From Moraxella boevrei DSM 14165 (GTDB lineage: Bacteria; Pseudomonadota; Gammaproteobacteria; Pseudomonadales; Moraxellaceae), in the NCBI RefSeq assembly GCF_000379845.1, contig NZ_KB903780.1:1-58194 (forward strand): a stretch of DNA of 58,194 nt, read 5' to 3'. Below the pieces are notes generated by a model. The model searched no databases and was not told the origin of the DNA. It was given only the letters and a program-made list of their open reading frames with translations. The position numbers and the translations under genes were made by a program. Below are positions 1 through 58,194 of the stretch, piece by piece. Positions within the stretch are counted from its first letter, which is position 1; each line of letters opens with the position of its first letter.

Positions 1-286
1 AGCCAAATCGGTTTACGATGCAGGTTGGTTTGAACTGAAACGACAACTAACCTACAAATGTAAGAATGCAGGTTGCCGTTTTGAAATCGTGAATGAACGA
101 TACACTACCCAAACTTGCTCGTGCTGTGGCGATATGTCCAGTAGTCCGAAAGGTAGAGCAGGACTTGGAATAAGAGAATGGACTTGTGCAAAGTGTGGCA
201 CACGGCATGATAGAGATATCAACGCCAGTAAGAACATTCTTGCGGTCGGGCTTGACTGTCTGGGAGCAGGAATCCCCGAACGATAG
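1..286 (+). CDS. tnpB: TnpB-type RNA-guided nuclease of an IS605-family element, C-terminal part (cut by window edge)
   Basis: The frame is open from base 2 and ends at a TAG at 284-286, giving about 94 residues; the N-terminal part lies outside the window. Two CxxC pairs (CSCC, then CAKC about 25 residues later) form the OrfB zinc ribbon, and the HDRDINASKN stretch behind it carries the last RuvC catalytic aspartate. TnpB proteins are transposon-encoded nucleases guided by an RNA from the element's right end. No tnpA is visible, but it could lie to the left. A TCAA at 300-303 matches the right-end cleavage tetranucleotide known from IS608, so the element may end there, 12 bases before the metH stop codon. 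The family call is secure; the state of the whole gene cannot be judged. Confidence 0.88.
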   Translation, partial: AKSVYDAGWFELKRQLTYKCKNAGCRFEIVNERYTTQTCSCCGDMSSSPKGRAGLGIREWTCAKCGTRHDRDINASKNILAVGLDCLGAGIPER

Positions 287-314
287 GGAGGGGAGGAAGT
301 CAAGGTTGGTTAAA

Positions 315-1858
315 TTACTCGCCAAGATGGGGGTTTAACCATTCCTTCGCCGTCGCCAAATCCCAGCCTTTTAATTTGGCATAATGCTCTAATTGGTCTT
401 GGCTGATTTTACCGATGTTAAAATATTCACTTTCAGGCAAGCTATAATAAAATCCACTCACGCTTGACGGTGGGTACATGGCGTAGCTTTCGGTAACAAA
501 TGTGCCGATTTCTTGTGTGGTGTAAAGCCAGTCAAACAGCGTGCCTTTTTCGGTATGTTCTGGGCAGGACGGGTAGCTGGGGGCTGGGCGTATGCCGACA
601 TATTTTTCACGGATTAACTCATCATTGGTGAGATTTTCGTTCGCTTGATAGCCCCAAAATTCTTTGCGAATGCGTTTATGCAGATGTTCGGCAAAACTTT
701 CTGCAAAACGGTCACCCAAACTTTGTGCCAAAATCGCCGAATAGTCATCGCCTTTCGTTTTAAACTCACTCGCCATCTCTTCCACGCCAAAAATTGACAC
801 GGTAAATCCGCCCAAATAATCATTGCCATGGGGCGAAATGTAATCAGCAAGCGACAAGTTGGGTTTGCCTGTGACCTTATCTGACTGCTGACGCAAATGG
901 TAAAACTCATGCGTGGCTTGACCCAAACCATCACCACAGTTATCGTAAACCGTAACCGTAACCGTATCCGTGCGTTTGGCTTGCATCAGCGTAAATACTG
1001 CTCGTGCGTCAAATCGCTGATTATCAATGATGTCTTTTAACAGGGTTTGGGCGTTGTCATATAATTCTCGTGCCGACTCGCCGACAATTTCATCGTCCAA
1101 GATTTTAGGGAATTTGCCTGCTAAACTCCACGAAATAAAAAACGGTGTCCAGTCAAAATAATTGAGCAAAACATCAAGTGGATAATTTTTTAACACCTGT
1201 TTGCCAAGCTGATTAGGAATTGGTGGTAAGTAATTTTCCCAATCTTTTTTAAAGCCGTTTTCTACCACTTCAAGATAACTTAATTTGGCGGCTTTGGGTT
1301 GTTTATTGGCAAGGCGTTCACGCACTGTTTGATATTCAGCACGAGTTTTGGTAACAAATTGTCCTTTCATTTCTTTGGATAATAGCGTGGTCGCCACGTC
1401 CACTGCACGGCTAGCGTCCGCCACATAAATCACCGCATCATTGCTATAATTTGGGTCAATTTTTACCGCCGTGTGGGCTTTTGATGTGGTCGCACCACCG
1501 ATGAGTAGCGGAATATGAAAGCCTTGTTCTTGCATTTGGCTTGCGACATAGACCATTTCATCGAGGCTTGGCATGATTAATCCTGATAGTCCGATGATGT
1601 CCACTTTTTCATCTTTGGCGGTTTGCAAAATTTTCTCACAAGGTACCATTACGCCCAAATCGATGATGTCATAGCCGTTACACCCTAAGACTACACCCAC
1701 GATGTTTTTGCCGATGTCGTGTACGTCGCCTTTGACGGTCGCCATTAAGACCTTGCCCTTTTTCAGTATCCGCCTGTCCTTTTTCATCAAATGCCATGAC
1801 GATAATCGCCGAACCGTAACGGCGACACAGGCGAGCCTTTTGTACAAACTCATGTTAA
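315..1858 (-). pseudogene. metH: Methionine synthase (cobalamin-dependent) remnant, internally deleted and 5'-truncated
   Basis: From about 1752 down to 315 the frame encodes the cobalamin domain (DVHDIGKN, whose His is the cobalt ligand) followed by the complete AdoMet reactivation domain, including the RPAPSYPSCPEH region. Upstream, in another frame (about 1766-1855), lies a piece of the pterin-binding domain ([20 protein letters not shown]). In intact MetH these parts are separated by roughly 270 residues, so there is an internal deletion plus frameshift near 1752-1770. The junction sits in a short repeat (GAAAAAGGACAG against GAAAAAGGGCAAG), suggesting microhomology deletion. The homocysteine-binding domain is absent and an IS1595-type remnant begins just upstream. 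The gene cannot make a working enzyme. Intact MetH transfers the methyl group of methyltetrahydrofolate to homocysteine. Confidence 0.9.
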
Positions 1859-1871
1859 GTGTGGGTGAATT

Positions 1872-2330
1872 ATGATATACTACCAATATGAAGCTAACTC
1901 GTTGTAAACTAAGTAAAAAAATTGCAGTTAAAACTGCTAGAACCGTTGCAGATTTGGTGGGAATTCACCATAACGTTGCTACCTTATTCTACCATAAAAT
2001 CAGACTTGTGATAGGATATCATCTTGATTTTGAAGCTGAAGCTGAAATTGAATTTGATAGTGAAATAGAACTTGATAAAAACTATCTTGGTGATGTACGC
2101 AAAGGTAAACGTGGGCGTGGTGCAGGTGATAAAACAATCGTTTTTGGTATTCTAAAACGCAAAGACAGGGTTTATAATGTCATTGCCAAAACACCAAATA
2201 AAGCAAGCTAAGGCATTTCCACTTATTTTTAAAAAGAATGTGAGTTTAGAATTAACTATAGCACACCATCACAAAAACTTAGAGTTTTGAGAAAATGGTA
2301 TGATGTTTAGGGCTTGTCTAATACAGCTCT
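1872..2330 (+). mobile_element. Deleted IS1595-family (IS1016-like) element, copy 1
   Basis: The body matches the copy at 13226-13909 from the bases just before the transposase start to a degenerate right end (AATACAGCTCT, about 2320-2330). That end resembles the GGGGCTGTACTA terminal repeat seen complete on the other copy. The left terminal repeat is missing: recognisable metH sequence starts within about 15-30 bases of the transposase start. Both copies lack the same internal part of the transposase, so this is a non-autonomous derivative. The exact ends are approximate and I found no convincing 8-bp target duplication. Confidence 0.75.
1888..2310 (+). pseudogene. IS1595-family transposase, internally deleted
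   Basis: The N-terminal 107 codons read MKLTRCKLSKK, then HHNVATLFYHKIRLVI, then the catalytic-core start ELDKNY (normally ELDESYFGG) and RKGKRGRG, up to a TAA at 2209-2211. About ten residues appear to be missing after KLSKKI. The middle of the DDE core is absent. The true C-terminus resumes at about 2214 (HFHLFLK, KECEFRINYSTPSQKLRVLRKWYDV in two pieces) and ends at a TAG at 2308-2310. An extra A in the run near 2230-2236, compared with copy 2, adds a frameshift. The second and third acidic catalytic residues are lost, so it is inactive. Confidence 0.85.
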
Positions 2331-2356
2331 AATCAGTTTTTAAAAGAGAAAAAGTG

Positions 2357-3007
2357 ATGCAGAAACAAGATTTAATCACCAATAAACAAGTGGACAACCT
2401 TGTTGACATTATCAAAAACCAAGCCATTACAACACCGTTGGTAGCGGTGTATTGTGGCTCTCGCATGGGTAATCAGCCGATTTTTGTGGAACAAGCGTAC
2501 GAGCTTGGCAAAAAGTTGGCACAAGCCAAACTCGGCTTGGTATATGGCGGTGCGAGCGTGGGCATTATGGGGGCAGTCGCGGACGGTGTACTATCAGAAA
2601 ATGGTGTGGCGGTGGGTGTCATTCCTGATTTTTTGCTTGGTAAGGAAAATGCCCACCCAAGACTCACACACTTACATTTTACCGACACAATGCACACTCG
2701 CAAGGCGATGATGGCGGAGTATGCCAGTGCGTTTGTGGCATTGTCAGGCGGTATGGGTACAGTGGAAGAGTTGGCGGAGATTTTTACGTGGCGACAGCTG
2801 AATATTCACCAAAAGCCAATCATTTTGCTAAATACGGACGGTTATTATGATGATTTTATTCGTTTTGTGCAAAGTATGGCGGATAAGGGCTTTATGAGCC
2901 AAGTGGATGCCGAGCGGTTAGTGGCGTGTGAGACGGTGGATGCGGTGGTGAACGTATTAAAGGTGTTGGCAAAGCCTGATGAAGATGTGGATACGAGTGT
3001 TTTTTGA
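2357..3007 (+). CDS. LOG-family (TIGR00730) nucleotide 5'-monophosphate phosphoribohydrolase
   Basis: The protein has about 216 residues with the Rossmann-like fold of the LOG/YvdD family, long misnamed lysine decarboxylase. Visible markers are the N-terminal CGSRMG phosphate-binding turn, GGASVGIMGAVADGV, and the signature SGGMGTVEEL (usually PGGxGTxxE), followed by TWRQLNIH. Family members remove the base from cytokinin-type and ordinary nucleoside monophosphates; the substrate here cannot be read from sequence. I chose ATG 2357; a GTG lies one codon upstream at 2354. The gene follows IS copy 1 by about 25 bases, so its promoter may be within or replaced by the element. The leading Pro of the motif is Ser, a mild deviation. 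Confidence 0.88.
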   Translation: MQKQDLITNKQVDNLVDIIKNQAITTPLVAVYCGSRMGNQPIFVEQAYELGKKLAQAKLGLVYGGASVGIMGAVADGVLSENGVAVGVIPDFLLGKENAHPRLTHLHFTDTMHTRKAMMAEYASAFVALSGGMGTVEELAEIFTWRQLNIHQKPIILLNTDGYYDDFIRFVQSMADKGFMSQVDAERLVACETVDAVVNVLKVLAKPDEDVDTSVF

Positions 3008-3165
3008 TTGTGGTTCGGTCAATAAAAACAGAATTTATTTTAAAATCCCAAGCGTTGCAAAATCAGCTTGGGGTTATTTTCCAACCAATCATTAACAAAA
3101 AAACAACCCTATTTTCACCACAAAATCGGTATCATAGCAAAAATTTATGACAAACCAAAATCGCT

Positions 3166-3723
3166 ATGCAAACTACCCTAACACCCTTAATTGACCCCAT
3201 TCAAACACTCACCCCAACCCCAAAACCTAGCCTAAAACGCTGGTGGCGACAGGTTTTTTTTATCCCCTGTATCCACAACCGTTGGCTTACCCAACAAGCC
3301 CAAGCCGAACTCTCCAAAGCCGTTAGTCAAGCCGAAACAGGACACCGTGGCGAAGTCTTTTTGGTGATAGAAAACACCTTACCTCTCCACATCGCACGCA
3401 CACAAGATAGCCGAGACAGGGCAGTACAAGTGTTCGCTGACTATGGCGTGTGGGATACGGCAGACAATACAGGTGTGCTCGTCTATCTCAACGTCTGCGA
3501 ACACCGTCTAGAAATCGTGGCAGATAGGGGTATCAATCAGCACGTTTTGCCGACCATGTGGCAAGCCATGTGCGACAAGGCTCTTACCCAGATCAAAGCC
3601 GACAAACCTGTCGTTGGATTGGTCGGATTATTGGACGACATTGGACAGTTATTACGCCAATATTACCAACAAACCGACACCGCAGGTAACGAATTAAGCG
3701 ACACAGTTGTTTACTTAAGATAA
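3166..3723 (+). CDS. TPM-domain protein (stand-alone)
   Basis: This 185-residue protein has a TPM/DUF477 domain over most of its length. Diagnostic parts are AQAELSKAVSQAETGHRGEV, a DNTGVLVYLN strand and VADRGINQ. There is no signal peptide, and a Trp/Arg-rich N-terminus (RWWRQVF) precedes the domain. Such short TPM proteins often follow lemA and a secreted TPM gene; here that pair sits about 51 kb away (54086-56183), so the usual trio is split. TPM domains have been linked to phosphatase activity and thylakoid or envelope maintenance, but no biochemical role can be assigned here. It has its own A+T-rich upstream region. Confidence 0.78.
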   Translation: MQTTLTPLIDPIQTLTPTPKPSLKRWWRQVFFIPCIHNRWLTQQAQAELSKAVSQAETGHRGEVFLVIENTLPLHIARTQDSRDRAVQVFADYGVWDTADNTGVLVYLNVCEHRLEIVADRGINQHVLPTMWQAMCDKALTQIKADKPVVGLVGLLDDIGQLLRQYYQQTDTAGNELSDTVVYLR

Positions 3724-3773
3724 GGTATATTTTTAATGAAATTTTGTTTATAATAATCAATCAAATAAACTTA

Positions 3774-3898
3774 GAACCTGTATTTATCACGTTTTTGTAA
3801 TGAAAAGTAAGCTTTAGCCAATTTTCATGCGAAAGCGAACTTTTGTCTATTAATTTTTACAGCAAATGTTAATTGCGTAAAGCTGTGAATACAGGTTC
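3774..3898. repeat. 125-bp miniature inverted-repeat element
   Basis: The ends are an 11-bp perfect inverted repeat, GAACCTGTATT at 3774-3784 and its complement at 3888-3898. Similarity extends a few bases further inward. TTA flanks both sides (3771-3773 and 3899-3901), consistent with a 3-bp target duplication; because of the palindromic edge, CTTAG (5 bp) is an equally valid reading. The interior has no open frame of note. Size, terminal repeats and duplication fit a MITE mobilised by an IS5-like transposase, which is an inference. Together with the next hairpin it fills the 315-base gap between the TPM and Sel1 genes. Confidence 0.6.
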
Positions 3899-3937
3899 TT
3901 AGTTTCCCGTTGGTAATGAGCTAAGTCGAAGTCTTGG

Positions 3938-3976
3938 AAAACCGTTATTCTTCGATAAGCTCAACATAACGGTTTT
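3938..3976. repeat. Perfect 11-bp inverted repeat (hairpin)
   Basis: AAAACCGTTAT at 3938-3948 pairs perfectly with ATAACGGTTTT at 3966-3976 around a 17-base loop (TTCTTCGATAAGCTCAA core). The loop itself contains a short CTTCGATAAGCTCAA motif of the type often found in dispersed intergenic repeats. It could end transcription coming from the TPM gene, but only four T residues follow the stem. Its origin as a decayed mobile repeat is equally possible. Confidence 0.45.
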
Positions 3977-4038
3977 AAATTAATCCTCTTATTTGATAAA
4001 ATTTTTGACAAATAAATAAAATTAACATTGGATAAAAA

Positions 4039-5055
4039 ATGACTGAACAAACGTCTCTTAATCACGATTTTTCCCATTACCAACCACTAGCCGAACAAGG
4101 CGATGCCGAAGCCCAATATCAGCTAGGTTTATGCTACGCCCAAGGTAACGGTGTAGAAAAAAACTTTCGTGAAGCAGGGCGATACTGGCTCATGGCAGGT
4201 AAACAAAACCATGCCTATGCGTTGCTATATTTGGGTAAATTGTTTGAAAAAGGGGCGGGCGTGCCACAGGACTATGCCCGAGCGTGTCAATGTTACCAAG
4301 TCGCTGGTCAACAAAATTTGGCAGAAGGCAAAGTTCATCTTGCCATGCTATATTTACAAGGGCTTGGCGTGGCACAAGATGCGAAAAAAGCAATTAATTT
4401 ATTTATCCAAGGGGCAGAACAAGGCGATGCTACCGCCCAATATAATTTGGCGATTGCCTATGAAAAAGGCATGGGCGGGTTGAGTGAAAATAACGAACAG
4501 GCGATTTTTTGGTATCAACAAGCGGTTAATCAAGGTTACGAACCTGCTAAAAAACGCCTTGAACGGATTGGCATGACGCATAATCAATCTAGTGAAACTG
4601 CCGAAGATTTATTTCAACAAGGCGTAGCCATACTACAGCACGACCTTGGCAACGCCTTTGCCCAATTTGAACAATCCGCCCAACAAAACTTTGCCAAAGC
4701 CCAATACAATATGGGCGTGGCTCATGCGTTTGGCGTGGCAAATGTGGCGTTGAATTTGGCAAAATCAGTTGAATATTTGCAAAAATCAGCGGAACAAGGC
4801 TATCGCAATGCCCATTTTTTGCTTGGTTGGCTATACCAAACCCAACAAAATTTAAAGAACGACACCCAAGCCCTTACCCATTATGAAAAAGCGAGCGAAC
4901 TCGGAAACGCTCAAGCCCAATACGCCCTGTATCAGATGTACGAAACAGGCAATGGCGTGGCAAAAAATCCCGAAACTGCCCTAATGTGGCTACGTCAATC
5001 CGCCAAACAAGGTTACGGCGTGGCGTATCAGCGTTTAGAGCAGTTAATCCCTTAA
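4039..5055 (+). CDS. Sel1-like repeat protein
   Basis: The 338-residue protein is built almost wholly of Sel1-type helical repeats of about 36 residues (AEAQYQLGLCYAQGNGVEKNF, then LYLGKLFEKGAGVPQDYA, AMLYLQGLGVAQDAKKA and so on), about eight units. There is no signal peptide or membrane segment, so it is probably cytoplasmic. Sel1 repeats mediate protein-protein contacts, and no catalytic domain is attached. The gene is followed 45 bases later by a small lipoprotein gene on the same strand, suggesting one transcript ending at the terminator at 5353-5385. The specific partner is unknown. ATG 4039 follows an A+T-rich leader with only a weak ribosome-binding site (TTGGAT). Confidence 0.85.
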   Translation: MTEQTSLNHDFSHYQPLAEQGDAEAQYQLGLCYAQGNGVEKNFREAGRYWLMAGKQNHAYALLYLGKLFEKGAGVPQDYARACQCYQVAGQQNLAEGKVHLAMLYLQGLGVAQDAKKAINLFIQGAEQGDATAQYNLAIAYEKGMGGLSENNEQAIFWYQQAVNQGYEPAKKRLERIGMTHNQSSETAEDLFQQGVAILQHDLGNAFAQFEQSAQQNFAKAQYNMGVAHAFGVANVALNLAKSVEYLQKSAEQGYRNAHFLLGWLYQTQQNLKNDTQALTHYEKASELGNAQAQYALYQMYETGNGVAKNPETALMWLRQSAKQGYGVAYQRLEQLIP

Positions 5056-5099
5056 TGTCAAAATTTTAACCAATTTAACAAAACAAAAGCGAGAAACGC

Positions 5100-5318
5100 A
5101 TGAAAAAATCTTTGCTACTCTTAAGCCTAATCAGCGTGTTATCCATCAGTGCCTGTAGTTCGGATGAACCTGCAAAATCTGAAAGCACATCAGAAAGCAA
5201 GCCTACAAGCCACAGCGATATTGGCAATCAACCCAAAGCCATGATTGATAAAGCCAATAACGCCGTGGATAAAGCCAATGCCCATACCGCAGAAAAAATG
5301 GAACAGGCAAATCAATAA
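5100..5318 (+). CDS. Small lipoprotein
   Basis: A 72-residue protein begins with MKKSLLLLSLISVLSISAC, a clear lipoprotein signal with lipobox SISAC; the mature part would be about 53 residues. The rest is low-complexity and charged, with Ser/Glu/Lys-rich sequence followed by a helix-forming repeat (KANNAVDKANAHTAEKMEQANQ, in two pieces). A GCGAGAAACGC leader precedes the ATG. It resembles the many short entericidin-like or anchor-like lipoproteins of gammaproteobacteria but matches no family I can name. It lies between the Sel1 gene and a strong terminator. Confidence 0.75.
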   Translation: MKKSLLLLSLISVLSISACSSDEPAKSESTSESKPTSHSDIGNQPKAMIDKANNAVDKANAHTAEKMEQANQ

Positions 5319-5352
5319 GTTAAACTGATAAAACTTTTAAACTTGCCAAAAT

Positions 5353-5385
5353 AAAAAAGGTGATAAATTAGTTATCACCTTTTTT
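5353..5385 (+). terminator. Rho-independent terminator after the small lipoprotein gene
   Basis: AAAAAAGGTGATAA and TTATCACCTTTTTT form a 14-bp stem around a 5-base loop (ATTAG), ending in a T run. Because the stem is A-rich on one arm and T-rich on the other, it can serve both strands, including the convergent Sel1 gene at 5403-5987. Confidence 0.85.
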
Positions 5386-5402
5386 AACATGATTGATTGT
5401 CA

Positions 5403-5987
5403 TTATTTTGACTGAAACCAACTATCCGCACGGCTACGAGCGGTTGCGATGTCTTGGGTTGATAGGTTCAAGGCCAATTGACTAATTTTGCTTTGTGCCT
5501 TGCTACGCACTTGGTCAGATAGCATACCGTCACGTGAGGCTAAGTCGTACCATTTGTACGCATCGACCAATTTTTTGTCTTTTTCGTCCAACATCGCAAG
5601 CGTATAACTTGCACGGTTATCACCAAGTTTTGCCGCTTTTTCTAGCCAATAGCGTGCTTGTTGGGCATTTGGTTTGACACCTTCGCCACGGATATACATC
5701 ATTGCTAAGTTTAGCTGAGCAGGTGCGATGTCTTGCTTAGCAGCGGTGGTGTACCATTGGATGGCTTGGGCAAAGTCTTGCTGTGTACCGATACCTTTAT
5801 GGTAGCGTTTTGCCAAAAAAAATTGGGCTTGTTGGTTGCCAGATTTGGCTTGTGTGATTAAATCTTTCACAGGCATGATGTCAAAGCGTGAGCTATCAAG
5901 TGGAATGTTTGCGACTAAATCTGCACTGGCAACGCCTGAAAAACCTAAGACACTTGCCAATAAAGTTGCTTTAAAAAACTTTTTCAT
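5403..5987 (-). CDS. Exported Sel1-repeat protein
   Basis: The start at 5987 gives 194 residues opening with MKKFFKATLLASVLGFSGVASA, a typical Sec signal peptide; GGAG lies just upstream, whereas the earlier in-frame ATG at 6029 would bury the signal. The mature protein carries three to four Sel1 repeats (AQFFLAKRYHKGIGTQQDFAQA, then AQLNLAMMYIRGEGVKPNA and ASYTLAMLDEKDKK), so it is a periplasmic helical-repeat scaffold. It converges on the other Sel1 gene cluster at a shared terminator. The function is unknown. Confidence 0.85.
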   Translation of the reverse strand: MKKFFKATLLASVLGFSGVASADLVANIPLDSSRFDIMPVKDLITQAKSGNQQAQFFLAKRYHKGIGTQQDFAQAIQWYTTAAKQDIAPAQLNLAMMYIRGEGVKPNAQQARYWLEKAAKLGDNRASYTLAMLDEKDKKLVDAYKWYDLASRDGMLSDQVRSKAQSKISQLALNLSTQDIATARSRADSWFQSK

Positions 5988-6232
5988 AAAAAAACTCCGT
6001 GAGATGAGATTTACCAAGTTTCTAGACAAAAAACTTGCATAAATTCAACTAATTAAGTGAAATTTTGCCGTTCATTGATAAGATAAAAATTGTTCAAAAT
6101 CAATTTTTATCTCCTTTTGACGATACGTTTATCGTACCATTCTTTACAAAAAATTTCAAACCATTTTTCGATAAAAGGCAGTATGGCAAAGGTTTGTTAC
6201 AATATGGTCAAAATTTAGACAAATTTGCCAGT

Positions 6233-6886
6233 TTAAACCTTCGCCACCCGATATACCGCCACATCTGCGAGTAGATTTGGGGCGGATTTTATCACTTTAT
6301 CAATGTTCGGTTTGATAAGTTTGTCTTTTAAAGTGTTTGGTACAAATTTTGGTAATTTATCCAGCATCGGCGAGTCGGACAACGCTACTGTCTCTAAAAT
6401 AGTGATATTGTTGTCATGGCAGAGCTTTTCAAAATCCTTAAAGGTACACAGATGAATGTTGGGTGTGTCATACCACATATGCGGAATGGTTTCGCTCATT
6501 GGCATAATGCCTTTAATGCCAAGATATACACGGTTTTGCCAATAGGCGAAATTGGGAAAGGTTACAATGCCAATTTTGGCAACACGGAGCATATCATTTA
6601 ACAAATCTTTGGGGTTTTTGACTGCTTGCAAAGCACGAGCCATGACTACCACATCAAAACTGCCATCATGAAAACGAGATAATCCGTCATTTAAATCTTG
6701 CTCAATGACGTTTACGCCACGAGCGATACATTCGTTGATTTTGGATTGGTCAAGCTCAATGCCGTAGCCAAACACGTTTAAATTATCCTGCAAATGTGAC
6801 AAAAGCGAGCCGTCACCACAGCCTAAATCTAGAACTTTGGCGTGCGGTTTTATCCATTTTTCGGCGAGTTGGTGGTCGATTTTCAT
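6233..6886 (-). CDS. metW: Methionine biosynthesis protein MetW
   Basis: The 217-residue protein is a class I methyltransferase-like MetW: VLDLGCGDGSLL is the AdoMet-binding glycine loop, IELDQ the acidic loop, and FPNFAYWQNR plus MWYDTPNIHLC are MetW-family signatures. MetW works with MetX in acylating homoserine at the start of methionine synthesis and is normally encoded directly behind metX. Here it lies on the same strand as metX but 480 bases downstream, with an opposing ORF between them, so the usual translational coupling is lost. ATG 6886 is preceded by AGGTAAA. Confidence 0.93.
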   Translation of the reverse strand: MKIDHQLAEKWIKPHAKVLDLGCGDGSLLSHLQDNLNVFGYGIELDQSKINECIARGVNVIEQDLNDGLSRFHDGSFDVVVMARALQAVKNPKDLLNDMLRVAKIGIVTFPNFAYWQNRVYLGIKGIMPMSETIPHMWYDTPNIHLCTFKDFEKLCHDNNITILETVALSDSPMLDKLPKFVPNTLKDKLIKPNIDKVIKSAPNLLADVAVYRVAKV

Positions 6887-6897
6887 AGTTTACCTTT

Positions 6898-7374
6898 TTG
6901 ATTTTTTATGCTAAATTTAAGGCAAATTTAATTGAGCATATCATTTTGAAAGAATTGGCTTTAAAACTTTGGCAAAGATTCACTTTAACACAGCTAGTTA
7001 TTTTTCCTGTGATTGCAAATGCGGACGATATGTATCGTGGCATGGCAACATTACTAGTCGGCTATCCAAGTATTATTTTTGCAATCACTTTAATTCTATT
7101 GGCGTTAAAAGATTTTGGCATAATTTTGCTAAAAATGATAACGTTGCCAATAGCTATGTTAACCATCATCACAAATTTGCTAATTTTCTCAACGGATACA
7201 GTCAGCTATTTTGTTTATCACATGAATCAATTAAATCAAGCTGATAAGTTTTCAAATTTACCATCAGAAAGTATCATTTCAACGGATTTAATCATCATGA
7301 TAATTTACCTTATTTTGAATATTTTCTTAATTTATTTGGCTATCAAATTTTATAAATTCAAGAAAGTTAATTAA
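6898..7374 (+). CDS. Hypothetical membrane protein inserted between metX and metW
   Basis: This frame of up to 158 codons opens with non-ATG codons only (TTG 6898 or TTG 6946; the first ATG is at about 7030), so the start is uncertain. It shows three strongly hydrophobic segments ([18 protein letters not shown], then [17 protein letters not shown], and [19 protein letters not shown]) and a basic C-terminus (KFYKFKKVN). The region before the first segment ([15 protein letters not shown]) looks like a signal sequence. It runs against metX and metW and overlaps the metX stop by 8 bases. The base composition is visibly A+T-rich. I do not recognise a family; it may be an acquired gene or a decayed one. 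Confidence 0.5.
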
Positions 7375-8617
7375 GTAAAAAATTAAACACCGCCTGCCGA
7401 TACAGCGGAATGTCAAACAAAAACGAGTCATGCCCGTACGGTGCGTTAATATTAATGTAGCTGACAGGCTTAGCATTACTGATTAGGGCATTGACGATTT
7501 CTTGGGAACGTTCAGGAGCGAACCGCCAATCGGTGGTAAACGACACCACCAAAAATTGACACTGCGTGTGGGCAAGGGCGTGTTTTAGGGCGTCATGGTC
7601 GGATAAATTTTCATAATTATCCACCACACCGCGAGCAGGGTCAAAATAATCGAGTGCCTTTGTCATAAGTAAATACGAATTGGCATCAAATCGAGTGCTA
7701 AACTGCTCACCTTGATAACGTAGATAGCTTTCTACTTCAAAATCCACGTCGTAATTAAACTTGAGTTTGCCTGTTTTTAAATCTCGCCCAAATTTAACCT
7801 TCATCGCCTCATCGGTCAGATAGGTGATATGTCCAACCATACGTGCCAAAATTAAACCACGTTTTGGGGTTTTGTTTTTTTCTAAATAAAATCCACCTAT
7901 AAAATCTGGGTCGGATAAAATCGATTGGCGAGCTACCTCGTTAAAGGCGATGTTTTGGGCGGAGAGTTTTGGTGTACTGGCAATCACCACGCATTTTTTT
8001 AAACGATTTGGAAAATCAATCGACCAGCGTAACGCCTGCATACCGCCCATAGAACCGCCCACCACAGCGTGCCATACATCAATACCAAAATAATCGGCGA
8101 GCATGGCTTGGGTCATCACCCAGTCTTTGACCGTAACCATGGGAAAATCCGCCCCAAATGGTTTACCTGTATCAGGATTTATAGTTGTAGGACCTGTTGA
8201 GCCGTAGCATGAACCGATGTTATTTAAGCACACCACAAAAAATTCTGATGTGTCAATCGCACGCCCCTTGCCAATAAAATTATCCCACCAGCCCGCTTTT
8301 TTATCGTCAATATTATGATAACCTGCTGCATGATGCGAACCTGATAAAGCGTGACAAATTAAAATGGCGTTGGATTTATCGGCGTTTAATTGCCCATAGG
8401 TTTCTATCATTAAATCAAAACCGTTTAATTCCTGTCCGCTCTCTAACGTCAAAATCTCATCAAAATGTACTTTTTTTGGAATGACAATGCCGACCGATGT
8501 GGGGTCAAGGTGTTTTAGGGAGGTAAGCGTGGGGTTATCTTCGTATTTTTCTTCTGTCTGTGGCTGTTTTTTGGTTTGTACTGTCATAATCATTACCAAG
8601 CATAATTTTTTAATCAT
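7367..8617 (-). CDS. metX: Homoserine O-acyltransferase MetX
   Basis: The alpha/beta-hydrolase-fold enzyme has 416 residues from ATG 8617; ATGs at 8593 and 8587 are alternatives and no start has a strong ribosome-binding site. The nucleophile Ser (about residue 189) sits in GGSMGG, with the catalytic Asp in TTDWRF and the His in APYGHDSF near the C-terminus. It activates homoserine with an acyl group for methionine synthesis. Gammaproteobacterial MetX proteins include both acetyl- and succinyl-transferases, and I cannot tell which from sequence alone. metW follows on the same strand after an opposing ORF. No SAM riboswitch or other attenuator is apparent upstream. Confidence 0.92.
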
Positions 8618-9202
8618 GCTATTTTAACATAAAATCCGTTTACAAATTAGGGCGTATTGGACATTTAAAAAGAATTTGCCAAAAAAATAGCGATACAGTA
8701 AACTTTAAGCTCTGACCCAAAAAATGAGCTATTCGCCATGACTAAGCCCAGACCTATGCTTAAAGATAGACGTTGACATTTTAATTTCTACCCCTTAATG
8801 CCCCCAAATAATAGTTATCAAACAGTTTATTGGGTAGATTGCCAGCGTCAGATGTACGCCAAATTATCACGCATTGGCAAAGAGCTTTCAACTTTTAAAA
8901 GCGAAAAAAAATCGTCATTGGCGGGTGGGTGTGTTTACCAAATCAGAACGGTGGGTCGGATATGATGAAAATCAGTAGCATATCGTTAGAGAAATTATGA
9001 CCAAACAAGCAACCAATAAATATATTAAGATTGCTCATATTCCGCATCTCAAAGCCCGTAAAAATAAGAAAATTGACATACAGCAAGAATTGGAAGCGTA
9101 TGATGATGAATAAAAGTAATTTTTTAATCCGTCACCATTCAGTTTATATAAAACGTCCTTAAACATTCGTTTAAGCAAAACTTACAAAACCAGCCCGCAT
9201 TT
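8618..9202. other. 585-base intergenic region, mostly decayed sequence
   Basis: No convincing gene is present between metX and ccmE. Scattered short frames include MTKPRPMLKDRR (from about 8738, stopping at once) and a later piece reading QRQMYAKLSRIGKELSTFKSE (about 8840-8905, in two parts). These have the flavour of transposase fragments but are too short to name. A 38-codon ORF (8997-9113, MTKQATNKYIKIAHIPHL and so on, ending ELEAYDDE) has no ribosome-binding site beyond TAGAGA. The stretch is best read as mobile-element debris plus the metX promoter region. Confidence 0.4.
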
Positions 9203-9694
9203 TTACTGATTCACAGGTTCAGCAGGGATGAATTGCTCTTGATTGGTATTTGTACCACGGGCTTGCTGATCTTGCTTCAACGATTTTGCAACTTCAGGTG
9301 GCATATAATTTTCATCATGCTTTGCCAACACTTCGCTCGCCACAAAAGTCTTACCCTGTATTTCTCCCGTTGCCACCACGCCCGAGCCTTCGGCAAATAA
9401 ATCAGGTAAAATCCCTTGATAACTCACAGGCACGGTCTGCTTATAATCGGTAATTTGAAAATTCACCTTTAACGGATCAGTCGCATCACGCACCACGCTA
9501 CCACGCACTACCATACCACCTGCACGGATGCGGGTTTCCTGTGGGGCTTTGCCTGCATGAATGGCGGTCGGGTCAAAATAATAATCCGTCTGTTGCCCAA
9601 TGGCGTAAATCACCAACGCCACCGCAATCACCGCCCCAATCAAGGTTGCGATAACCCACATCAATTTTTTTTGACGCACTGCATTCATTGCCAT
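9203..9694 (-). CDS. ccmE: Cytochrome c maturation haem chaperone CcmE
   Basis: The 163-residue protein has one N-terminal membrane anchor (residues about 10-32) and a periplasmic OB-fold. The haem-attachment motif is HDENYMP, with His126 binding haem covalently and Tyr130 as ligand; [12 protein letters not shown] is a typical strand of the fold. CcmE receives haem from CcmC at the membrane and passes it to the CcmF ligase. The start at 9694 has AAAGG upstream. It is the last gene of ccmC-ccmD-ccmE, about 90 bases behind ccmD. ccmAB and ccmFGH are not in this window. Confidence 0.95.
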
Positions 9695-9785
9695 AACGAC
9701 TACCTTTATTTATCAGTTATTGTTGGCTAAATTGTAAAGAATTTGGCTAAACCGTTAAAATTTTATCAATTATCAACATTATACA

Positions 9786-9980
9786 CTATTTTGTACGTTG
9801 GCGTTGATTTTGTCGGACGTGTTGGGTATAAATACGTTTTAGCGTGTTCTGACGTTCACTACGGCTATAAATAATGATGCCAATCAAACAGGCAAAGCTA
9901 AAGCCATAGCTTGCCCAAACGTAAAAACCATGTCCACCCATATTTAAAAATTCTGTAAAATTATTAAAGTAAAAATTCAT
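9786..9980 (-). CDS. ccmD: Haem exporter protein CcmD
   Basis: This 64-residue protein has one transmembrane helix (YVWASYGFSFACLIGIIIY) followed by a basic tail, including the CcmD hallmark GGHGFYVWASYG near the N-terminus. CcmD stabilises the CcmC-haem-CcmE complex and helps release holo-CcmE. It starts 7 bases after the ccmC stop codon and precedes ccmE, the standard gene order. At 64 residues it is of usual size for the family. Confidence 0.9.
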   Translation of the reverse strand: MNFYFNNFTEFLNMGGHGFYVWASYGFSFACLIGIIIYSRSERQNTLKRIYTQHVRQNQRQRTK

Positions 9981-9987
9981 AAGATAC

Positions 9988-10788
9988 CTATTTTTTTGTT
10001 AAACGCCGAACTTCCTCAATCACCCATTGCTTGTTGCTTTCTCGTTGCAAAATCAACGTATTGGTACGATAAATCGCTAACGCACCCACCAAAAAATAAC
10101 AACCAAGCATCATGATTAACAACGGCACCCACATTTCTGCAGGCATTTTTGGGCGTTCGGTAACGGTAAAAGTCGCCCCTTGATGCAGGGTATTCCACCA
10201 ATTCACCGAATATTTAATAATTGGCAAATTCACCGCTCCAACAATGGACAAAATCGCCGCCGCCTTGCCACGATTTGCCGTATGCTCAAACGCCACAAAT
10301 AACGCCATCACCCCGGCATACAAAAACGCCAAAATCAACATAGACGTCAGCCGTGCGTCCCACACCCAGTACGTTCCCCACGTGGGTTTTGCCCAAATTG
10401 ACCCTGTTAACAGACTTAAAACACACAAAATAAAGCCAATCGGAGCAATCGCTTGAGCGACCAAATTCGCGGTTTTAATTTTCCAAACCAAATAAATCAC
10501 GCCCAAAATCGCCAATGCCAAATAAATAGACATGGCAAGCCCAGCCGCTGGCACATGGATAAAAATAATCCGATAACTATCGCCTTGCAAATAATCCGCA
10601 GGAGCAAAACCTAGCCCCCACACCGTGCCAACCGTGAGCAACACCAACGCAATCAACGATAAATACTTGACCCAAGGGGCAAAAATACGGTAAAACTCTT
10701 TCGTGCCGACAGTTTTTAAAAAGCCTTGCCACACTCGTGAAAAAAAGCCTTGATTGTCAACAGTTGGGTCAGTTGGGGTCGTTGCCAT
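9988..10788 (-). CDS. ccmC: Haem transporter subunit CcmC
   Basis: The integral membrane protein has about 266 residues from ATG 10788; an in-frame TTG at 10842 would add 18 unlikely residues. Six hydrophobic segments surround the tryptophan-rich haem-handling motif WGTYWVWDARLTS on the periplasmic side. Conserved His residues lie in FIHVPAA and TLHQGATF. CcmC presents haem to CcmE. It heads a compact ccmCDE operon divergent from the M61 peptidase gene, so the 210-base spacer holds both promoters. Confidence 0.94.
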   Translation of the reverse strand: MATTPTDPTVDNQGFFSRVWQGFLKTVGTKEFYRIFAPWVKYLSLIALVLLTVGTVWGLGFAPADYLQGDSYRIIFIHVPAAGLAMSIYLALAILGVIYLVWKIKTANLVAQAIAPIGFILCVLSLLTGSIWAKPTWGTYWVWDARLTSMLILAFLYAGVMALFVAFEHTANRGKAAAILSIVGAVNLPIIKYSVNWWNTLHQGATFTVTERPKMPAEMWVPLLIMMLGCYFLVGALAIYRTNTLILQRESNKQWVIEEVRRLTKK

Positions 10789-10998
10789 AGCGTTGCCTGT
10801 GTTGGTTGCGGTTTTAGTTTCGGTGATTGAAAAATGATACAATGGGTTAAATATTACAAATATGACTTAAATTTTTATATTTTAATGGATTTTTGAAATT
10901 TTTTCACCCAAAAACTGCGATTAAAATTTTTAAAAATCGGTTATAATCTTTTTTTGTCAAACCAATTAATAAACATATAACAAGCATTTGGAAAAACG

Positions 10999-12789
10999 AT
11001 GTCAAAACTGCATTACACCCTTGATTTTCAACGTTTTCGTGAGCATCTTGCCGATGTATCGCTCACTTTTACCGCTCATACCGATAATCCAACCGTTTGG
11101 TTGCCAACTTGGATTGCAGGCAGTTATCTAATTCGAGAATTTGCCAAAAATATTACCGCATTAACGGCAAAAATCGGCGATAAAACTCAGCGTTGCAAAA
11201 AAATCCACAAAAACGCATGGCAAATTTTAGCAAAACAAGGCGATATTATCACGGTGAATTATGAAGTTTATGCCTACGATTTATCTGTTCGCACGGCATA
11301 TTTTGACCAAACTCGGCTATACGGTAATTTTTCAGCCTTGGCAGTGGCAATTTTAGGGCAAGAAAATGCACCGATTTTAGTGGAGTTGATTTGCCCAAAT
11401 GCGTTTTTGCAGTCGCCTTATCATGACGGTTTTGAGCCAACTTTGGCAACGGCTTTGCCTGATAAAATGCACCAACAACGCACCCAAACCATTTATCAAC
11501 TCACCGCCAACAATTACGAAGAATTAACCGATAGCCCCTTTGAAATTGCGGTGCAAGACGGTTTTGAATTTGAAGTCTTTGACCAATATAAGCAACCAAT
11601 TTTACACCGTTTTTTATTGTCAGGCAAACATAGTGCATATTTAGAAAGATTACACGATGATATTGCTAAAATTTGTCAATTTTATGTTGATTGGCTTGGA
11701 GATACGCCGTTTGATGATTATACATTTATGACGCTTGCGACAGGCAATGACTATGGTGGATTAGAACATTTGTCCAGTACGAGCTTGGTAACACCACGCG
11801 ATGATTTACCAAGTTATCAAGAAAAAGCCGAGCCAAGTGATAATTACCAAACTTTTTTGGGCTTGTGTAGCCACGAATATTTTCATGCGTGGTGGGTAAA
11901 AACCGTCTGTCCAAGTGCTATAGAAAATCCTGATTTAAATCAATTATTTAGTAGAGAAACCGACACCAATTTATTGTGGGTTTTTGAAGGCTTTACCAGT
12001 TATTTTGATGATTTTGTGTTGCAAGCCAGTGGCGTGATTTCGCAAGACAGTTATTTGAACTTATTGGCAAAACAAATTAACCGTTATTTTCAAACACAAG
12101 GGCGAGAATTACAAACACTTGCCGAGTCTGGCTATGACGCTTGGTTAAAACTGTACCGCCCTGATGAAAACTCTGCCAATGCAGGCGTGAGTTATTATAA
12201 TAAAGGGGCGTTGGTTGCGTTGTGCCTTGATTTGACCTTAAAACAGCACGGCAAACGTTTGCTTAATGTGGTGAAACATTTTTATCAGCTTGCCAAACAA
12301 AATCCGTCCGCTAAATTTGGCATGACCGATGACAATGTGAACAGCGTGATGTGTGAGTTTTTGCCAAAACAGGTTTGGGATAATTTTCGTGAAAATTATA
12401 TTGACGGTTTGACTGAGTTGCCATTGTACGAATTATTAAGTGAAAATGGGATAAGTATTAAACAAAGGTTTGAAAATTTAGCATTTGGAATAAAAGCTAT
12501 CGATGAACCCTATGGGTTAAAAATTCAACGTGTATTGAGAAATAGCCAAGCCAGCCAAGCAGGTCTATCGGCGAATGATGTCTTGTTGGCGTTTGATAAT
12601 ATCAAAGCGAGTGAAAAGATGTTAAAACAGTTGGCTTTAAATCAAGGGGAAGATGATGAAATTTTGTGTCATTTTTTCCGTAGAGATGAGTTAATGCAGA
12701 CCTGTATTCAAGGTGGTGGTTCGCCACGATTTGAGATTTGGCAATTAACCGCCACAGAAAAACTTGAATTTTTGGCAAAATGCGTGTAA
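10999..12789 (+). CDS. M61-family metallopeptidase with C-terminal PDZ domain
   Basis: The 596-residue protein matches the glycyl-aminopeptidase (M61) family. It has an N-terminal beta-rich domain, then the zinc site HEYFHAWW (HExxH near residues 291-295) with the third ligand in WVFEGFTSYFDD, and a C-terminal PDZ-like domain (PYGLKIQRVLRNSQASQAG onward, residues about 500-580). No signal peptide is visible, so a cytoplasmic location is likely. The physiological substrate is unknown for most bacterial members. Start ATG 10999 has GGAAAA 8 bases upstream. It is transcribed divergently from ccmC. Confidence 0.9.
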   Translation: MSKLHYTLDFQRFREHLADVSLTFTAHTDNPTVWLPTWIAGSYLIREFAKNITALTAKIGDKTQRCKKIHKNAWQILAKQGDIITVNYEVYAYDLSVRTAYFDQTRLYGNFSALAVAILGQENAPILVELICPNAFLQSPYHDGFEPTLATALPDKMHQQRTQTIYQLTANNYEELTDSPFEIAVQDGFEFEVFDQYKQPILHRFLLSGKHSAYLERLHDDIAKICQFYVDWLGDTPFDDYTFMTLATGNDYGGLEHLSSTSLVTPRDDLPSYQEKAEPSDNYQTFLGLCSHEYFHAWWVKTVCPSAIENPDLNQLFSRETDTNLLWVFEGFTSYFDDFVLQASGVISQDSYLNLLAKQINRYFQTQGRELQTLAESGYDAWLKLYRPDENSANAGVSYYNKGALVALCLDLTLKQHGKRLLNVVKHFYQLAKQNPSAKFGMTDDNVNSVMCEFLPKQVWDNFRENYIDGLTELPLYELLSENGISIKQRFENLAFGIKAIDEPYGLKIQRVLRNSQASQAGLSANDVLLAFDNIKASEKMLKQLALNQGEDDEILCHFFRRDELMQTCIQGGGSPRFEIWQLTATEKLEFLAKCV

Positions 12790-12963
12790 AATATCAGCTC
12801 ATTTTTGTTTAAATTATTTCAACCTAGTTCTGTGTTGGCTTTAATCGGTTGGGTTTTTTGGGTAAATTATTGATTCTAAACTTATTTTTTAAAATTCACT
12901 ATTTACGCCAATCAATACCAATCGCAGACCAAAGGGCAGAACGTAACTAACAAGAGAACCACC

Positions 12964-13221
12964 ATGCGTGCAGACATTCATCCAGAATATAACGAAGTAT
13001 TATTTCACGACACCAATGCAGACGTGTATTTTTTGACACGTTCAACCATTAAATCAAAACACACTCGTGAATACGAAGGCAAAGAATATCCATACGTTGC
13101 CCTTGACGTGTCAAGTGCGTCTCACCCATTCTATACAGGTGAACAACGTAAAGCACAAAATGAAGGTCGTGTTGCGAGCTTTAATAAACGTTTTGGTGCT
13201 TTTGCAAGCCGTAAAAAATAA
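12964..13221 (+). CDS. rpmE2: 50S ribosomal protein L31 type B
   Basis: The protein has 85 residues, [20 protein letters not shown] onward, with [14 protein letters not shown] and FNKRFGAF, all type B L31 markers. The zinc-binding CxxC pairs of type A L31 are absent, so this is the zinc-independent form, which in other bacteria replaces the zinc form under zinc limitation. I see no obvious Zur-type palindrome upstream, so regulation is open. The leader ends in AAGAGAACCACC before ATG. An IS1595-type element begins about 5 bases after the stop. Confidence 0.95.
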
Positions 13222-13238
13222 ATTTCAGACTGTACTAG

Positions 13239-13437
13239 AGCGTGTTGAACTTTTATTTTTCCTATTAAAATGATAAAAATCGCAGTCTCTTTAAGGAAAA
13301 TCTCTTGCTAATATTCATTATATCAACAAGAGATTTGACGAAGAACAACAAGATTTAGCCGTTTTTAATCCAAAAACATATAATGGATTTTAACATATTT
13401 CTATTTTGTGAAAAGTGTGATAAATGTTCAACACGCT
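13239..13437. repeat. 199-bp inverted-repeat element nested in the terminal repeat of IS copy 2
   Basis: AGCGTGTTGAAC (13239-13250) and its exact complement GTTCAACACGCT (13426-13437) bound the element. CTAG flanks it on both sides (13235-13238 and 13438-13441), a 4-bp target duplication fitting the YTAR preference of IS5-group elements. Removing the insert joins TTATCTAG to TACAGTCT, restoring the end seen in copy 1 (TTGTCTAATACAGCTCT). That comparison proves it inserted into the IS. Inside is a short frame (INKRFDEEQQDLAVFNPKTY) ending in a stop, possibly a decayed transposase start. It is probably a MITE. Confidence 0.7.
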
Positions 13438-13448
13438 CTAGATAAGCC

Positions 13449-13847
13449 CTAAACATCATACCATTTTCTCAAAACTCTAAGTTTTTGTAATGGTGTGCTA
13501 TAGTTAATTCTAAACTCACATTCTTTTAAAAATAAGTGGAAATGCCTTAGCGTTCTTTATTTGTTGTTTTTGGCAATGACATTATAAACCCTGTCATTGC
13601 GTTTTAGAATACCAAAAACGATTGTCTTATCACCTACAACACGCCCACGTTTACCTTTGCGTGTATCGCCAAAATAGTTTTCATCAAGTTCAATTTCAGC
13701 TTCAAAATCAAGATGATATTTTATCACAAGTCTGATTTTATGGTAGAATAAGGTAGCAAGGTTATGGTGAATTCCTACCAAATCTGCAACGGTTCTGGCA
13801 GTTTTAACTGCAATTTTTTTACTTAGTTTACAACGAGTTAGCTTCAT
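13449..13847 (-). pseudogene. IS1595-family transposase, internally deleted (copy 2)
   Basis: The readable N-terminal part runs 96 codons from ATG 13847 (MKLTRCKLSKK, HHNLATLFYHKIRLVI, ELDENYFGD, RKGKRGRV) to a TAA. The C-terminal part (HFHLFLKECEFRINYS, then the LRVLRKWYDV end, stop at 13449-13451) follows in the next 100 bases. The same two internal segments are missing as in copy 1: about ten residues after KLSKKI and most of the DDE core. The A run before GAATGTGAG is four long here, so this piece stays in frame, unlike copy 1. No active transposase can be made. Confidence 0.85.
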
Positions 13848-13910
13848 ATTGGTAGTAACTCACTCATATGTGCTAATCTACGTCAGCCCTTTTAGTATAG
13901 TACAGCCCCA

Positions 13911-14666
13911 TTATAATAAACTTAATTCCGCACTAATCGGTAAATGGTCGGATAATTTGTCAAAAGGCGTGCCTGTATGTACCCACGCTTGATTTACCCT
14001 TAAATTTTTCACATAAATTCTGTCCAAGCTTAACAAGGGCAAACGTGCTGGAAAAGTCGGCAATAGTTTGCCAAAATGTTGTTGAAATACTTCTTGCAGT
14101 GCCAAATTTTTTGCCAATTTATCCATAGACAACTGTTGCCAATCATTAAAATCCCCTGCTAAAATTAATGGGGCATCAGGGGCGATGTTGTGGCGAATAT
14201 AGTCGCTAATCGCTTGGTACTGCTTGGTGCGGTCTCGCTCTAGCAGGTTGAGATGAGCATTTAGTACGGTCAAAGGCTGTGTAGCGTTGGGCAGAAGGAT
14301 TTCGCAATGCAACACGCCACGCTGTTCAAGGCGGTTCACGCTAATATTCATGTTATGCTTTGGGTCAAGCACAAAACGGCTTAGCACTGCATTGCCATGA
14401 TGTCCATGCGGATATTCACAGTTTTTACCATAGTTGGGTGACATTTGCAAATATTCGCCAAACCAGTCATGTTGCGACTGCTCAGGAAATTCATTAAACT
14501 TTATCATCCGTTTTAAATTTTGCCCTTGTACTTCTTGCAAACACAAGATATCACTGTTTAGCTGTTTTAAGGCTTTGGCAATGGGGGCGATAATCACTTC
14601 ACGGTTAAGCGGTGACATACCTTTGTGAATATTATAGCTTGTAATCATAAATGTCGGTGTTAGCAT
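13911..14666 (-). CDS. Endonuclease/exonuclease/phosphatase (EEP) family protein
   Basis: The 251-residue protein has every EEP-fold landmark: SYNIHKG (Asn metal ligand), CLQEVQ (catalytic Glu), AHLNL (His), LAGDFNDW (Asp/Asn) and SDHLPI (final Asp-His pair). Family members cleave phosphodiester or phosphomonoester bonds in DNA, lipids or inositol compounds; close bacterial relatives are uncharacterised. There is no signal peptide. The first ATG (14666) gives MLTPTFMITSYN; the ATG six codons on (14648) is equally possible. It lies 38 bases downstream of metR on the same strand. Confidence 0.87.
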   Translation of the reverse strand: MLTPTFMITSYNIHKGMSPLNREVIIAPIAKALKQLNSDILCLQEVQGQNLKRMIKFNEFPEQSQHDWFGEYLQMSPNYGKNCEYPHGHHGNAVLSRFVLDPKHNMNISVNRLEQRGVLHCEILLPNATQPLTVLNAHLNLLERDRTKQYQAISDYIRHNIAPDAPLILAGDFNDWQQLSMDKLAKNLALQEVFQQHFGKLLPTFPARLPLLSLDRIYVKNLRVNQAWVHTGTPFDKLSDHLPISAELSLL

Positions 14667-14704
14667 GATGATTTTTTCAAAAATAGTGGTTATCAGCGTG
14701 GTTA

Positions 14705-15595
14705 TCAGTTTGGTTTTTCAACCGTTTTTAACAATTCTAAAAAACCTTGCATAAAACTTAATTCAAGGCTGTCTTGGCGTACGCCTGCATACAGTTGACA
14801 AAACACACCGTCACCGAGCGGACGGCTCAGCACCCAGCCTTTGCTTTCATAATCGGCAACCACCCAATCAGGCAGGCTTGCCACACCACGCTCTGATGCC
14901 ACTAGCTGAATGAGCATGGCAGTCAGTTCGGTAGTGCGGATTTTTTTTGGCAGTACCTTCGCAGGAATCAGAAATTTTGCCATAATATCAAGGCGTTTTT
15001 GTTCAACAGGATAAGTAATCAGCGTCTGTTCGCTTAAATCGTTTGGCTCAATCTGTGTTTTATCCGCTAATGTATGGGTTGGGGCAAGCACCAAGCGACT
15101 TTCATAGCGAAATAGCGGCAAATAATCCAAGCCGTCAATGGGTAATGGACTGGTGGTAATTAACACATCAATGTCATTATCAATCAGCATCTGATGCGGT
15201 TCAGGTTCAAAACCTGTAGAAAAATCCAACTCCACATCTCGCCACTCCTTACGATAACGGTTCAAAATCGGCATCAGCCAATCAAAGCAACTATGACACT
15301 CGCTTGCTAAGCGTAACTGCCCCGCTTGTCCATGTGCGAGTCGTCTAATATTGGTGATAGTTCTGGCAACTTGGGGTAAAATAGTGTCAGCAAGTTTTAA
15401 CAACTCTTTGCCTGCAGGCGTAAATGTAAGTGGGCGAGAACGCCGATTAACAAGGCTCAAGCCATAATAATGCTCAATCTCTTTTAATTGATGTGAGATT
15501 GCCGATGCAGTCACGTGTAATTCTTCGGAGGCACCCGCCAACGAACCTTGAGAACGCAAGGCAATCAACATCTGTAAATGACGCAAATCTAACAT
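14705..15595 (-). CDS. metR: LysR-family methionine regulator MetR
   Basis: The protein has 296 residues. The N-terminal winged helix-turn-helix (MLDLRHLQMLIALRSQGSL, SAISHQLKEIE) precedes the effector domain with ECHSCFDWLMPIL, VLITTSPLP and ITYPVEQKRLDI, which align with E. coli MetR rather than other LysR proteins. MetR, with homocysteine as co-effector, activates metE, metH and related genes. A perfect MetR half-site pair lies 57 bases upstream of its start (15652-15664), implying autoregulation or control of the divergent acyl-CoA ligase gene. The only metH in the window is dead, so its targets must lie elsewhere, for example metE. Confidence 0.9.
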   Translation of the reverse strand: MLDLRHLQMLIALRSQGSLAGASEELHVTASAISHQLKEIEHYYGLSLVNRRSRPLTFTPAGKELLKLADTILPQVARTITNIRRLAHGQAGQLRLASECHSCFDWLMPILNRYRKEWRDVELDFSTGFEPEPHQMLIDNDIDVLITTSPLPIDGLDYLPLFRYESRLVLAPTHTLADKTQIEPNDLSEQTLITYPVEQKRLDIMAKFLIPAKVLPKKIRTTELTAMLIQLVASERGVASLPDWVVADYESKGWVLSRPLGDGVFCQLYAGVRQDSLELSFMQGFLELLKTVEKPN

Positions 15596-15651
15596 AGCTC
15601 ATTATCCAAATAAAAAAAATTTGAATAATTTTAACAAAAATTAATATAAAA

Positions 15652-15664
15652 TGAAATTTTTTCA
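15652..15664. promoter_or_regulatory. Candidate MetR-binding site
   Basis: TGAAATTTTTTCA fits the published E. coli MetR consensus TGAANNNNNTTCA exactly, with T in the central preferred position. It lies in the 232-base spacer between metR (minus strand, start 15595) and the acyl-CoA ligase gene (plus strand, start 15828), a position typical for LysR autoregulation. In such an A+T-rich spacer a chance match is possible, so the call rests on the combination of motif and the neighbouring metR. Confidence 0.6.
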
Positions 15665-15827
15665 GCAAGAATTGATTAAAAATAAAAAAATATTAAAAAA
15701 ACTGGCTTTTTTGCAAATTTTTCTTGTGAGTTTGCCAAATTTTTAGTAAGGTAAGCACTTTAATCTTTGCAAAAAATGATGATTAAAAATTTTTGCTGAT
15801 AAATGCTGAAAATTAAGGAAAATTTAC

Positions 15828-17555
15828 ATGACAGATACCGCCAACACCCCTGTAAAACTTGCTAGCGAACATATAATGCCATGGCTCAAAACCTATGAAA
15901 AGTATGGCTTGCCTTATGACATTGAGTTGCCTGATGAAAATACCACATTGATTGATATTTTTGAACGTAATTTTGAAAAGTTTGGCAATTATACCGCCTT
16001 TGTCTGCATGGGGGCAAGTTTAAGCTATCGTGAATTGGACATCAAAAGCCGTCAATTTGCTGTGTATTTACGCAGTTTGGGACTAAAAAAAGGCGATAGC
16101 GTGGCGTTGATGATGCCAAATATTTTGCAATATCCTGTGTGTATGACTGGGGTGTTACGAGCAGGCTTAACCCTTGTTAATGTCAATCCGCTATATACGT
16201 CCAACGAGTTAGCACATCAGTTAGAAGATGCTGATGCCAAAGTGTTGGTTATTTTGGAAAATTTTGCCAAAACTTATCAAGATATTCACAAAAAATTGGT
16301 TGACCATGTGGTAGTGTGTTCCATGGGTGAATTGATGAGTCCGATTAAAGGGTTTATCGTGAATTTTGCCGTACGTCATATCAAAAAAATGGTGCCTGCA
16401 TGGCATATTGATAATCATGTTACGTTTAAACAAGCGATTAACAGCGTGTCTGCCAGTCAATACCAACGCCCAACTGATATCAAAGGCAGTGATATTGCCG
16501 TGTTACAATATACAGGTGGGACGACAGGCGTGGCAAAAGGGGCAATGTTGACCCATGCCAATTTGATTGCCAATTTGTACCAAGCGATGGTATACACACG
16601 CAGTCTATTTAGCGAAGATGAAGTGCAACATCATGCGATGGTGGCATTGCCATTGTATCATATTTTCTCATTTACCGCTTGTGCATTGTTAGGAATGTAT
16701 CAAGGTTTTATCTGTGTGTTAATCCCAAATCCACGTGATTTGGATGGTTTTGTCAAAGAATTGGATAAATATAAGCCTGTATTCTTACCTGCGGTCAATA
16801 CTTTATTTAACGCTTTGGCACACCATAAAGGCTTTCGTGAACTTGACCATAGCAACCTAAGAATGTCACTGGGTGGCGGTATGTCGGTGTTGGCAAGTAC
16901 TGCCGAAGAATGGCGACGGGTCACAGGCACGGAGATTTTGGAAGGTTATGGCTTGTCAGAAACATCGCCTGTTGCCACCTTAAATCCGCCACAAGTCGGA
17001 GCTTATACAGGAAAAATCGGTATTCCAATGCCATTGACCGATATCAAATTGTTGGACGATTACGGACAAGAAGTCGCCATGGGCGAGCGTGGTGAGATTG
17101 CCATTAAAGGCCCGCAAGTCATGAAAGGCTATTGGAAACGCCCAGAAGCCACCGCTGAAGTAATGACTGCGGATGGCTATTTTAAAACAGGTGATATCGG
17201 TATCGTGGATGAGCAAGGTTTTATCAAAATCGTTGACCGCAAAAAAGATATGATTTTGGTATCAGGTTTTAACGTGTATCCAAACGAAGTGGAAGAAGCG
17301 TTAACAAGTCACCCAAAAGTGCTAGAATGTGGCGTGATTGGCGTGGCTCACGATAAAAGTGGCGAAGTGCCAAAAGCCTATGTCGTGCGTAAAGACAGCA
17401 GTTTGACCGAAAAAGAATTGTTGGATTATGCCAAAAGCGTGCTAACAGGCTACAAACGTCCAAAATATATTAAATTTGTGGATGAACTGCCAAAATCTAA
17501 TGTGGGTAAAATTTTACGTAAAGAAATCCGCAAATTAGAAGAACAAAGCTCATAA
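15828..17555 (+). CDS. fadD: Long-chain fatty acid-CoA ligase (first of two)
   Basis: The 575-residue adenylate-forming enzyme has [16 protein letters not shown] (AMP/phosphate loop, about residues 225-240), YGLSETSP, the fatty-acyl-CoA synthetase motif DGYFKTGDIG and the C-terminal lysine region LPKSNVGKILRKE. It activates fatty acids with ATP and CoA for beta-oxidation or lipid synthesis. It is divergent from metR and followed by a terminator and a paralogue; such tandem fadD pairs are known in pseudomonads. Length and domain order are normal. The ATG has AAGGAAAA upstream. Confidence 0.92.
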   Translation: MTDTANTPVKLASEHIMPWLKTYEKYGLPYDIELPDENTTLIDIFERNFEKFGNYTAFVCMGASLSYRELDIKSRQFAVYLRSLGLKKGDSVALMMPNILQYPVCMTGVLRAGLTLVNVNPLYTSNELAHQLEDADAKVLVILENFAKTYQDIHKKLVDHVVVCSMGELMSPIKGFIVNFAVRHIKKMVPAWHIDNHVTFKQAINSVSASQYQRPTDIKGSDIAVLQYTGGTTGVAKGAMLTHANLIANLYQAMVYTRSLFSEDEVQHHAMVALPLYHIFSFTACALLGMYQGFICVLIPNPRDLDGFVKELDKYKPVFLPAVNTLFNALAHHKGFRELDHSNLRMSLGGGMSVLASTAEEWRRVTGTEILEGYGLSETSPVATLNPPQVGAYTGKIGIPMPLTDIKLLDDYGQEVAMGERGEIAIKGPQVMKGYWKRPEATAEVMTADGYFKTGDIGIVDEQGFIKIVDRKKDMILVSGFNVYPNEVEEALTSHPKVLECGVIGVAHDKSGEVPKAYVVRKDSSLTEKELLDYAKSVLTGYKRPKYIKFVDELPKSNVGKILRKEIRKLEEQSS

Positions 17556-17585
17556 ATCATTGACAATCATGATAAATAAATACAC

Positions 17586-17627
17586 AAAACCGTGAAAGCT
17601 TTATTTAATGGTCAAGTCACGGTTTTT
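17586..17627 (+). terminator. Terminator between the two acyl-CoA ligase genes
   Basis: AAAACCGTGA (17586-17595) pairs with TCACGGTTTT (17617-17626) around a 21-base loop and is followed by further T residues. This suggests the two paralogues are separately transcribed or that readthrough is partial. Confidence 0.65.
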
Positions 17628-17659
17628 GCCAATCGTTTTTATCAAAAACTTCCATCAAA

Positions 17660-19402
17660 ATGACCCAAAATTTATCCAACGCCCCTACTCAAAAACCGAT
17701 TTGGGCGATTAGCTATGAACGTTATAATATTCAGCCAGACATTCATTTGCCTGAATTTCACAGTTCATTGATTGATTTGTTGGAAAATCGGTTGTGGCAA
17801 TTTGCCGAACGTACCGCTTATATTAGTGGTCAACAAAAGTTGAGTTATCAATCTCTTGACCACCAAAGTAAAATCGTGGCGACTTATTTACAAAGTCAGG
17901 GCTTTCAAGTCGGTGAGCGGATTGGTGTAATGTTGCCAAATTTATTGCATTATCCAATTATTGCGTTGGGCATCGTGCGAGCGGGTATGGTGTTGGTAAG
18001 TGTTAATCCGACTTATACCCAGCGAGAATTGGCACATCAGCTCAAAGACAGTGGTATTAAGGTATTGTTTTTGTTAGATAAATTTCAAAATCATGTTACC
18101 AAAATAACCCATCAACTACCCAATTTGCAACAAGTGATTATTTGCCAAGATACCGACTTTATGGGATATTTTGCCAATCAATTGAGGTCGGCGGTGAATA
18201 TTGGTTTTGGTGTGCAATTACAGCAAAATTTGGCATGGTTTAGTAAAAAACAAACGTTAATTAAACGTATTTATTTCCGCCAACTTAAAAAACATAGCCG
18301 TGATGCAGTGTACCAAAAACCGAATCTGACCCTTGCTGATGTGGTGCTGGTGCAGTACACAGGTGGTACGACAGGCGTGGCAAAAGGGGCGATGCTCACA
18401 CATGGCAATATTATTGCCAATATTTTGCAAATTGATAATTTGTTAAGTTCGGCGTATGATGAAAGCGATGATGATGTGGATGTGGTACTGTCGGCATTGC
18501 CATTGTATCATGTGTTTTCGTTTAGTATCTGTTGTATGTTATTGACTTATCGTGGTTTTTGTGGGTTGTTAATTGCTAATCCACGCAAGGTTGATACGAT
18601 TATTGATGCGTTGGCACAGCACCCTGCGAGTTTTATTTTGGGGGTGAATACACTATTTCATGCGTTGTTACAACAGCGACACTTTCGTCAGTTAGATTTT
18701 TCTCGTTTAAAAGCCACGATTGGCGGTGGTATGGCGATTTTGCCAAAAATTGCTCGCACTTGGCAACATATCACAGGTACGCCGATTGTGGAAGGCTATG
18801 GTTTATCGGAAACTGCCCCTGTGGTGGCGTTTAATCCGTTAACGATTGCTAGTTTTACCAATAAAATCGGTATTCCTGCTCCTGCCACCGATGTGAAAAT
18901 TATGAATGATGCCGAGCAAGAAGTGCCAATTGGCGAACGTGGCGAAATCGTGGTCAAAGGTCCGCAAGTGATGAAAGGTTATCAAAATTTGCCTGAAGAA
19001 ACCGCACAATCGTTTACCAAAAACGGCTATTTACGCACAGGCGATATTGGCATTATGGACGAACGTGGTTTTATCAAAGTGGTTGACCGTAAAAAAGACA
19101 TGATTGTCGTATCGGGATTTAATGTGTATCCCAACGAAATAGAAGCGGTGATGCTAGAACATCCTGATGTGGCAGAATGTGTGGCAATTGGCGTACCGTC
19201 AGCGTTGCGTGGCGAAGAACCCAAAATTTTTGTGGTAAAAAGTAATCCATTGCTCACCGAAAAAATGTTAATTGAGTTTGGTAAACAAAATTTGACAGGT
19301 TATAAACGCCCACGCCATGTTGCTTTTGTGGATAGCCTGCCAAAATCGGCAGTGGGTAAAATCTTGCGTCATGAACTGCGAAAGCGAGAAGGATTGATGT
19401 AA
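17660..19402 (+). CDS. fadD: Long-chain fatty acid-CoA ligase (second of two)
   Basis: This 580-residue paralogue of the preceding protein keeps the same motifs ([65 protein letters not shown]), so it should be active. It differs mainly in the N-terminus and in an insert after residue 160 ([17 protein letters not shown]). Tandem copies probably differ in chain-length preference or expression; that is inference. The start ATG lies 32 bases past the intergenic terminator with only a weak ribosome-binding site. Confidence 0.9.
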
Positions 19403-19527
19403 ACAGTTACGTTTTTGAGCGTTTTTATCAAAGTCAAGTTACGTTTTTTCACTTGTCAAAAACAATTTGGCAAGGTAGTATAGGCGGTTATTTATTTTTG
19501 TTTTTTTATTCAATTAAAGGAAATCTC

Positions 19528-20244
19528 ATGCGTTCTGATAACCGTGAAAATAACCAATTGCGTGCCATTAGCTTTCAGCGAAATTATACCAAACACGCCG
19601 AAGGCTCGGTGTTGGTGTGTTATGGTGATACCAAAGTGCTATGCACTGCCAGTATTGAAACCCAAGTGCCACGCTGGTTAAAAGGCACAGGCAAAGGGTG
19701 GATTACTGCTGAATATGGGATGTTACCACGAGCCACCCACGAACGTACTCAGCGTGAAGCATCAAAAGGCAAACAGTCGGGACGCACCCAAGAAATCCAA
19801 CGCTTGATTGGGCGTAGTTTGCGTGCCATGGTAGATTTGGAAAAATTGGGCGAAAATACCATTCATATTGATTGCGATGTTATCCAAGCAGATGGTGGCA
19901 CACGTACCGCAAGTATTACAGGCTCAGCGATTGCGTTGGTAGATGCGTTGGAAAAACTGCAAAATAGCAAAAAATTAAAAGCCGACCCACTTGTTGGTCT
20001 AGTATCAGCCGTATCGGTGGGGATTAAAAACGGTGAAGTATTGCTAGACTTAAACTATGAAGAAGACTCAAGCTGTGATACCGATTTGAACGTGGTCATG
20101 ACCCAAAAAGGTGAATTTATTGAAATTCAAGGGACAGCCGAAGAAAAACCTTTTACCAGAGCCCAAGCAGATGACATGTTAACCGTTGCGGAACAAGGCA
20201 TTAAAGAATTGATTGCCAAACAACAAGCGGTTTTGGGTTGGTAA
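19528..20244 (+). CDS. rph: Ribonuclease PH
   Basis: The start at 19528 gives 238 residues, the standard family length, with AAAGGAAA upstream. An in-frame ATG at 19453 would add 25 hydrophobic residues with no homology. The protein opens [12 protein letters not shown] and has [21 protein letters not shown], the RTREQ-like loop [30 protein letters not shown] and [11 protein letters not shown]. RNase PH trims tRNA 3' ends phosphorolytically. It is followed one base later by a membrane protein gene, so the two are probably co-transcribed. Confidence 0.95.
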
Positions 20245-20245
20245 G

Positions 20246-20725
20246 ATGCTGACTGTTACCGACAATGGGGTCAAAGTCGTCCTAAATTCTGCCGATACCC
20301 CCAATCCTTTTTTAGGTTTGCTTATCGCTACCGCCTTGTTATTGGCAATGGTGGGGGTGGCGTTGGGATTGGGCTGGCTGTCGGTGCGGGCAAGCATTGG
20401 GGCGTTGGCAGTCATTGCGGTGTTGTCCTATTTTTGGCGATTTTATCAACAAAAACAAGAAATTATCAAAATCTCAGGCGGTCAAATTTTGTTAAGTAAA
20501 CAACAAATTGACCACGCTCACCCACTTGGTAACAAAACCTATCGGTTACAAGCCGACGATAGATTGGAGATTACCGATAATCAACTAACCGTAATAACCG
20601 CACAAGGCAAGATAAGGTTGGTGGTGCTTGGTTTTTCGCAACCGCAACACGCCCAAATTAGCCAAGCGGTGCTACAAGGCAAACAAATCCAGACCCAAGC
20701 CAAAGCCATTAAAATGCAAGGTTAA
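20246..20725 (+). CDS. Hypothetical membrane protein
   Basis: ATG 20246 lies immediately after the rph stop; an earlier in-frame non-ATG start inside rph is less likely. The 159-residue product has two adjacent transmembrane helices (GLLIATALLLAMVGVALGLG and ASIGALAVIAVLSYFW) followed by a soluble beta-rich domain of about 90 residues (EIIKISGGQILLSKQQIDHA, LEITDNQLTVI, KIRLVVLGFS). The arrangement resembles YcxB/PH-like membrane proteins, but I do not recognise a named family. It is linked to rph by position only. Confidence 0.75.
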   Translation: MLTVTDNGVKVVLNSADTPNPFLGLLIATALLLAMVGVALGLGWLSVRASIGALAVIAVLSYFWRFYQQKQEIIKISGGQILLSKQQIDHAHPLGNKTYRLQADDRLEITDNQLTVITAQGKIRLVVLGFSQPQHAQISQAVLQGKQIQTQAKAIKMQG

Positions 20726-20873
20726 TAGACCGTTAAATAGTGGTAAAAATAACACGTCATCAGCTGTCGTATTGTTAGCAAAAAGGGCTTTTATTTTGGC
20801 AAAAATTTGTTATGATAAGACATCATTTTGACAAGCATCAACATTTCTAAACTCATTTACAAAGGTAATCCAT

Positions 20874-21971
20874 ATGGCTTCAACTCCAAAAACCAAAGAC
20901 AAAGAAAGCTCTGTCTCTATTGAAGAGAACAAAGAAAAAGCACTCGCCGCCGCCCTTGCCCAAATTGAAAAAAACTACGGCAAAAACACCATCATGCGTC
21001 TAGGCGATGACTCTGCTCGCCAAATGGTTGACGTTATACCGACAGGCTCACTTGGGCTTGACATTGCCCTTGGGATTGGGGGGCTACCAAAAGGGCGAAT
21101 TGTAGAAATTTACGGCCCTGAAAGCTCGGGTAAAACCACGCTAACCTTACAAGCGATTGCCCAATGTCAAAAACAAGGTGGCACTTGTGCGTTTATTGAT
21201 GCAGAACACGCTTTAGACCCAGTCTATGCCAAAAAACTCGGTGTAGACGTGGATAATTTACTCGTCACGCAACCTGACAATGGTGAACAAGCGTTAGAAA
21301 TTACCGATATGCTAGTACGTTCTGGAGCTATTGACATGATTGTCGTGGACTCGGTTGCAGCACTCACACCAAAAGCCGAGATTGAAGGTGAAATGGGTGA
21401 TAGCCATATGGGTCTGCAAGCCCGCCTGATGAGCCAAGCTTTGCGAAAAATCACAGGTAATGCCAAACGCTCTAACTGTATGGTGGTGTTCATTAACCAA
21501 CTGCGTATGAAAATTGGCGTGATGTTCGGCTCACCTGAGACCACAACGGGCGGTAATGCGTTAAAATTCTATGCGTCGGTGCGTCTTGACATTCGCCGTA
21601 TCGGTTCGGTAAAAGAGGGTGATAATATCATCGGTAACGAAACCAAGGTTAAAGTCATCAAAAACAAACTTGCACCACCGTTTCGTGAAACCAAGTTTGA
21701 TATCTTGTACGGTGAAGGCAGTAACTTCTTGGGCGAAGTGTTGGACATTGGTGTGGACTTAGATTTGGTGAAAAAATCAGGGGCGTGGTATAGCTACAAC
21801 GATAGCAAAATCGGTCAAGGCAGAAATAAGGCGGTTGCATTTTTGCAAGACAATCCGCAAATTGCCCAAGAGATTGAAGCCAAAGTGCGTGAAATGAAAT
21901 TAGCAAATCCAACGGCCATTGTACAAAGTAATGACGATGTGGAAGAAATGCCTGAAGAGTTTGATGAATAA
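20874..21971 (+). CDS. recA: Recombinase RecA
   Basis: The 365-residue protein carries the Walker A site GPESSGKTT, Walker [12 protein letters not shown], the L1/L2 loop region with [21 protein letters not shown] (in family position) and an acidic C-terminus (EEMPEEFDE). It forms the DNA-strand-exchange filament and triggers SOS-type cleavage. No LexA box is apparent upstream, in line with the LexA-less SOS of Moraxellaceae. A strong terminator at 22006-22037 ends its transcript. recX, normally the next gene, is 3.7 kb away behind a restriction-modification system. Confidence 0.98.
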
Positions 21972-22005
21972 ATACTTATATTTATCAACAGGTTATCAAT
22001 CATTT

Positions 22006-22037
22006 AATAAACGGATAAAAATCTTTATCCGTTTATT
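22006..22037 (+). terminator. recA terminator
   Basis: AATAAACGGATAA (22006-22018) and TTATCCGTTTATT (22025-22037) form a perfect 13-bp stem with a 6-base loop, followed by TTA. It lies 34 bases after the recA stop and 24 bases before the first methyltransferase start, so it separates recA from the restriction-modification genes and from recX. Confidence 0.75.
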
Positions 22038-22060
22038 TTATAGGGGTTATAGGGCATACT

Positions 22061-23206
22061 GTGGAATATATGCGACAACAAGCACACAATATTCATTCAT
22101 TTGATGATATTTTTTGTCATCAAGGTTTTAAAATCAGAGATTTTAATAAAAATAATCTGCAACATCAATCGTTAGCGGATACTTTTTCGCATGAGAAGTT
22201 ATTTAATATAGAAAATCGGCGTTATATTGGGAGTAAATCTAAATTAATGGCTTGGATAAATAATATTCTTTTAACAGAGTGTTTAGATTGTCATTCATTT
22301 TTTGATGTTTTTGCAGGGACGGGTATTGTTAGTCAGTCTATGTTAGCACATTACAATAAGCTGATAATGAATGATTTTTTATTTTCTAATCATGTGATTT
22401 ATCATGGTTTTTTATCACAGCAACCCTTTAATTTTAATAAGTTAATTCTATTAAAAAATAATTTTAATCAATCGTCTCATACTTTAAAAACGAATTATTT
22501 TTCAGAGAATTTTGGTGATAAGTTTTTTTCGTTAAATGATGCGAAACAAATTGGATGGATAAGAGAAGAAATTGAGCAATTATTTTTAACTAATAAAATT
22601 AATCAAAAAGAGTATCATATTTTATTAACGTCATTAATTTATTCATCAGACCGAGTTTCTAATACGGTTGGGCATTATGAGGCTTATATTAAAGGAAAAT
22701 CCATAGTGGATAGATTTGTTTTTGACCTTATTCAACCAATTATCAGCGATAAAGAGATTCAAATTTATCGTGAAGATGCCAATGTACTTGCTCCCAATAT
22801 TGATGCTGATATTGCTTTTATTGACCCACCTTATAATAGTCGTCAATACAGCCGTTTTTATCATGTGTTAGAAACGCTCATTAAATGGGATAAGCCAGAG
22901 CTGTTTGGCATTGCGATGAAGCCGAAAGAAGAAAATATGTCAAATTATTGTCGCTCGTCGGCACCACAAGCATTTGATGATTTAATCCAAAACTTAAATA
23001 CCAAATACATTGCGGTAACGTATAATAATACTTACATGTCTAAAAGCAGTTCATCACAAAATAAAATTTCATTGGCACAAATAACCGAAATTTTGCAAAG
23101 AAAAGGGCAAACCAAAGTTTTTGAAACATCGCATCAGTTTTTTAATACAGGAAAAACTGATTTTAATGACCACAAAGAATTTTTATTTATTACTCAAGTA
23201 GGTTGA
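22061..23206 (+). CDS. Adenine-specific DNA methyltransferase (Dam/D12 class), first of two in a type IIS system
   Basis: GTG 22061 (AGGG 8-11 bases upstream) gives 381 residues; ATG 22070 is an alternative. After a 50-residue leader, RRYIGSKSKL and DVFAGTGIVSQ form the AdoMet-binding start, and the catalytic DPPYNSRQYSRFYH lies near residue 253, the motif order of alpha-class N6-adenine methyltransferases. The gene is strikingly A+T-rich: the line 22561-22620 has 11 G+C in 60 by hand count, against 26 in a recA line. It stands first in an M-M-R operon; two methyltransferases are expected because a type IIS site is asymmetric. Confidence 0.88.
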   Translation: MEYMRQQAHNIHSFDDIFCHQGFKIRDFNKNNLQHQSLADTFSHEKLFNIENRRYIGSKSKLMAWINNILLTECLDCHSFFDVFAGTGIVSQSMLAHYNKLIMNDFLFSNHVIYHGFLSQQPFNFNKLILLKNNFNQSSHTLKTNYFSENFGDKFFSLNDAKQIGWIREEIEQLFLTNKINQKEYHILLTSLIYSSDRVSNTVGHYEAYIKGKSIVDRFVFDLIQPIISDKEIQIYREDANVLAPNIDADIAFIDPPYNSRQYSRFYHVLETLIKWDKPELFGIAMKPKEENMSNYCRSSAPQAFDDLIQNLNTKYIAVTYNNTYMSKSSSSQNKISLAQITEILQRKGQTKVFETSHQFFNTGKTDFNDHKEFLFITQVG

Positions 23207-23207
23207 T

Positions 23208-24125
23208 ATGAAGTCGGTTATTCGCTCACCATTTTTTTATGTGGGTGATAAATATAAATTAATGCCCCAGTTACAACAAATCGTTCCGCAAGATTTGGAC
23301 TATTTTATTGAGCCATTTGTTGGTGGTGGTAGTTCTTTTTTAAATATTAAAAGCCAACATTATTTGGTTAATGATATCAATCCTTATGTCATTCAATTAC
23401 ATCAATTTATAAATAGTTATCAAGATAATCTTGTAACCTTGCTTGATGAGCTGTATGCTTTAATTGATAATTATCAGTTATCTTGCTCTTATCGTGGCTT
23501 AACTGTGCCTGATGACTTAAAAAAAGCCTTTGTTAAGACTTATTATGCAAAATTCAATAAAGCAGGCTATTTAGCCATGCGAGATGATTTTAATCACAAT
23601 CAAACCGATATGCATCGTTTATATTTGTTGTTGATTTATGGTTTTAATCACATGATACGTTTTAATAGTTCTGGTAAATTTAATTTACCTGTTGGCAATG
23701 TGGATTTTAATAAAAATGTTTATCAAGCATTGCAAAATTATATGAATTTTATGCAAAACAATCAGATTACATTTTTTAATCATGATTATCAAAAATTTCT
23801 AAATCTAATTGATTTTAAAGATAAAAAAAATAGCTATGTTTTTTTAGACCCACCTTATCTGATTTCTATGAGTGAATATAATAAACTTTGGAATCAAGAA
23901 AAAGAGCAGGCTTTATGTCAGTTTTTAGATGAATTGCATCAAAAAAGTATTCGTTTTGGCATCACAAATTTAATTCATCATAAAAATAAATTTAACCAAA
24001 TATTTTTTGAATGGTCGCAAAAATATATCACTTATGATATTCAAAGTAATTATATTAGTTTTCATGACAATACAGTAAAAGCAACATCTAAAGAGATTTT
24101 TGTAACGAATTATGAGGTAAAATAA
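23208..24125 (+). CDS. Adenine-specific DNA methyltransferase (Dam class), second of two
   Basis: The 305-residue protein starts one base after the previous stop. It follows the Dam layout: SPFFYVGDKYKLMPQL, then PFVGGGSSFL (AdoMet loop, residues about 35-45), NDINPYV, a central target-recognition region, and DPPYLISMSEY near residue 217. The closest relatives by motif are Dam/MboI-type enzymes that methylate A in GATC-like sequences. With the first methyltransferase it should protect both strands of an asymmetric site. It shares the A+T-rich composition of its operon. Confidence 0.9.
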   Translation: MKSVIRSPFFYVGDKYKLMPQLQQIVPQDLDYFIEPFVGGGSSFLNIKSQHYLVNDINPYVIQLHQFINSYQDNLVTLLDELYALIDNYQLSCSYRGLTVPDDLKKAFVKTYYAKFNKAGYLAMRDDFNHNQTDMHRLYLLLIYGFNHMIRFNSSGKFNLPVGNVDFNKNVYQALQNYMNFMQNNQITFFNHDYQKFLNLIDFKDKKNSYVFLDPPYLISMSEYNKLWNQEKEQALCQFLDELHQKSIRFGITNLIHHKNKFNQIFFEWSQKYITYDIQSNYISFHDNTVKATSKEIFVTNYEVK

Positions 24126-24127
24126 TT

Positions 24128-25699
24128 ATGCGAAAGGAACGTCTAGCGGAAAGAAAACCTTTATCTTTTTCAACCACCATGAGAAATCCTGAGCGTATTG
24201 CCAGTTTTTTGGCGTGTATCAAGGATTTTGAAGGGCATGAATTAACATCAGAAGTCATTAAAAAAATTATTAAAAATGTATTAAATCAAGGCTTATATGA
24301 AACGACTTATCAAAGAAAAGATAAAGAGTTATTAGATAAAGTGAAAGCTCAAGAAGAACAATATACCGATGAACAACTTGATGAGATTATTCTCAAAAAT
24401 CCACAAAACCACAAGGAAGCAGGGTTTAATCATGGGTGGGATTCTCGCTTTGATACTTGGTATAAATTGCCAAAAGAATTTGGTTTTCTGTATTATGAGA
24501 TACATCAGCCGATTGAAATTTCTACCACAGGGCATATGTTGATAGATGCTTATCAACAATATCCAAGTAATGAGCAAAAAATCCAAAATGTATTTTTGAA
24601 TGCGTTGGCAAAATACCAATCTGATAATCCTTTTAGAAAAAATAAAAATTCCAATATACCCTTGATGTTGTTGTTAAATGTCATTCAATTATTAAAACAA
24701 GACAAAGATGAAAATAATGCAGGTGTTTTTCGTCAAGAATTGTCAATTTTCATTTGTTGGCAAAATAATGATGCCAATGCACTCTATCAATATTTAAAAC
24801 AGTTAAGAAAAGAAGTTGGTTTTACTTATTCAGATGAATATATCTATGAACGCTGTTTGGCATTGCTTGAAGGTGATGAAACGAAGAAAAATCGGTTCAA
24901 AATCAGTCAAATTTGTGGCGAGTCAGTTGATGAATATATCCGAAAAATGCGAAGTACGGGGATTATTTCTTTGCGTGGCAATGGACGATTTTTGGATTTT
25001 AACCAATTTGAAATTGATAAAATTCATTATTTATTGCAACAGTATTCAGATTATCCGATATTTAGCGATAAAAAATCCTATTATAACTATATGGGGCAAA
25101 TAGATAGTCAAATCGTTTCTATTCAGTCCAATATTCGTTTAGATACATCAGATATTCGCAAAAAGACACTGTATGAATATGCAAAAAACTACACGCCTTA
25201 CCAAATCTTTGATGAATTAAAAAAATTATTAGCTAGTAAGAGAGTAGAAAGTAAAGACCCTGTATTCAAGTTTATCCCTGCACCGACACGGCTAGAATTT
25301 TTAACCAGTATTGCTTTGGTTCAACAATTTCCAACATTGGTGGTAAACCCAAATTATATCGTTGACGATGAAGGTTTGCTAACTTGTACCGCATCAGGTG
25401 GTATGGCGGATACTGTTGTGCTAGATGTGGCGTGCGATGGTTTATTTGAAGTTACCTTAATGCGTGGCAGGCAAGACCAAACTTGTAATGAAATCGTTCC
25501 AATTCGTTGGCATTTAATGGAATATAAAAAGCGTAAAGAGAACGTTTTTTCTGTTTTTATTGCACCAAGCATACATGAAGACACCAAGGAAATGGCGAGT
25601 TGGTATAAACATAAAGACAATCTTGATATCTTAACTTTTGATATTTTGGCATTTTTAGAAAATATCAAACATAAATCTAACCTATCTCAACTGATATAG
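24128..25699 (+). CDS. Type IIS restriction endonuclease, AlwI-like
   Basis: The 523-residue protein begins MRKERLAERKPLSFSTTMRNPERI, the recognisable N-terminus of the AlwI / N.BstNBI restriction family, and ends with the probable nuclease core around residues 424-450: SGGMADTVVLD followed by FEVTLMRGRQDQ. AlwI itself recognises GGATC and cuts outside it; a GATC-containing site would suit the two Dam-like methyltransferases directly upstream (2-base gap). The exact specificity here is inference. It is A+T-rich like the methyltransferases, with recX starting 11 bases after the stop. Confidence 0.82.
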   Translation: MRKERLAERKPLSFSTTMRNPERIASFLACIKDFEGHELTSEVIKKIIKNVLNQGLYETTYQRKDKELLDKVKAQEEQYTDEQLDEIILKNPQNHKEAGFNHGWDSRFDTWYKLPKEFGFLYYEIHQPIEISTTGHMLIDAYQQYPSNEQKIQNVFLNALAKYQSDNPFRKNKNSNIPLMLLLNVIQLLKQDKDENNAGVFRQELSIFICWQNNDANALYQYLKQLRKEVGFTYSDEYIYERCLALLEGDETKKNRFKISQICGESVDEYIRKMRSTGIISLRGNGRFLDFNQFEIDKIHYLLQQYSDYPIFSDKKSYYNYMGQIDSQIVSIQSNIRLDTSDIRKKTLYEYAKNYTPYQIFDELKKLLASKRVESKDPVFKFIPAPTRLEFLTSIALVQQFPTLVVNPNYIVDDEGLLTCTASGGMADTVVLDVACDGLFEVTLMRGRQDQTCNEIVPIRWHLMEYKKRKENVFSVFIAPSIHEDTKEMASWYKHKDNLDILTFDILAFLENIKHKSNLSQLI

Positions 25700-25710
25700 A
25701 TGATTGAGCT

Positions 25711-26331
25711 ATGAAAGATTTATTAAAAAAACTTGAAAGTCAACTCATGACGGACGAAGAACGAGAGGCTTACCACGCCAAAATCAAAGGCGAAAGCTAC
25801 ATGCGATGGCTGGCGTTTTATTATCTTGGCAGGCGAGAACATTCTCAAAAAGAACTACGAGAAAAACTGCTTGCCAAAAACTGCAACCCAGATGCGGTAG
25901 AAAAATTATTAATAGAATTCGCACAAGAAGGCTACCAATCCGACGAACGCATGACGTCCGCCCTTATCAAAGACGGCATTACAAAAAAACATGGCAAAAT
26001 CCGCATTTACCAAACCCTAAAAAAACACGGCTTAAAAACCCTTGGTTCAGCCAGTGACGTGAATGATTGGATAGACACACACAGCGAATTTTTTAGCGAT
26101 TTAATTATCAATGCCACGAGCGAAGAACAAGAAGAAGTTAACGATAATTACGAAGTGGACTGGCTCGCTCAAGCGGTGGAAGCCCGGGTGCAAAAATACG
26201 GTGACAGCATACCGACCGACCAAAAAGAAAAAGCCCGTCAATTGCGATTTTTGCAATATCGGGGCTTTGATATGTCGGTGTGTTTTGATGCGTTAAAATA
26301 TGATTTAACAAAATTGGCAGAAAGGGATTAA
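25711..26331 (+). CDS. recX: Regulatory protein RecX
   Basis: The 206-residue protein has the RecX three-helix repeats: AFYYLGRREHSQKELREKL, LLIEFAQEGYQSDERMTSAL and GKIRIYQTLKKHG, plus a C-terminal repeat (ARQLRFLQYRGFDMSVCFDAL). RecX binds and restrains RecA filaments. At 206 residues it is longer than E. coli RecX (about 166). It normally sits just behind recA; here the restriction-modification operon and a terminator separate them, so RecX is probably expressed from the operon's promoter or from one inside the AlwI-like gene. Its composition matches the chromosomal core (line 25981-26040: 21 of 60 G+C). Confidence 0.9.
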   Translation: MKDLLKKLESQLMTDEEREAYHAKIKGESYMRWLAFYYLGRREHSQKELREKLLAKNCNPDAVEKLLIEFAQEGYQSDERMTSALIKDGITKKHGKIRIYQTLKKHGLKTLGSASDVNDWIDTHSEFFSDLIINATSEEQEEVNDNYEVDWLAQAVEARVQKYGDSIPTDQKEKARQLRFLQYRGFDMSVCFDALKYDLTKLAERD

Positions 26332-26334
26332 CGG

Positions 26335-28479
<2,145 letters not shown>

Positions 28480-28726
28480 TTAATTTTTTATTAATTTAGT
28501 ATGAGTTTTGTCTATTTTAACAGTTTATAGCAAAGAATTAAGCATTATTTTGTGAAACTTCAAAAAATACTGAACAAGGATTTTAACCATGCGTTTTTAT
28601 CAGCAACTTGTAAAATAAAGGTAACGTATAGTTACGCAATCATACAGCAATCACATAGCCAAGCAAGAATTTTTTTGTTATACTTAAATATTGTTTAGCC
28701 CGCAGACATTCAAAAGGGAAAATGCC

Positions 28727-29362
28727 ATGCCAGCCAAAAAAATCTTAATTTGCTCAGCCATTGCGTTAACATTCGCCCTAGTTGGTTGTAACAAAGCCGA
28801 AGAAACCGCCACCAAGGCCATTGATACCGCAACGACTACCGCCACAACGGCAGTCAATACCACCGCCAGTGCCGTCAGCAGTGGGGCAAATGCGGTGGGT
28901 TCTGCCGTGAGTGCGACCGCAAGCCAAGTTGCCAATACCATAAACGCCAGTGCGACGTCAAACGTTGCCAAAGCGACCGCCGTTGACCCAAACATGACAC
29001 CTGCACAGCATCAAGACGCTCGTGAAGACATCATGAAACAATATAGCCGTGCGAGCAAAGCCTTGCGTGGCATGACCGAAGATCCAAGCAAATTTAATGC
29101 AGACGAGTTAAAACAACACGCTCAAACCCTAAGCCAAGACCCATGGGTACATTTCCCAGCAACGGCAAAAGGTGGCGAAGCCAAAGATGACGTATGGACA
29201 AATCCTGAGGAATTCCAAGCTCAAATTGATAAATATAAATCTGCAGTAACGGTGTTAAATACTGCGGTTGTCTCAGCAACCAGTATTGATGCGGTTAAAA
29301 CCCAAATCGCTGACGTAGGGGCAAGTTGTAAATCTTGCCACACACAATTTAAAGCGGATTAA
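28727..29362 (+). CDS. Cytochrome c'-like lipoprotein with Ala/Thr-rich linker
   Basis: Start 28727 gives 211 residues, beginning with a lipoprotein signal (KKILICSAIALTFALVGC, lipobox LVGC). Residues about 22-85 are a low-complexity Ala/Thr/Ser linker, then a four-helix cytochrome c' domain (DAREDIMKQYSRASKALRGM onward) ends with the haem site CKSCH ten residues before the C-terminus, as usual for cytochromes c' / c556. It would be tethered to a membrane with the haem domain in the periplasm, maturing through the CcmCDE pathway encoded in this window. A role in binding NO or in electron transfer is possible but not shown. Confidence 0.85.
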   Translation: MPAKKILICSAIALTFALVGCNKAEETATKAIDTATTTATTAVNTTASAVSSGANAVGSAVSATASQVANTINASATSNVAKATAVDPNMTPAQHQDAREDIMKQYSRASKALRGMTEDPSKFNADELKQHAQTLSQDPWVHFPATAKGGEAKDDVWTNPEEFQAQIDKYKSAVTVLNTAVVSATSIDAVKTQIADVGASCKSCHTQFKAD

Positions 29363-29391
29363 TTTTATTTTAAAAAAATTTTCAATAAAAA

Positions 29392-30144
29392 TTAATTAAA
29401 ACTTGCAAAATTGCGTTCAATTTCGCCGAGCGTCAGTGGAAATGGACGCAATTTTTGCAATTGTGCGATTAAAAATTTGGCATCGCTTGGTAATTTTTCC
29501 CCTGTGCTAAAAAATTTGATGGCTTGTTTGGCGACATCATCAGCAAACGTGCTATTTGACGTGTCAAAATCGGCAAATAAATTATCTTGCGACACCAAAA
29601 AACGCTTGCCACAGCTTAGGCTTAGCAAACATTCAATCGCCTGTGGGACGATTTCTACTTGCTCAAACTGCTGTTGTTGCTGTTCACTGCGTCCGTCAGG
29701 GGCGTACCAATAGCCGAAATCATTGAGTTGACGGCGTTTGTTACCCGCCACGCACCAATGGCTGATTTCATGCAAACAACTGGCAAAAAAACCATGAGCA
29801 AACACGATTTTGGCGGGTTCGTGTTCAGTTGGGGCAAAATATTCGGGTTCATGCCCGCCACGCATCAGCTTGGTATTTTTGGTTTTAAACCATTGATTAA
29901 ACTGAAGAATAAGCCAATCTACTTGATATTTTTCATTATAAAACCACTGCATAGTTGCAAAATTTTGTTGTAAAAAATTAACATTATTGGTTAATTTTAA
30001 CTTTACAATCTTATCGCTATTTAACTCAGCTTGACAAAAACTGTTGACATAAGGCACGCTATGATAAGGAAAAATCGCAACCTTTGGTTGTTTGCTAGCG
30101 TGAACAAAAGTTGAATGGGGTGAAAAATCGGCGTTGTTTAACAT
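29392..30144 (-). CDS. epmC: Elongation factor P hydroxylase EpmC
   Basis: The C-terminal 185 residues match E. coli EpmC (YfcM) closely: TKLMRGGHEPEYFAP, VFAHGFFASCLHEISHWC with the metal-binding HExxH-like HEISH, DFGYWYAPDGR and QFEQVEIVPQAIE. EpmC hydroxylates the beta-lysylated lysine of elongation factor P. The frame from ATG 30144 has 250 residues; ATG 29952 would give 186, near the E. coli length. The extra N-terminal stretch has no recognisable domain, so the shorter start may be right. A Gln run (QQQQQQ) sits in the middle of the domain. Confidence 0.88.
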   Translation of the reverse strand: MLNNADFSPHSTFVHASKQPKVAIFPYHSVPYVNSFCQAELNSDKIVKLKLTNNVNFLQQNFATMQWFYNEKYQVDWLILQFNQWFKTKNTKLMRGGHEPEYFAPTEHEPAKIVFAHGFFASCLHEISHWCVAGNKRRQLNDFGYWYAPDGRSEQQQQQFEQVEIVPQAIECLLSLSCGKRFLVSQDNLFADFDTSNSTFADDVAKQAIKFFSTGEKLPSDAKFLIAQLQKLRPFPLTLGEIERNFASFN

Positions 30145-30257
30145 AAAAATTGATTGCTATTGTCAAAAAATAGCGTAAAATTATAGCAAATTTTTCGTCC
30201 ATTTTTTTCTTATTTTTGCGAAATTTTTCTGCTAAAAAAAACCAAAAGAGCCAACTT

Positions 30258-30818
30258 ATGTTAAATTATACCAGCAATCATTCAGATATCAGCCCAAATC
30301 TGGCCAAATACATTGACCTTGCCAAATGGGAACACAATACCGATAATCATTATCATTGGCAAGGAGAAATTGCCCTACAGCAACTGCCGAGAATTATGGC
30401 GTTGGCGGATGAACAGCACGACAATAGCCAACCTTTGTCGGTCAGTATTGACGTGAAAAAAAATGGGGCGATCGTCCAATGGCAACTCACCACCAAAGGC
30501 ACTCTGTGGCAGACCTGTCAACGATGCCTTGAGCCTGTGGCGATTAGCCTTGATACCGATAGTGAATTGGCATTGTTGGAAAAAGAAAGCCACATTGGGT
30601 TATTGGATGAAGAGACTGAATATTTGTTAATCAGTGAATTAACCAAAGATAATAAATTATACTTGTTAAGTATGATTGAAGATGAATTGTTGGTGGATTT
30701 ACCGCTTGCCCCAAAACATGATGACTGCGAAATGGCAGTTAGTCAAGTTGGTGAAGTGATTGAAATTATCGAAGAAAAGGAAAATCCCTTTGCAATTTTG
30801 GCAAATTTAAAAGGCTAA
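30258..30818 (+). CDS. yceD: DUF177 / YceD ribosomal RNA accumulation protein
   Basis: ATG 30258 gives 186 residues; the frame continues upstream without conserved sequence. The two-cysteine motif WQTCQRCLEPV, acidic stretch LLDEETEYLLIS and the C-terminal ENPFAILANLKG end are family features. YceD affects 23S rRNA levels and is encoded directly ahead of rpmF in most bacteria, as here (161-base gap). The intergenic region contains TTGCAT with TATAAT 17-18 bases later (about 30867-30893), a good promoter for rpmF. Confidence 0.9.
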   Translation: MLNYTSNHSDISPNLAKYIDLAKWEHNTDNHYHWQGEIALQQLPRIMALADEQHDNSQPLSVSIDVKKNGAIVQWQLTTKGTLWQTCQRCLEPVAISLDTDSELALLEKESHIGLLDEETEYLLISELTKDNKLYLLSMIEDELLVDLPLAPKHDDCEMAVSQVGEVIEIIEEKENPFAILANLKG

Positions 30819-30979
30819 TTTTGGCAATATTTTACAAAAAATATGGATAAAGGCTTTTTTATTGTTGCATTTTTAGGTATAATAGAGCGTTCATAACATT
30901 TACTGATTGCAAAGCGTGGATAACTTAACCCTTATCACCTTTTTCAATCGCTTAATTTAGAAGCACAGGAGCTAAACTC

Positions 30980-31165
30980 ATGGCTGTTCAACAAAATCGC
31001 AAAAGCCGTTCACGTCGTGATATGCGTCGTTCACACGATCACATGATTGTTAACGTCGTATCTATTGACAAAGAGACGGGCGAAAAACACATTCGTCACC
31101 ACATGACTAAAGACGGTTTTTACCGTGGTCGCAACTTGTTTGCCGTAAAAGCAGTTGCTGAATAA
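30980..31165 (+). CDS. rpmF: 50S ribosomal protein L32
   Basis: The 61-residue basic protein [20 protein letters not shown] matches the N-terminus of L32, continuing with the [14 protein letters not shown] signature. It lacks the CxxC pairs of zinc-binding L32 forms, as usual in gammaproteobacteria. CACAGGAGC gives a strong ribosome-binding site. It follows yceD and ends at a strong terminator; fatty acid synthesis genes that often follow rpmF are not here. Confidence 0.96.
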
Positions 31166-31189
31166 TCATTGATTATTCCTTTGGTGAAT

Positions 31190-31223
31190 AAAAAGGCTTA
31201 TAAATTAACATAAGCCTTTTTTT
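31190..31223 (+). terminator. rpmF terminator
   Basis: AAAAAGGCTTA (31190-31200) pairs with TAAGCCTTTTT around a 10-base loop, followed by more T residues. It lies 24 bases beyond the rpmF stop. Confidence 0.88.
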
Positions 31224-31304
31224 ATTTTCATAAATTTTGTTTTTACAAAATTATTTCATTTGAAAGGTGGGTTAAATCCACCTTAGGTTATAAAATTAGA
31301 TTGT

Positions 31305-34136
31305 TTAAGGTTTTACCGTGATTAACACTCGTACGCTGTCAGGAATGAGTGATAGCTGTTGCAAGGCGTGCAAACCTTGTTGTTGTAAACGTTGCAATTG
31401 AGAAATTTCACTGTCACGCACGTTTGGATTGATACTTTGCAAATATTGCAAGCGTTCAATTTCACGATCAAAACGCTGGTTAAAGCGTTCAATCGCTTCT
31501 TGGCTCATGGCGTTAAGCTGTGCATTTGCGATATTCACCGCTTGGTCGTAGCGTTGTTCAATGATATCACGGCGAGCCTTGATGACTTGCCCTGCACGGC
31601 TTTTATCTAAGCGATAAATATGCGGCGCAATCATGTCTGCACGGATTTTTTCGCTAAAATCTGTCCCTTGTTGGCTCAAAAATACTCGGACAATCGGCTT
31701 GGTTAAGTAGCTCGTTAGATTGAGTAGTTTTGGGGCAATCGCTTCTACCCGAAAATTCACTTCTAATAATAGCATCCCTTCTGGCATGGCATTACTTTGC
31801 AAGGTAGCAACGGTAGCATTGCCAAAAGAACCTGAATTGATACTGTCAAAAATACTTTGCATGAGCGGATGTTCATAGGTCATAAATGCCAAGTCTTCCC
31901 GTACTAAGGCTTGGTCTCGCTCAAAGGTCAAACTTAGCCCATCTTCAGGGATAGCAAGCCCTTGTAGTTGGACTTCATCGCTTGGGTGAAGCATCAGCGA
32001 GCCGTCCCGTTGACCGCTAAAATCCATGTTAATCGACGACATAAACCGCTCAAAAAAACGAGGTAGGTGATTGGTATCGTCAAATTCTTGCATGGTATAG
32101 GCGATTTTGTTTGCCACGCGAGGACGACAGGAGTTGTATTCTAGCAGTCTATCACGCCCTTGTTGCATCATGGCTTCTAGCTCAAGGCGTTGTTCACGTC
32201 CTTCGGCGATAATGGCGTCCAAATCCGTTGTTGTGCCTTTGCCTTCCAACAGGGGTTTTAAATCGGCAATAAAGTATTCTTGCACGGTTTGGGCGGTGGG
32301 TGAGATTTGATTAAAAATATTTAACGCTTCATCATACCAACGGTATAGCCGTTCGGTCGCTGTGTGCATCACATACGGAACGTGAATGCAGATTTCGTGG
32401 CGTTGTCCGATACGGTCTAGCCGTCCGATACGTTGCTCTAGCGTGTCAGGATTGGCAGGTAAATCAAACAAAATTAAGTCACTGGCAAACTGAAAATTGC
32501 GACCTTCCGAGCCGATTTCTGATGCCAATAAAATTTGAGCCCCTTCACGGTCAGCAAAATACGCCGCTGCTTGGTCTCTCTCTAATAAGCTCATTTGTTC
32601 GGTAAAAATTGCCGTTTTAATCCCTGCGTGCAGACGTAGCACGGCTTCTAGGCTTTCTACAGTTGCACCACTCCTTGCGATGAGAAGTACTTTTTTGTGT
32701 TTTAGCGGTTGTTTTAAGGTGTCAATTAACCATAACACTCTAGGGTCATCTTCTAGCCAACCACCGTCAGGTTGTTGCTCTTCGCTCCATAATTGTTCAC
32801 GCAATTTACCTTGGGTATGATAGCTATTTTGCCAATGTTCAGGCAACGGCAACGGATACGCCACTGCATGCCGTCCTTGAAAGCCTTGAATAAGCTGAGC
32901 CACGCTTTCACGGGTATTGCGAAATAATACTCGCCCTGTACCATGACGGTCTAACAATTCGTTAATCGCCCGTCCACGCCCCATCTCATCATCACTAATC
33001 TCATATCCAAGCAACTGTGCCAAAGCCGACTGTTGTCCGTCACTTAGCGGATTATCACTTAACAAAACTTCGGCAATTTGGGCGGTTTGGGAAAAGTTAT
33101 CTTCACTTTCTAAAAAGCTATCTAAATCCGCAAAACGATGTGGGTCAAGTAATCGTAACCGAGCAAAATGGCTTTCTAAGCCTAACTGTTCAGGTGTGGC
33201 AGTTAACAACAGCACCCCTGCGGTTTGTTTTGCAAAACTTTCTACCAACTCATATTTATCATTGCCACCTTGCTCGCTATCCCAGTGCAAATGGTGAGCT
33301 TCATCTACAACCAATAAGTCAAAACCTGCTTCTAAGGCTTTTTCGTGCAAATCGGCATGGTCAAGCAACAAATCCACGCTTGCAATGATACATTGTTCGG
33401 TTAAAAATGGATTTTGTTCTGGGTCATGTTCGGCAATAGAAGCGGTTCGCACCAAGTCAAAAATCGCAAATTCAAGGTTAAAACGTCGGCGTAACTCAAT
33501 CATCCACTGATACTGCAAACTATCAGGCACGAGAACTAACACACGTTCAGCCTTGCCTGTCAATAATTGCTGGTGAATAATCAGCCCTGCTTCAATGGTT
33601 TTGCCCAAGCCTACTTCATCTGCCAGCAATACCCTTGGTGCGATACGCTTACCCACCTCATGAGCGATATACAGCTGATGCTCAATGATATCTACCCTTG
33701 CTCCCATTAAACCTTTGAGTGGATGATTGGCAAGGTTGGCTTGCGTGTATAAAATCTCTTGGCGTAAGGCATACCAGTCATTTTGGTGAATACGATTTGC
33801 CAACAAACGTTCTAGCGGTTTAGCAAGGGTAATATTCGCCCCCAACCGAGTTTCCATCATCGGCTTGTCAAGCTCTGCCACATGATAACGACACACGCCT
33901 GACACCATTTCTACATCGGTGACCGTAAACGTGTTACCGTCTTGGTCATGGATATTATCGCCCGTCTTAAACATCACCCGTGACAGCGGGGCAGACACTT
34001 TGGCATACACCCGAGTTTCTTCGCTTTGTGGAAATAAAATATGCACACAGCGGTCATCGACCAACACCACCACGCCCAAGCCCAATTCACTTTCGGTATC
34101 CGAAAGATAACGTTGTCCAATTGCAAAATCAATCAT
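31305..34136 (-). CDS. rapA: RNA polymerase-associated ATPase RapA
   Basis: The 943-residue SWI2/SNF2-type protein begins FAIGQRYLSDTESELGLG (the RapA Tudor-like N-terminus) and carries ADEVGLGKTIEAGL (Walker A), VVDEAHHL (DEAH box), LLTATPEQLG, and helicase C motifs ASEIGSEGRNFQFA and QRIGRLDRIGQ. RapA binds core RNA polymerase and promotes recycling of stalled enzyme. Its length is close to E. coli RapA (968). It is followed, toward 31266-31283, by a small hairpin (AAGGTGGGTTAAATCCACCTT) that lacks a clear T run. Confidence 0.96.
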   Translation of the reverse strand: MIDFAIGQRYLSDTESELGLGVVVLVDDRCVHILFPQSEETRVYAKVSAPLSRVMFKTGDNIHDQDGNTFTVTDVEMVSGVCRYHVAELDKPMMETRLGANITLAKPLERLLANRIHQNDWYALRQEILYTQANLANHPLKGLMGARVDIIEHQLYIAHEVGKRIAPRVLLADEVGLGKTIEAGLIIHQQLLTGKAERVLVLVPDSLQYQWMIELRRRFNLEFAIFDLVRTASIAEHDPEQNPFLTEQCIIASVDLLLDHADLHEKALEAGFDLLVVDEAHHLHWDSEQGGNDKYELVESFAKQTAGVLLLTATPEQLGLESHFARLRLLDPHRFADLDSFLESEDNFSQTAQIAEVLLSDNPLSDGQQSALAQLLGYEISDDEMGRGRAINELLDRHGTGRVLFRNTRESVAQLIQGFQGRHAVAYPLPLPEHWQNSYHTQGKLREQLWSEEQQPDGGWLEDDPRVLWLIDTLKQPLKHKKVLLIARSGATVESLEAVLRLHAGIKTAIFTEQMSLLERDQAAAYFADREGAQILLASEIGSEGRNFQFASDLILFDLPANPDTLEQRIGRLDRIGQRHEICIHVPYVMHTATERLYRWYDEALNIFNQISPTAQTVQEYFIADLKPLLEGKGTTTDLDAIIAEGREQRLELEAMMQQGRDRLLEYNSCRPRVANKIAYTMQEFDDTNHLPRFFERFMSSINMDFSGQRDGSLMLHPSDEVQLQGLAIPEDGLSLTFERDQALVREDLAFMTYEHPLMQSIFDSINSGSFGNATVATLQSNAMPEGMLLLEVNFRVEAIAPKLLNLTSYLTKPIVRVFLSQQGTDFSEKIRADMIAPHIYRLDKSRAGQVIKARRDIIEQRYDQAVNIANAQLNAMSQEAIERFNQRFDREIERLQYLQSINPNVRDSEISQLQRLQQQGLHALQQLSLIPDSVRVLITVKP

Positions 34137-34203
34137 GTGAAAACCAGTTGAAAAAAGTTTTTTGATAAAAATTCTTATAAAATGATTAACTGTCTATCAT
34201 AAC

Positions 34204-34235
34204 AAAAAACCTGATTTTAAGATAGTAAAATCAGG
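34204..34235 (-). terminator. yggX terminator
   Basis: On the minus strand CCTGATTTTA, a 6-base loop and TAAAATCAGG form a 10-bp stem followed by TTTTTTG. It lies about 40 bases beyond the yggX stop and before the rapA start, so the two are independent units. Confidence 0.82.
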
Positions 34236-34276
34236 GATTTCTCGCATTTTTTACCAAATTTTTTTGCCAAAAATTA

Positions 34277-34567
34277 TCAAGCCTGTGGTGTATAGCCTTT
34301 TGGTTTTTCATAATCGGCATTATCCAAAAACTTATCTCGTTGCTCATTGATAAATTTTTTGGCATCTTTGTCAATCATACTCAAATGATTTTCATTGATT
34401 AACATGGTCTGTAGCTCAAGCCACTCATGCCAAGCCTTTGCGGATACCGTGTCTTGGATTTCTTGTCCTTTGGCGTTGGGAAAGGGTGGGGCAGGGAGTT
34501 TTGGCAAATTTTGTTTATATTTACGGCAAAAAACCAAATTGGCTTTTGGGTTAAACATTTCGGTCAT
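34277..34567 (-). CDS. yggX: Fe(2+)-trafficking protein YggX
   Basis: The small protein of the iron-traffic family has the conserved Cys in [13 protein letters not shown], then [10 protein letters not shown] and [14 protein letters not shown], a near-perfect family match. YggX protects iron-sulphur proteins from oxidation. I chose ATG 34567 (96 residues) because AGGAA lies 6 bases upstream; ATG 34573 is too close to it and ATG 34558 too far. The extra start residues TEMFNPKA are longer than E. coli's. It is divergent from prfB. Confidence 0.93.
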
Positions 34568-34709
34568 AAACATTTCCTAATTTAAAAAATTTTATCATCA
34601 CAAAAAATCAGCATTTTAAACAGACAAATGCTATTAAATGATATTTTAACAAATGTTAGAAAATATGCTAAAATATCCACTAATTTTTATATTTATTAAG
34701 GCGATTATC

Positions 34710-35805
34710 ATGGAAATCAACCCATATTTAGAACATATCAAAGATTTAGCCGACCGTGGCGACCAACTTCGGAGGTATCTTTGACATAGAAACTAAACAA
34801 GAACGTTTAGAAGAGGTCAATCTAGAACTAGAAAATCCAGAGCTTTGGAACGATCCTGAGCGAGCCACCAAAATCAGTAAAGAAAAAGCCCAACTTGACG
34901 GTATTATCGGCGTGATTATCGCCCTTGATGAAAAGTTAGATGACGCTCGTGCCATGCTAGAATTGGCTCAAGAAGAAGACGACGAAAGTTTGCTTGCTGA
35001 TGTGCAAAGTGAGCTTGACGATGCTGAAACCAAAGTTGCTGACCTTGAATTTAAACGGATGTTTAGCGGTGAGATGGACGGTAGTAACTGCTATCTTGAA
35101 TTACAGGCAGGCTCTGGCGGTACAGAGGCACAGGACTGGACGGAAATGTTACTGCGTATGTATCTGCGTTGGTGCGAGGCTCACGGCTTTGATGCCAAAG
35201 TGGTGGAAGTATCTGAAGGCGGTGTGGCAGGGCTAAAAAGTGCGTCCGTGTATATCAAGGGTGATTATGCTTTTGGTTGGTTACGTACCGAAACAGGTGT
35301 GCATCGCTTGGTAAGAAAATCACCATTTGACAGCAATAACGGGCGTCATACGTCATTTTCTGCCGTGTTTGTGTCGCCTGAAATTGATGATAACATTGAA
35401 ATTGACATCAACCCTGCCGATTTGCGAGTGGATACTTACCGTTCTAGTGGGGCAGGCGGTCAGCACGTTAACACCACCGATTCTGCGGTACGAATTACCC
35501 ATATGCCAACGGGCGTTGTGGTGGCGTGTCAAAGCGAACGAAGCCAAATTTCTAACCGTGAAACGGCGATGAAAATGCTCCGTGCCAAACTGTACGAACG
35601 AGAAATGCAACTGCGTATGGAAAAACAGCAAGCCCTAGAAGACAGCAAATCCGACATCGGTTGGGGAAGCCAAATCCGCTCCTATGTGCTTGACGATTCA
35701 CGCATTAAAGACTTGCGTACAGGGGTGGAAACGTCTAACACCACGGCAGTGTTAAATGGGGATTTGGATAAGTTTATTGAAGCGAGTTTAAAAGCTGGGC
35801 TTTGA
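34710..35805 (+). CDS. prfB: Peptide chain release factor 2, expressed by programmed +1 frameshift
   Basis: The real gene starts at ATG 34710: 24 codons ([20 protein letters not shown] and RRYL) run into TGA at 34782-34784. After a +1 shift, reading continues [15 protein letters not shown] in the second frame, skipping T 34782 (join 34710-34781 with 34783-35805). The full protein has about 364 residues, as in E. coli. It has the GGQ peptidyl-tRNA hydrolysis motif in [17 protein letters not shown] and the SPF codon-recognition tripeptide in [10 protein letters not shown]2 terminates at UGA and UAA. An annotation that starts at ATG 34756 in the second frame misses the true N-terminus. Confidence 0.97.
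34771..34785 (+). promoter_or_regulatory. prfB: prfB programmed frameshift site
   Basis: GGAGGTATCTTTGAC combines an internal Shine-Dalgarno-like GGAGG, three bases before the slippery CTT codon, with the in-frame UGA and a following C. This is the canonical autoregulatory site of bacterial RF2: low RF2 slows termination at UGA and favours slippage of the peptidyl-tRNA to UUU. It differs from the E. coli site only in GGAGG for GGGGG. Confidence 0.97.
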
Positions 35806-35832
35806 TTTTTTTATTTTGTTAAATAAACGGTT

Positions 35833-35865
35833 AAAAAAATGGCGTAATTTTACGTCATTTTTTTT
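35833..35865 (+). terminator. prfB terminator
   Basis: AAAAAAATGGCGTAA and TACGTCATTTTTTTT form an A/T-rich stem with one mismatch and a short loop, ending in an eight-T run, about 28 bases after the prfB stop. Confidence 0.8.
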
Positions 35866-35977
35866 GGCAAAATAAAGCGGTAAATGAAAAATAACAAACT
35901 TTTTTCAATTATATATTGTATTTTTTTTCTTTATAGTTTTATAATTAAATCTTATTAATTTAATAAGGAATGACCCT

Positions 35978-36343
35978 ATGAGTGACCAAAGCGTTTATAT
36001 TTATGTAAAAGATAAAAATCATCAATTAACACAAGAACAAAAAGACCAAGCGTTTGAGCTGTTTGATAGCAACACAACAGAAGGGGATTTTGAGCCATGT
36101 TTGATTAAACAGTCTTCATATCAACTTGAACATACAGAAGATGATGAAGACGGCATTGTGATTGAAAGCCCATTTATTATGACAGCAGGTAATTTTTCTG
36201 GTACAAATGAGTTTTGGATTTTATCGGAAGATGAAGAAGATGCTGAAATTGATTCTTCTAATCATATTCGCCCTGAAATGAAGAAAAAATTAGAAGAAAT
36301 TTTGGGTGCAGAAATTGCGGTTGTTTGGGGGTTTAGAGATTAA
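35978..36343 (+). CDS. Hypothetical acidic cytoplasmic protein
   Basis: The 121-residue protein has no signal or membrane segment. It is strikingly acidic in two runs (HTEDDEDG and SEDEEDAEID). The ending KKLEEILGAEIAVVWGFRD looks like a folded alpha/beta end. The upstream ATAAGGAATGACCCTATG provides a good ribosome-binding site, and a strong terminator follows, so it is a real single-gene unit. I recognise no family and no function can be inferred from the neighbours prfB and the carbonic anhydrase-like gene. Confidence 0.75.
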   Translation: MSDQSVYIYVKDKNHQLTQEQKDQAFELFDSNTTEGDFEPCLIKQSSYQLEHTEDDEDGIVIESPFIMTAGNFSGTNEFWILSEDEEDAEIDSSNHIRPEMKKKLEEILGAEIAVVWGFRD

Positions 36344-36362
36344 TTGTTTTTCTTGAGTTTTG

Positions 36363-36398
36363 AAAAACCCTTAACTTTTAACTGGTTAAGGGTTTTTA
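36363..36398 (+). terminator. Terminator after the acidic-protein gene
   Basis: AAAAACCCTTAAC and GTTAAGGGTTTTT form a 13-bp perfect stem with an 8-9-base loop and a T-rich tail, 20 bases after the stop. Confidence 0.88.
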
Positions 36399-36478
36399 TT
36401 TTTCACAAAAAAATTACCTAAAAAATCATTTTTATGTTATTGTTGTAAAGCCGTTTCAACCATTAAAAAGGAAATTTT

Positions 36479-37009
36479 ATGCTTTACCAATACCAAGACA
36501 AAAAACCCACCTACAACGCCCCATTCACAGGCTGGATAGCCGATTCCGCTCAAGTCATCGGCGATGTACATTTGGGCGATAATGTCAGCGTGTGGTTCGG
36601 TGCTATCATTCGTGGTGACAACTGCACCATACATATCGGCGATAATACCAATATCCAAGAAAACTGCGTTATTCATACCGATACCGATATCCCTGTGTAT
36701 ATTGGCAAAGGTGTAACTGTGGGGCATTTGGCGATGTTGCACGGCTGTACTATCGGCGACAACAGTTTAATCGGTATCGGGGCGGTCGTATTAAATCACG
36801 CCAATATCGGCAAAAACTGCATCATCGGTGCGAATGCACTCGTTACCGAAAAAATGCAAATTCCCGATAATTCAGTCGTGATGGGTAGCCCTGCCAAAGT
36901 GGTGAAAACTTTAGACAACGAACGGGCCGAAATGCTAAAACTTTCTGCCAAAATGTACGTTGAAAAAGCACACAGTTTTAAACAAAACTTAACGCCGATT
37001 TGCTTATAA
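36479..37009 (+). CDS. Gamma carbonic anhydrase-like hexapeptide-repeat protein
   Basis: The 176-residue protein is a left-handed beta-helix: repeats such as IGDVHLGDNVSVWFGAIIRG, IGDNTNIQENCVIH, VGHLAMLHGCTIGDN and IGKNCIIGANALV follow the YrdA/PaaY pattern. The three zinc-ligand histidines (in CVIHTD, VGHLAM and MLHGC) are present, so carbonic anhydrase activity is possible, though many relatives have none detected. AAAAAGGAAATTTT precedes ATG 36479. It converges on the Crp-type regulator gene with 11 bases between stops, probably unrelated in function. Confidence 0.88.
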   Translation: MLYQYQDKKPTYNAPFTGWIADSAQVIGDVHLGDNVSVWFGAIIRGDNCTIHIGDNTNIQENCVIHTDTDIPVYIGKGVTVGHLAMLHGCTIGDNSLIGIGAVVLNHANIGKNCIIGANALVTEKMQIPDNSVVMGSPAKVVKTLDNERAEMLKLSAKMYVEKAHSFKQNLTPICL

Positions 37010-37020
37010 ATTTGTATTTT

Positions 37021-37857
37021 TTATTCACTTACCAATATCAATAATTGTTCAATATTAGCAATTTGATATTGGTTTTCTTGTTTTAACAACAAACCATCGT
37101 TAATCAGCTCATGCAAGGTGCGGTTAAGCGTTTCGGGACGTAAACCTAATTGCCCTGCCAACTGTTTTTGACTGCCCAAAAATGTAAAGTCTTTATCAGG
37201 GGCAAAATTGGTGAGAATATAATACGCCAATTTTGCCTTGGCACTTTTAAAGGTAAGCAAATCACTGCTAATCAAATGTTTGTACAAACGCACACTCATT
37301 TGCTCAGCAAACCAAGTAAATAACGCCCCAAGCTCAAATTTTTGGATATAATAAAAATAATCCGTCACAGGCAAGGTCGCAATCACACAGGTATGGCTCG
37401 CCTTGGCGGTGAGTTGGTGCAGGCTGGCATCATTAATCAGTAGTTGCAAATTGGTGGATACCGCATGGCTAAAGGCAGTTTTATCGCCAAACTCACTGTG
37501 CGGTGTGCCGTTTTCACTTTGTTCGGCGAGTATGGATTTGGCACGCCATAGTACACTTTCGTTAATCAGACTGGGCATTTCGGGGTTGGCGTGGTAGGTC
37601 TGTATCAGACATTCTTGTCCGTTAGGTAGTTGCCGATAGCAGTTCACTGTGCCGTCTAGCAAAAAATATAGACTTTGTACTTGGCTATGTTGCAAAAAAA
37701 TTAGCGAATTTTTGTCAAATTTATGCAACATTAACTTTTGTAACAGTTGTTTTTGTACGCTGTCGCCTGTGTCGGTTTGGCTTGGCAATAAGGCGATGAA
37801 TGGCTGTTTTGCCATCATTTTCAAAAAATTGTGCGAAAGGCGAAAAAATTGGCTCAT
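37021..37857 (-). CDS. Crp/Fnr-family transcriptional regulator
   Basis: The 278-residue protein has an N-terminal cyclic-nucleotide-type beta-roll (NSLIFLQHSQVQSLYFLLDG, VNCYRQLPNGQECLI) and a C-terminal winged helix (FTFLGSQKQLAGQLGLRPET, LNRTLHELINDGLL). No N-terminal cysteine cluster is present, so it is not an Fnr-type oxygen sensor. A 20-residue insert with ENGTPHSEFGDKTA lies in the sensor domain. Similar regulators (DNR, Anr-like) often sit near nitrogen-oxide genes, and the next gene upstream is NsrR-like; that link is suggestive only. The ATGs at residues 14 and 15 are alternative starts. Confidence 0.85.
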   Translation of the reverse strand: MSQFFRLSHNFLKMMAKQPFIALLPSQTDTGDSVQKQLLQKLMLHKFDKNSLIFLQHSQVQSLYFLLDGTVNCYRQLPNGQECLIQTYHANPEMPSLINESVLWRAKSILAEQSENGTPHSEFGDKTAFSHAVSTNLQLLINDASLHQLTAKASHTCVIATLPVTDYFYYIQKFELGALFTWFAEQMSVRLYKHLISSDLLTFKSAKAKLAYYILTNFAPDKDFTFLGSQKQLAGQLGLRPETLNRTLHELINDGLLLKQENQYQIANIEQLLILVSE

Positions 37858-37995
37858 AATTAGCAGATCTGATATAGGGATAAAAAACGATAAATGATCA
37901 CCACTATATCAACTGCTAAGCAAATTTGCTATGATGCCAAAGTTTGTATTTTTGCCGATTGGCTACTACTTTTGGGGGAATGGGAGTTTGCTGAA

Positions 37996-38544
37996 TTATT
38001 TTAATAAACGATTGATTTCAGTTGGATTTTTTAAAACATCTGCCAATGTATAACGGTCAAACACTTGCAAAAATGCTTGCGTCGCTTCAAAAAATACTGA
38101 CTTTAGTTGACACGCAGGTGAAATCACACAGCTAGACGGTTCGGGCAGTTCGCTAATGTCTTTGGCGATTAAGGTCTGAGTTACAGCGATGCGGTCGGTT
38201 TTTAGCCGTTCTGGATTGACGGTAATCGGTTGGTTTTGCGTGGCGTGATAGTCGCACGGCACAAAACATGCCACCACGGCAAAGTCGGTTTCAGTTTGGC
38301 GTAATACCGCACCGATGTTGATATCTTTTGGGGCTTTGGCAAGGCGAATACCGCCGTTTTTGCCACGTGTGCTGTCAATCAATCCGATACGGCTGAGCTG
38401 ATGTACGATTTTTGTCAAATGATTTTTGGAAATGCCATAACTATCCGCCACGTCTTGGATATTGGCGAGTTCGTAGGGGTTGGGTTTTACTGCCAAATAA
38501 ATCAATGTGCGTAGGGCGTAGTCGCTATACTGGGTAATTCGCAT
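37996..38544 (-). CDS. nsrR: Rrf2-family regulator, NsrR-like, with an insertion in the cluster-binding loop
   Basis: The 182-residue protein matches NsrR in its DNA-binding part (MRITQYSDYALRTLIYLA, YGISKNHLTKIVHQLSRIG, STRGKNGGIRLAK). In NsrR the Fe-S ligands form a compact C-x4-C-x5-C loop. Here Cys93 and Cys97 are followed by about 41 extra residues before Cys139 and Cys145, the latter pair in the normal SCVISPACQLK context. NsrR represses NO-detoxification genes until NO attacks its cluster. Whether the insert still allows cluster binding is unclear. The gene neighbours no NO-reductase gene in this window; betT follows after a terminator. Confidence 0.8.
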   Translation of the reverse strand: MRITQYSDYALRTLIYLAVKPNPYELANIQDVADSYGISKNHLTKIVHQLSRIGLIDSTRGKNGGIRLAKAPKDINIGAVLRQTETDFAVVACFVPCDYHATQNQPITVNPERLKTDRIAVTQTLIAKDISELPEPSSCVISPACQLKSVFFEATQAFLQVFDRYTLADVLKNPTEINRLLK

Positions 38545-38623
38545 GTGTTGCCTTGTACATGTATTAACGATAAATAATAATATTATACCGCAAAATGGTA
38601 CGGTTACTAGGTTTTTTTTGTAG

Positions 38624-38664
38624 AAAAAAACGTTTAAGCTGATAAGCTTTACTTAAACGTTTTA
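38624..38664 (-). terminator. betT terminator
   Basis: AAAACGTTTAAG and CTTAAACGTTTT form a perfect 12-bp stem around a 13-base loop, and the minus strand continues as a T run. It lies about 32 bases past the betT stop on the minus strand. Confidence 0.8.
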
Positions 38665-38695
38665 GTAAAAATTTTAATTAAAACCATCGTTAATG

Positions 38696-40732
38696 TCATT
38701 CATGAAAGACAGGACGATTACCCGGCGTGGCACGGTTAATGTGCAAGAAAGCACGGTGGCGTTCGTATTTGTCAAGAATATCATTAATCACTTGTTCCTT
38801 GCTATAACCCGACAAGTCATTGCCTTGTAAACCGTCAAATAACATGGTTTCCAAGTGATAATAATGGCTTTGAGCATCAGGTACAATCGGACGCATCGGC
38901 ACAGAATACGCCACAGGATGAATGCCGTAGATGAAGTTTTGCTCATTTTGATAAGCAATTTCTAGGTTGATTTGATAAAGTTCATGCTTATCAGAATTAT
39001 CAGCGATTGGCGTGGTATCAACCGTCACCGTTAACCCTTTTTTAGCAAGCTCATCGGCGACCACTTTTACCGCAGACAGACAAATGTTGTCAAGAGTGGC
39101 TTTGGTCGTAACTTTATCAGGATAAGACGTGATACGGTCAAGGCGTGCTTGCCAGTTGTCAATATCCACATTGCCCGCCACAGGCCCTGCGTGCAGTTTG
39201 GTTGATGCTTCACGAAAATCTTCCAACCGCAGTGAGGTAAACAGCCCTGTCATCACAAAAAAGATGACAAAACTAAATGGCAAACCCATAATAATGGTAG
39301 CTTTTTGCAAGGCAGTAATGCCATCTGTCATTAACATGGCAATTGTCAAACCTGCAATCGCAAGCGACCAAAAAATACGGTTCCAAATGGGTGGATTGTT
39401 ATGGCTATCGGTGCTTTTACAGCTAAAATTACCCAAAACCAACGCCCCAGAGTCTGCCGATGTGACATAAAACAAAAAGCCTGATACAAATGCCAAAACC
39501 GCTGTAAATTCAAACCACGGATAAAACGACAACAGCTCAAAAAAACCCACTTCTGGACGAGCGGTCACTTTTTCAGCAAAGGCAAGATTGCCATTAATCA
39601 CCTGATCTAAGGCACTATTGCCCATGATGGACAGCCACGCAAGCGTAAACATAAATGGAATAGATAACGTGCCAACCACAAACTGACGAATGGTGCGACC
39701 TTTGGAGATTTGTGCCAAAAACAGCCCCACAAATGGCGACCACGCAATCCACCACGCCCAAAAAAACAGCGTCCAATCTTGCACCCATTGTTTGACTTCG
39801 GCGGACTGTTCGTAGGCAAATGTGTTAAGGGTTAGATTAGGAAATTGTGCCAAATAATCGCCCACATTTTGTACAATGGCGTTAAGCAAAAATTCGGTAT
39901 TGCCCAAAAATAACACAAATAACATCAGGCCAATGGCAAAATAAATATTCAGCTCCGATAAAATTTTAATGCCTTTTGACACGCCTGTCGTTACCGAAAT
40001 GATGGTCAAAATCACCGCAACCACAATCAAAATCAACTGCCAAATCAGACTTTCTGGCACACCCAAGATAATATGCAAACCATAATTTAGCTGAACCACA
40101 CCAATACCGCAAGTGGTCGCAATACCAAAAATCGCCCCCAAAATCGCCGCCACATCCACCGCATCGCCTGCTTTGCCATAGATTTTTTTGCCAATCATGG
40201 GATAAAGTGCCGAACGAATGGACAAAGGCAAATTATAACGATACGAAAAATAGCCCAAAGCAATGCCAATCAACGCATACATTGACCAACCTGTCATGCC
40301 ATAGTGAAAAATCGTCCACATAAGTGCTTCACGGGCTGCATCAGCTGTCTGTGGGTCTGCAATTGGTGGAGCCATGTACTGCATAATCGGCTCTGCCACC
40401 GAAAAAAACATGAGGTCAATGCCAATTCCCGCCGCAAACAACATCGCCGACCAGCTCAAAAGGCTATATTCTGGCACGGAATGTTTTGGACCTAGTTTGA
40501 TATCACCATAACGAGAACAAGCAATAAATAAGACAAAAATAATACACAAACTTGTGGTAAAAAAGTAATACCAACCAAAGGTATGAGTCACCCAGTTTAA
40601 CACCGTGTCCAAAATCTGTGAGGCAGTTTGGTTAAACAAAATGGTATAAAGGCTAAAAAACACGATTATTGTTGCCGAGACAAAAAACACACTGTGATTT
40701 AAATCACTCGTCGGCTGTCCATTTTTTTTCAT
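38696..40732 (-). CDS. betT: Choline/betaine transporter BetT (BCCT family)
   Basis: The 678-residue transporter has twelve hydrophobic segments and the BCCT signature (FFWAWWIAWSPFVGLFLAQI, SKGRTIRQF). A long hydrophilic C-terminus of about 170 residues (from ASTKLHAGPVAG) matches osmoregulated BetT proteins. It imports choline in response to osmotic stress. It is divergent from betB-betA, which oxidise choline to glycine betaine, so the 280-base spacer (40733-41012) must carry both promoters. No betI is in the window, unlike the classical betIBA-betT cluster. Confidence 0.93.
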   Translation of the reverse strand: MKKNGQPTSDLNHSVFFVSATIIVFFSLYTILFNQTASQILDTVLNWVTHTFGWYYFFTTSLCIIFVLFIACSRYGDIKLGPKHSVPEYSLLSWSAMLFAAGIGIDLMFFSVAEPIMQYMAPPIADPQTADAAREALMWTIFHYGMTGWSMYALIGIALGYFSYRYNLPLSIRSALYPMIGKKIYGKAGDAVDVAAILGAIFGIATTCGIGVVQLNYGLHIILGVPESLIWQLILIVVAVILTIISVTTGVSKGIKILSELNIYFAIGLMLFVLFLGNTEFLLNAIVQNVGDYLAQFPNLTLNTFAYEQSAEVKQWVQDWTLFFWAWWIAWSPFVGLFLAQISKGRTIRQFVVGTLSIPFMFTLAWLSIMGNSALDQVINGNLAFAEKVTARPEVGFFELLSFYPWFEFTAVLAFVSGFLFYVTSADSGALVLGNFSCKSTDSHNNPPIWNRIFWSLAIAGLTIAMLMTDGITALQKATIIMGLPFSFVIFFVMTGLFTSLRLEDFREASTKLHAGPVAGNVDIDNWQARLDRITSYPDKVTTKATLDNICLSAVKVVADELAKKGLTVTVDTTPIADNSDKHELYQINLEIAYQNEQNFIYGIHPVAYSVPMRPIVPDAQSHYYHLETMLFDGLQGNDLSGYSKEQVINDILDKYERHRAFLHINRATPGNRPVFHE

Positions 40733-41012
40733 CGTTTAGTCCGTCAATTTATCTTATAAAATACGCTAAAATCTTGCATTAAAACAACACAAGAACCTAT
40801 CAAAATACAGTCATCATAACAAGATTTGCAATTGAAATCAATGATTTGCCTAATAGCACGCTTTTTGTTATCATAATATTTCATTATTTTTATCCAACTT
40901 TTTAACAAAAATAATGAGTTATCGCTGAATTATTACTTATTTATCAGATTTTTTAATCAGTTTTTTAAAAAATTTACTGTATTTGAACAAGCATTTTAAC
41001 AGGAGAATACTG

Positions 41013-42491
41013 ATGGACAACTCAACACAACTTTATATTCATGGTGGCTATGTCAATTCAAGCAGTGAAAAAACCTTTGAAACCATTAATCCTGCTACAG
41101 GCGAAGTACTGGCGGTGGTGCAAAGTGCAAGCCTTGCCGATATTGACAAAGCAGTAGAAAGTGCCAAACAAGGACAAAAAATCTGGGCGAATATGACCGC
41201 CACCGAACGCTCTCGTATTTTATTAAAAGCGGTGGCGATTTTGCGCAAGCGTAATGATGAGCTTGCTCACCTAGAGACTGCTGACACAGGCAAGGCATAC
41301 AGCGAAACATCGGCGGTGGACATCGTCACAGGGGCGGACGTGCTTGAGTATTATGCAGGGCTTGCCACCGCCACCCAAGGCATTCAAGTGCCTTTGCGTG
41401 AAACGAGCTTTGTTTATACTCGCCGTGAGCCACTTGGCGTGGTGGCAGGGATTGGGGCGTGGAATTACCCCATTCAAATCGCCCTTTGGAAATCCGCTCC
41501 TGCTTTGGCGGCGGGCAATGCCATGATTTTTAAGCCAAGCGAAATCACCCCTTTAACCGCCCTAAAACTTGCCGAAATCTATACCGAAGCAGGCGTGCCT
41601 GATGGCGTGTTTAATGTGGTACAAGGCGGTGGCGATGTCGGTGGTTGGCTAACGTCTCACCCAGAGATTGCCAAAATTTCCTTTACAGGTTCTGTACCCA
41701 CTGGTAAAAAAGTTATGTCATCGGCAGGCTTAACCCTAAAAGATGTTACGATGGAGCTTGGCGGAAAATCCCCCTTAATCATCTGTGAAGACGCTGATAT
41801 TGACAAGGCGGTGGACATTGCCATGATGGCAAACTTTTATAGCACAGGGCAGGTCTGTACCAACGGCACACGCGTGTTTGTACCAAAATCGCTAAAAGAG
41901 AAATTTGAGCAAGGCATTTTGAGCCGTTTGCCCTTTATCAAACTTGGCGACCCAAACGAGCCTGCCACCAACATGGGGCCTTTGGCAAGTTTTCCCCACA
42001 TGGAAAAAGTGCTTGATTACATTGAACAAGGCAAACAAGCAGGAGCAAAACTACTGGCAGGCGGTGGACGATTTACCGACACGGTGAACGGTTTTGATTG
42101 TGGGAAAGGAGCCTATGTTCAGCCGACTGTTTTTACCAATTGTACTGATGAGATGAGCATTGTGACAGACGAGATTTTTGGACCTGTGATGAGTATTTTG
42201 ACTTATGAAACGCTTGATGAAGCAATTGCTCGTGCCAATGCGACAGAATACGGTTTGGCAGGGGGTGTGGTGAGCCAAAATATCGCTACCGCTCATCGTG
42301 TGGTACACGCTTTGGAAGTGGGGATTTGTTGGATTAACACATGGGGCGAGTCGGACGCCAAAATGCCTGTCGGTGGCTACAAAGCCTCTGGTGTGGGGCG
42401 TGAAAATGGCATTAGCACACTAAACCATTATACCCAAATCAAATCGGTACAAGTAGAGATGGGTGAATTTACATCGATATTTAAGGCATAA
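41013..42491 (+). CDS. betB: Betaine aldehyde dehydrogenase
   Basis: ATG 41013 (AACAGGAG upstream) gives 492 residues; an earlier in-frame ATG-like start at 40983 has no support. It is a classical aldehyde dehydrogenase: [19 protein letters not shown], the Rossmann [11 protein letters not shown], catalytic Glu in ELGGKSPL and nucleophile Cys in [16 protein letters not shown]-like [10 protein letters not shown] ends the catalytic domain. It converts betaine aldehyde to glycine betaine with NAD(P)+. betA begins 20 bases later. Confidence 0.96.
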
Positions 42492-42510
42492 AAAATAAAA
42501 GGAAAAAATC

Positions 42511-44226
42511 ATGACGCAAAATTACGATTATATCATCATTGGGGCAGGTTCGGCAGGCAATGTGCTTGCTACTCGTTTAACGGAGGATAGCGATGTCTCC
42601 GTACTACTTTTAGAAGCAGGTGGGCCTGATTATCGCCTAGATTTTCGCACGCAAATGCCCGCCGCGTTGGCGTATCCTTTACAAGGTCGCCGTTATAATT
42701 GGGCGTATCTCACCGACCCTGAGCCACACATGAACAACCGCCGTATGGAGTGCGGACGTGGCAAGGGGCTTGGCGGTTCATCACTTATTAATGGCATGTG
42801 TTATATTCGTGGCAATGCGATGGATTTGGATGGCTGGGCGAAATTGGACGGCTTAGAAGATTGGAGCTATGCCGACTGTTTGCCTTACTATAAAAAGTCC
42901 GAGACCCGTGATGTGGGTGAAAACGACTATCATGGTGGATCAGGACCTGTCAGCGTAACCACGTCACAGCGTGGCGATAAAATTGGTAATAACGAACTGT
43001 TCAATGCGATGGTGGAGGCAGGCGTGCAAGCAGGTTATCCACGCACCGATGATTTGAACGGTTATCAGCAAGAGGGTTTTGGTCCGATGGACAGAACGGT
43101 TACGCCCAAGGGCAGACGATCATCTACCGCTCGTGGCTATCTGGACATGGCAAAATCTCGCCCAAACCTTACCATAAAGACCCATGCCGTCACGGATAAG
43201 ATTTTGTTTTCTGGTAAAAAAGCGATTGGCGTGCAATATTTACAAGGCTCTGACGCAAATCCTATTGTCGTTCACGCCAATCGTGAAGTCATCGTCTCGG
43301 CAGGGGCGATTGCCTCACCGCAAATCTTGCAACGCTCAGGTGTAGGCAGTAAGGCTCTGCTTGACGAATTTAAAATCCCTGTGGTGCATGATTTACCCGG
43401 TGTGGGTGAAAATTTGCAAGACCATTTGGAAATGTATTTGCAATACGAATGTATCAAGCCTGTATCGCTGTATCCTGCCTTAAAATGGTACAATCAGCCT
43501 GCCATCGGAGCGGAATGGCTGTTTTTGGGAACGGGCATTGGGGCGAGCAACCAGTTCGAGGCAGGCGGTTTTATCCGTACACGAGAAGAATTTGAATGGC
43601 CGAACATTCAATACCACTTTTTGCCTGTGGCGATTAATTACAACGGCTCAAATGCGGTCAATGCTCATGGTTTTCAGGCACACGTTGGCTCAATGCGTTC
43701 GCCATCTCGGGGTCGCATTCGCCTAAAATCGCTAAATCCGCACGACCACCCAAGCATTTTGTTTAACTATATGTCGCATGAACAAGACTGGCAGGAGTTT
43801 CGTGATGGCATTCGTATCACACGAGAAATCATGCACCAACCAGCCCTAGACCCGTACCGTGGGCGTGAAATTAGCCCAAGTGCCAACGCCAAAACCGATG
43901 CCGAGCTTGATGCTTTTGTGCGTAGTCATGCTGAGACGGCGTATCACCCTTCGTGTAGCTGTAAAATGGGCTATGATGACATGGCGGTGGTGGACAATGA
44001 AGGGCGTGTGCATGGCATAGAAGGGCTTCGTGTGGTGGACGCCTCTATCATGCCACTTATCATCACAGGCAACCTAAATGCCACCACGATTATGATTGGG
44101 GAAAAAATCGCCGATAGCATTCGTGGTAAAAAATTGCCAAAATCGGATGCGCCTTATTATAAGGCAAACCCAAGCGTGCTCAGAAATCCGCCAGTGCGTG
44201 CCTTTGATGAGCATATGTTAAAATAA
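42511..44226 (+). CDS. betA: Choline dehydrogenase
   Basis: The 571-residue GMC oxidoreductase opens with [19 protein letters not shown] (FAD-binding), has the GMC signature [15 protein letters not shown] and the active-site His in [11 protein letters not shown]. It oxidises choline to betaine aldehyde at the membrane; BetB completes the pathway. AAAGGAAAAA precedes ATG 42511. It is the last gene of betBA and ends at a terminator. The length is slightly greater than E. coli BetA (556). Confidence 0.96.
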
Positions 44227-44241
44227 TTATTTGTTAAAGTT

Positions 44242-44269
44242 AAAAAACGTCCAAATTGGGCGTTTTTTT
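44242..44269 (+). terminator. betBA terminator
   Basis: AAAAAACGTCC and GGGCGTTTTTTT pair with one bulge around a 5-base AAATT loop, ending in a seven-T run, about 16 bases after the betA stop. Confidence 0.85.
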
Positions 44270-44341
44270 GGGCTTGGTATCATTGTCACAGCCATAATAC
44301 GAATAGCGCTTGATAAACTGACTTAGAGAGTTTTGCTAGCA

Positions 44342-44371
44342 TAAAAAAACGCCCCATTTCGGAGCGTTTTC
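44342..44371 (-). terminator. Terminator for the MscS-like gene
   Basis: Read on the minus strand, AAAACGCTCC, GAAAT and GGGGCGTTTTTTT form a stem-loop followed by a T run, 26 bases after the gene's stop. Confidence 0.83.
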
Positions 44372-44397
44372 ATTTTTAAAAGTCATTTAACCGCAGA

Positions 44398-45963
44398 TTA
44401 ATCGTCTGTTTTTGGTTTTAAGTCATCGCTTAAAAAACTGCTAGTTGGTTTTAACAATTTTTTTGCTTCGGTTTCTGCTTCGGCTTTATCTTGAATATTT
44501 TTTAGCAAACGAGCTGCCGCATCACGACCGCCCAAACCAAACGCCAAAGCGAATGCCACAGCAACTGAACCAAGCGTTAAACCAAATGCCAAGTTCACGA
44601 TTGAATCGGCGATACCCATCGCACGTAAGCCCATGGCAAGTACTAAGCCCATGATTAATACACGCACAAGGTTTGCCAAAAAGGTTGAGCCACTTGGTGA
44701 GCGTTGTACCATGCCTGCCAGTAGATTTGCCAACCAAAAACCAATTGCCAAAATCACTGCACCAAGCAAAATTTGAGCCCCAAATTCAATAAACATGGTG
44801 ATTAAATTGCTGATGTGGTCAAAACCAAGCAAGTTTGATGCTTCAATCGTTGCAAATAACATCGCAAAAAACACAATCAAGCAACCGATAATATCCGAAA
44901 CTTTGGTATTTTTAGCAGTAACTGGTTGATTTGGCTCAATAATATGAGGATTGGTATTTAATACATTTTGTAAGCCCAATTTGGTTGGCAAGTCGTTAAT
45001 GCCTGTATTTTCTAGTAAGTTTTTAACAATATTTGCCACAAATTTCATCATATAATAGGTTAAGCCCAAAATCGCCGCCGCCGCAATGATATTTGGAATG
45101 GCAGTCATGATTTGGTTTAACATATTGGTCGCAGGGCGAGAGATTGACTCAATCTTTAACGCATCTAACGCCATGATAATCGTGGTAATCATCACCAGTA
45201 GATACACCAACGTCCCTGCCATATTTGACATTTGCATTTTATTGCTAATGCCTGCTTTATCGGTCAAGGCTTGAATGTTCAAACTTGCCACCACGTTGGT
45301 AGCGATACCACGCAAGATTTTGGCAATCACTAAGCCAACAAAGAACAAAACGCCAGCAACGACAATATTTGGTACAAAATCAAGGGCTTTGCCAATCATA
45401 TTATTAACAGGTGTTAATAAACCTGTTAAGCCTAATTGTTGTAAAACCATTGGCAAAAACATCAACAAAATAAACCAATACGCAATATTGGCAATATTGT
45501 CGCTCATTGGCTGAACGCCTGCTTGCTGGGTCAATTTTTCGTCCAAAGTTGTACGATTTAACGCCCCTGTCAAAGCCGTGCGAGCAATGGTCGCAATCAC
45601 AAAACCAAGCACCGCCAACATTGTCGCACCGATTAGATTTGGAATAAACAACAACACTTGATTAATCATATTAGCAAATGGCACAGAAATCGCATCCAAA
45701 CGCAAGAAACTGAGCGATGCCGAAATGCCAATGACAAACACAAACCAAAATGCAATGCGAGACAACAAGCGAGCGATGTCGTAAGTTTTGCCTGTTGATG
45801 CGTTCATTTTTTGGTTAAGGTTGATTTTTGCCAGTAATTTATGCACTGCAGAGCCGATGATACCTGCCAAAATCCAGCCAATTAAAAAAATCACCAATGC
45901 CCCAATCATCGTAACCACCGATGAACCAAGGCTTTGGTTAAAATTGATAAAAAAATTATCCAT
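44398..45963 (-). CDS. Conserved-TM-helix (mechanosensitive channel-like) membrane protein
   Basis: Start 45963 gives 521 residues, MDNFFINFNQSLGSSVVTMI; an upstream in-frame ATG at 46041 adds a poor N-terminus. The protein has eleven or twelve hydrophobic segments in four internally similar units (for example IGALVIFLIGWILAGIIG and VPNIVVAGVLFFVGLVIAKI), the conserved TM helix repeat of MscS-related proteins. The last unit ends in VAVAFALAFGLGGRDAAARLL, resembling the pore helix and following region of MscS. It lacks the large C-terminal beta domain of classical MscS. A role in osmotic protection would suit the neighbouring bet genes, but that is inference. Confidence 0.78.
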   Translation of the reverse strand: MDNFFINFNQSLGSSVVTMIGALVIFLIGWILAGIIGSAVHKLLAKINLNQKMNASTGKTYDIARLLSRIAFWFVFVIGISASLSFLRLDAISVPFANMINQVLLFIPNLIGATMLAVLGFVIATIARTALTGALNRTTLDEKLTQQAGVQPMSDNIANIAYWFILLMFLPMVLQQLGLTGLLTPVNNMIGKALDFVPNIVVAGVLFFVGLVIAKILRGIATNVVASLNIQALTDKAGISNKMQMSNMAGTLVYLLVMITTIIMALDALKIESISRPATNMLNQIMTAIPNIIAAAAILGLTYYMMKFVANIVKNLLENTGINDLPTKLGLQNVLNTNPHIIEPNQPVTAKNTKVSDIIGCLIVFFAMLFATIEASNLLGFDHISNLITMFIEFGAQILLGAVILAIGFWLANLLAGMVQRSPSGSTFLANLVRVLIMGLVLAMGLRAMGIADSIVNLAFGLTLGSVAVAFALAFGLGGRDAAARLLKNIQDKAEAETEAKKLLKPTSSFLSDDLKPKTDD

Positions 45964-46369
45964 AAATCCCCCAAATGCAATTTTTACAAAAAAATAGGAC
46001 TTATCCAACGATAAATCCTTTAGATTTTTGGTAAATTGCAATCTTGCTTATAAAAAAATATATGTTTTAAAAAACGATTATCCAAACGTCACGTTAACAC
46101 TTGATATTAAAAAATAATTATCAAGTGATTGTATTGTTTAGATAAAGTTTGCTTACTTTAAACTAAAAACTCTCAAAAAAACAGTATAAAAAAGTTGCTA
46201 AAGCGATAAATTAAGCAGTTTTTTGTAAACAGATGTAATAAAATGTAAATTAATTTTAAAATTGCACAAAGTTTTTGCCAAAATGCTAAATTTTTTGCAT
46301 ATTTTAGGCGGATTTTCTGTTATTATAGCGGGTAATTTTTTTGTTTTTGACACACATCTAGGATTTTTT
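45964..46369. other. Divergent promoter region between the MscS-like gene and the FKBP genes
   Basis: This 406-base spacer has no gene. It is A+T-rich and contains one perfect 9-bp inverted repeat, CACTTGATA at 46098-46106 and TATCAAGTG at 46119-46127, separated by 12 bases, which could be an operator or hairpin. A frame continuous with the FKBP gene begins at 46262 but has no ribosome-binding site and would mask the membrane anchor. Confidence 0.5.
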
Positions 46370-47239
46370 ATGAGCAATAAAACCGTTCCTGTTTTGGCTG
46401 GCATCGTGTTGGGTGCTGTGGCGTTAACGCCTATTTTTATGAAAAGTTTTGGCGACAATCCACAAGTCGCGAACGTTGGACGTTTGGCAAGCGGTGGCAC
46501 GACTGGTGGTAGCACCATTACTGCCCAAAGCGATGATGTTACCAAAGCGGGCTACAGCTTGGGCTATATGATGGGCTCAAACGTTGCCCAAAGTGCCAAA
46601 GATTTAAAACAAGCCGATATTATTCAAGGCTTGCAAGATGGTCAAGCGGGTAAACAATCGGTGCTAACCCGTGAACAAATGGAACAAGCGGTTATGGCTT
46701 ACCAAGAACGCCAAATGAAAGCGATGACTGAAGGGAATTTAGCAAAAGGTCAACAATTTTTGGCAGAAAACAAGAAAAATCCAAAAATCAAAACCACCGC
46801 ATCAGGCTTACAATATGAAGTGTTAAAAGAAGGCAATGCTACCAAACCAAAAGCGACCGATATTGTTTCGGTCAATTATGAAGGTAAACTCATTGACGGC
46901 ACAGTATTTGACAGCACCGCTCAACATGGCGGACAACCCGCTGAATTTCCGCTAAATCAAGTCATTCCAGGGTGGACAGAAGGCTTGCAATTAATGGGGG
47001 AAGGGGCGAAATACCGCTTTTATGTACCGTCAAATCTAGCTTATGGCGAACAAGGGGCACCGCAAGGGGGTATTGAGCCAAATAGCGTGTTGATTTTTGA
47101 CGTGGAGTTGTTAAAAGTTAATCCAACCCAAGCCCAAGACACCCAAAAAATTGAGCTAAATGGCAACAACATGGAAGAGCAAATTAAACAACTAGAAACC
47201 CAAATGCAGCAAGCGGTAACCGCATCAACGGCAAAATAA
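46370..47239 (+). CDS. FKBP-type peptidyl-prolyl isomerase (Mip/FkpA-like), first of two
   Basis: Start 46370 gives 289 residues with an N-terminal hydrophobic anchor (KTVPVLAGIVLGAVAL). A helical dimerisation domain (YSLGYMMGSNVAQSAKDL onward) is followed by an FKBP domain (residues about 145-250: VSVNYEGKLIDGTVFDS, QVIPGWTEGLQLM, YGEQGAPQGGIEPNSVLIFDVELL in pieces). The last 35 residues (MEEQIKQLETQMQQAV) form a predicted coiled coil not present in the second copy. Such proteins fold periplasmic or surface proteins and include Mip virulence factors. It is followed by a paralogue 108 bases on. Confidence 0.9.
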   Translation: MSNKTVPVLAGIVLGAVALTPIFMKSFGDNPQVANVGRLASGGTTGGSTITAQSDDVTKAGYSLGYMMGSNVAQSAKDLKQADIIQGLQDGQAGKQSVLTREQMEQAVMAYQERQMKAMTEGNLAKGQQFLAENKKNPKIKTTASGLQYEVLKEGNATKPKATDIVSVNYEGKLIDGTVFDSTAQHGGQPAEFPLNQVIPGWTEGLQLMGEGAKYRFYVPSNLAYGEQGAPQGGIEPNSVLIFDVELLKVNPTQAQDTQKIELNGNNMEEQIKQLETQMQQAVTASTAK

Positions 47240-47347
47240 TGACTTGTTAAAAATCATTTTTTAAAAAATTGTAGCGTGGGTGACTGTGCGTAACCCACCA
47301 AAAATAAATTGTTTCATTTATTTTAAAAAATTAAAAAGAGAATTAAT

Positions 47348-48109
47348 ATGATAAAGAAGTTAAGCATTTGCACCCTTGCGATATTGGCAAGTGTGGCAAA
47401 TATCGCATCTGCCGATAATAACATCAGCAAAACCAGCGTGGCAGACTCAAAATATTTACCGAAAACAACCGTTGTCAGCCCAACTAGCGACACCTTACAA
47501 AAAGTTGGCTACAGTTTTGGCTACATGATGGGCGATGGCAATAAAGACAGTGCCGATGACCTTGTGCTAGATGCCTATTTTCAAGGCTTTCGTGATGCGT
47601 ATATCGGTAACACCCCTGCATTAACCGAAGCCCAAATTAAACAAGTATTGTTAGATTACCAAAAAAATAAAGAAGCCGAATATGCCAAAGAAATTGAAGC
47701 ATTGGGCAAAAAAAATCTGGAACAAGGCAATGCTTATCTCAAAGAAAACGCCAAAAAATCAGGCGTAAAAACCACCAAATCAGGGCTACAATACAAGGTT
47801 TTAACCAATGCCAACGGCAAAAAACCGACCGCCAAAGACACGGTTTCGGTGAATTATGAAGGGCGATTGATTGACGGTACGGTATTTGACAGCTCTTATA
47901 AACGTGGCGAGCCGTCCGTTTTTCCACTTGGTCAAGTGATTGATGGTTGGGTGGAAGGCTTGCAGTTAATGCCTGTTGGTTCAAAATATCAGTTTGTTGT
48001 GCCTGCAAATTTGGCGTATGGCGAAGCAGGTAATGTGGATATTGAGCCAAATAGCGTCTTGATTTTTGATGTGGAATTGCTTGAAATTAATCCGAAAAGC
48101 AAAAAATAA
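47348..48109 (+). CDS. FKBP-type peptidyl-prolyl isomerase (Mip/FkpA-like), second of two
   Basis: The 253-residue protein has a cleavable signal peptide (MIKKLSICTLAILASVANIASA) and the same two-domain plan as its upstream neighbour: helical part YSFGYMMGDGNKDSADDL, then the FKBP core VSVNYEGRLIDGTVFDS, QVIDGWVEGLQLMPVG, YGEAGNVDIEPNSVLIF. Compared with copy one the anchor is replaced by a cleaved signal and the C-terminal coiled coil is absent, so it is probably a soluble periplasmic enzyme. AAAAGAGAATT precedes ATG. The spacer holds a GTGGGTGACTGTGCGTAACCCAC palindromic stretch, in two halves (about 47276-47299). Confidence 0.9.
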   Translation: MIKKLSICTLAILASVANIASADNNISKTSVADSKYLPKTTVVSPTSDTLQKVGYSFGYMMGDGNKDSADDLVLDAYFQGFRDAYIGNTPALTEAQIKQVLLDYQKNKEAEYAKEIEALGKKNLEQGNAYLKENAKKSGVKTTKSGLQYKVLTNANGKKPTAKDTVSVNYEGRLIDGTVFDSSYKRGEPSVFPLGQVIDGWVEGLQLMPVGSKYQFVVPANLAYGEAGNVDIEPNSVLIFDVELLEINPKSKK

Positions 48110-48225
48110 ACCATGATTAGTTAAAGATTGTTGGTTTAAATAGGCTAAACGTAGGTTTGGTCTATTTTAGTTTTGTTTAAAGTAAAATAAAGAGTGTTTT
48201 AATATTTTAACAAAGGAAAATCTGT

Positions 48226-48435
48226 ATGCTAAAATCAGTCGTTCATGATGGACAAACCACCATTCCTAGCGATGTGATGACGATGCTATCCCTTAAAGAA
48301 GGTCAAGAATTAACTTGGGTGATGATGCCTGACCGTAGTATTGTGTTGCGAGCAAAAAATCGTCCAATTACGGATTTGGACGGAATGTTACCAACGCCAA
48401 AACAAGCAGTTTCTATTGATGAGATGCGTTTATAA
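48226..48435 (+). CDS. AbrB/MazE-type swapped-hairpin protein, orphan antitoxin candidate
   Basis: The 69-residue protein opens MLKSVVHDGQTTIPSDVMTM, the beta-hairpin of AbrB-family DNA-binding antitoxins (VapB/PrlF type), and ends with PKQAVSIDEMRL. AAAGGAAAATC is a good ribosome-binding site. A toxin gene is expected immediately downstream but only a 38-codon remnant frame follows (48442-48558), after which a DUF1016 nuclease gene begins. Antitoxins of this class bind DNA to autoregulate the operon and block the toxin. It is either an orphan regulator or half of a decayed pair. Confidence 0.75.
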   Translation: MLKSVVHDGQTTIPSDVMTMLSLKEGQELTWVMMPDRSIVLRAKNRPITDLDGMLPTPKQAVSIDEMRL

Positions 48436-48441
48436 TAATTT

Positions 48442-48558
48442 TATCAAGCTAATCGTGCGGATTTGCATACGGCGATTAGTGAGCAAGCCAATAAAACACC
48501 GTTTTATAGTTTTGATGTTAAAGCCAGTGAAATGAATAACAACCAATTATTTAATTGA
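48442..48558 (+). pseudogene. Possible remnant of a gene downstream of the AbrB-like gene
   Basis: A frame without a start codon reads FYQANRADLHTAISEQANKT then PFYSFDVKASEMNNNQLFN and stops at TGA 48556-48558. The composition is protein-like and the frame starts directly after the antitoxin stop, as if the end of a once-longer partner gene had been left. I cannot assign it to a toxin family. Chance coding in this short stretch is possible. Confidence 0.3.
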
Positions 48559-48579
48559 TTTTAAATTTTTTTTAACAAG

Positions 48580-49608
48580 ATGAATACTATCTCCGACAAT
48601 TTATTTACCAAAATCGCCGAAATTTTGCACCGTTCACGCCAAAATCTGGTGCAGACGGTCAATAGCACAATGACGCACGCTTATTTTGAAATTGGGCGAA
48701 TGATTGTTGAAGATGAGCAAAACGGACAACTGCGAGCGGAATATGGCAAACAGCAGTTGGCAAAATTATCCACGCAATTAACCGCTGAATTTGGTAAGGG
48801 ATTTTCCGAACGCAATTTACAAAGAATGCGTCAGTTTTATTTGGTTTATAGCGAGCAACGAGCATTTATTGCAAGTAAAAACAATGAGTTACAAATTTCG
48901 CCAACAGTGTTGTCGCAATTTCAGCTAAGTTATTCGCATTATTTAAAACTCATGCGAATTGCCGACCCGTTAGAACGCCAATTTTATGAAATTGAAAGCA
49001 TTAAGCACAATTGGAGCTTGCGAGAGTTAGAACGTCAGTACGATACGGCGTTGTTTACACGCCTTAGTTTGAGTAAAAATAAAGACGATGTTTTAAAGCT
49101 GGCATTGACAGGGCAAGTGATTGAAAAACCACAAGATTTAATCAAAGACCCTTATATTTTGGAGTTTTTAGGTCTGCCAGAGCAAAATTTGTATTCTGAA
49201 AATGAGCTTGAAAACCAATTGATTGACAAGTTAGAGCAGTTTTTGTTGGAGCTTGGGGCGGGTTTTACGTTTGTTGGTCGCCAAGAACGGATTAGCTTTG
49301 ATGAACAGCATTTTTTTGTGGATTTGGTGTTTTATAATCGCTTGTTACGTTGTTTTGTGTTGATTGATTTAAAAATTGGCAAGTTAAAACATCAAGATAT
49401 CGGACAGATGCAAATGTACGTGAATTTTTATGACCGTCAGATGAAACTTGACGATGAAAATCCCACGATTGGCATTATTTTGTGCCAAGATAAAAATCAA
49501 TCAGTGGTGGAATTTACCTTGCCTGCTGACAATACGCAAATTTTTGCCAGTCGTTATCAGACGATTTTACCAAGTAAAGAGCAACTGTTGCAAGTTATTA
49601 GTGACTAA
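48580..49608 (+). CDS. DUF1016 / YhcG-type PD-(D/E)xK nuclease
   Basis: The 342-residue protein has the N-terminal DUF1016 helical domain (AYFEIGRMIVEDEQNGQLRA, FSERNLQRMRQFYLVY, LSYSHYLKLMRI) and the C-terminal nuclease domain (FLGLPEQNLYSENELE, then FVDLVFYNRLLRCFVLIDLKIG with the D...DLK-type core, and GQMQMYVNFYD). YhcG-type proteins are linked to restriction and other defence loci but lack an established role. It starts the accessory island between the FKBP genes and parE. ATG 48580 has only weak ribosome-binding sequence. Base composition is near the core, unlike the three genes behind it. Confidence 0.88.
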   Translation: MNTISDNLFTKIAEILHRSRQNLVQTVNSTMTHAYFEIGRMIVEDEQNGQLRAEYGKQQLAKLSTQLTAEFGKGFSERNLQRMRQFYLVYSEQRAFIASKNNELQISPTVLSQFQLSYSHYLKLMRIADPLERQFYEIESIKHNWSLRELERQYDTALFTRLSLSKNKDDVLKLALTGQVIEKPQDLIKDPYILEFLGLPEQNLYSENELENQLIDKLEQFLLELGAGFTFVGRQERISFDEQHFFVDLVFYNRLLRCFVLIDLKIGKLKHQDIGQMQMYVNFYDRQMKLDDENPTIGIILCQDKNQSVVEFTLPADNTQIFASRYQTILPSKEQLLQVISD

Positions 49609-49655
49609 GTTAATCAATTTTTTAAAAACCTAAACTTAATTTTAAGGAGTGGAAT

Positions 49656-50753
49656 ATGAAAAAAAACTCACAAAAAGACAAATACACTCTCGATAAAAAA
49701 CGAGAAATATTAGCTAGCAATATTCGTCAGCTAAAGGTTAGAAAGTTTCCATTTGACGATTTAAACAGCATTGCGAAAAAGGCGGGATTATCCTCATCTG
49801 TGGGTTCAGAAGCAGTTGCTCAGAAAATAGAAAAGCTAGAGGGTAAAGATGCTAGTAAAATAATTACTGGGATGTTTGAAAAGATTGAAAATTTGCTAGA
49901 ATATAATACCGCCTTAGCTTCAAAAAGAATCTATTTATACGAAGTTCCCATAGATGAGTTAAAAGAAATTAAAAATTTATTTGATACCCATAGCTTGTTC
50001 AATAGCAAATTTAAATTAGGTGATGAGAGTTTATTTGATTACTCACTGCCTAATAATAATGACCGATATTCTAGTAAAATTTATAAAGCTAGTGATACAT
50101 TATTTTTATACTATATAAAGGGTTTTCGATCTTATGTTGAAAAAGTACATTCTCCCTCTCTAATGGCTAAAGCTCAAAATATTGAGGATGATGGAGAAGT
50201 TATTGATGTTCTAAAGGTAGTTAAACACAATGTAACAATATTCGATTTTGTTGCAATAGATTTAAAAAATAATTGTCTCATTTATGGGCTAGACTTAGAT
50301 AATGGAAAGTTTATAAAAGCTGAACTAGATAAAGCTTACGGCAAAATTAGTGATATTTTTAAAAATAGTTTTTCTAAATTTAATTTAAAGCCAATTAATT
50401 TAAGACCCTGTATTGCAAAAATGGAAAAAGAATTGAATGGTAAAGTAACCAAACATGGTTTTGCAACAGATGATGGTTCATACTCTTATACAGGTGGTAG
50501 TTCAACTCAAAAATTAGATGCTAGGCAAGATAAATTTTATGATGAAGGTATCAAAAATGTTAGCCCTGATTATTTTGGGATTAGAAAAATATATTCTTTA
50601 GAGAATAAAGATAATCCAATAATAGCTATAGAAATGGGATATAGAGAATACAGATCTTCAGCAACTTCAGAAATCAGATATGCAATTTTATATAATTTAA
50701 CAAAATTTGAAAGCTTGCAATTTTGCATAGATAAAATTATTTCTTTTAAATGA
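49656..50753 (+). CDS. Unknown protein, first gene of an A+T-rich three-gene cassette
   Basis: The 365-residue protein has no signal peptide or membrane segment. AAGGAGTGGAAT precedes ATG 49656. The N-terminal 70 residues are Lys-rich and helical (KREILASNIRQLKVRKFPFDD, EAVAQKIEKLEGKDASK), and the rest appears alpha/beta with many aromatic residues (RIYLYEVPIDELKEI, TIFDFVAIDLKNNCLIYGLD, GDGSYSYTGGSS-like GSYSYTGGSST). I recognise no catalytic motif and no family. The gene is clearly A+T-rich: 17 G+C in the line 50041-50100. It starts 47 bases after the DUF1016 nuclease and is followed one base after its stop by the next gene, so it is part of a tight operon with a nuclease candidate. Confidence 0.72.
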   Translation: MKKNSQKDKYTLDKKREILASNIRQLKVRKFPFDDLNSIAKKAGLSSSVGSEAVAQKIEKLEGKDASKIITGMFEKIENLLEYNTALASKRIYLYEVPIDELKEIKNLFDTHSLFNSKFKLGDESLFDYSLPNNNDRYSSKIYKASDTLFLYYIKGFRSYVEKVHSPSLMAKAQNIEDDGEVIDVLKVVKHNVTIFDFVAIDLKNNCLIYGLDLDNGKFIKAELDKAYGKISDIFKNSFSKFNLKPINLRPCIAKMEKELNGKVTKHGFATDDGSYSYTGGSSTQKLDARQDKFYDEGIKNVSPDYFGIRKIYSLENKDNPIIAIEMGYREYRSSATSEIRYAILYNLTKFESLQFCIDKIISFK

Positions 50754-50754
50754 G

Positions 50755-51234
50755 ATGTTTAAAATGGAAGCTAATCTAATGAAAATAAAAAGTTTTTTTG
50801 AATTAAAAACTAAATATCTTATTGAAGGCAGAGAAGATGGATATTTATTAGAAGAATCCTGTTTTAATATTATAGAAAATATTGTAGAAAGAGAAAAACT
50901 TAATAAAGACAAGTTTTTTGATTTTTCTTCCCTATTTAATATTTCAAAATTAGATAGGGATAATGATAAACAAAAATCTATATTTATAAAAATAGTCTAT
51001 ATTCTTGTACATCCAAACGTCGATTTTTTGGAGCAGAAGTTTCATTATTTGAATGATGATAGTAATTGGTATGATTTGGATATTGAAATCATTTATGAAA
51101 GTTATAAAACAAATATCTATATAGACCCACGCAATGACAGAAAAGTTTCAAAAGTTGAATTTAATGAAATAGTTTTGCCATACTTTGTTCCTTCTGATTT
51201 ATTGATTAGTAAATTGGAGGAACTTAGTGAATAG
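50755..51234 (+). CDS. Unknown protein, second gene of the three-gene cassette
   Basis: The frame has 159 codons from ATG 50755, which lies one base after the first gene's TGA; ATGs at 50764 and 50779 are alternatives. The protein is acidic and aromatic (FFELKTKYLIEGREDGYLLE, YDLDIEIIYESYKTNIYIDP, IVLPYFVPSDLLISKLEELS) with no signal or membrane segment and no family I know. The last 8 bases overlap the nuclease gene and include its ribosome-binding site, so translation is probably coupled. Small middle components like this are often accessory or immunity factors in defence operons; that is speculation. Confidence 0.68.
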   Translation: MFKMEANLMKIKSFFELKTKYLIEGREDGYLLEESCFNIIENIVEREKLNKDKFFDFSSLFNISKLDRDNDKQKSIFIKIVYILVHPNVDFLEQKFHYLNDDSNWYDLDIEIIYESYKTNIYIDPRNDRKVSKVEFNEIVLPYFVPSDLLISKLEELSE

Positions 51235-51931
51235 TTTTAACGATTTCCCATATGCAGAAGATTTAGCGATAAGAAATATTGCCTCAAAACTTTCATACGA
51301 AGATTTCATTAGCCAGTTAAATGAAGATATTGACTTAATAGTTGCAGATATGATGGATGGCGTAGAAAATTTTATTGATAGGAACGAAAAAAATATTTCA
51401 TATCATATCTATACGAATTTGAAGTCTAAAAACTATTCTGCAGAATACGACAGCGATAAAAATGGTAATGCTGATATTTCAGTAAGTGCTGGCTCATATA
51501 GATGGTTAGCTGAAGCAAAAATTTTTGGAGGTAAGAATAACTATAATACTGATTATTTATACGGTGGATTTAAGCAATTAACGACTCGTTATAGTAAATG
51601 TCAAGGGAATGCAGATTGTGGTGCAATGTTTATTTATATTCATCCAAGAAGTGCAGATGATAGTGAAAAAAATGTGATGGATGCTTGGAATAGTTTTTTA
51701 GAAGGAAAGAAATTGGAGTTAAATCAGCTTTGTATTATTCCACACAGTGGAAAAGATAGAAGTTTATATACTCAACATATACATGGTACAAGTGGTTATC
51801 CGTATAAAGTTAGGCATATTCCACTATGTTTTTTTCATTTACCTGAGGATAAGAGCGGGGTAAATGCAAAGAAATATAATGAGACTAGAGAAAAATTCTT
51901 AAATTTCGATAGCAAAGAAGAACATTTTTAA
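51227..51931 (+). CDS. PD-(D/E)xK-type nuclease candidate, third gene of the three-gene cassette
   Basis: GTG 51227, six bases after a strong GGAGG and overlapping the previous stop, gives 234 residues. The sequence GNADISVSAGSYRWLAEAKIFG carries the D-(x)-ExK signature (Asp in ADISV, Glu and Lys in AEAK) and is followed by GFKQLTTRY, a Q-xxx-Y helix as in many PD-(D/E)xK enzymes. The C-terminal part (HGTSGYPYKVRHIPLCFFHL) is of unknown kind. I infer a DNA- or RNA-cleaving role from these motifs only. With two unknown partners it makes a compact restriction-like operon ending 33 bases before parE. Confidence 0.75.
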   Translation: MNSFNDFPYAEDLAIRNIASKLSYEDFISQLNEDIDLIVADMMDGVENFIDRNEKNISYHIYTNLKSKNYSAEYDSDKNGNADISVSAGSYRWLAEAKIFGGKNNYNTDYLYGGFKQLTTRYSKCQGNADCGAMFIYIHPRSADDSEKNVMDAWNSFLEGKKLELNQLCIIPHSGKDRSLYTQHIHGTSGYPYKVRHIPLCFFHLPEDKSGVNAKKYNETREKFLNFDSKEEHF

Positions 51932-51964
51932 ATCTGTTTTAAAAAATTATAGGTAGAATTAATA

Positions 51965-53854
51965 GTGAGTAAATACACCAGTCAAAGTTTAGAAGTATTA
52001 GAAGGTCTTGACCCTGTGCGTCGTCGTGCAGGTATGTACACCGACACGACCCGCCCAAACCACCTTGCCCAAGAAGTCATCGACAATTCGGTGGATGAGG
52101 CTTTAGCAGGATATGCCAAAAATATTACCATTATTTTGCACCCTGACAACTCCTTGTCGGTGGAAGATGACGGACGGGGCATGCCGACCGACATTCACCC
52201 AGAATTTAACCAGTCGGGCATTGAGATTATCCTAACCAAACTGCATGCAGGCGGAAAATTTTCCACCGACAACTACCAAGTCTCAGGCGGTCTGCACGGT
52301 GTGGGCATTAGTGTCGTGAATGCCTTGTCGCACCGTGTGGAGGTGACCGTGTGGCGGTCTGGCGAAGAATTTAGTATGAATTTTGTCGAGGGTGAACCTA
52401 CCGCACCCTTAGCAGTCAAGCCAAGTTCTAACAAAAAAAAACGTGGCACAAAAGTGCAATTTTGGGTCAATGAAAGCTATTTTGATACGCCAAAATTTAA
52501 CATCAAGCAATTAAAACACCACCTAAAAGCCAAGGCAGTGTTATCGGCAGGTTTAACCATTACTTTTATCAATGAAATTGATAATGAGACGGAGGTTTGG
52601 CAATTTGACAATGGCTTATCGCAATATTTAACTGAGCAAATTGGTGATAATGCCACCGTGCCAGAGTTACCTTATGTCTTTGATTATGAGGCCAAAAAAG
52701 GTGAGCGAGCAGGACTTAATTTTGCCCTAAACTGGAATGTGGACGACGGGGCAACCGTGCAAGAAAGCTATGTGAACCTAATCCCCACAATCCAAGGTGG
52801 CACGCACGTCAACGGATTACGTACAGGCATCACCGATGCGTTAAAAGAGTTTTGCGAACTGCACAATTTATTGCCAAGAAATGTCAAACTCACCGCCGAT
52901 GACGTGTGGGACGGCGTGAACTTTATTGTATCTTTAAAATTCTCCGAACCCCAATTTAGTGGACAAACCAAAGAACGCCTATCTAGCCGTGAAGCGGTGT
53001 CGGTCGTGCAATCATTTGCCAAAGACGGCTTTAGCCTGTGGCTTAACCAAAACACTGAAATTGCCAAACAAATCGCCGAACTTGCTATTACAAAAGCTGG
53101 CACACGCTTGAAATCTGCCAAAAAGGTCGAACGCAAAAAAATCACTCAAGGTCCTGCCTTGCCTGGTAAATTAGCCGACTGTCGTGCGACTTTGCGAGAT
53201 GGTGCAGAGTTGTTTTTGGTAGAAGGTGATTCGGCAGGCGGTAGTGCAAAACAAGCAAGAGACCGTCATTTTCAGGCGATTATGCCACTTCGTGGGAAGA
53301 TTTTAAACTCGTGGGAAGTCTCTAGCGATACCGTTTTAGCCAGTGAAGAAATTCACAACATTGCGATTGCCATTGGTGTTGACCCCAATTCTGATGATTT
53401 GTCCGAACTGCGTTACGACAAAATTTGTATTCTAGCGGACGCTGACTCGGACGGTTTGCACATTGCCACTTTGCTGTGTGCGTTATTTGTCAAACATTTT
53501 TCGGCAGTTGTGGAAGCGGGGCATTTGTTTGTCGCTATGCCACCGCTTTACCGCATTGACATTGGTAAAGAGGTGGCATACGCTCTTGATAATGACGAGC
53601 TTGAGCATATTTTGAAAAAATTGCCAAAAACCAAAAAAGCCCAAATCACTCGCTTTAAGGGGCTCGGTGAAATGAGTGCCGAACAACTCAGAGAAACCAC
53701 GATGAACCCTGATACTCGCAGACTTGTGCAGTTGGATTTAGACGACCATCACGCCACCGATGCGATCATGGATATGCTTTTGGCAAAAAAACGAGCAAGC
53801 GACCGTAAAATATGGCTTGAACAAAAAGGGGATTTGGCAGATTTATCAGTATGA
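51965..53854 (+). CDS. parE: DNA topoisomerase IV subunit B
   Basis: The 629-residue protein has GHKL ATPase motifs (EVIDNSVDEALAGY, VEDDGRGMPTDIHP, GGLHGVGISVVNALS), the TOPRIM acidic residues in LVEGDSAGGSAKQARDR and ILADADSDGLHIATLL, and the typical ALDNDELEHIL / RFKGLGEMSAEQLRETTM end. ParE rather than GyrB is shown by the 629-residue length and the absence of the long GyrB insert. It decatenates daughter chromosomes with ParC, which is not in the window. It starts at GTG 51965, with a weak AGGTAG, 33 bases after the cassette, so the cassette may affect its expression. Confidence 0.96.
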   Translation: MSKYTSQSLEVLEGLDPVRRRAGMYTDTTRPNHLAQEVIDNSVDEALAGYAKNITIILHPDNSLSVEDDGRGMPTDIHPEFNQSGIEIILTKLHAGGKFSTDNYQVSGGLHGVGISVVNALSHRVEVTVWRSGEEFSMNFVEGEPTAPLAVKPSSNKKKRGTKVQFWVNESYFDTPKFNIKQLKHHLKAKAVLSAGLTITFINEIDNETEVWQFDNGLSQYLTEQIGDNATVPELPYVFDYEAKKGERAGLNFALNWNVDDGATVQESYVNLIPTIQGGTHVNGLRTGITDALKEFCELHNLLPRNVKLTADDVWDGVNFIVSLKFSEPQFSGQTKERLSSREAVSVVQSFAKDGFSLWLNQNTEIAKQIAELAITKAGTRLKSAKKVERKKITQGPALPGKLADCRATLRDGAELFLVEGDSAGGSAKQARDRHFQAIMPLRGKILNSWEVSSDTVLASEEIHNIAIAIGVDPNSDDLSELRYDKICILADADSDGLHIATLLCALFVKHFSAVVEAGHLFVAMPPLYRIDIGKEVAYALDNDELEHILKKLPKTKKAQITRFKGLGEMSAEQLRETTMNPDTRRLVQLDLDDHHATDAIMDMLLAKKRASDRKIWLEQKGDLADLSV

Positions 53855-54085
53855 TAACAATTCCAAACATTATTTCAGCTGGTCAAACGGGTGTTGATAG
53901 GGGACATTTTTTGAGTTTAATTTTCTTTTGTTACTATTTTTGGTAAAGGGTTGAATGAACTGTTAAAAGTTTTTTTAAAAAAAACGTTAACAAAAACACA
54001 CACATTTAACAAATAATAAACTTACAAACCGTACCAATACCATGATAATACCGACATAAAATTGATAACAAGATTAGGTATTTTT

Positions 54086-54862
54086 ATGAAAATCAACGCC
54101 CAAACCGCCAAACACTTTGCCCTAGCCACTGCTATTATTGTCGGCTCTGCCAACTTAACAGGCTGTGGCTATAACGCCATGCAAGCCCAAGATGAGCAAA
54201 TCAACGCCTCATGGTCAGAAGTCGTTAACCAATACCAACGCCGTGCCGACTTAATCCCAAACCTTGTCAAAGTCGTTGCCCAATACGCCCAACACGAGCA
54301 AGCCACACTTACCCAAGTTACCCAAGCTCGTTCGGCAGCCACGTCTATTCAAGTCACCCCTGAGGTGTTAAACGACCCTGCCTCATTCCAACGTTTTCAA
54401 CAAGCCCAAGACCAACTCGGCGGTGCGTTATCTCGTTTAATGGCGGTGTCCGAGCGTTATCCAGACCTAAAAGCCGACCGTCAGTTCCAAGAACTGCAAG
54501 CCCAACTTGAAGGTACGGAAAATCGCATTACCGTGGCTCGTGGTCGCTATATCCAAGACGTGCAAACCTACAACACCACGGTTCGCCAATTCCCAACTAA
54601 CCTAACCGCAAAAGTGTTCGGTATGCACACACGTCCAAACTTCACTGTCGGTAATGAAGCCCAAATCTCTGTCGCACCGACTGTTGATTTTGGCAACAAT
54701 AACAATACCGCTAATGCAGGTGGACAACCTGTCCAAGCCAACCCAAATACTGCCAATGCAGGCGGGCAACCTGTGCAAAATGTTGTCACCCCAAATACGG
54801 CTAATACAGGGACAGCGACCGCCACCACGTCAGGTAATTCAGCAACGGCAACAGCTCAATAA
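54086..54862 (+). CDS. lemA: LemA-family lipoprotein with a repeat tail
   Basis: Start 54086 (an upstream TTG at 54062 is unlikely) gives 258 residues with a lipoprotein signal ending LTGC. The LemA domain (EQINASWSEVVNQYQRRADL, IPNLVKVVAQYAQHEQ, AQLEGTENRITVARGRY, YNTTVRQFPTNLTAKV) occupies residues about 40-185. A repeat tail follows: NTANAGGQPVQ occurs twice, then a Thr/Ala-rich end; the corresponding DNA repeats lie at about 54710-54780. LemA-TPM pairs are widespread and their function is unclear. The TPM gene follows 95 bases downstream. Confidence 0.92.
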   Translation: MKINAQTAKHFALATAIIVGSANLTGCGYNAMQAQDEQINASWSEVVNQYQRRADLIPNLVKVVAQYAQHEQATLTQVTQARSAATSIQVTPEVLNDPASFQRFQQAQDQLGGALSRLMAVSERYPDLKADRQFQELQAQLEGTENRITVARGRYIQDVQTYNTTVRQFPTNLTAKVFGMHTRPNFTVGNEAQISVAPTVDFGNNNNTANAGGQPVQANPNTANAGGQPVQNVVTPNTANTGTATATTSGNSATATAQ

Positions 54863-54956
54863 TTATTTTAATTGAGTTTTATTCTTAATAAATATTTTGA
54901 ATTAGTCGTTTAATTTGCAATCATTACGGTTTGGCTTTAAAAAGGTTCGTCATGTT

Positions 54957-56183
54957 ATGTTGGTAAAAACTACCCTTTCATCACCCACATTTGTAAAATC
55001 AGCATGGTTTGCCATGTTGACTGCCTTGTTTTTGTCAAATCCAAGCCTTGCCGAAACAGCGACCGCAACTGCCAATAGCAATCATGCCAATCAAGCCACG
55101 GCAACAGCGACTGCCACAAACAACGACAATATCTTGCAATCACACAGCGTGGCGGACATGGTGGCGTTGGGGCAAGTTGCCAAACAAAACGAAGCGGTGA
55201 ATGACGCGGTATTTGGTAATGAAGCCATTCAAGAAACCCTAAATCATGATGCCTTACCCTTGCCAACAGGCACGCAAAATCAAGCATCAAATCAAAGTTC
55301 AAGCCAAACTTCAGACAATCAAACGACCCAAACCATGCCTCGTCAATCCACTGAAAAAGGGGTGGAAGGGGTGGATAGCAAGGATTTGGCATTGCAAAGT
55401 GCAGTGATTGACCAAGCACGGGTTTTAACCGCCAGTGAAAAATCCGCCCTTGAACACAAAATCCGCCAAATTTATCAACGTGGCTTGGCACAGCCTGCGA
55501 TTGTGATTGTACCGACTACCAACGGTACAGATATTTTTAGCTATGCCATGCAAGTTGCCGAGCGTTGGCAGTTGGGTGGCAAGGACAGCGACAACGGACT
55601 GCTGATTGTGGTGGCGGTGAACGACCGTGATTTACAGATTTTAACAGGCTACGGCTTGGAAGGGGTCGTGCCTGATGCCATTGCCAAACGCATTATCCGT
55701 GAAGACATCACGCCGTACTTTAAACAAGGGGATTATGCAGGTGGGCTAAATGCTGGGTTAAATCGGATTGAAGAACGCCTAACCACCGATCCACAAATCC
55801 TTGCCCAAGCCGACGCCGAACAAGCCAAACAACAGCAAGTCAGTGGAGTATCGCCCATTCCCTTTGCGATTATGGCGTTGTTTGTGGGGTTTGTATTGAC
55901 AGGGATTTTTGGACGGTTTTTGGGGGCGAGCATTACCGCAGGTGGCGTGGTAATTGGCGGAACTTTATTTGGTTTTGGTTTTTTTACTAGTTTAATCATT
56001 GCCATATTGCTATTTGTGTTCTTGTTAATCCGCAATACAGGTGGTAGACGTGGCGGTGGCGTTGTGATTGTACCGACAGGGGGCTTTGGTGGCGGTGGTT
56101 TTGGCGGTGGCGGTTTTGGTGGCGGGGGCTACGGCGGAGGCGGTGGAGGCTTTGGCGGTGGTGGAGCAGGTGGGTCGTGGTAA
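54957..56183 (+). CDS. Secreted TPM-domain protein with Gly-rich C-terminus (YgcG-like)
   Basis: Start 54957 (AAAAAGG upstream) gives 408 residues with a signal peptide (MLTALFLSNPSLAETATA region). A low-complexity Thr/Ala/Asn/Gln stretch of about 100 residues precedes the TPM domain (DQARVLTASEKSALEHKIRQ, VIVPTTNGTDIFSYAM, DNGLLIVVAVNDRDLQI, LTGYGLEGVVPDAIAKRII). A transmembrane pair (FAIMALFVGFVLTGIFGRFL, and the next) and a tail of GGFGGGG repeats ending in GGSW follow, as in YgcG proteins. The genomic LemA-YgcG arrangement is typical. The usual third TPM gene is not here but at 3166-3723. Confidence 0.9.
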   Translation: MLVKTTLSSPTFVKSAWFAMLTALFLSNPSLAETATATANSNHANQATATATATNNDNILQSHSVADMVALGQVAKQNEAVNDAVFGNEAIQETLNHDALPLPTGTQNQASNQSSSQTSDNQTTQTMPRQSTEKGVEGVDSKDLALQSAVIDQARVLTASEKSALEHKIRQIYQRGLAQPAIVIVPTTNGTDIFSYAMQVAERWQLGGKDSDNGLLIVVAVNDRDLQILTGYGLEGVVPDAIAKRIIREDITPYFKQGDYAGGLNAGLNRIEERLTTDPQILAQADAEQAKQQQVSGVSPIPFAIMALFVGFVLTGIFGRFLGASITAGGVVIGGTLFGFGFFTSLIIAILLFVFLLIRNTGGRRGGGVVIVPTGGFGGGGFGGGGFGGGGYGGGGGGFGGGGAGGSW

Positions 56184-56390
56184 ATTTCTATAATGAATGA
56201 TAGCTTACAAAATTTAGAAATCAATCAATCACTTAACATAATCAAAGGCGATAATACCATTAAAAAATATATTTGGTAAATCGCCTTTGTTGTAATAAGC
56301 TAAAGATACAACAAAAATACTTAGAAAACTAAGCAAACTTGTTAAACCAACTTTTCTAACCATTTGTTTGGATTGAAAAATTTTTCTTTG

Positions 56391-56963
56391 TCAAGGCATA
56401 AAAAGCACATAACAAATTACCCCTGCCATCACCCCTGCCAACACATCATCAATCAAAATGCCAAAACCGCCATCAACATTTTTATCTACCCATTTAATCG
56501 GAAAAGGCTTGATAATATCAAAAAAGCGAAATAAAACAAAAGGTATGATAAATAATAAAACCACACTTGGGTGTAAATGGGCTAATCCTGCCTTATTGCC
56601 ACTTTGTGTACTTGCCAATAACCAAACGCTTGGCAATAATGCAATCCACATTCCTACCCATTCATCAAACACAATGTGCGGGTCATCGTGAACTTGCATT
56701 AAATCTGATGTCTTGCCACAAATAAAACTGCCAATCAAACAACCCAAAACGGTCATGGCAAAAAACCCCAAAAAGCCCAATAATAACATCGGTAATGCCA
56801 TCACAAGTCCACCCACCGTCCCCCAAGTGCCAGCCGCTTTTTTGGGTAAGCCAGAACCTAAGCCAATGCCAAGCCAATAAATACATCTTTCCCAAGTGGT
56901 AGCGGTTTTTGGGCAAGGGGGGCAGGGGTTGGATTTACGAATGTCGGGCTTGTGGTTGGTCAT
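56391..56963 (-). CDS. pgpA: Phosphatidylglycerophosphatase A
   Basis: The 190-residue membrane protein has the PgpA signature GLPKKAAGTWGTVGG near the N-terminus and VFDEWVGMWIALL, plus four hydrophobic segments and the ending FGILIDDVLAGVMAG. It dephosphorylates phosphatidylglycerophosphate to give phosphatidylglycerol. thiL, its usual neighbour, is absent. It starts two bases after the stop of an upstream methyltransferase gene on the same strand, suggesting translational coupling. The 207-base gap downstream to the TPM gene contains no gene. Confidence 0.93.
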   Translation of the reverse strand: MTNHKPDIRKSNPCPPCPKTATTWERCIYWLGIGLGSGLPKKAAGTWGTVGGLVMALPMLLLGFLGFFAMTVLGCLIGSFICGKTSDLMQVHDDPHIVFDEWVGMWIALLPSVWLLASTQSGNKAGLAHLHPSVVLLFIIPFVLFRFFDIIKPFPIKWVDKNVDGGFGILIDDVLAGVMAGVICYVLFMP

Positions 56964-56965
56964 AG

Positions 56966-57725
56966 TTATTTATCTTTTGTTGCAACAATACCAAATGCCA
57001 TATCTTGTAAAAATATGCCATTTTCACTATTTTTTAATTCATCGGCTAATTGTTCTGCCAAAGTATTGTGATTTAAAGCACTTAAAATTGGCGAATTGTC
57101 TTTTAATAAACCAAAACTTTCCATTCTTTCACGCATTACACCAATGAGCCACGCCAAATCTGAAATGGTGTCCGCTGTTTTAATCGTTGCTTCACAAAAA
57201 TGCTCTTTGATATCAAAACCTGTTTGTGTTAGCAGTTGATATAATTTTCTACCAATATGAATATCACCATTTTCTGCTAATACGGTTTTCCAAGCCAAAC
57301 CAATCGCTTGTTCATTTAATGGTAAATATTGTGGCAGTTCATCAAAAATTGCATCGGTTTCTTGCAAGGCAATCACACCGCCCGTGTTTAAAATGGCATA
57401 TAATTTTTGTAAAGTTTGCATTGGATTTGGCAAATACATGAACACTCTACGAGCTATAATTGCATCAAAATTTTTATTTAATGTTGCTAATTGATCAATA
57501 TCCATACACAAAAATTGTATGTTGGCAATATTGTGTTGCTGTTCCAATGGCTTTTTTGTTGATATCAATGCCAATAATATTGCATTGGTTGTTTAATATT
57601 GAATTTGCTAAAAAACTTAATTCGCCTGTACCACACCCAATATCCAAAATGGTCATATTGGGTTCTAGTGCAAGACCCAATAATCTTTGACTAAATTCAT
57701 TGCGTCTGGATTGTAGATTTGACAT
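56966..57725 (-). pseudogene. Class I SAM-dependent methyltransferase, single frameshift
   Basis: ATG 57725 opens MSNLQSRRNEFSQRLLGLAL with TILDIGCGTGELSFL (AdoMet loop) and IIGIDINKK (acidic loop). The frame then breaks: the continuation (HNIANIQFLCMDIDQL, ARRVFMYLPNP, TGGVIALQETDAIFD) is in the next frame to 56966. The break lies at a six-A run of the coding strand (six T at 57552-57557); removing one A restores a continuous protein of about 250 residues. It is a broken gene, a phase-variable one, or a sequencing error. Its substrate is unknown. pgpA follows directly. Confidence 0.82.
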
Positions 57726-57856
57726 TAAAAATTCTTCTAATCTTTCATTAATTTTTTGATTCTGATAATAAATTTCTAACTCTTGTTAGGTTATAATTTC
57801 AGATATTGTAAATATCTGTCTTGTACTACCTAATAACAGTCTTGAATAATAAAAGA

Positions 57857-58038
57857 TTATTTTACAAAATTTCTTTTATAAAGCATATGATTTTTGATAT
57901 TAGTTAAAGCGTCATTTTCGTCCCAAATTTGTAATTCCCATGGATAATAAAAATTGCTAGCATTTTTAAAATATACATGAATACCAACATAATCATCAAC
58001 ATCTCTTAAATACCAATTTTTAAGACCATATTTTTCTT
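57857..58038 (-). pseudogene. 3' fragment of an interrupted gene, possibly a RelA/SpoT-like domain
   Basis: The readable fragment is about 60 residues: EKYGLKNWYLRDVDDYVGIH, VYFKNASNFYYPWELQIWDE and NDALTNIKNHMLYKRNFVK. The patterns YxGIHVYF and WELQIWD resemble the end of RelA/SpoT nucleotidyltransferase domains; this is weak and based on memory of the family. The gene is cut at 58038/58039 by the end of an IS1595-type element, and the frame from ATG 58069 is a chimaera that begins within the IS. The upstream part of the gene lies outside the window or is lost. Confidence 0.4.
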
Positions 58039-58194
58039 GGGGCTGAACTAGATTAAGTTCAAATTTCACACCATCTTCTCAATACTCTAAGCTGATTACA
58101 GGCGAGCCATAGTTAAAACGAAACTCACATTCTTTAATAAAAAGATGAAAGTTTTTCTTATCAATGCCGTTGTATTTTCTCAGCATTCTCTTGG
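58039..58194 (-). mobile_element. IS1595-family element, copy 3 (right end, cut by window edge)
   Basis: GGGGCTGAACTAGATTA at 58039-58055 is the terminal repeat (compare GGGGCTGTACTATACT of copy 2). Behind it on the minus strand lies the transposase C-terminus: MLRKYNGIDKKNFHLFIK, ECEFRFNYGS, and in a shifted frame QLRVLRRWCEI with stop. The shift lies near 58105-58115 (TCGCCTGTAATCAGC). It contains the part of the protein missing from copies 1 and 2. Full length cannot be judged. Confidence 0.82.

Follow-up and report, generated by a model that had tools for sequence, protein, structure and literature searches.

What are the three tightly packed genes of low G+C that lie just ahead of parE in Moraxella boevrei DSM 14165, and could they defend the cell against invading DNA? 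The genes, which we call A, B and C, are encoded on the plus strand of contig NZ_KB903780.1, whose first 58,194 nucleotides were analysed here as one stretch (the window). All three are complete open reading frames, and all are intact.

Layout of the cassette and its insertion site

Gene A (49656-50753; 365 aa), the proposed sensor or activator, is followed by gene B (50755-51234; 159 aa), the proposed connector, and by gene C (51227-51931; 234 aa), the proposed effector, which starts with GTG. With B starting at 50755, a gap of 1 base separates A from B and an overlap of 8 bases joins B to C, which is the compact layout described in the initial annotation; the start of B may instead be the ATG at 50764 or that at 50779. 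The GGAGG reported ahead of the third gene is present at 51216-51220, on the plus strand within the end of B and 6 bases before the GTG of C, where it would serve as ribosome-binding site; AAGGAG precedes A. The cassette has a G+C content of 28.3% (28.5 in A, 24.0 in B and 30.9 in C), whereas the whole window has 40.1% and parE 45.6%, and only 3 of 1119 segments of cassette length are as low or lower, all 3 of which overlap the cassette. A recount of the two lines first used to illustrate this difference gave the same values, 17/60 (50041-50100) and 24/60 (53041-53100).

The cassette sits in an insertion between an FKBP gene, which ends at 48109, and parE, which starts at 51965. In the sister genome G050, whose parE is 90% identical, these two genes are only about 175 bases apart with none of the insertion's genes between them, and the window therefore carries an insertion of about 3.8 kb (approximately 48186-51964, the left edge being the end of the alignment). 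Neither A, B nor C occurs anywhere in G050. In the other four genomes of the genus the FKBP gene is not beside parE, so that they are uninformative on the insertion site. The gene name parE comes from the initial annotation; its product belongs to the same family as that of a second gene, of GyrB length.

Two further genes share the insertion upstream of the cassette, both on the plus strand. One encodes a MazE/AbrB-type antitoxin-like protein of 69 aa (48226-48435), and the other a DUF1016/YhcG protein of the PD-(D/E)xK class (48580-49608; Pfam E 1.4e-60), a neighbour that had been named correctly from the sequence. We do not count YhcG as part of the unit because no such protein is found among the neighbour families listed as recurring in at least three cassette loci. 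An hhalign comparison of C with the YhcG neighbour gave no match, although a profile set against a single sequence makes this a weak test.

Protein families, conservation and spread

The active site of PD-(D/E)xK nucleases comprises a conserved acidic residue, an aspartate, a (D/E)xK motif and then a helix bearing a glutamine. The corresponding residues of C are E54, D83, E96-A97-K98 and Q117-x4-Y122. The Asp...Glu-Ala-Lys pattern noticed earlier thus stands as D83 and E96-A97-K98, whereas the helix written as Q-xxx-Y has in fact one residue more between its glutamine and tyrosine. Conservation is strict: C keeps E54, G80, D83, E96-x-K98, Q117 and Y122 among 16 and then 76 relatives, and 130 of the 131 C sequences, a count that includes duplicates, retain E54, D83, E96, K98, Q117 and Y122, the sole deviating sequence being a contig-end fragment that lacks the motif region. 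A weak match to PDDEXK_9 was seen in 2 of 16 C relatives (best E 4e-4). The window's own C matched no Pfam, NCBIfam or PADLOC family at E<0.05 and resembled no PDB chain by sequence. The motif conservation backs the initial view of C as a PD-(D/E)xK nuclease candidate, and it is from this signature that we infer nuclease activity.

None of the three proteins reached a curated Pfam or NCBIfam cut-off, matched a PADLOC model at E up to 1, or found anything convincing among PDB sequences; the claim that the first two belong to no described family thus holds for the curated libraries. Each does fall in a PHROGs family of unknown function: A in phrog_12777 (E 7e-13), B in phrog_11490 (E 2e-12) and C in phrog_9664 (E 2.5e-38). 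The same three families are found in the triplets of OM835953, a record labelled Klebsiella phage KP12 that carries P2-like genes, and of a viral contig (L126). Matches of A to a calcium-binding family (E 0.007) and of C to Lar (E 0.06), and a weak histidine-kinase match, all fell below curated cut-offs and were rejected as chance. Across 59 relatives of A, the residues R29, G50, D213, Y257, G262, T271, R290 and G298 are invariant or nearly so. A has no recognisable DNA-recognition domain; one of 15 A homologues gave a weak match to CTD12 (E 0.031).

The three genes travel together. In 102 of 131 loci (the window, L002-L017, L042-L064 and L065-L155) an A of more than 300 aa occurs with B and C, and in all 102 the genes share one strand and the order A-B-C, with median gaps of 0.5 and -5.5 bases. 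The 131 loci include duplicates (L043=L111, L045=L120, L046=L119, L049=L118, L050=L124, L061=L087), and more are possible. The remaining 29 consist of fusions of B to restriction- or helicase-like proteins (9, of which 8 distinct), to a FeeM-type protein (1, L104) and to a ribosomal protein (1, L063), NACHT fusions (5), B and C without A (1, L069), split or short A genes (5, of which 3 distinct) and loci cut by a contig end (7). Sequence identities of the three proteins correlate with one another (r 0.80, 0.74 and 0.73) over 87 loci from which copies with C at least 90% identical had been dropped, kinship being left uncorrected. The co-conserved triplets proposed as a check of the cassette are thus plentiful. 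That the three genes are conserved together in distant bacteria puts their grouping in the window beyond chance.

Relatives of C were found in 15 plasmid records, 5 phage records, 61 genome contigs and 30 viral contigs, and the titles of contigs with C name Cyanobacteriota, Catalimonadaceae, Acidimicrobiales and alpha-, beta- and gammaproteobacteria; Catalimonadaceae and Acidimicrobiales we take to belong to Bacteroidota and Actinomycetota, respectively. C occurs in 18 of 299 Moraxellaceae genomes and 7 of 398 Pseudomonadota genomes, the window's own genome being in both sets, and B in the same 18 Moraxellaceae genomes. The A profile finds 21 of the 299, the same 18 plus G068, G126 and G092, and 5 of the 398, all of them among the 7 with C. 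In the two Pseudomonadota genomes with C but without A, the locus is a Type ISP fusion in G660 and the ribosomal-protein fusion in G614. In the genus of G068, 14 of 175 genomes have A, and the six previously unseen all hold A-B-C. Such sporadic occurrence, with the empty site in the sister genome, is how the comparison of relatives suggested at the outset turned out. C was chosen as bait because A alone matched nothing in plasmids by tblastn, so that locus counts lean towards loci with C, a bias offset by A- and B-baited searches. When the window C was the sole query, an initial search of viral contigs came up empty.

Selection appears to maintain all three genes. In the close pairs L053/L054 and L126/L127, dN/dS is 0.05-0.16 for each of A, B and C, as expected under purifying selection. 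Other pairs gave 0.12, 0.40 and 0.11 for A, B and C (L014/L042), 0.26 and 0.23 for A and C (L118/L121), 0.15 for B (L011/L017), and 0.02 and 0.06 for A and B at saturated dS (L006/L051). Two values speak against such selection, the 0.40 for B in L014/L042 and one of 0.89 for C in L006/L044; the latter comes from near-identical copies, in one of which (L006) an insertion element alters the start of C. With A-B-C in several phyla, and with no described system homologous to all three proteins found in the libraries and papers searched, neither of these two grounds for doubting the cassette was borne out, and A-B-C is a real, widespread and uncharacterised unit.

It is also mobile cargo of phages, plasmids and chromosomes. 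The KP12 triplet has matches in at least 28 of 5426 E. coli genomes, a lower bound since it rests on DNA similarity to one member; six are at least 99% identical over most of the triplet, and a second query found no match in E. coli. Four E. coli loci were examined, each representing a different match class, and in all four the triplet is flanked by the replication endonuclease and portal genes of a P2-like prophage, which is the gpA-gpQ defence hotspot. Systems from this hotspot have been tested for defence, and of eight further ones cloned only three were active, as far as the accessible part of the source reports (PMC9122126), so that location in the hotspot alone proves little. In a Moraxella phage record the triplet adjoins a gene that looks by eye like a repressor, and in L200 and L201 genes that resemble, again by eye, type I modification and specificity genes lie directly downstream.

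The described system that most resembles this arrangement is 3HP, or Rst_3HP, whose three genes likewise lack clear predicted domains and are found at the gpA-gpQ hotspot of P2-like prophages. We take it to be the same as a three-gene system from that hotspot known to be protective. That system protects E. coli against P1, as far as its description in PMC9122126 was accessible. A survey that used PADLOC alone, with PADLOC-DB v2.0.0, names 3HP among its systems in the accessible portion (PMC10855318), and that library should therefore hold 3HP models. Scanned against it, the window A, B and C, 16 C proteins, 15 A proteins and the KP12 A, B and C gave no 3HP match; for B, single scans covered the window and KP12 copies. 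The KP12 triplet is 99% identical to E. coli copies, one of them located in the P2 hotspot. Identity of A-B-C with 3HP is not supported by these scans and seems unlikely, if not impossible. The statement that 3HP is mostly found on prophages (PMC11305592, in the part available) would fit either case.

Exchange of partners around B and C

A clue to how the cassette may work comes from loci in which A is replaced. The models of B and C were built before any fusion was seen, the B model from sequences without fusions, and both find their targets at the ends of unrelated proteins. Six distinct Type ISP restriction-modification enzymes, 1763-1779 aa long, end in a B of near full length, as do the MmeI-like enzyme of L004 and a protein of 1026 aa in L096 that matches the ResIII helicase family (E-values from 7e-7 to 2e-12). 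In L104 the protein that ends in B (E 3e-17) is an N-acyl amino acid synthase of the FeeM type. In every one of these ISP, MmeI-like, ResIII and FeeM fusions the next gene is C. Pfam domains were assigned on two of the ISP proteins (L061 and L091) and on L004, L096 and L104; the remaining four ISP proteins share 53-72% identity with L061 across their length. By blastp at E up to 1e-5, L061 and L096 resemble each other in the B region only (53% over 121 residues).

C itself can be joined in the same way. It forms the C-terminus of five cyanobacterial NACHT-HEAT proteins (E 8e-61 to 1e-67), three of which were assigned by Pfam (L073, L074 and L077), while L075 and L085 align to L073 over their length. 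In L063, from genome G614, a 356-aa gene precedes C; its first 216 residues are ribosomal protein uS3 (PDB E 8e-68), and its tail contains a weak, partial B-like stretch (positions 28-94 of 123; E 5e-6 in a single-locus search). The same genome has a second uS3 of ordinary length, 61% identical to the L063 copy. No A was found in L063 or in any of 16 variant loci tested, L069 included. The FeeM and ribosomal-protein fusions are single cases each and could be accidents.

Since B or C is fused to unrelated proteins where A is absent, B-C, or C alone, is a portable module, with A as one among several partners. Our best reading of these sequences is that a B-C module is joined to interchangeable sensors or baits, A being one of them. 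A may also have work of its own, because two Moraxellaceae genomes (L193 and L194) have A without B and C; in a third locus (L195) A reaches the contig end. In both L193 and L194 the genes that follow A were considered as replacement effectors and rejected, being mutually unrelated and about 140 bases away. Near A in L194 there is, by eye, an NTPase resembling NACHT proteins.

The known systems that these variants recall each differ from the cassette in the window. Restriction-modification enzymes of the Type ISP and MmeI-like (type IIL) kinds end in B, with C following, in seven distinct loci (six ISP, one MmeI-like). Neither a methyltransferase nor a helicase or target-recognition domain occurs in the window cassette, where A stands in the enzyme's place; a methyltransferase is found only in fusion variants, with no match in A, B or C. 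The cyanobacterial proteins that end in C resemble bacterial NACHT/STAND defence proteins, whereas no NTPase is encoded in the window cassette. Known bacterial NLRs, for their part, mostly have their effector at the N-terminus. ABC-3C systems have a middle component that links effector and sensor, an idea that A-B-C shares; however, A, B and C match no ABC ATPase, and 15 B sequences gave no match to the ABC-3C middle-component Pfam. The nuclease region of C weakly matches the PADLOC candidate PDC-S54 in 3 of 16 C proteins (best E 5e-6) and Hachiman HamA in 1 of 16 (E 0.012); PDC-S54 is a single-protein candidate with a model of 410 positions, and the window C does not match it. In the accessible part of its report, DefensePredictor lists 13 validated E. 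coli systems with PD-(D/E)XK domains (PMC13092281). The triplet is not named among the matches listed in searches of open-licence papers, and the supplements of PMC9122126 and PMC13092281 could list it.

A candidate immune module and its alternatives

We think it probable that A-B-C is a mobile immune cassette, composed of a sensor (A), a connector (B) and a PD-(D/E)xK DNase (C), its role in defence being deduced from the company that these genes keep. C would be a nuclease that stays idle until needed, and B a small protein tying it to a sensor. A would sense infection, through either a phage protein or an unusual state of DNA, and would turn C on through B, upon which phage DNA, or phage and host DNA together, would be cut. 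In relatives, B-C would be joined instead to restriction-modification enzymes and a helicase, which themselves meet foreign DNA, and to at least one host-type protein. NACHT proteins in known systems sense phage proteins. The analogy makes A a likely sensor, as it is replaced by proteins that, from their generally known functions, recognise foreign DNA, or phage proteins in the case of NACHT. B, for its part, is presumably a connector, since other proteins are attached to it in the B fusions, always with C directly behind.

The strongest alternative is restriction of a type IV-like or methylase-free kind, in which A, or A with B, would read a modified or unprotected site and C would cut, the host being spared and no cell dying. 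The PD-(D/E)xK signature would suit such an enzyme, as would the fact that in alphaproteobacteria B-C is attached to restriction enzymes that recognise DNA and have specificity domains. What makes this reading unlikely is that A lacks any recognisable domain for recognising DNA, and that the NACHT-HEAT, FeeM and ribosomal-protein partners do not, to our knowledge, read DNA modification.

An addiction module, with A or B as antitoxin to the toxin C and the operon serving to retain plasmids and prophages, is much less probable still. Carriage by prophages and by small and large plasmids, including a 6.1-kb Klebsiella plasmid, would be expected of such a module, and L069 holds B and C alone, with neither A nor a recognisable sensor, a case that also tells against the sensor-connector-nuclease reading. 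However, in three distinct loci (L046=L119, L050=L124 and L107) A is split or short while B and C remain open, which suggests, assembly errors being possible, that A is not an antitoxin; moreover, A and B are both absent where C ends NACHT proteins. It is similarly improbable that the genes do phage or plasmid housekeeping, such as DNA processing or exclusion of related prophages, with no defence against other elements: phage tail or replication genes do recur as neighbours (up to 11 loci per family, named by eye), and in one record of a PM2-like Vibrio phage the triplet comes after the integrase gene, but it is also found on plasmids and chromosomes, is sporadic, and is combined with restriction enzymes and NACHT proteins.

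If A-B-C is an immune cassette, the variants invite a broader proposal. It is a serious possibility, though one we would stop short of calling probable, that B is a general immune plug that sets the nuclease C on unrelated detectors or baits: A itself, restriction-modification enzymes, a helicase, the NACHT proteins fused to C directly, and decoys such as uS3 (L063) and FeeM (L104). These last two partners suggest that host-like proteins may act as baits. Were the proposal true, B-C attached to restriction enzymes would be a second, possibly suicidal, defence that fires when restriction engages or fails.

The main interest of the cassette is that a single connector-nuclease module is exchanged between partners with no relation to one another. 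A-B-C is a widespread immune candidate that has no name in the libraries searched here, and its natural fusions lead to testable predictions on how one nuclease is wired to different sensors. Copies in E. coli prophages make A-B-C open to testing in laboratory strains. A connector shared by restriction-modification enzymes and a sensor of unknown kind, together with a nuclease that ends NACHT proteins, would link branches of immunity that are usually kept separate, and partners drawn from host proteins would hint at decoys in bacteria.

Partners of B beside the nuclease candidate

Several loci from other genomes depart from the three-gene arrangement of the cassette. In L063, an extra copy of ribosomal protein uS3 (746-1813, minus strand) lies immediately 5' of the gene for C, the PD-(D/E)xK nuclease candidate. 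This uS3 shares 61% identity with the other copy of the same genome, and sequence comparison gives its C-terminal extension a weak likeness to B, the proposed connector. By eye, a gene of repressor-like type sits upstream. At L104, a FeeM-type N-acyl amino acid synthase and B form one fusion protein (5865-7004); such a synthase is an unexpected companion for a nuclease module.

In the Acinetobacter baumannii record L006, an IS3-like element (3674-4953), in which two transposase-like frames were seen by eye, separates B from C. L044 is a copy of this locus without the interruption.

Surroundings of the cassette in the window

Positions 48226-48580 hold a MazE/AbrB-like antitoxin gene and the gap up to the DUF1016 gene. 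The roughly 145 bases between these two genes contain no convincing toxin gene, and the MazE/AbrB-like gene looks like an orphan antitoxin. Another A+T-rich stretch, of 28-31% G+C, occupies 22001-25000.

Contexts of A in Acinetobacter

A sub-family of A, the proposed sensor, occurs without B and C in L193, L194 and L195, the last of which stops at a contig end. In L194, A is followed by genes for a 354-aa protein and a 170-aa membrane protein, which might form a further effector pair. In L199-L201, from three genomes of Acinetobacter, two phage-like genes stand upstream of A: by eye, one encodes a recombinase of the YqaJ type and the other is its companion. This suggests that the three loci have a common insertion site.
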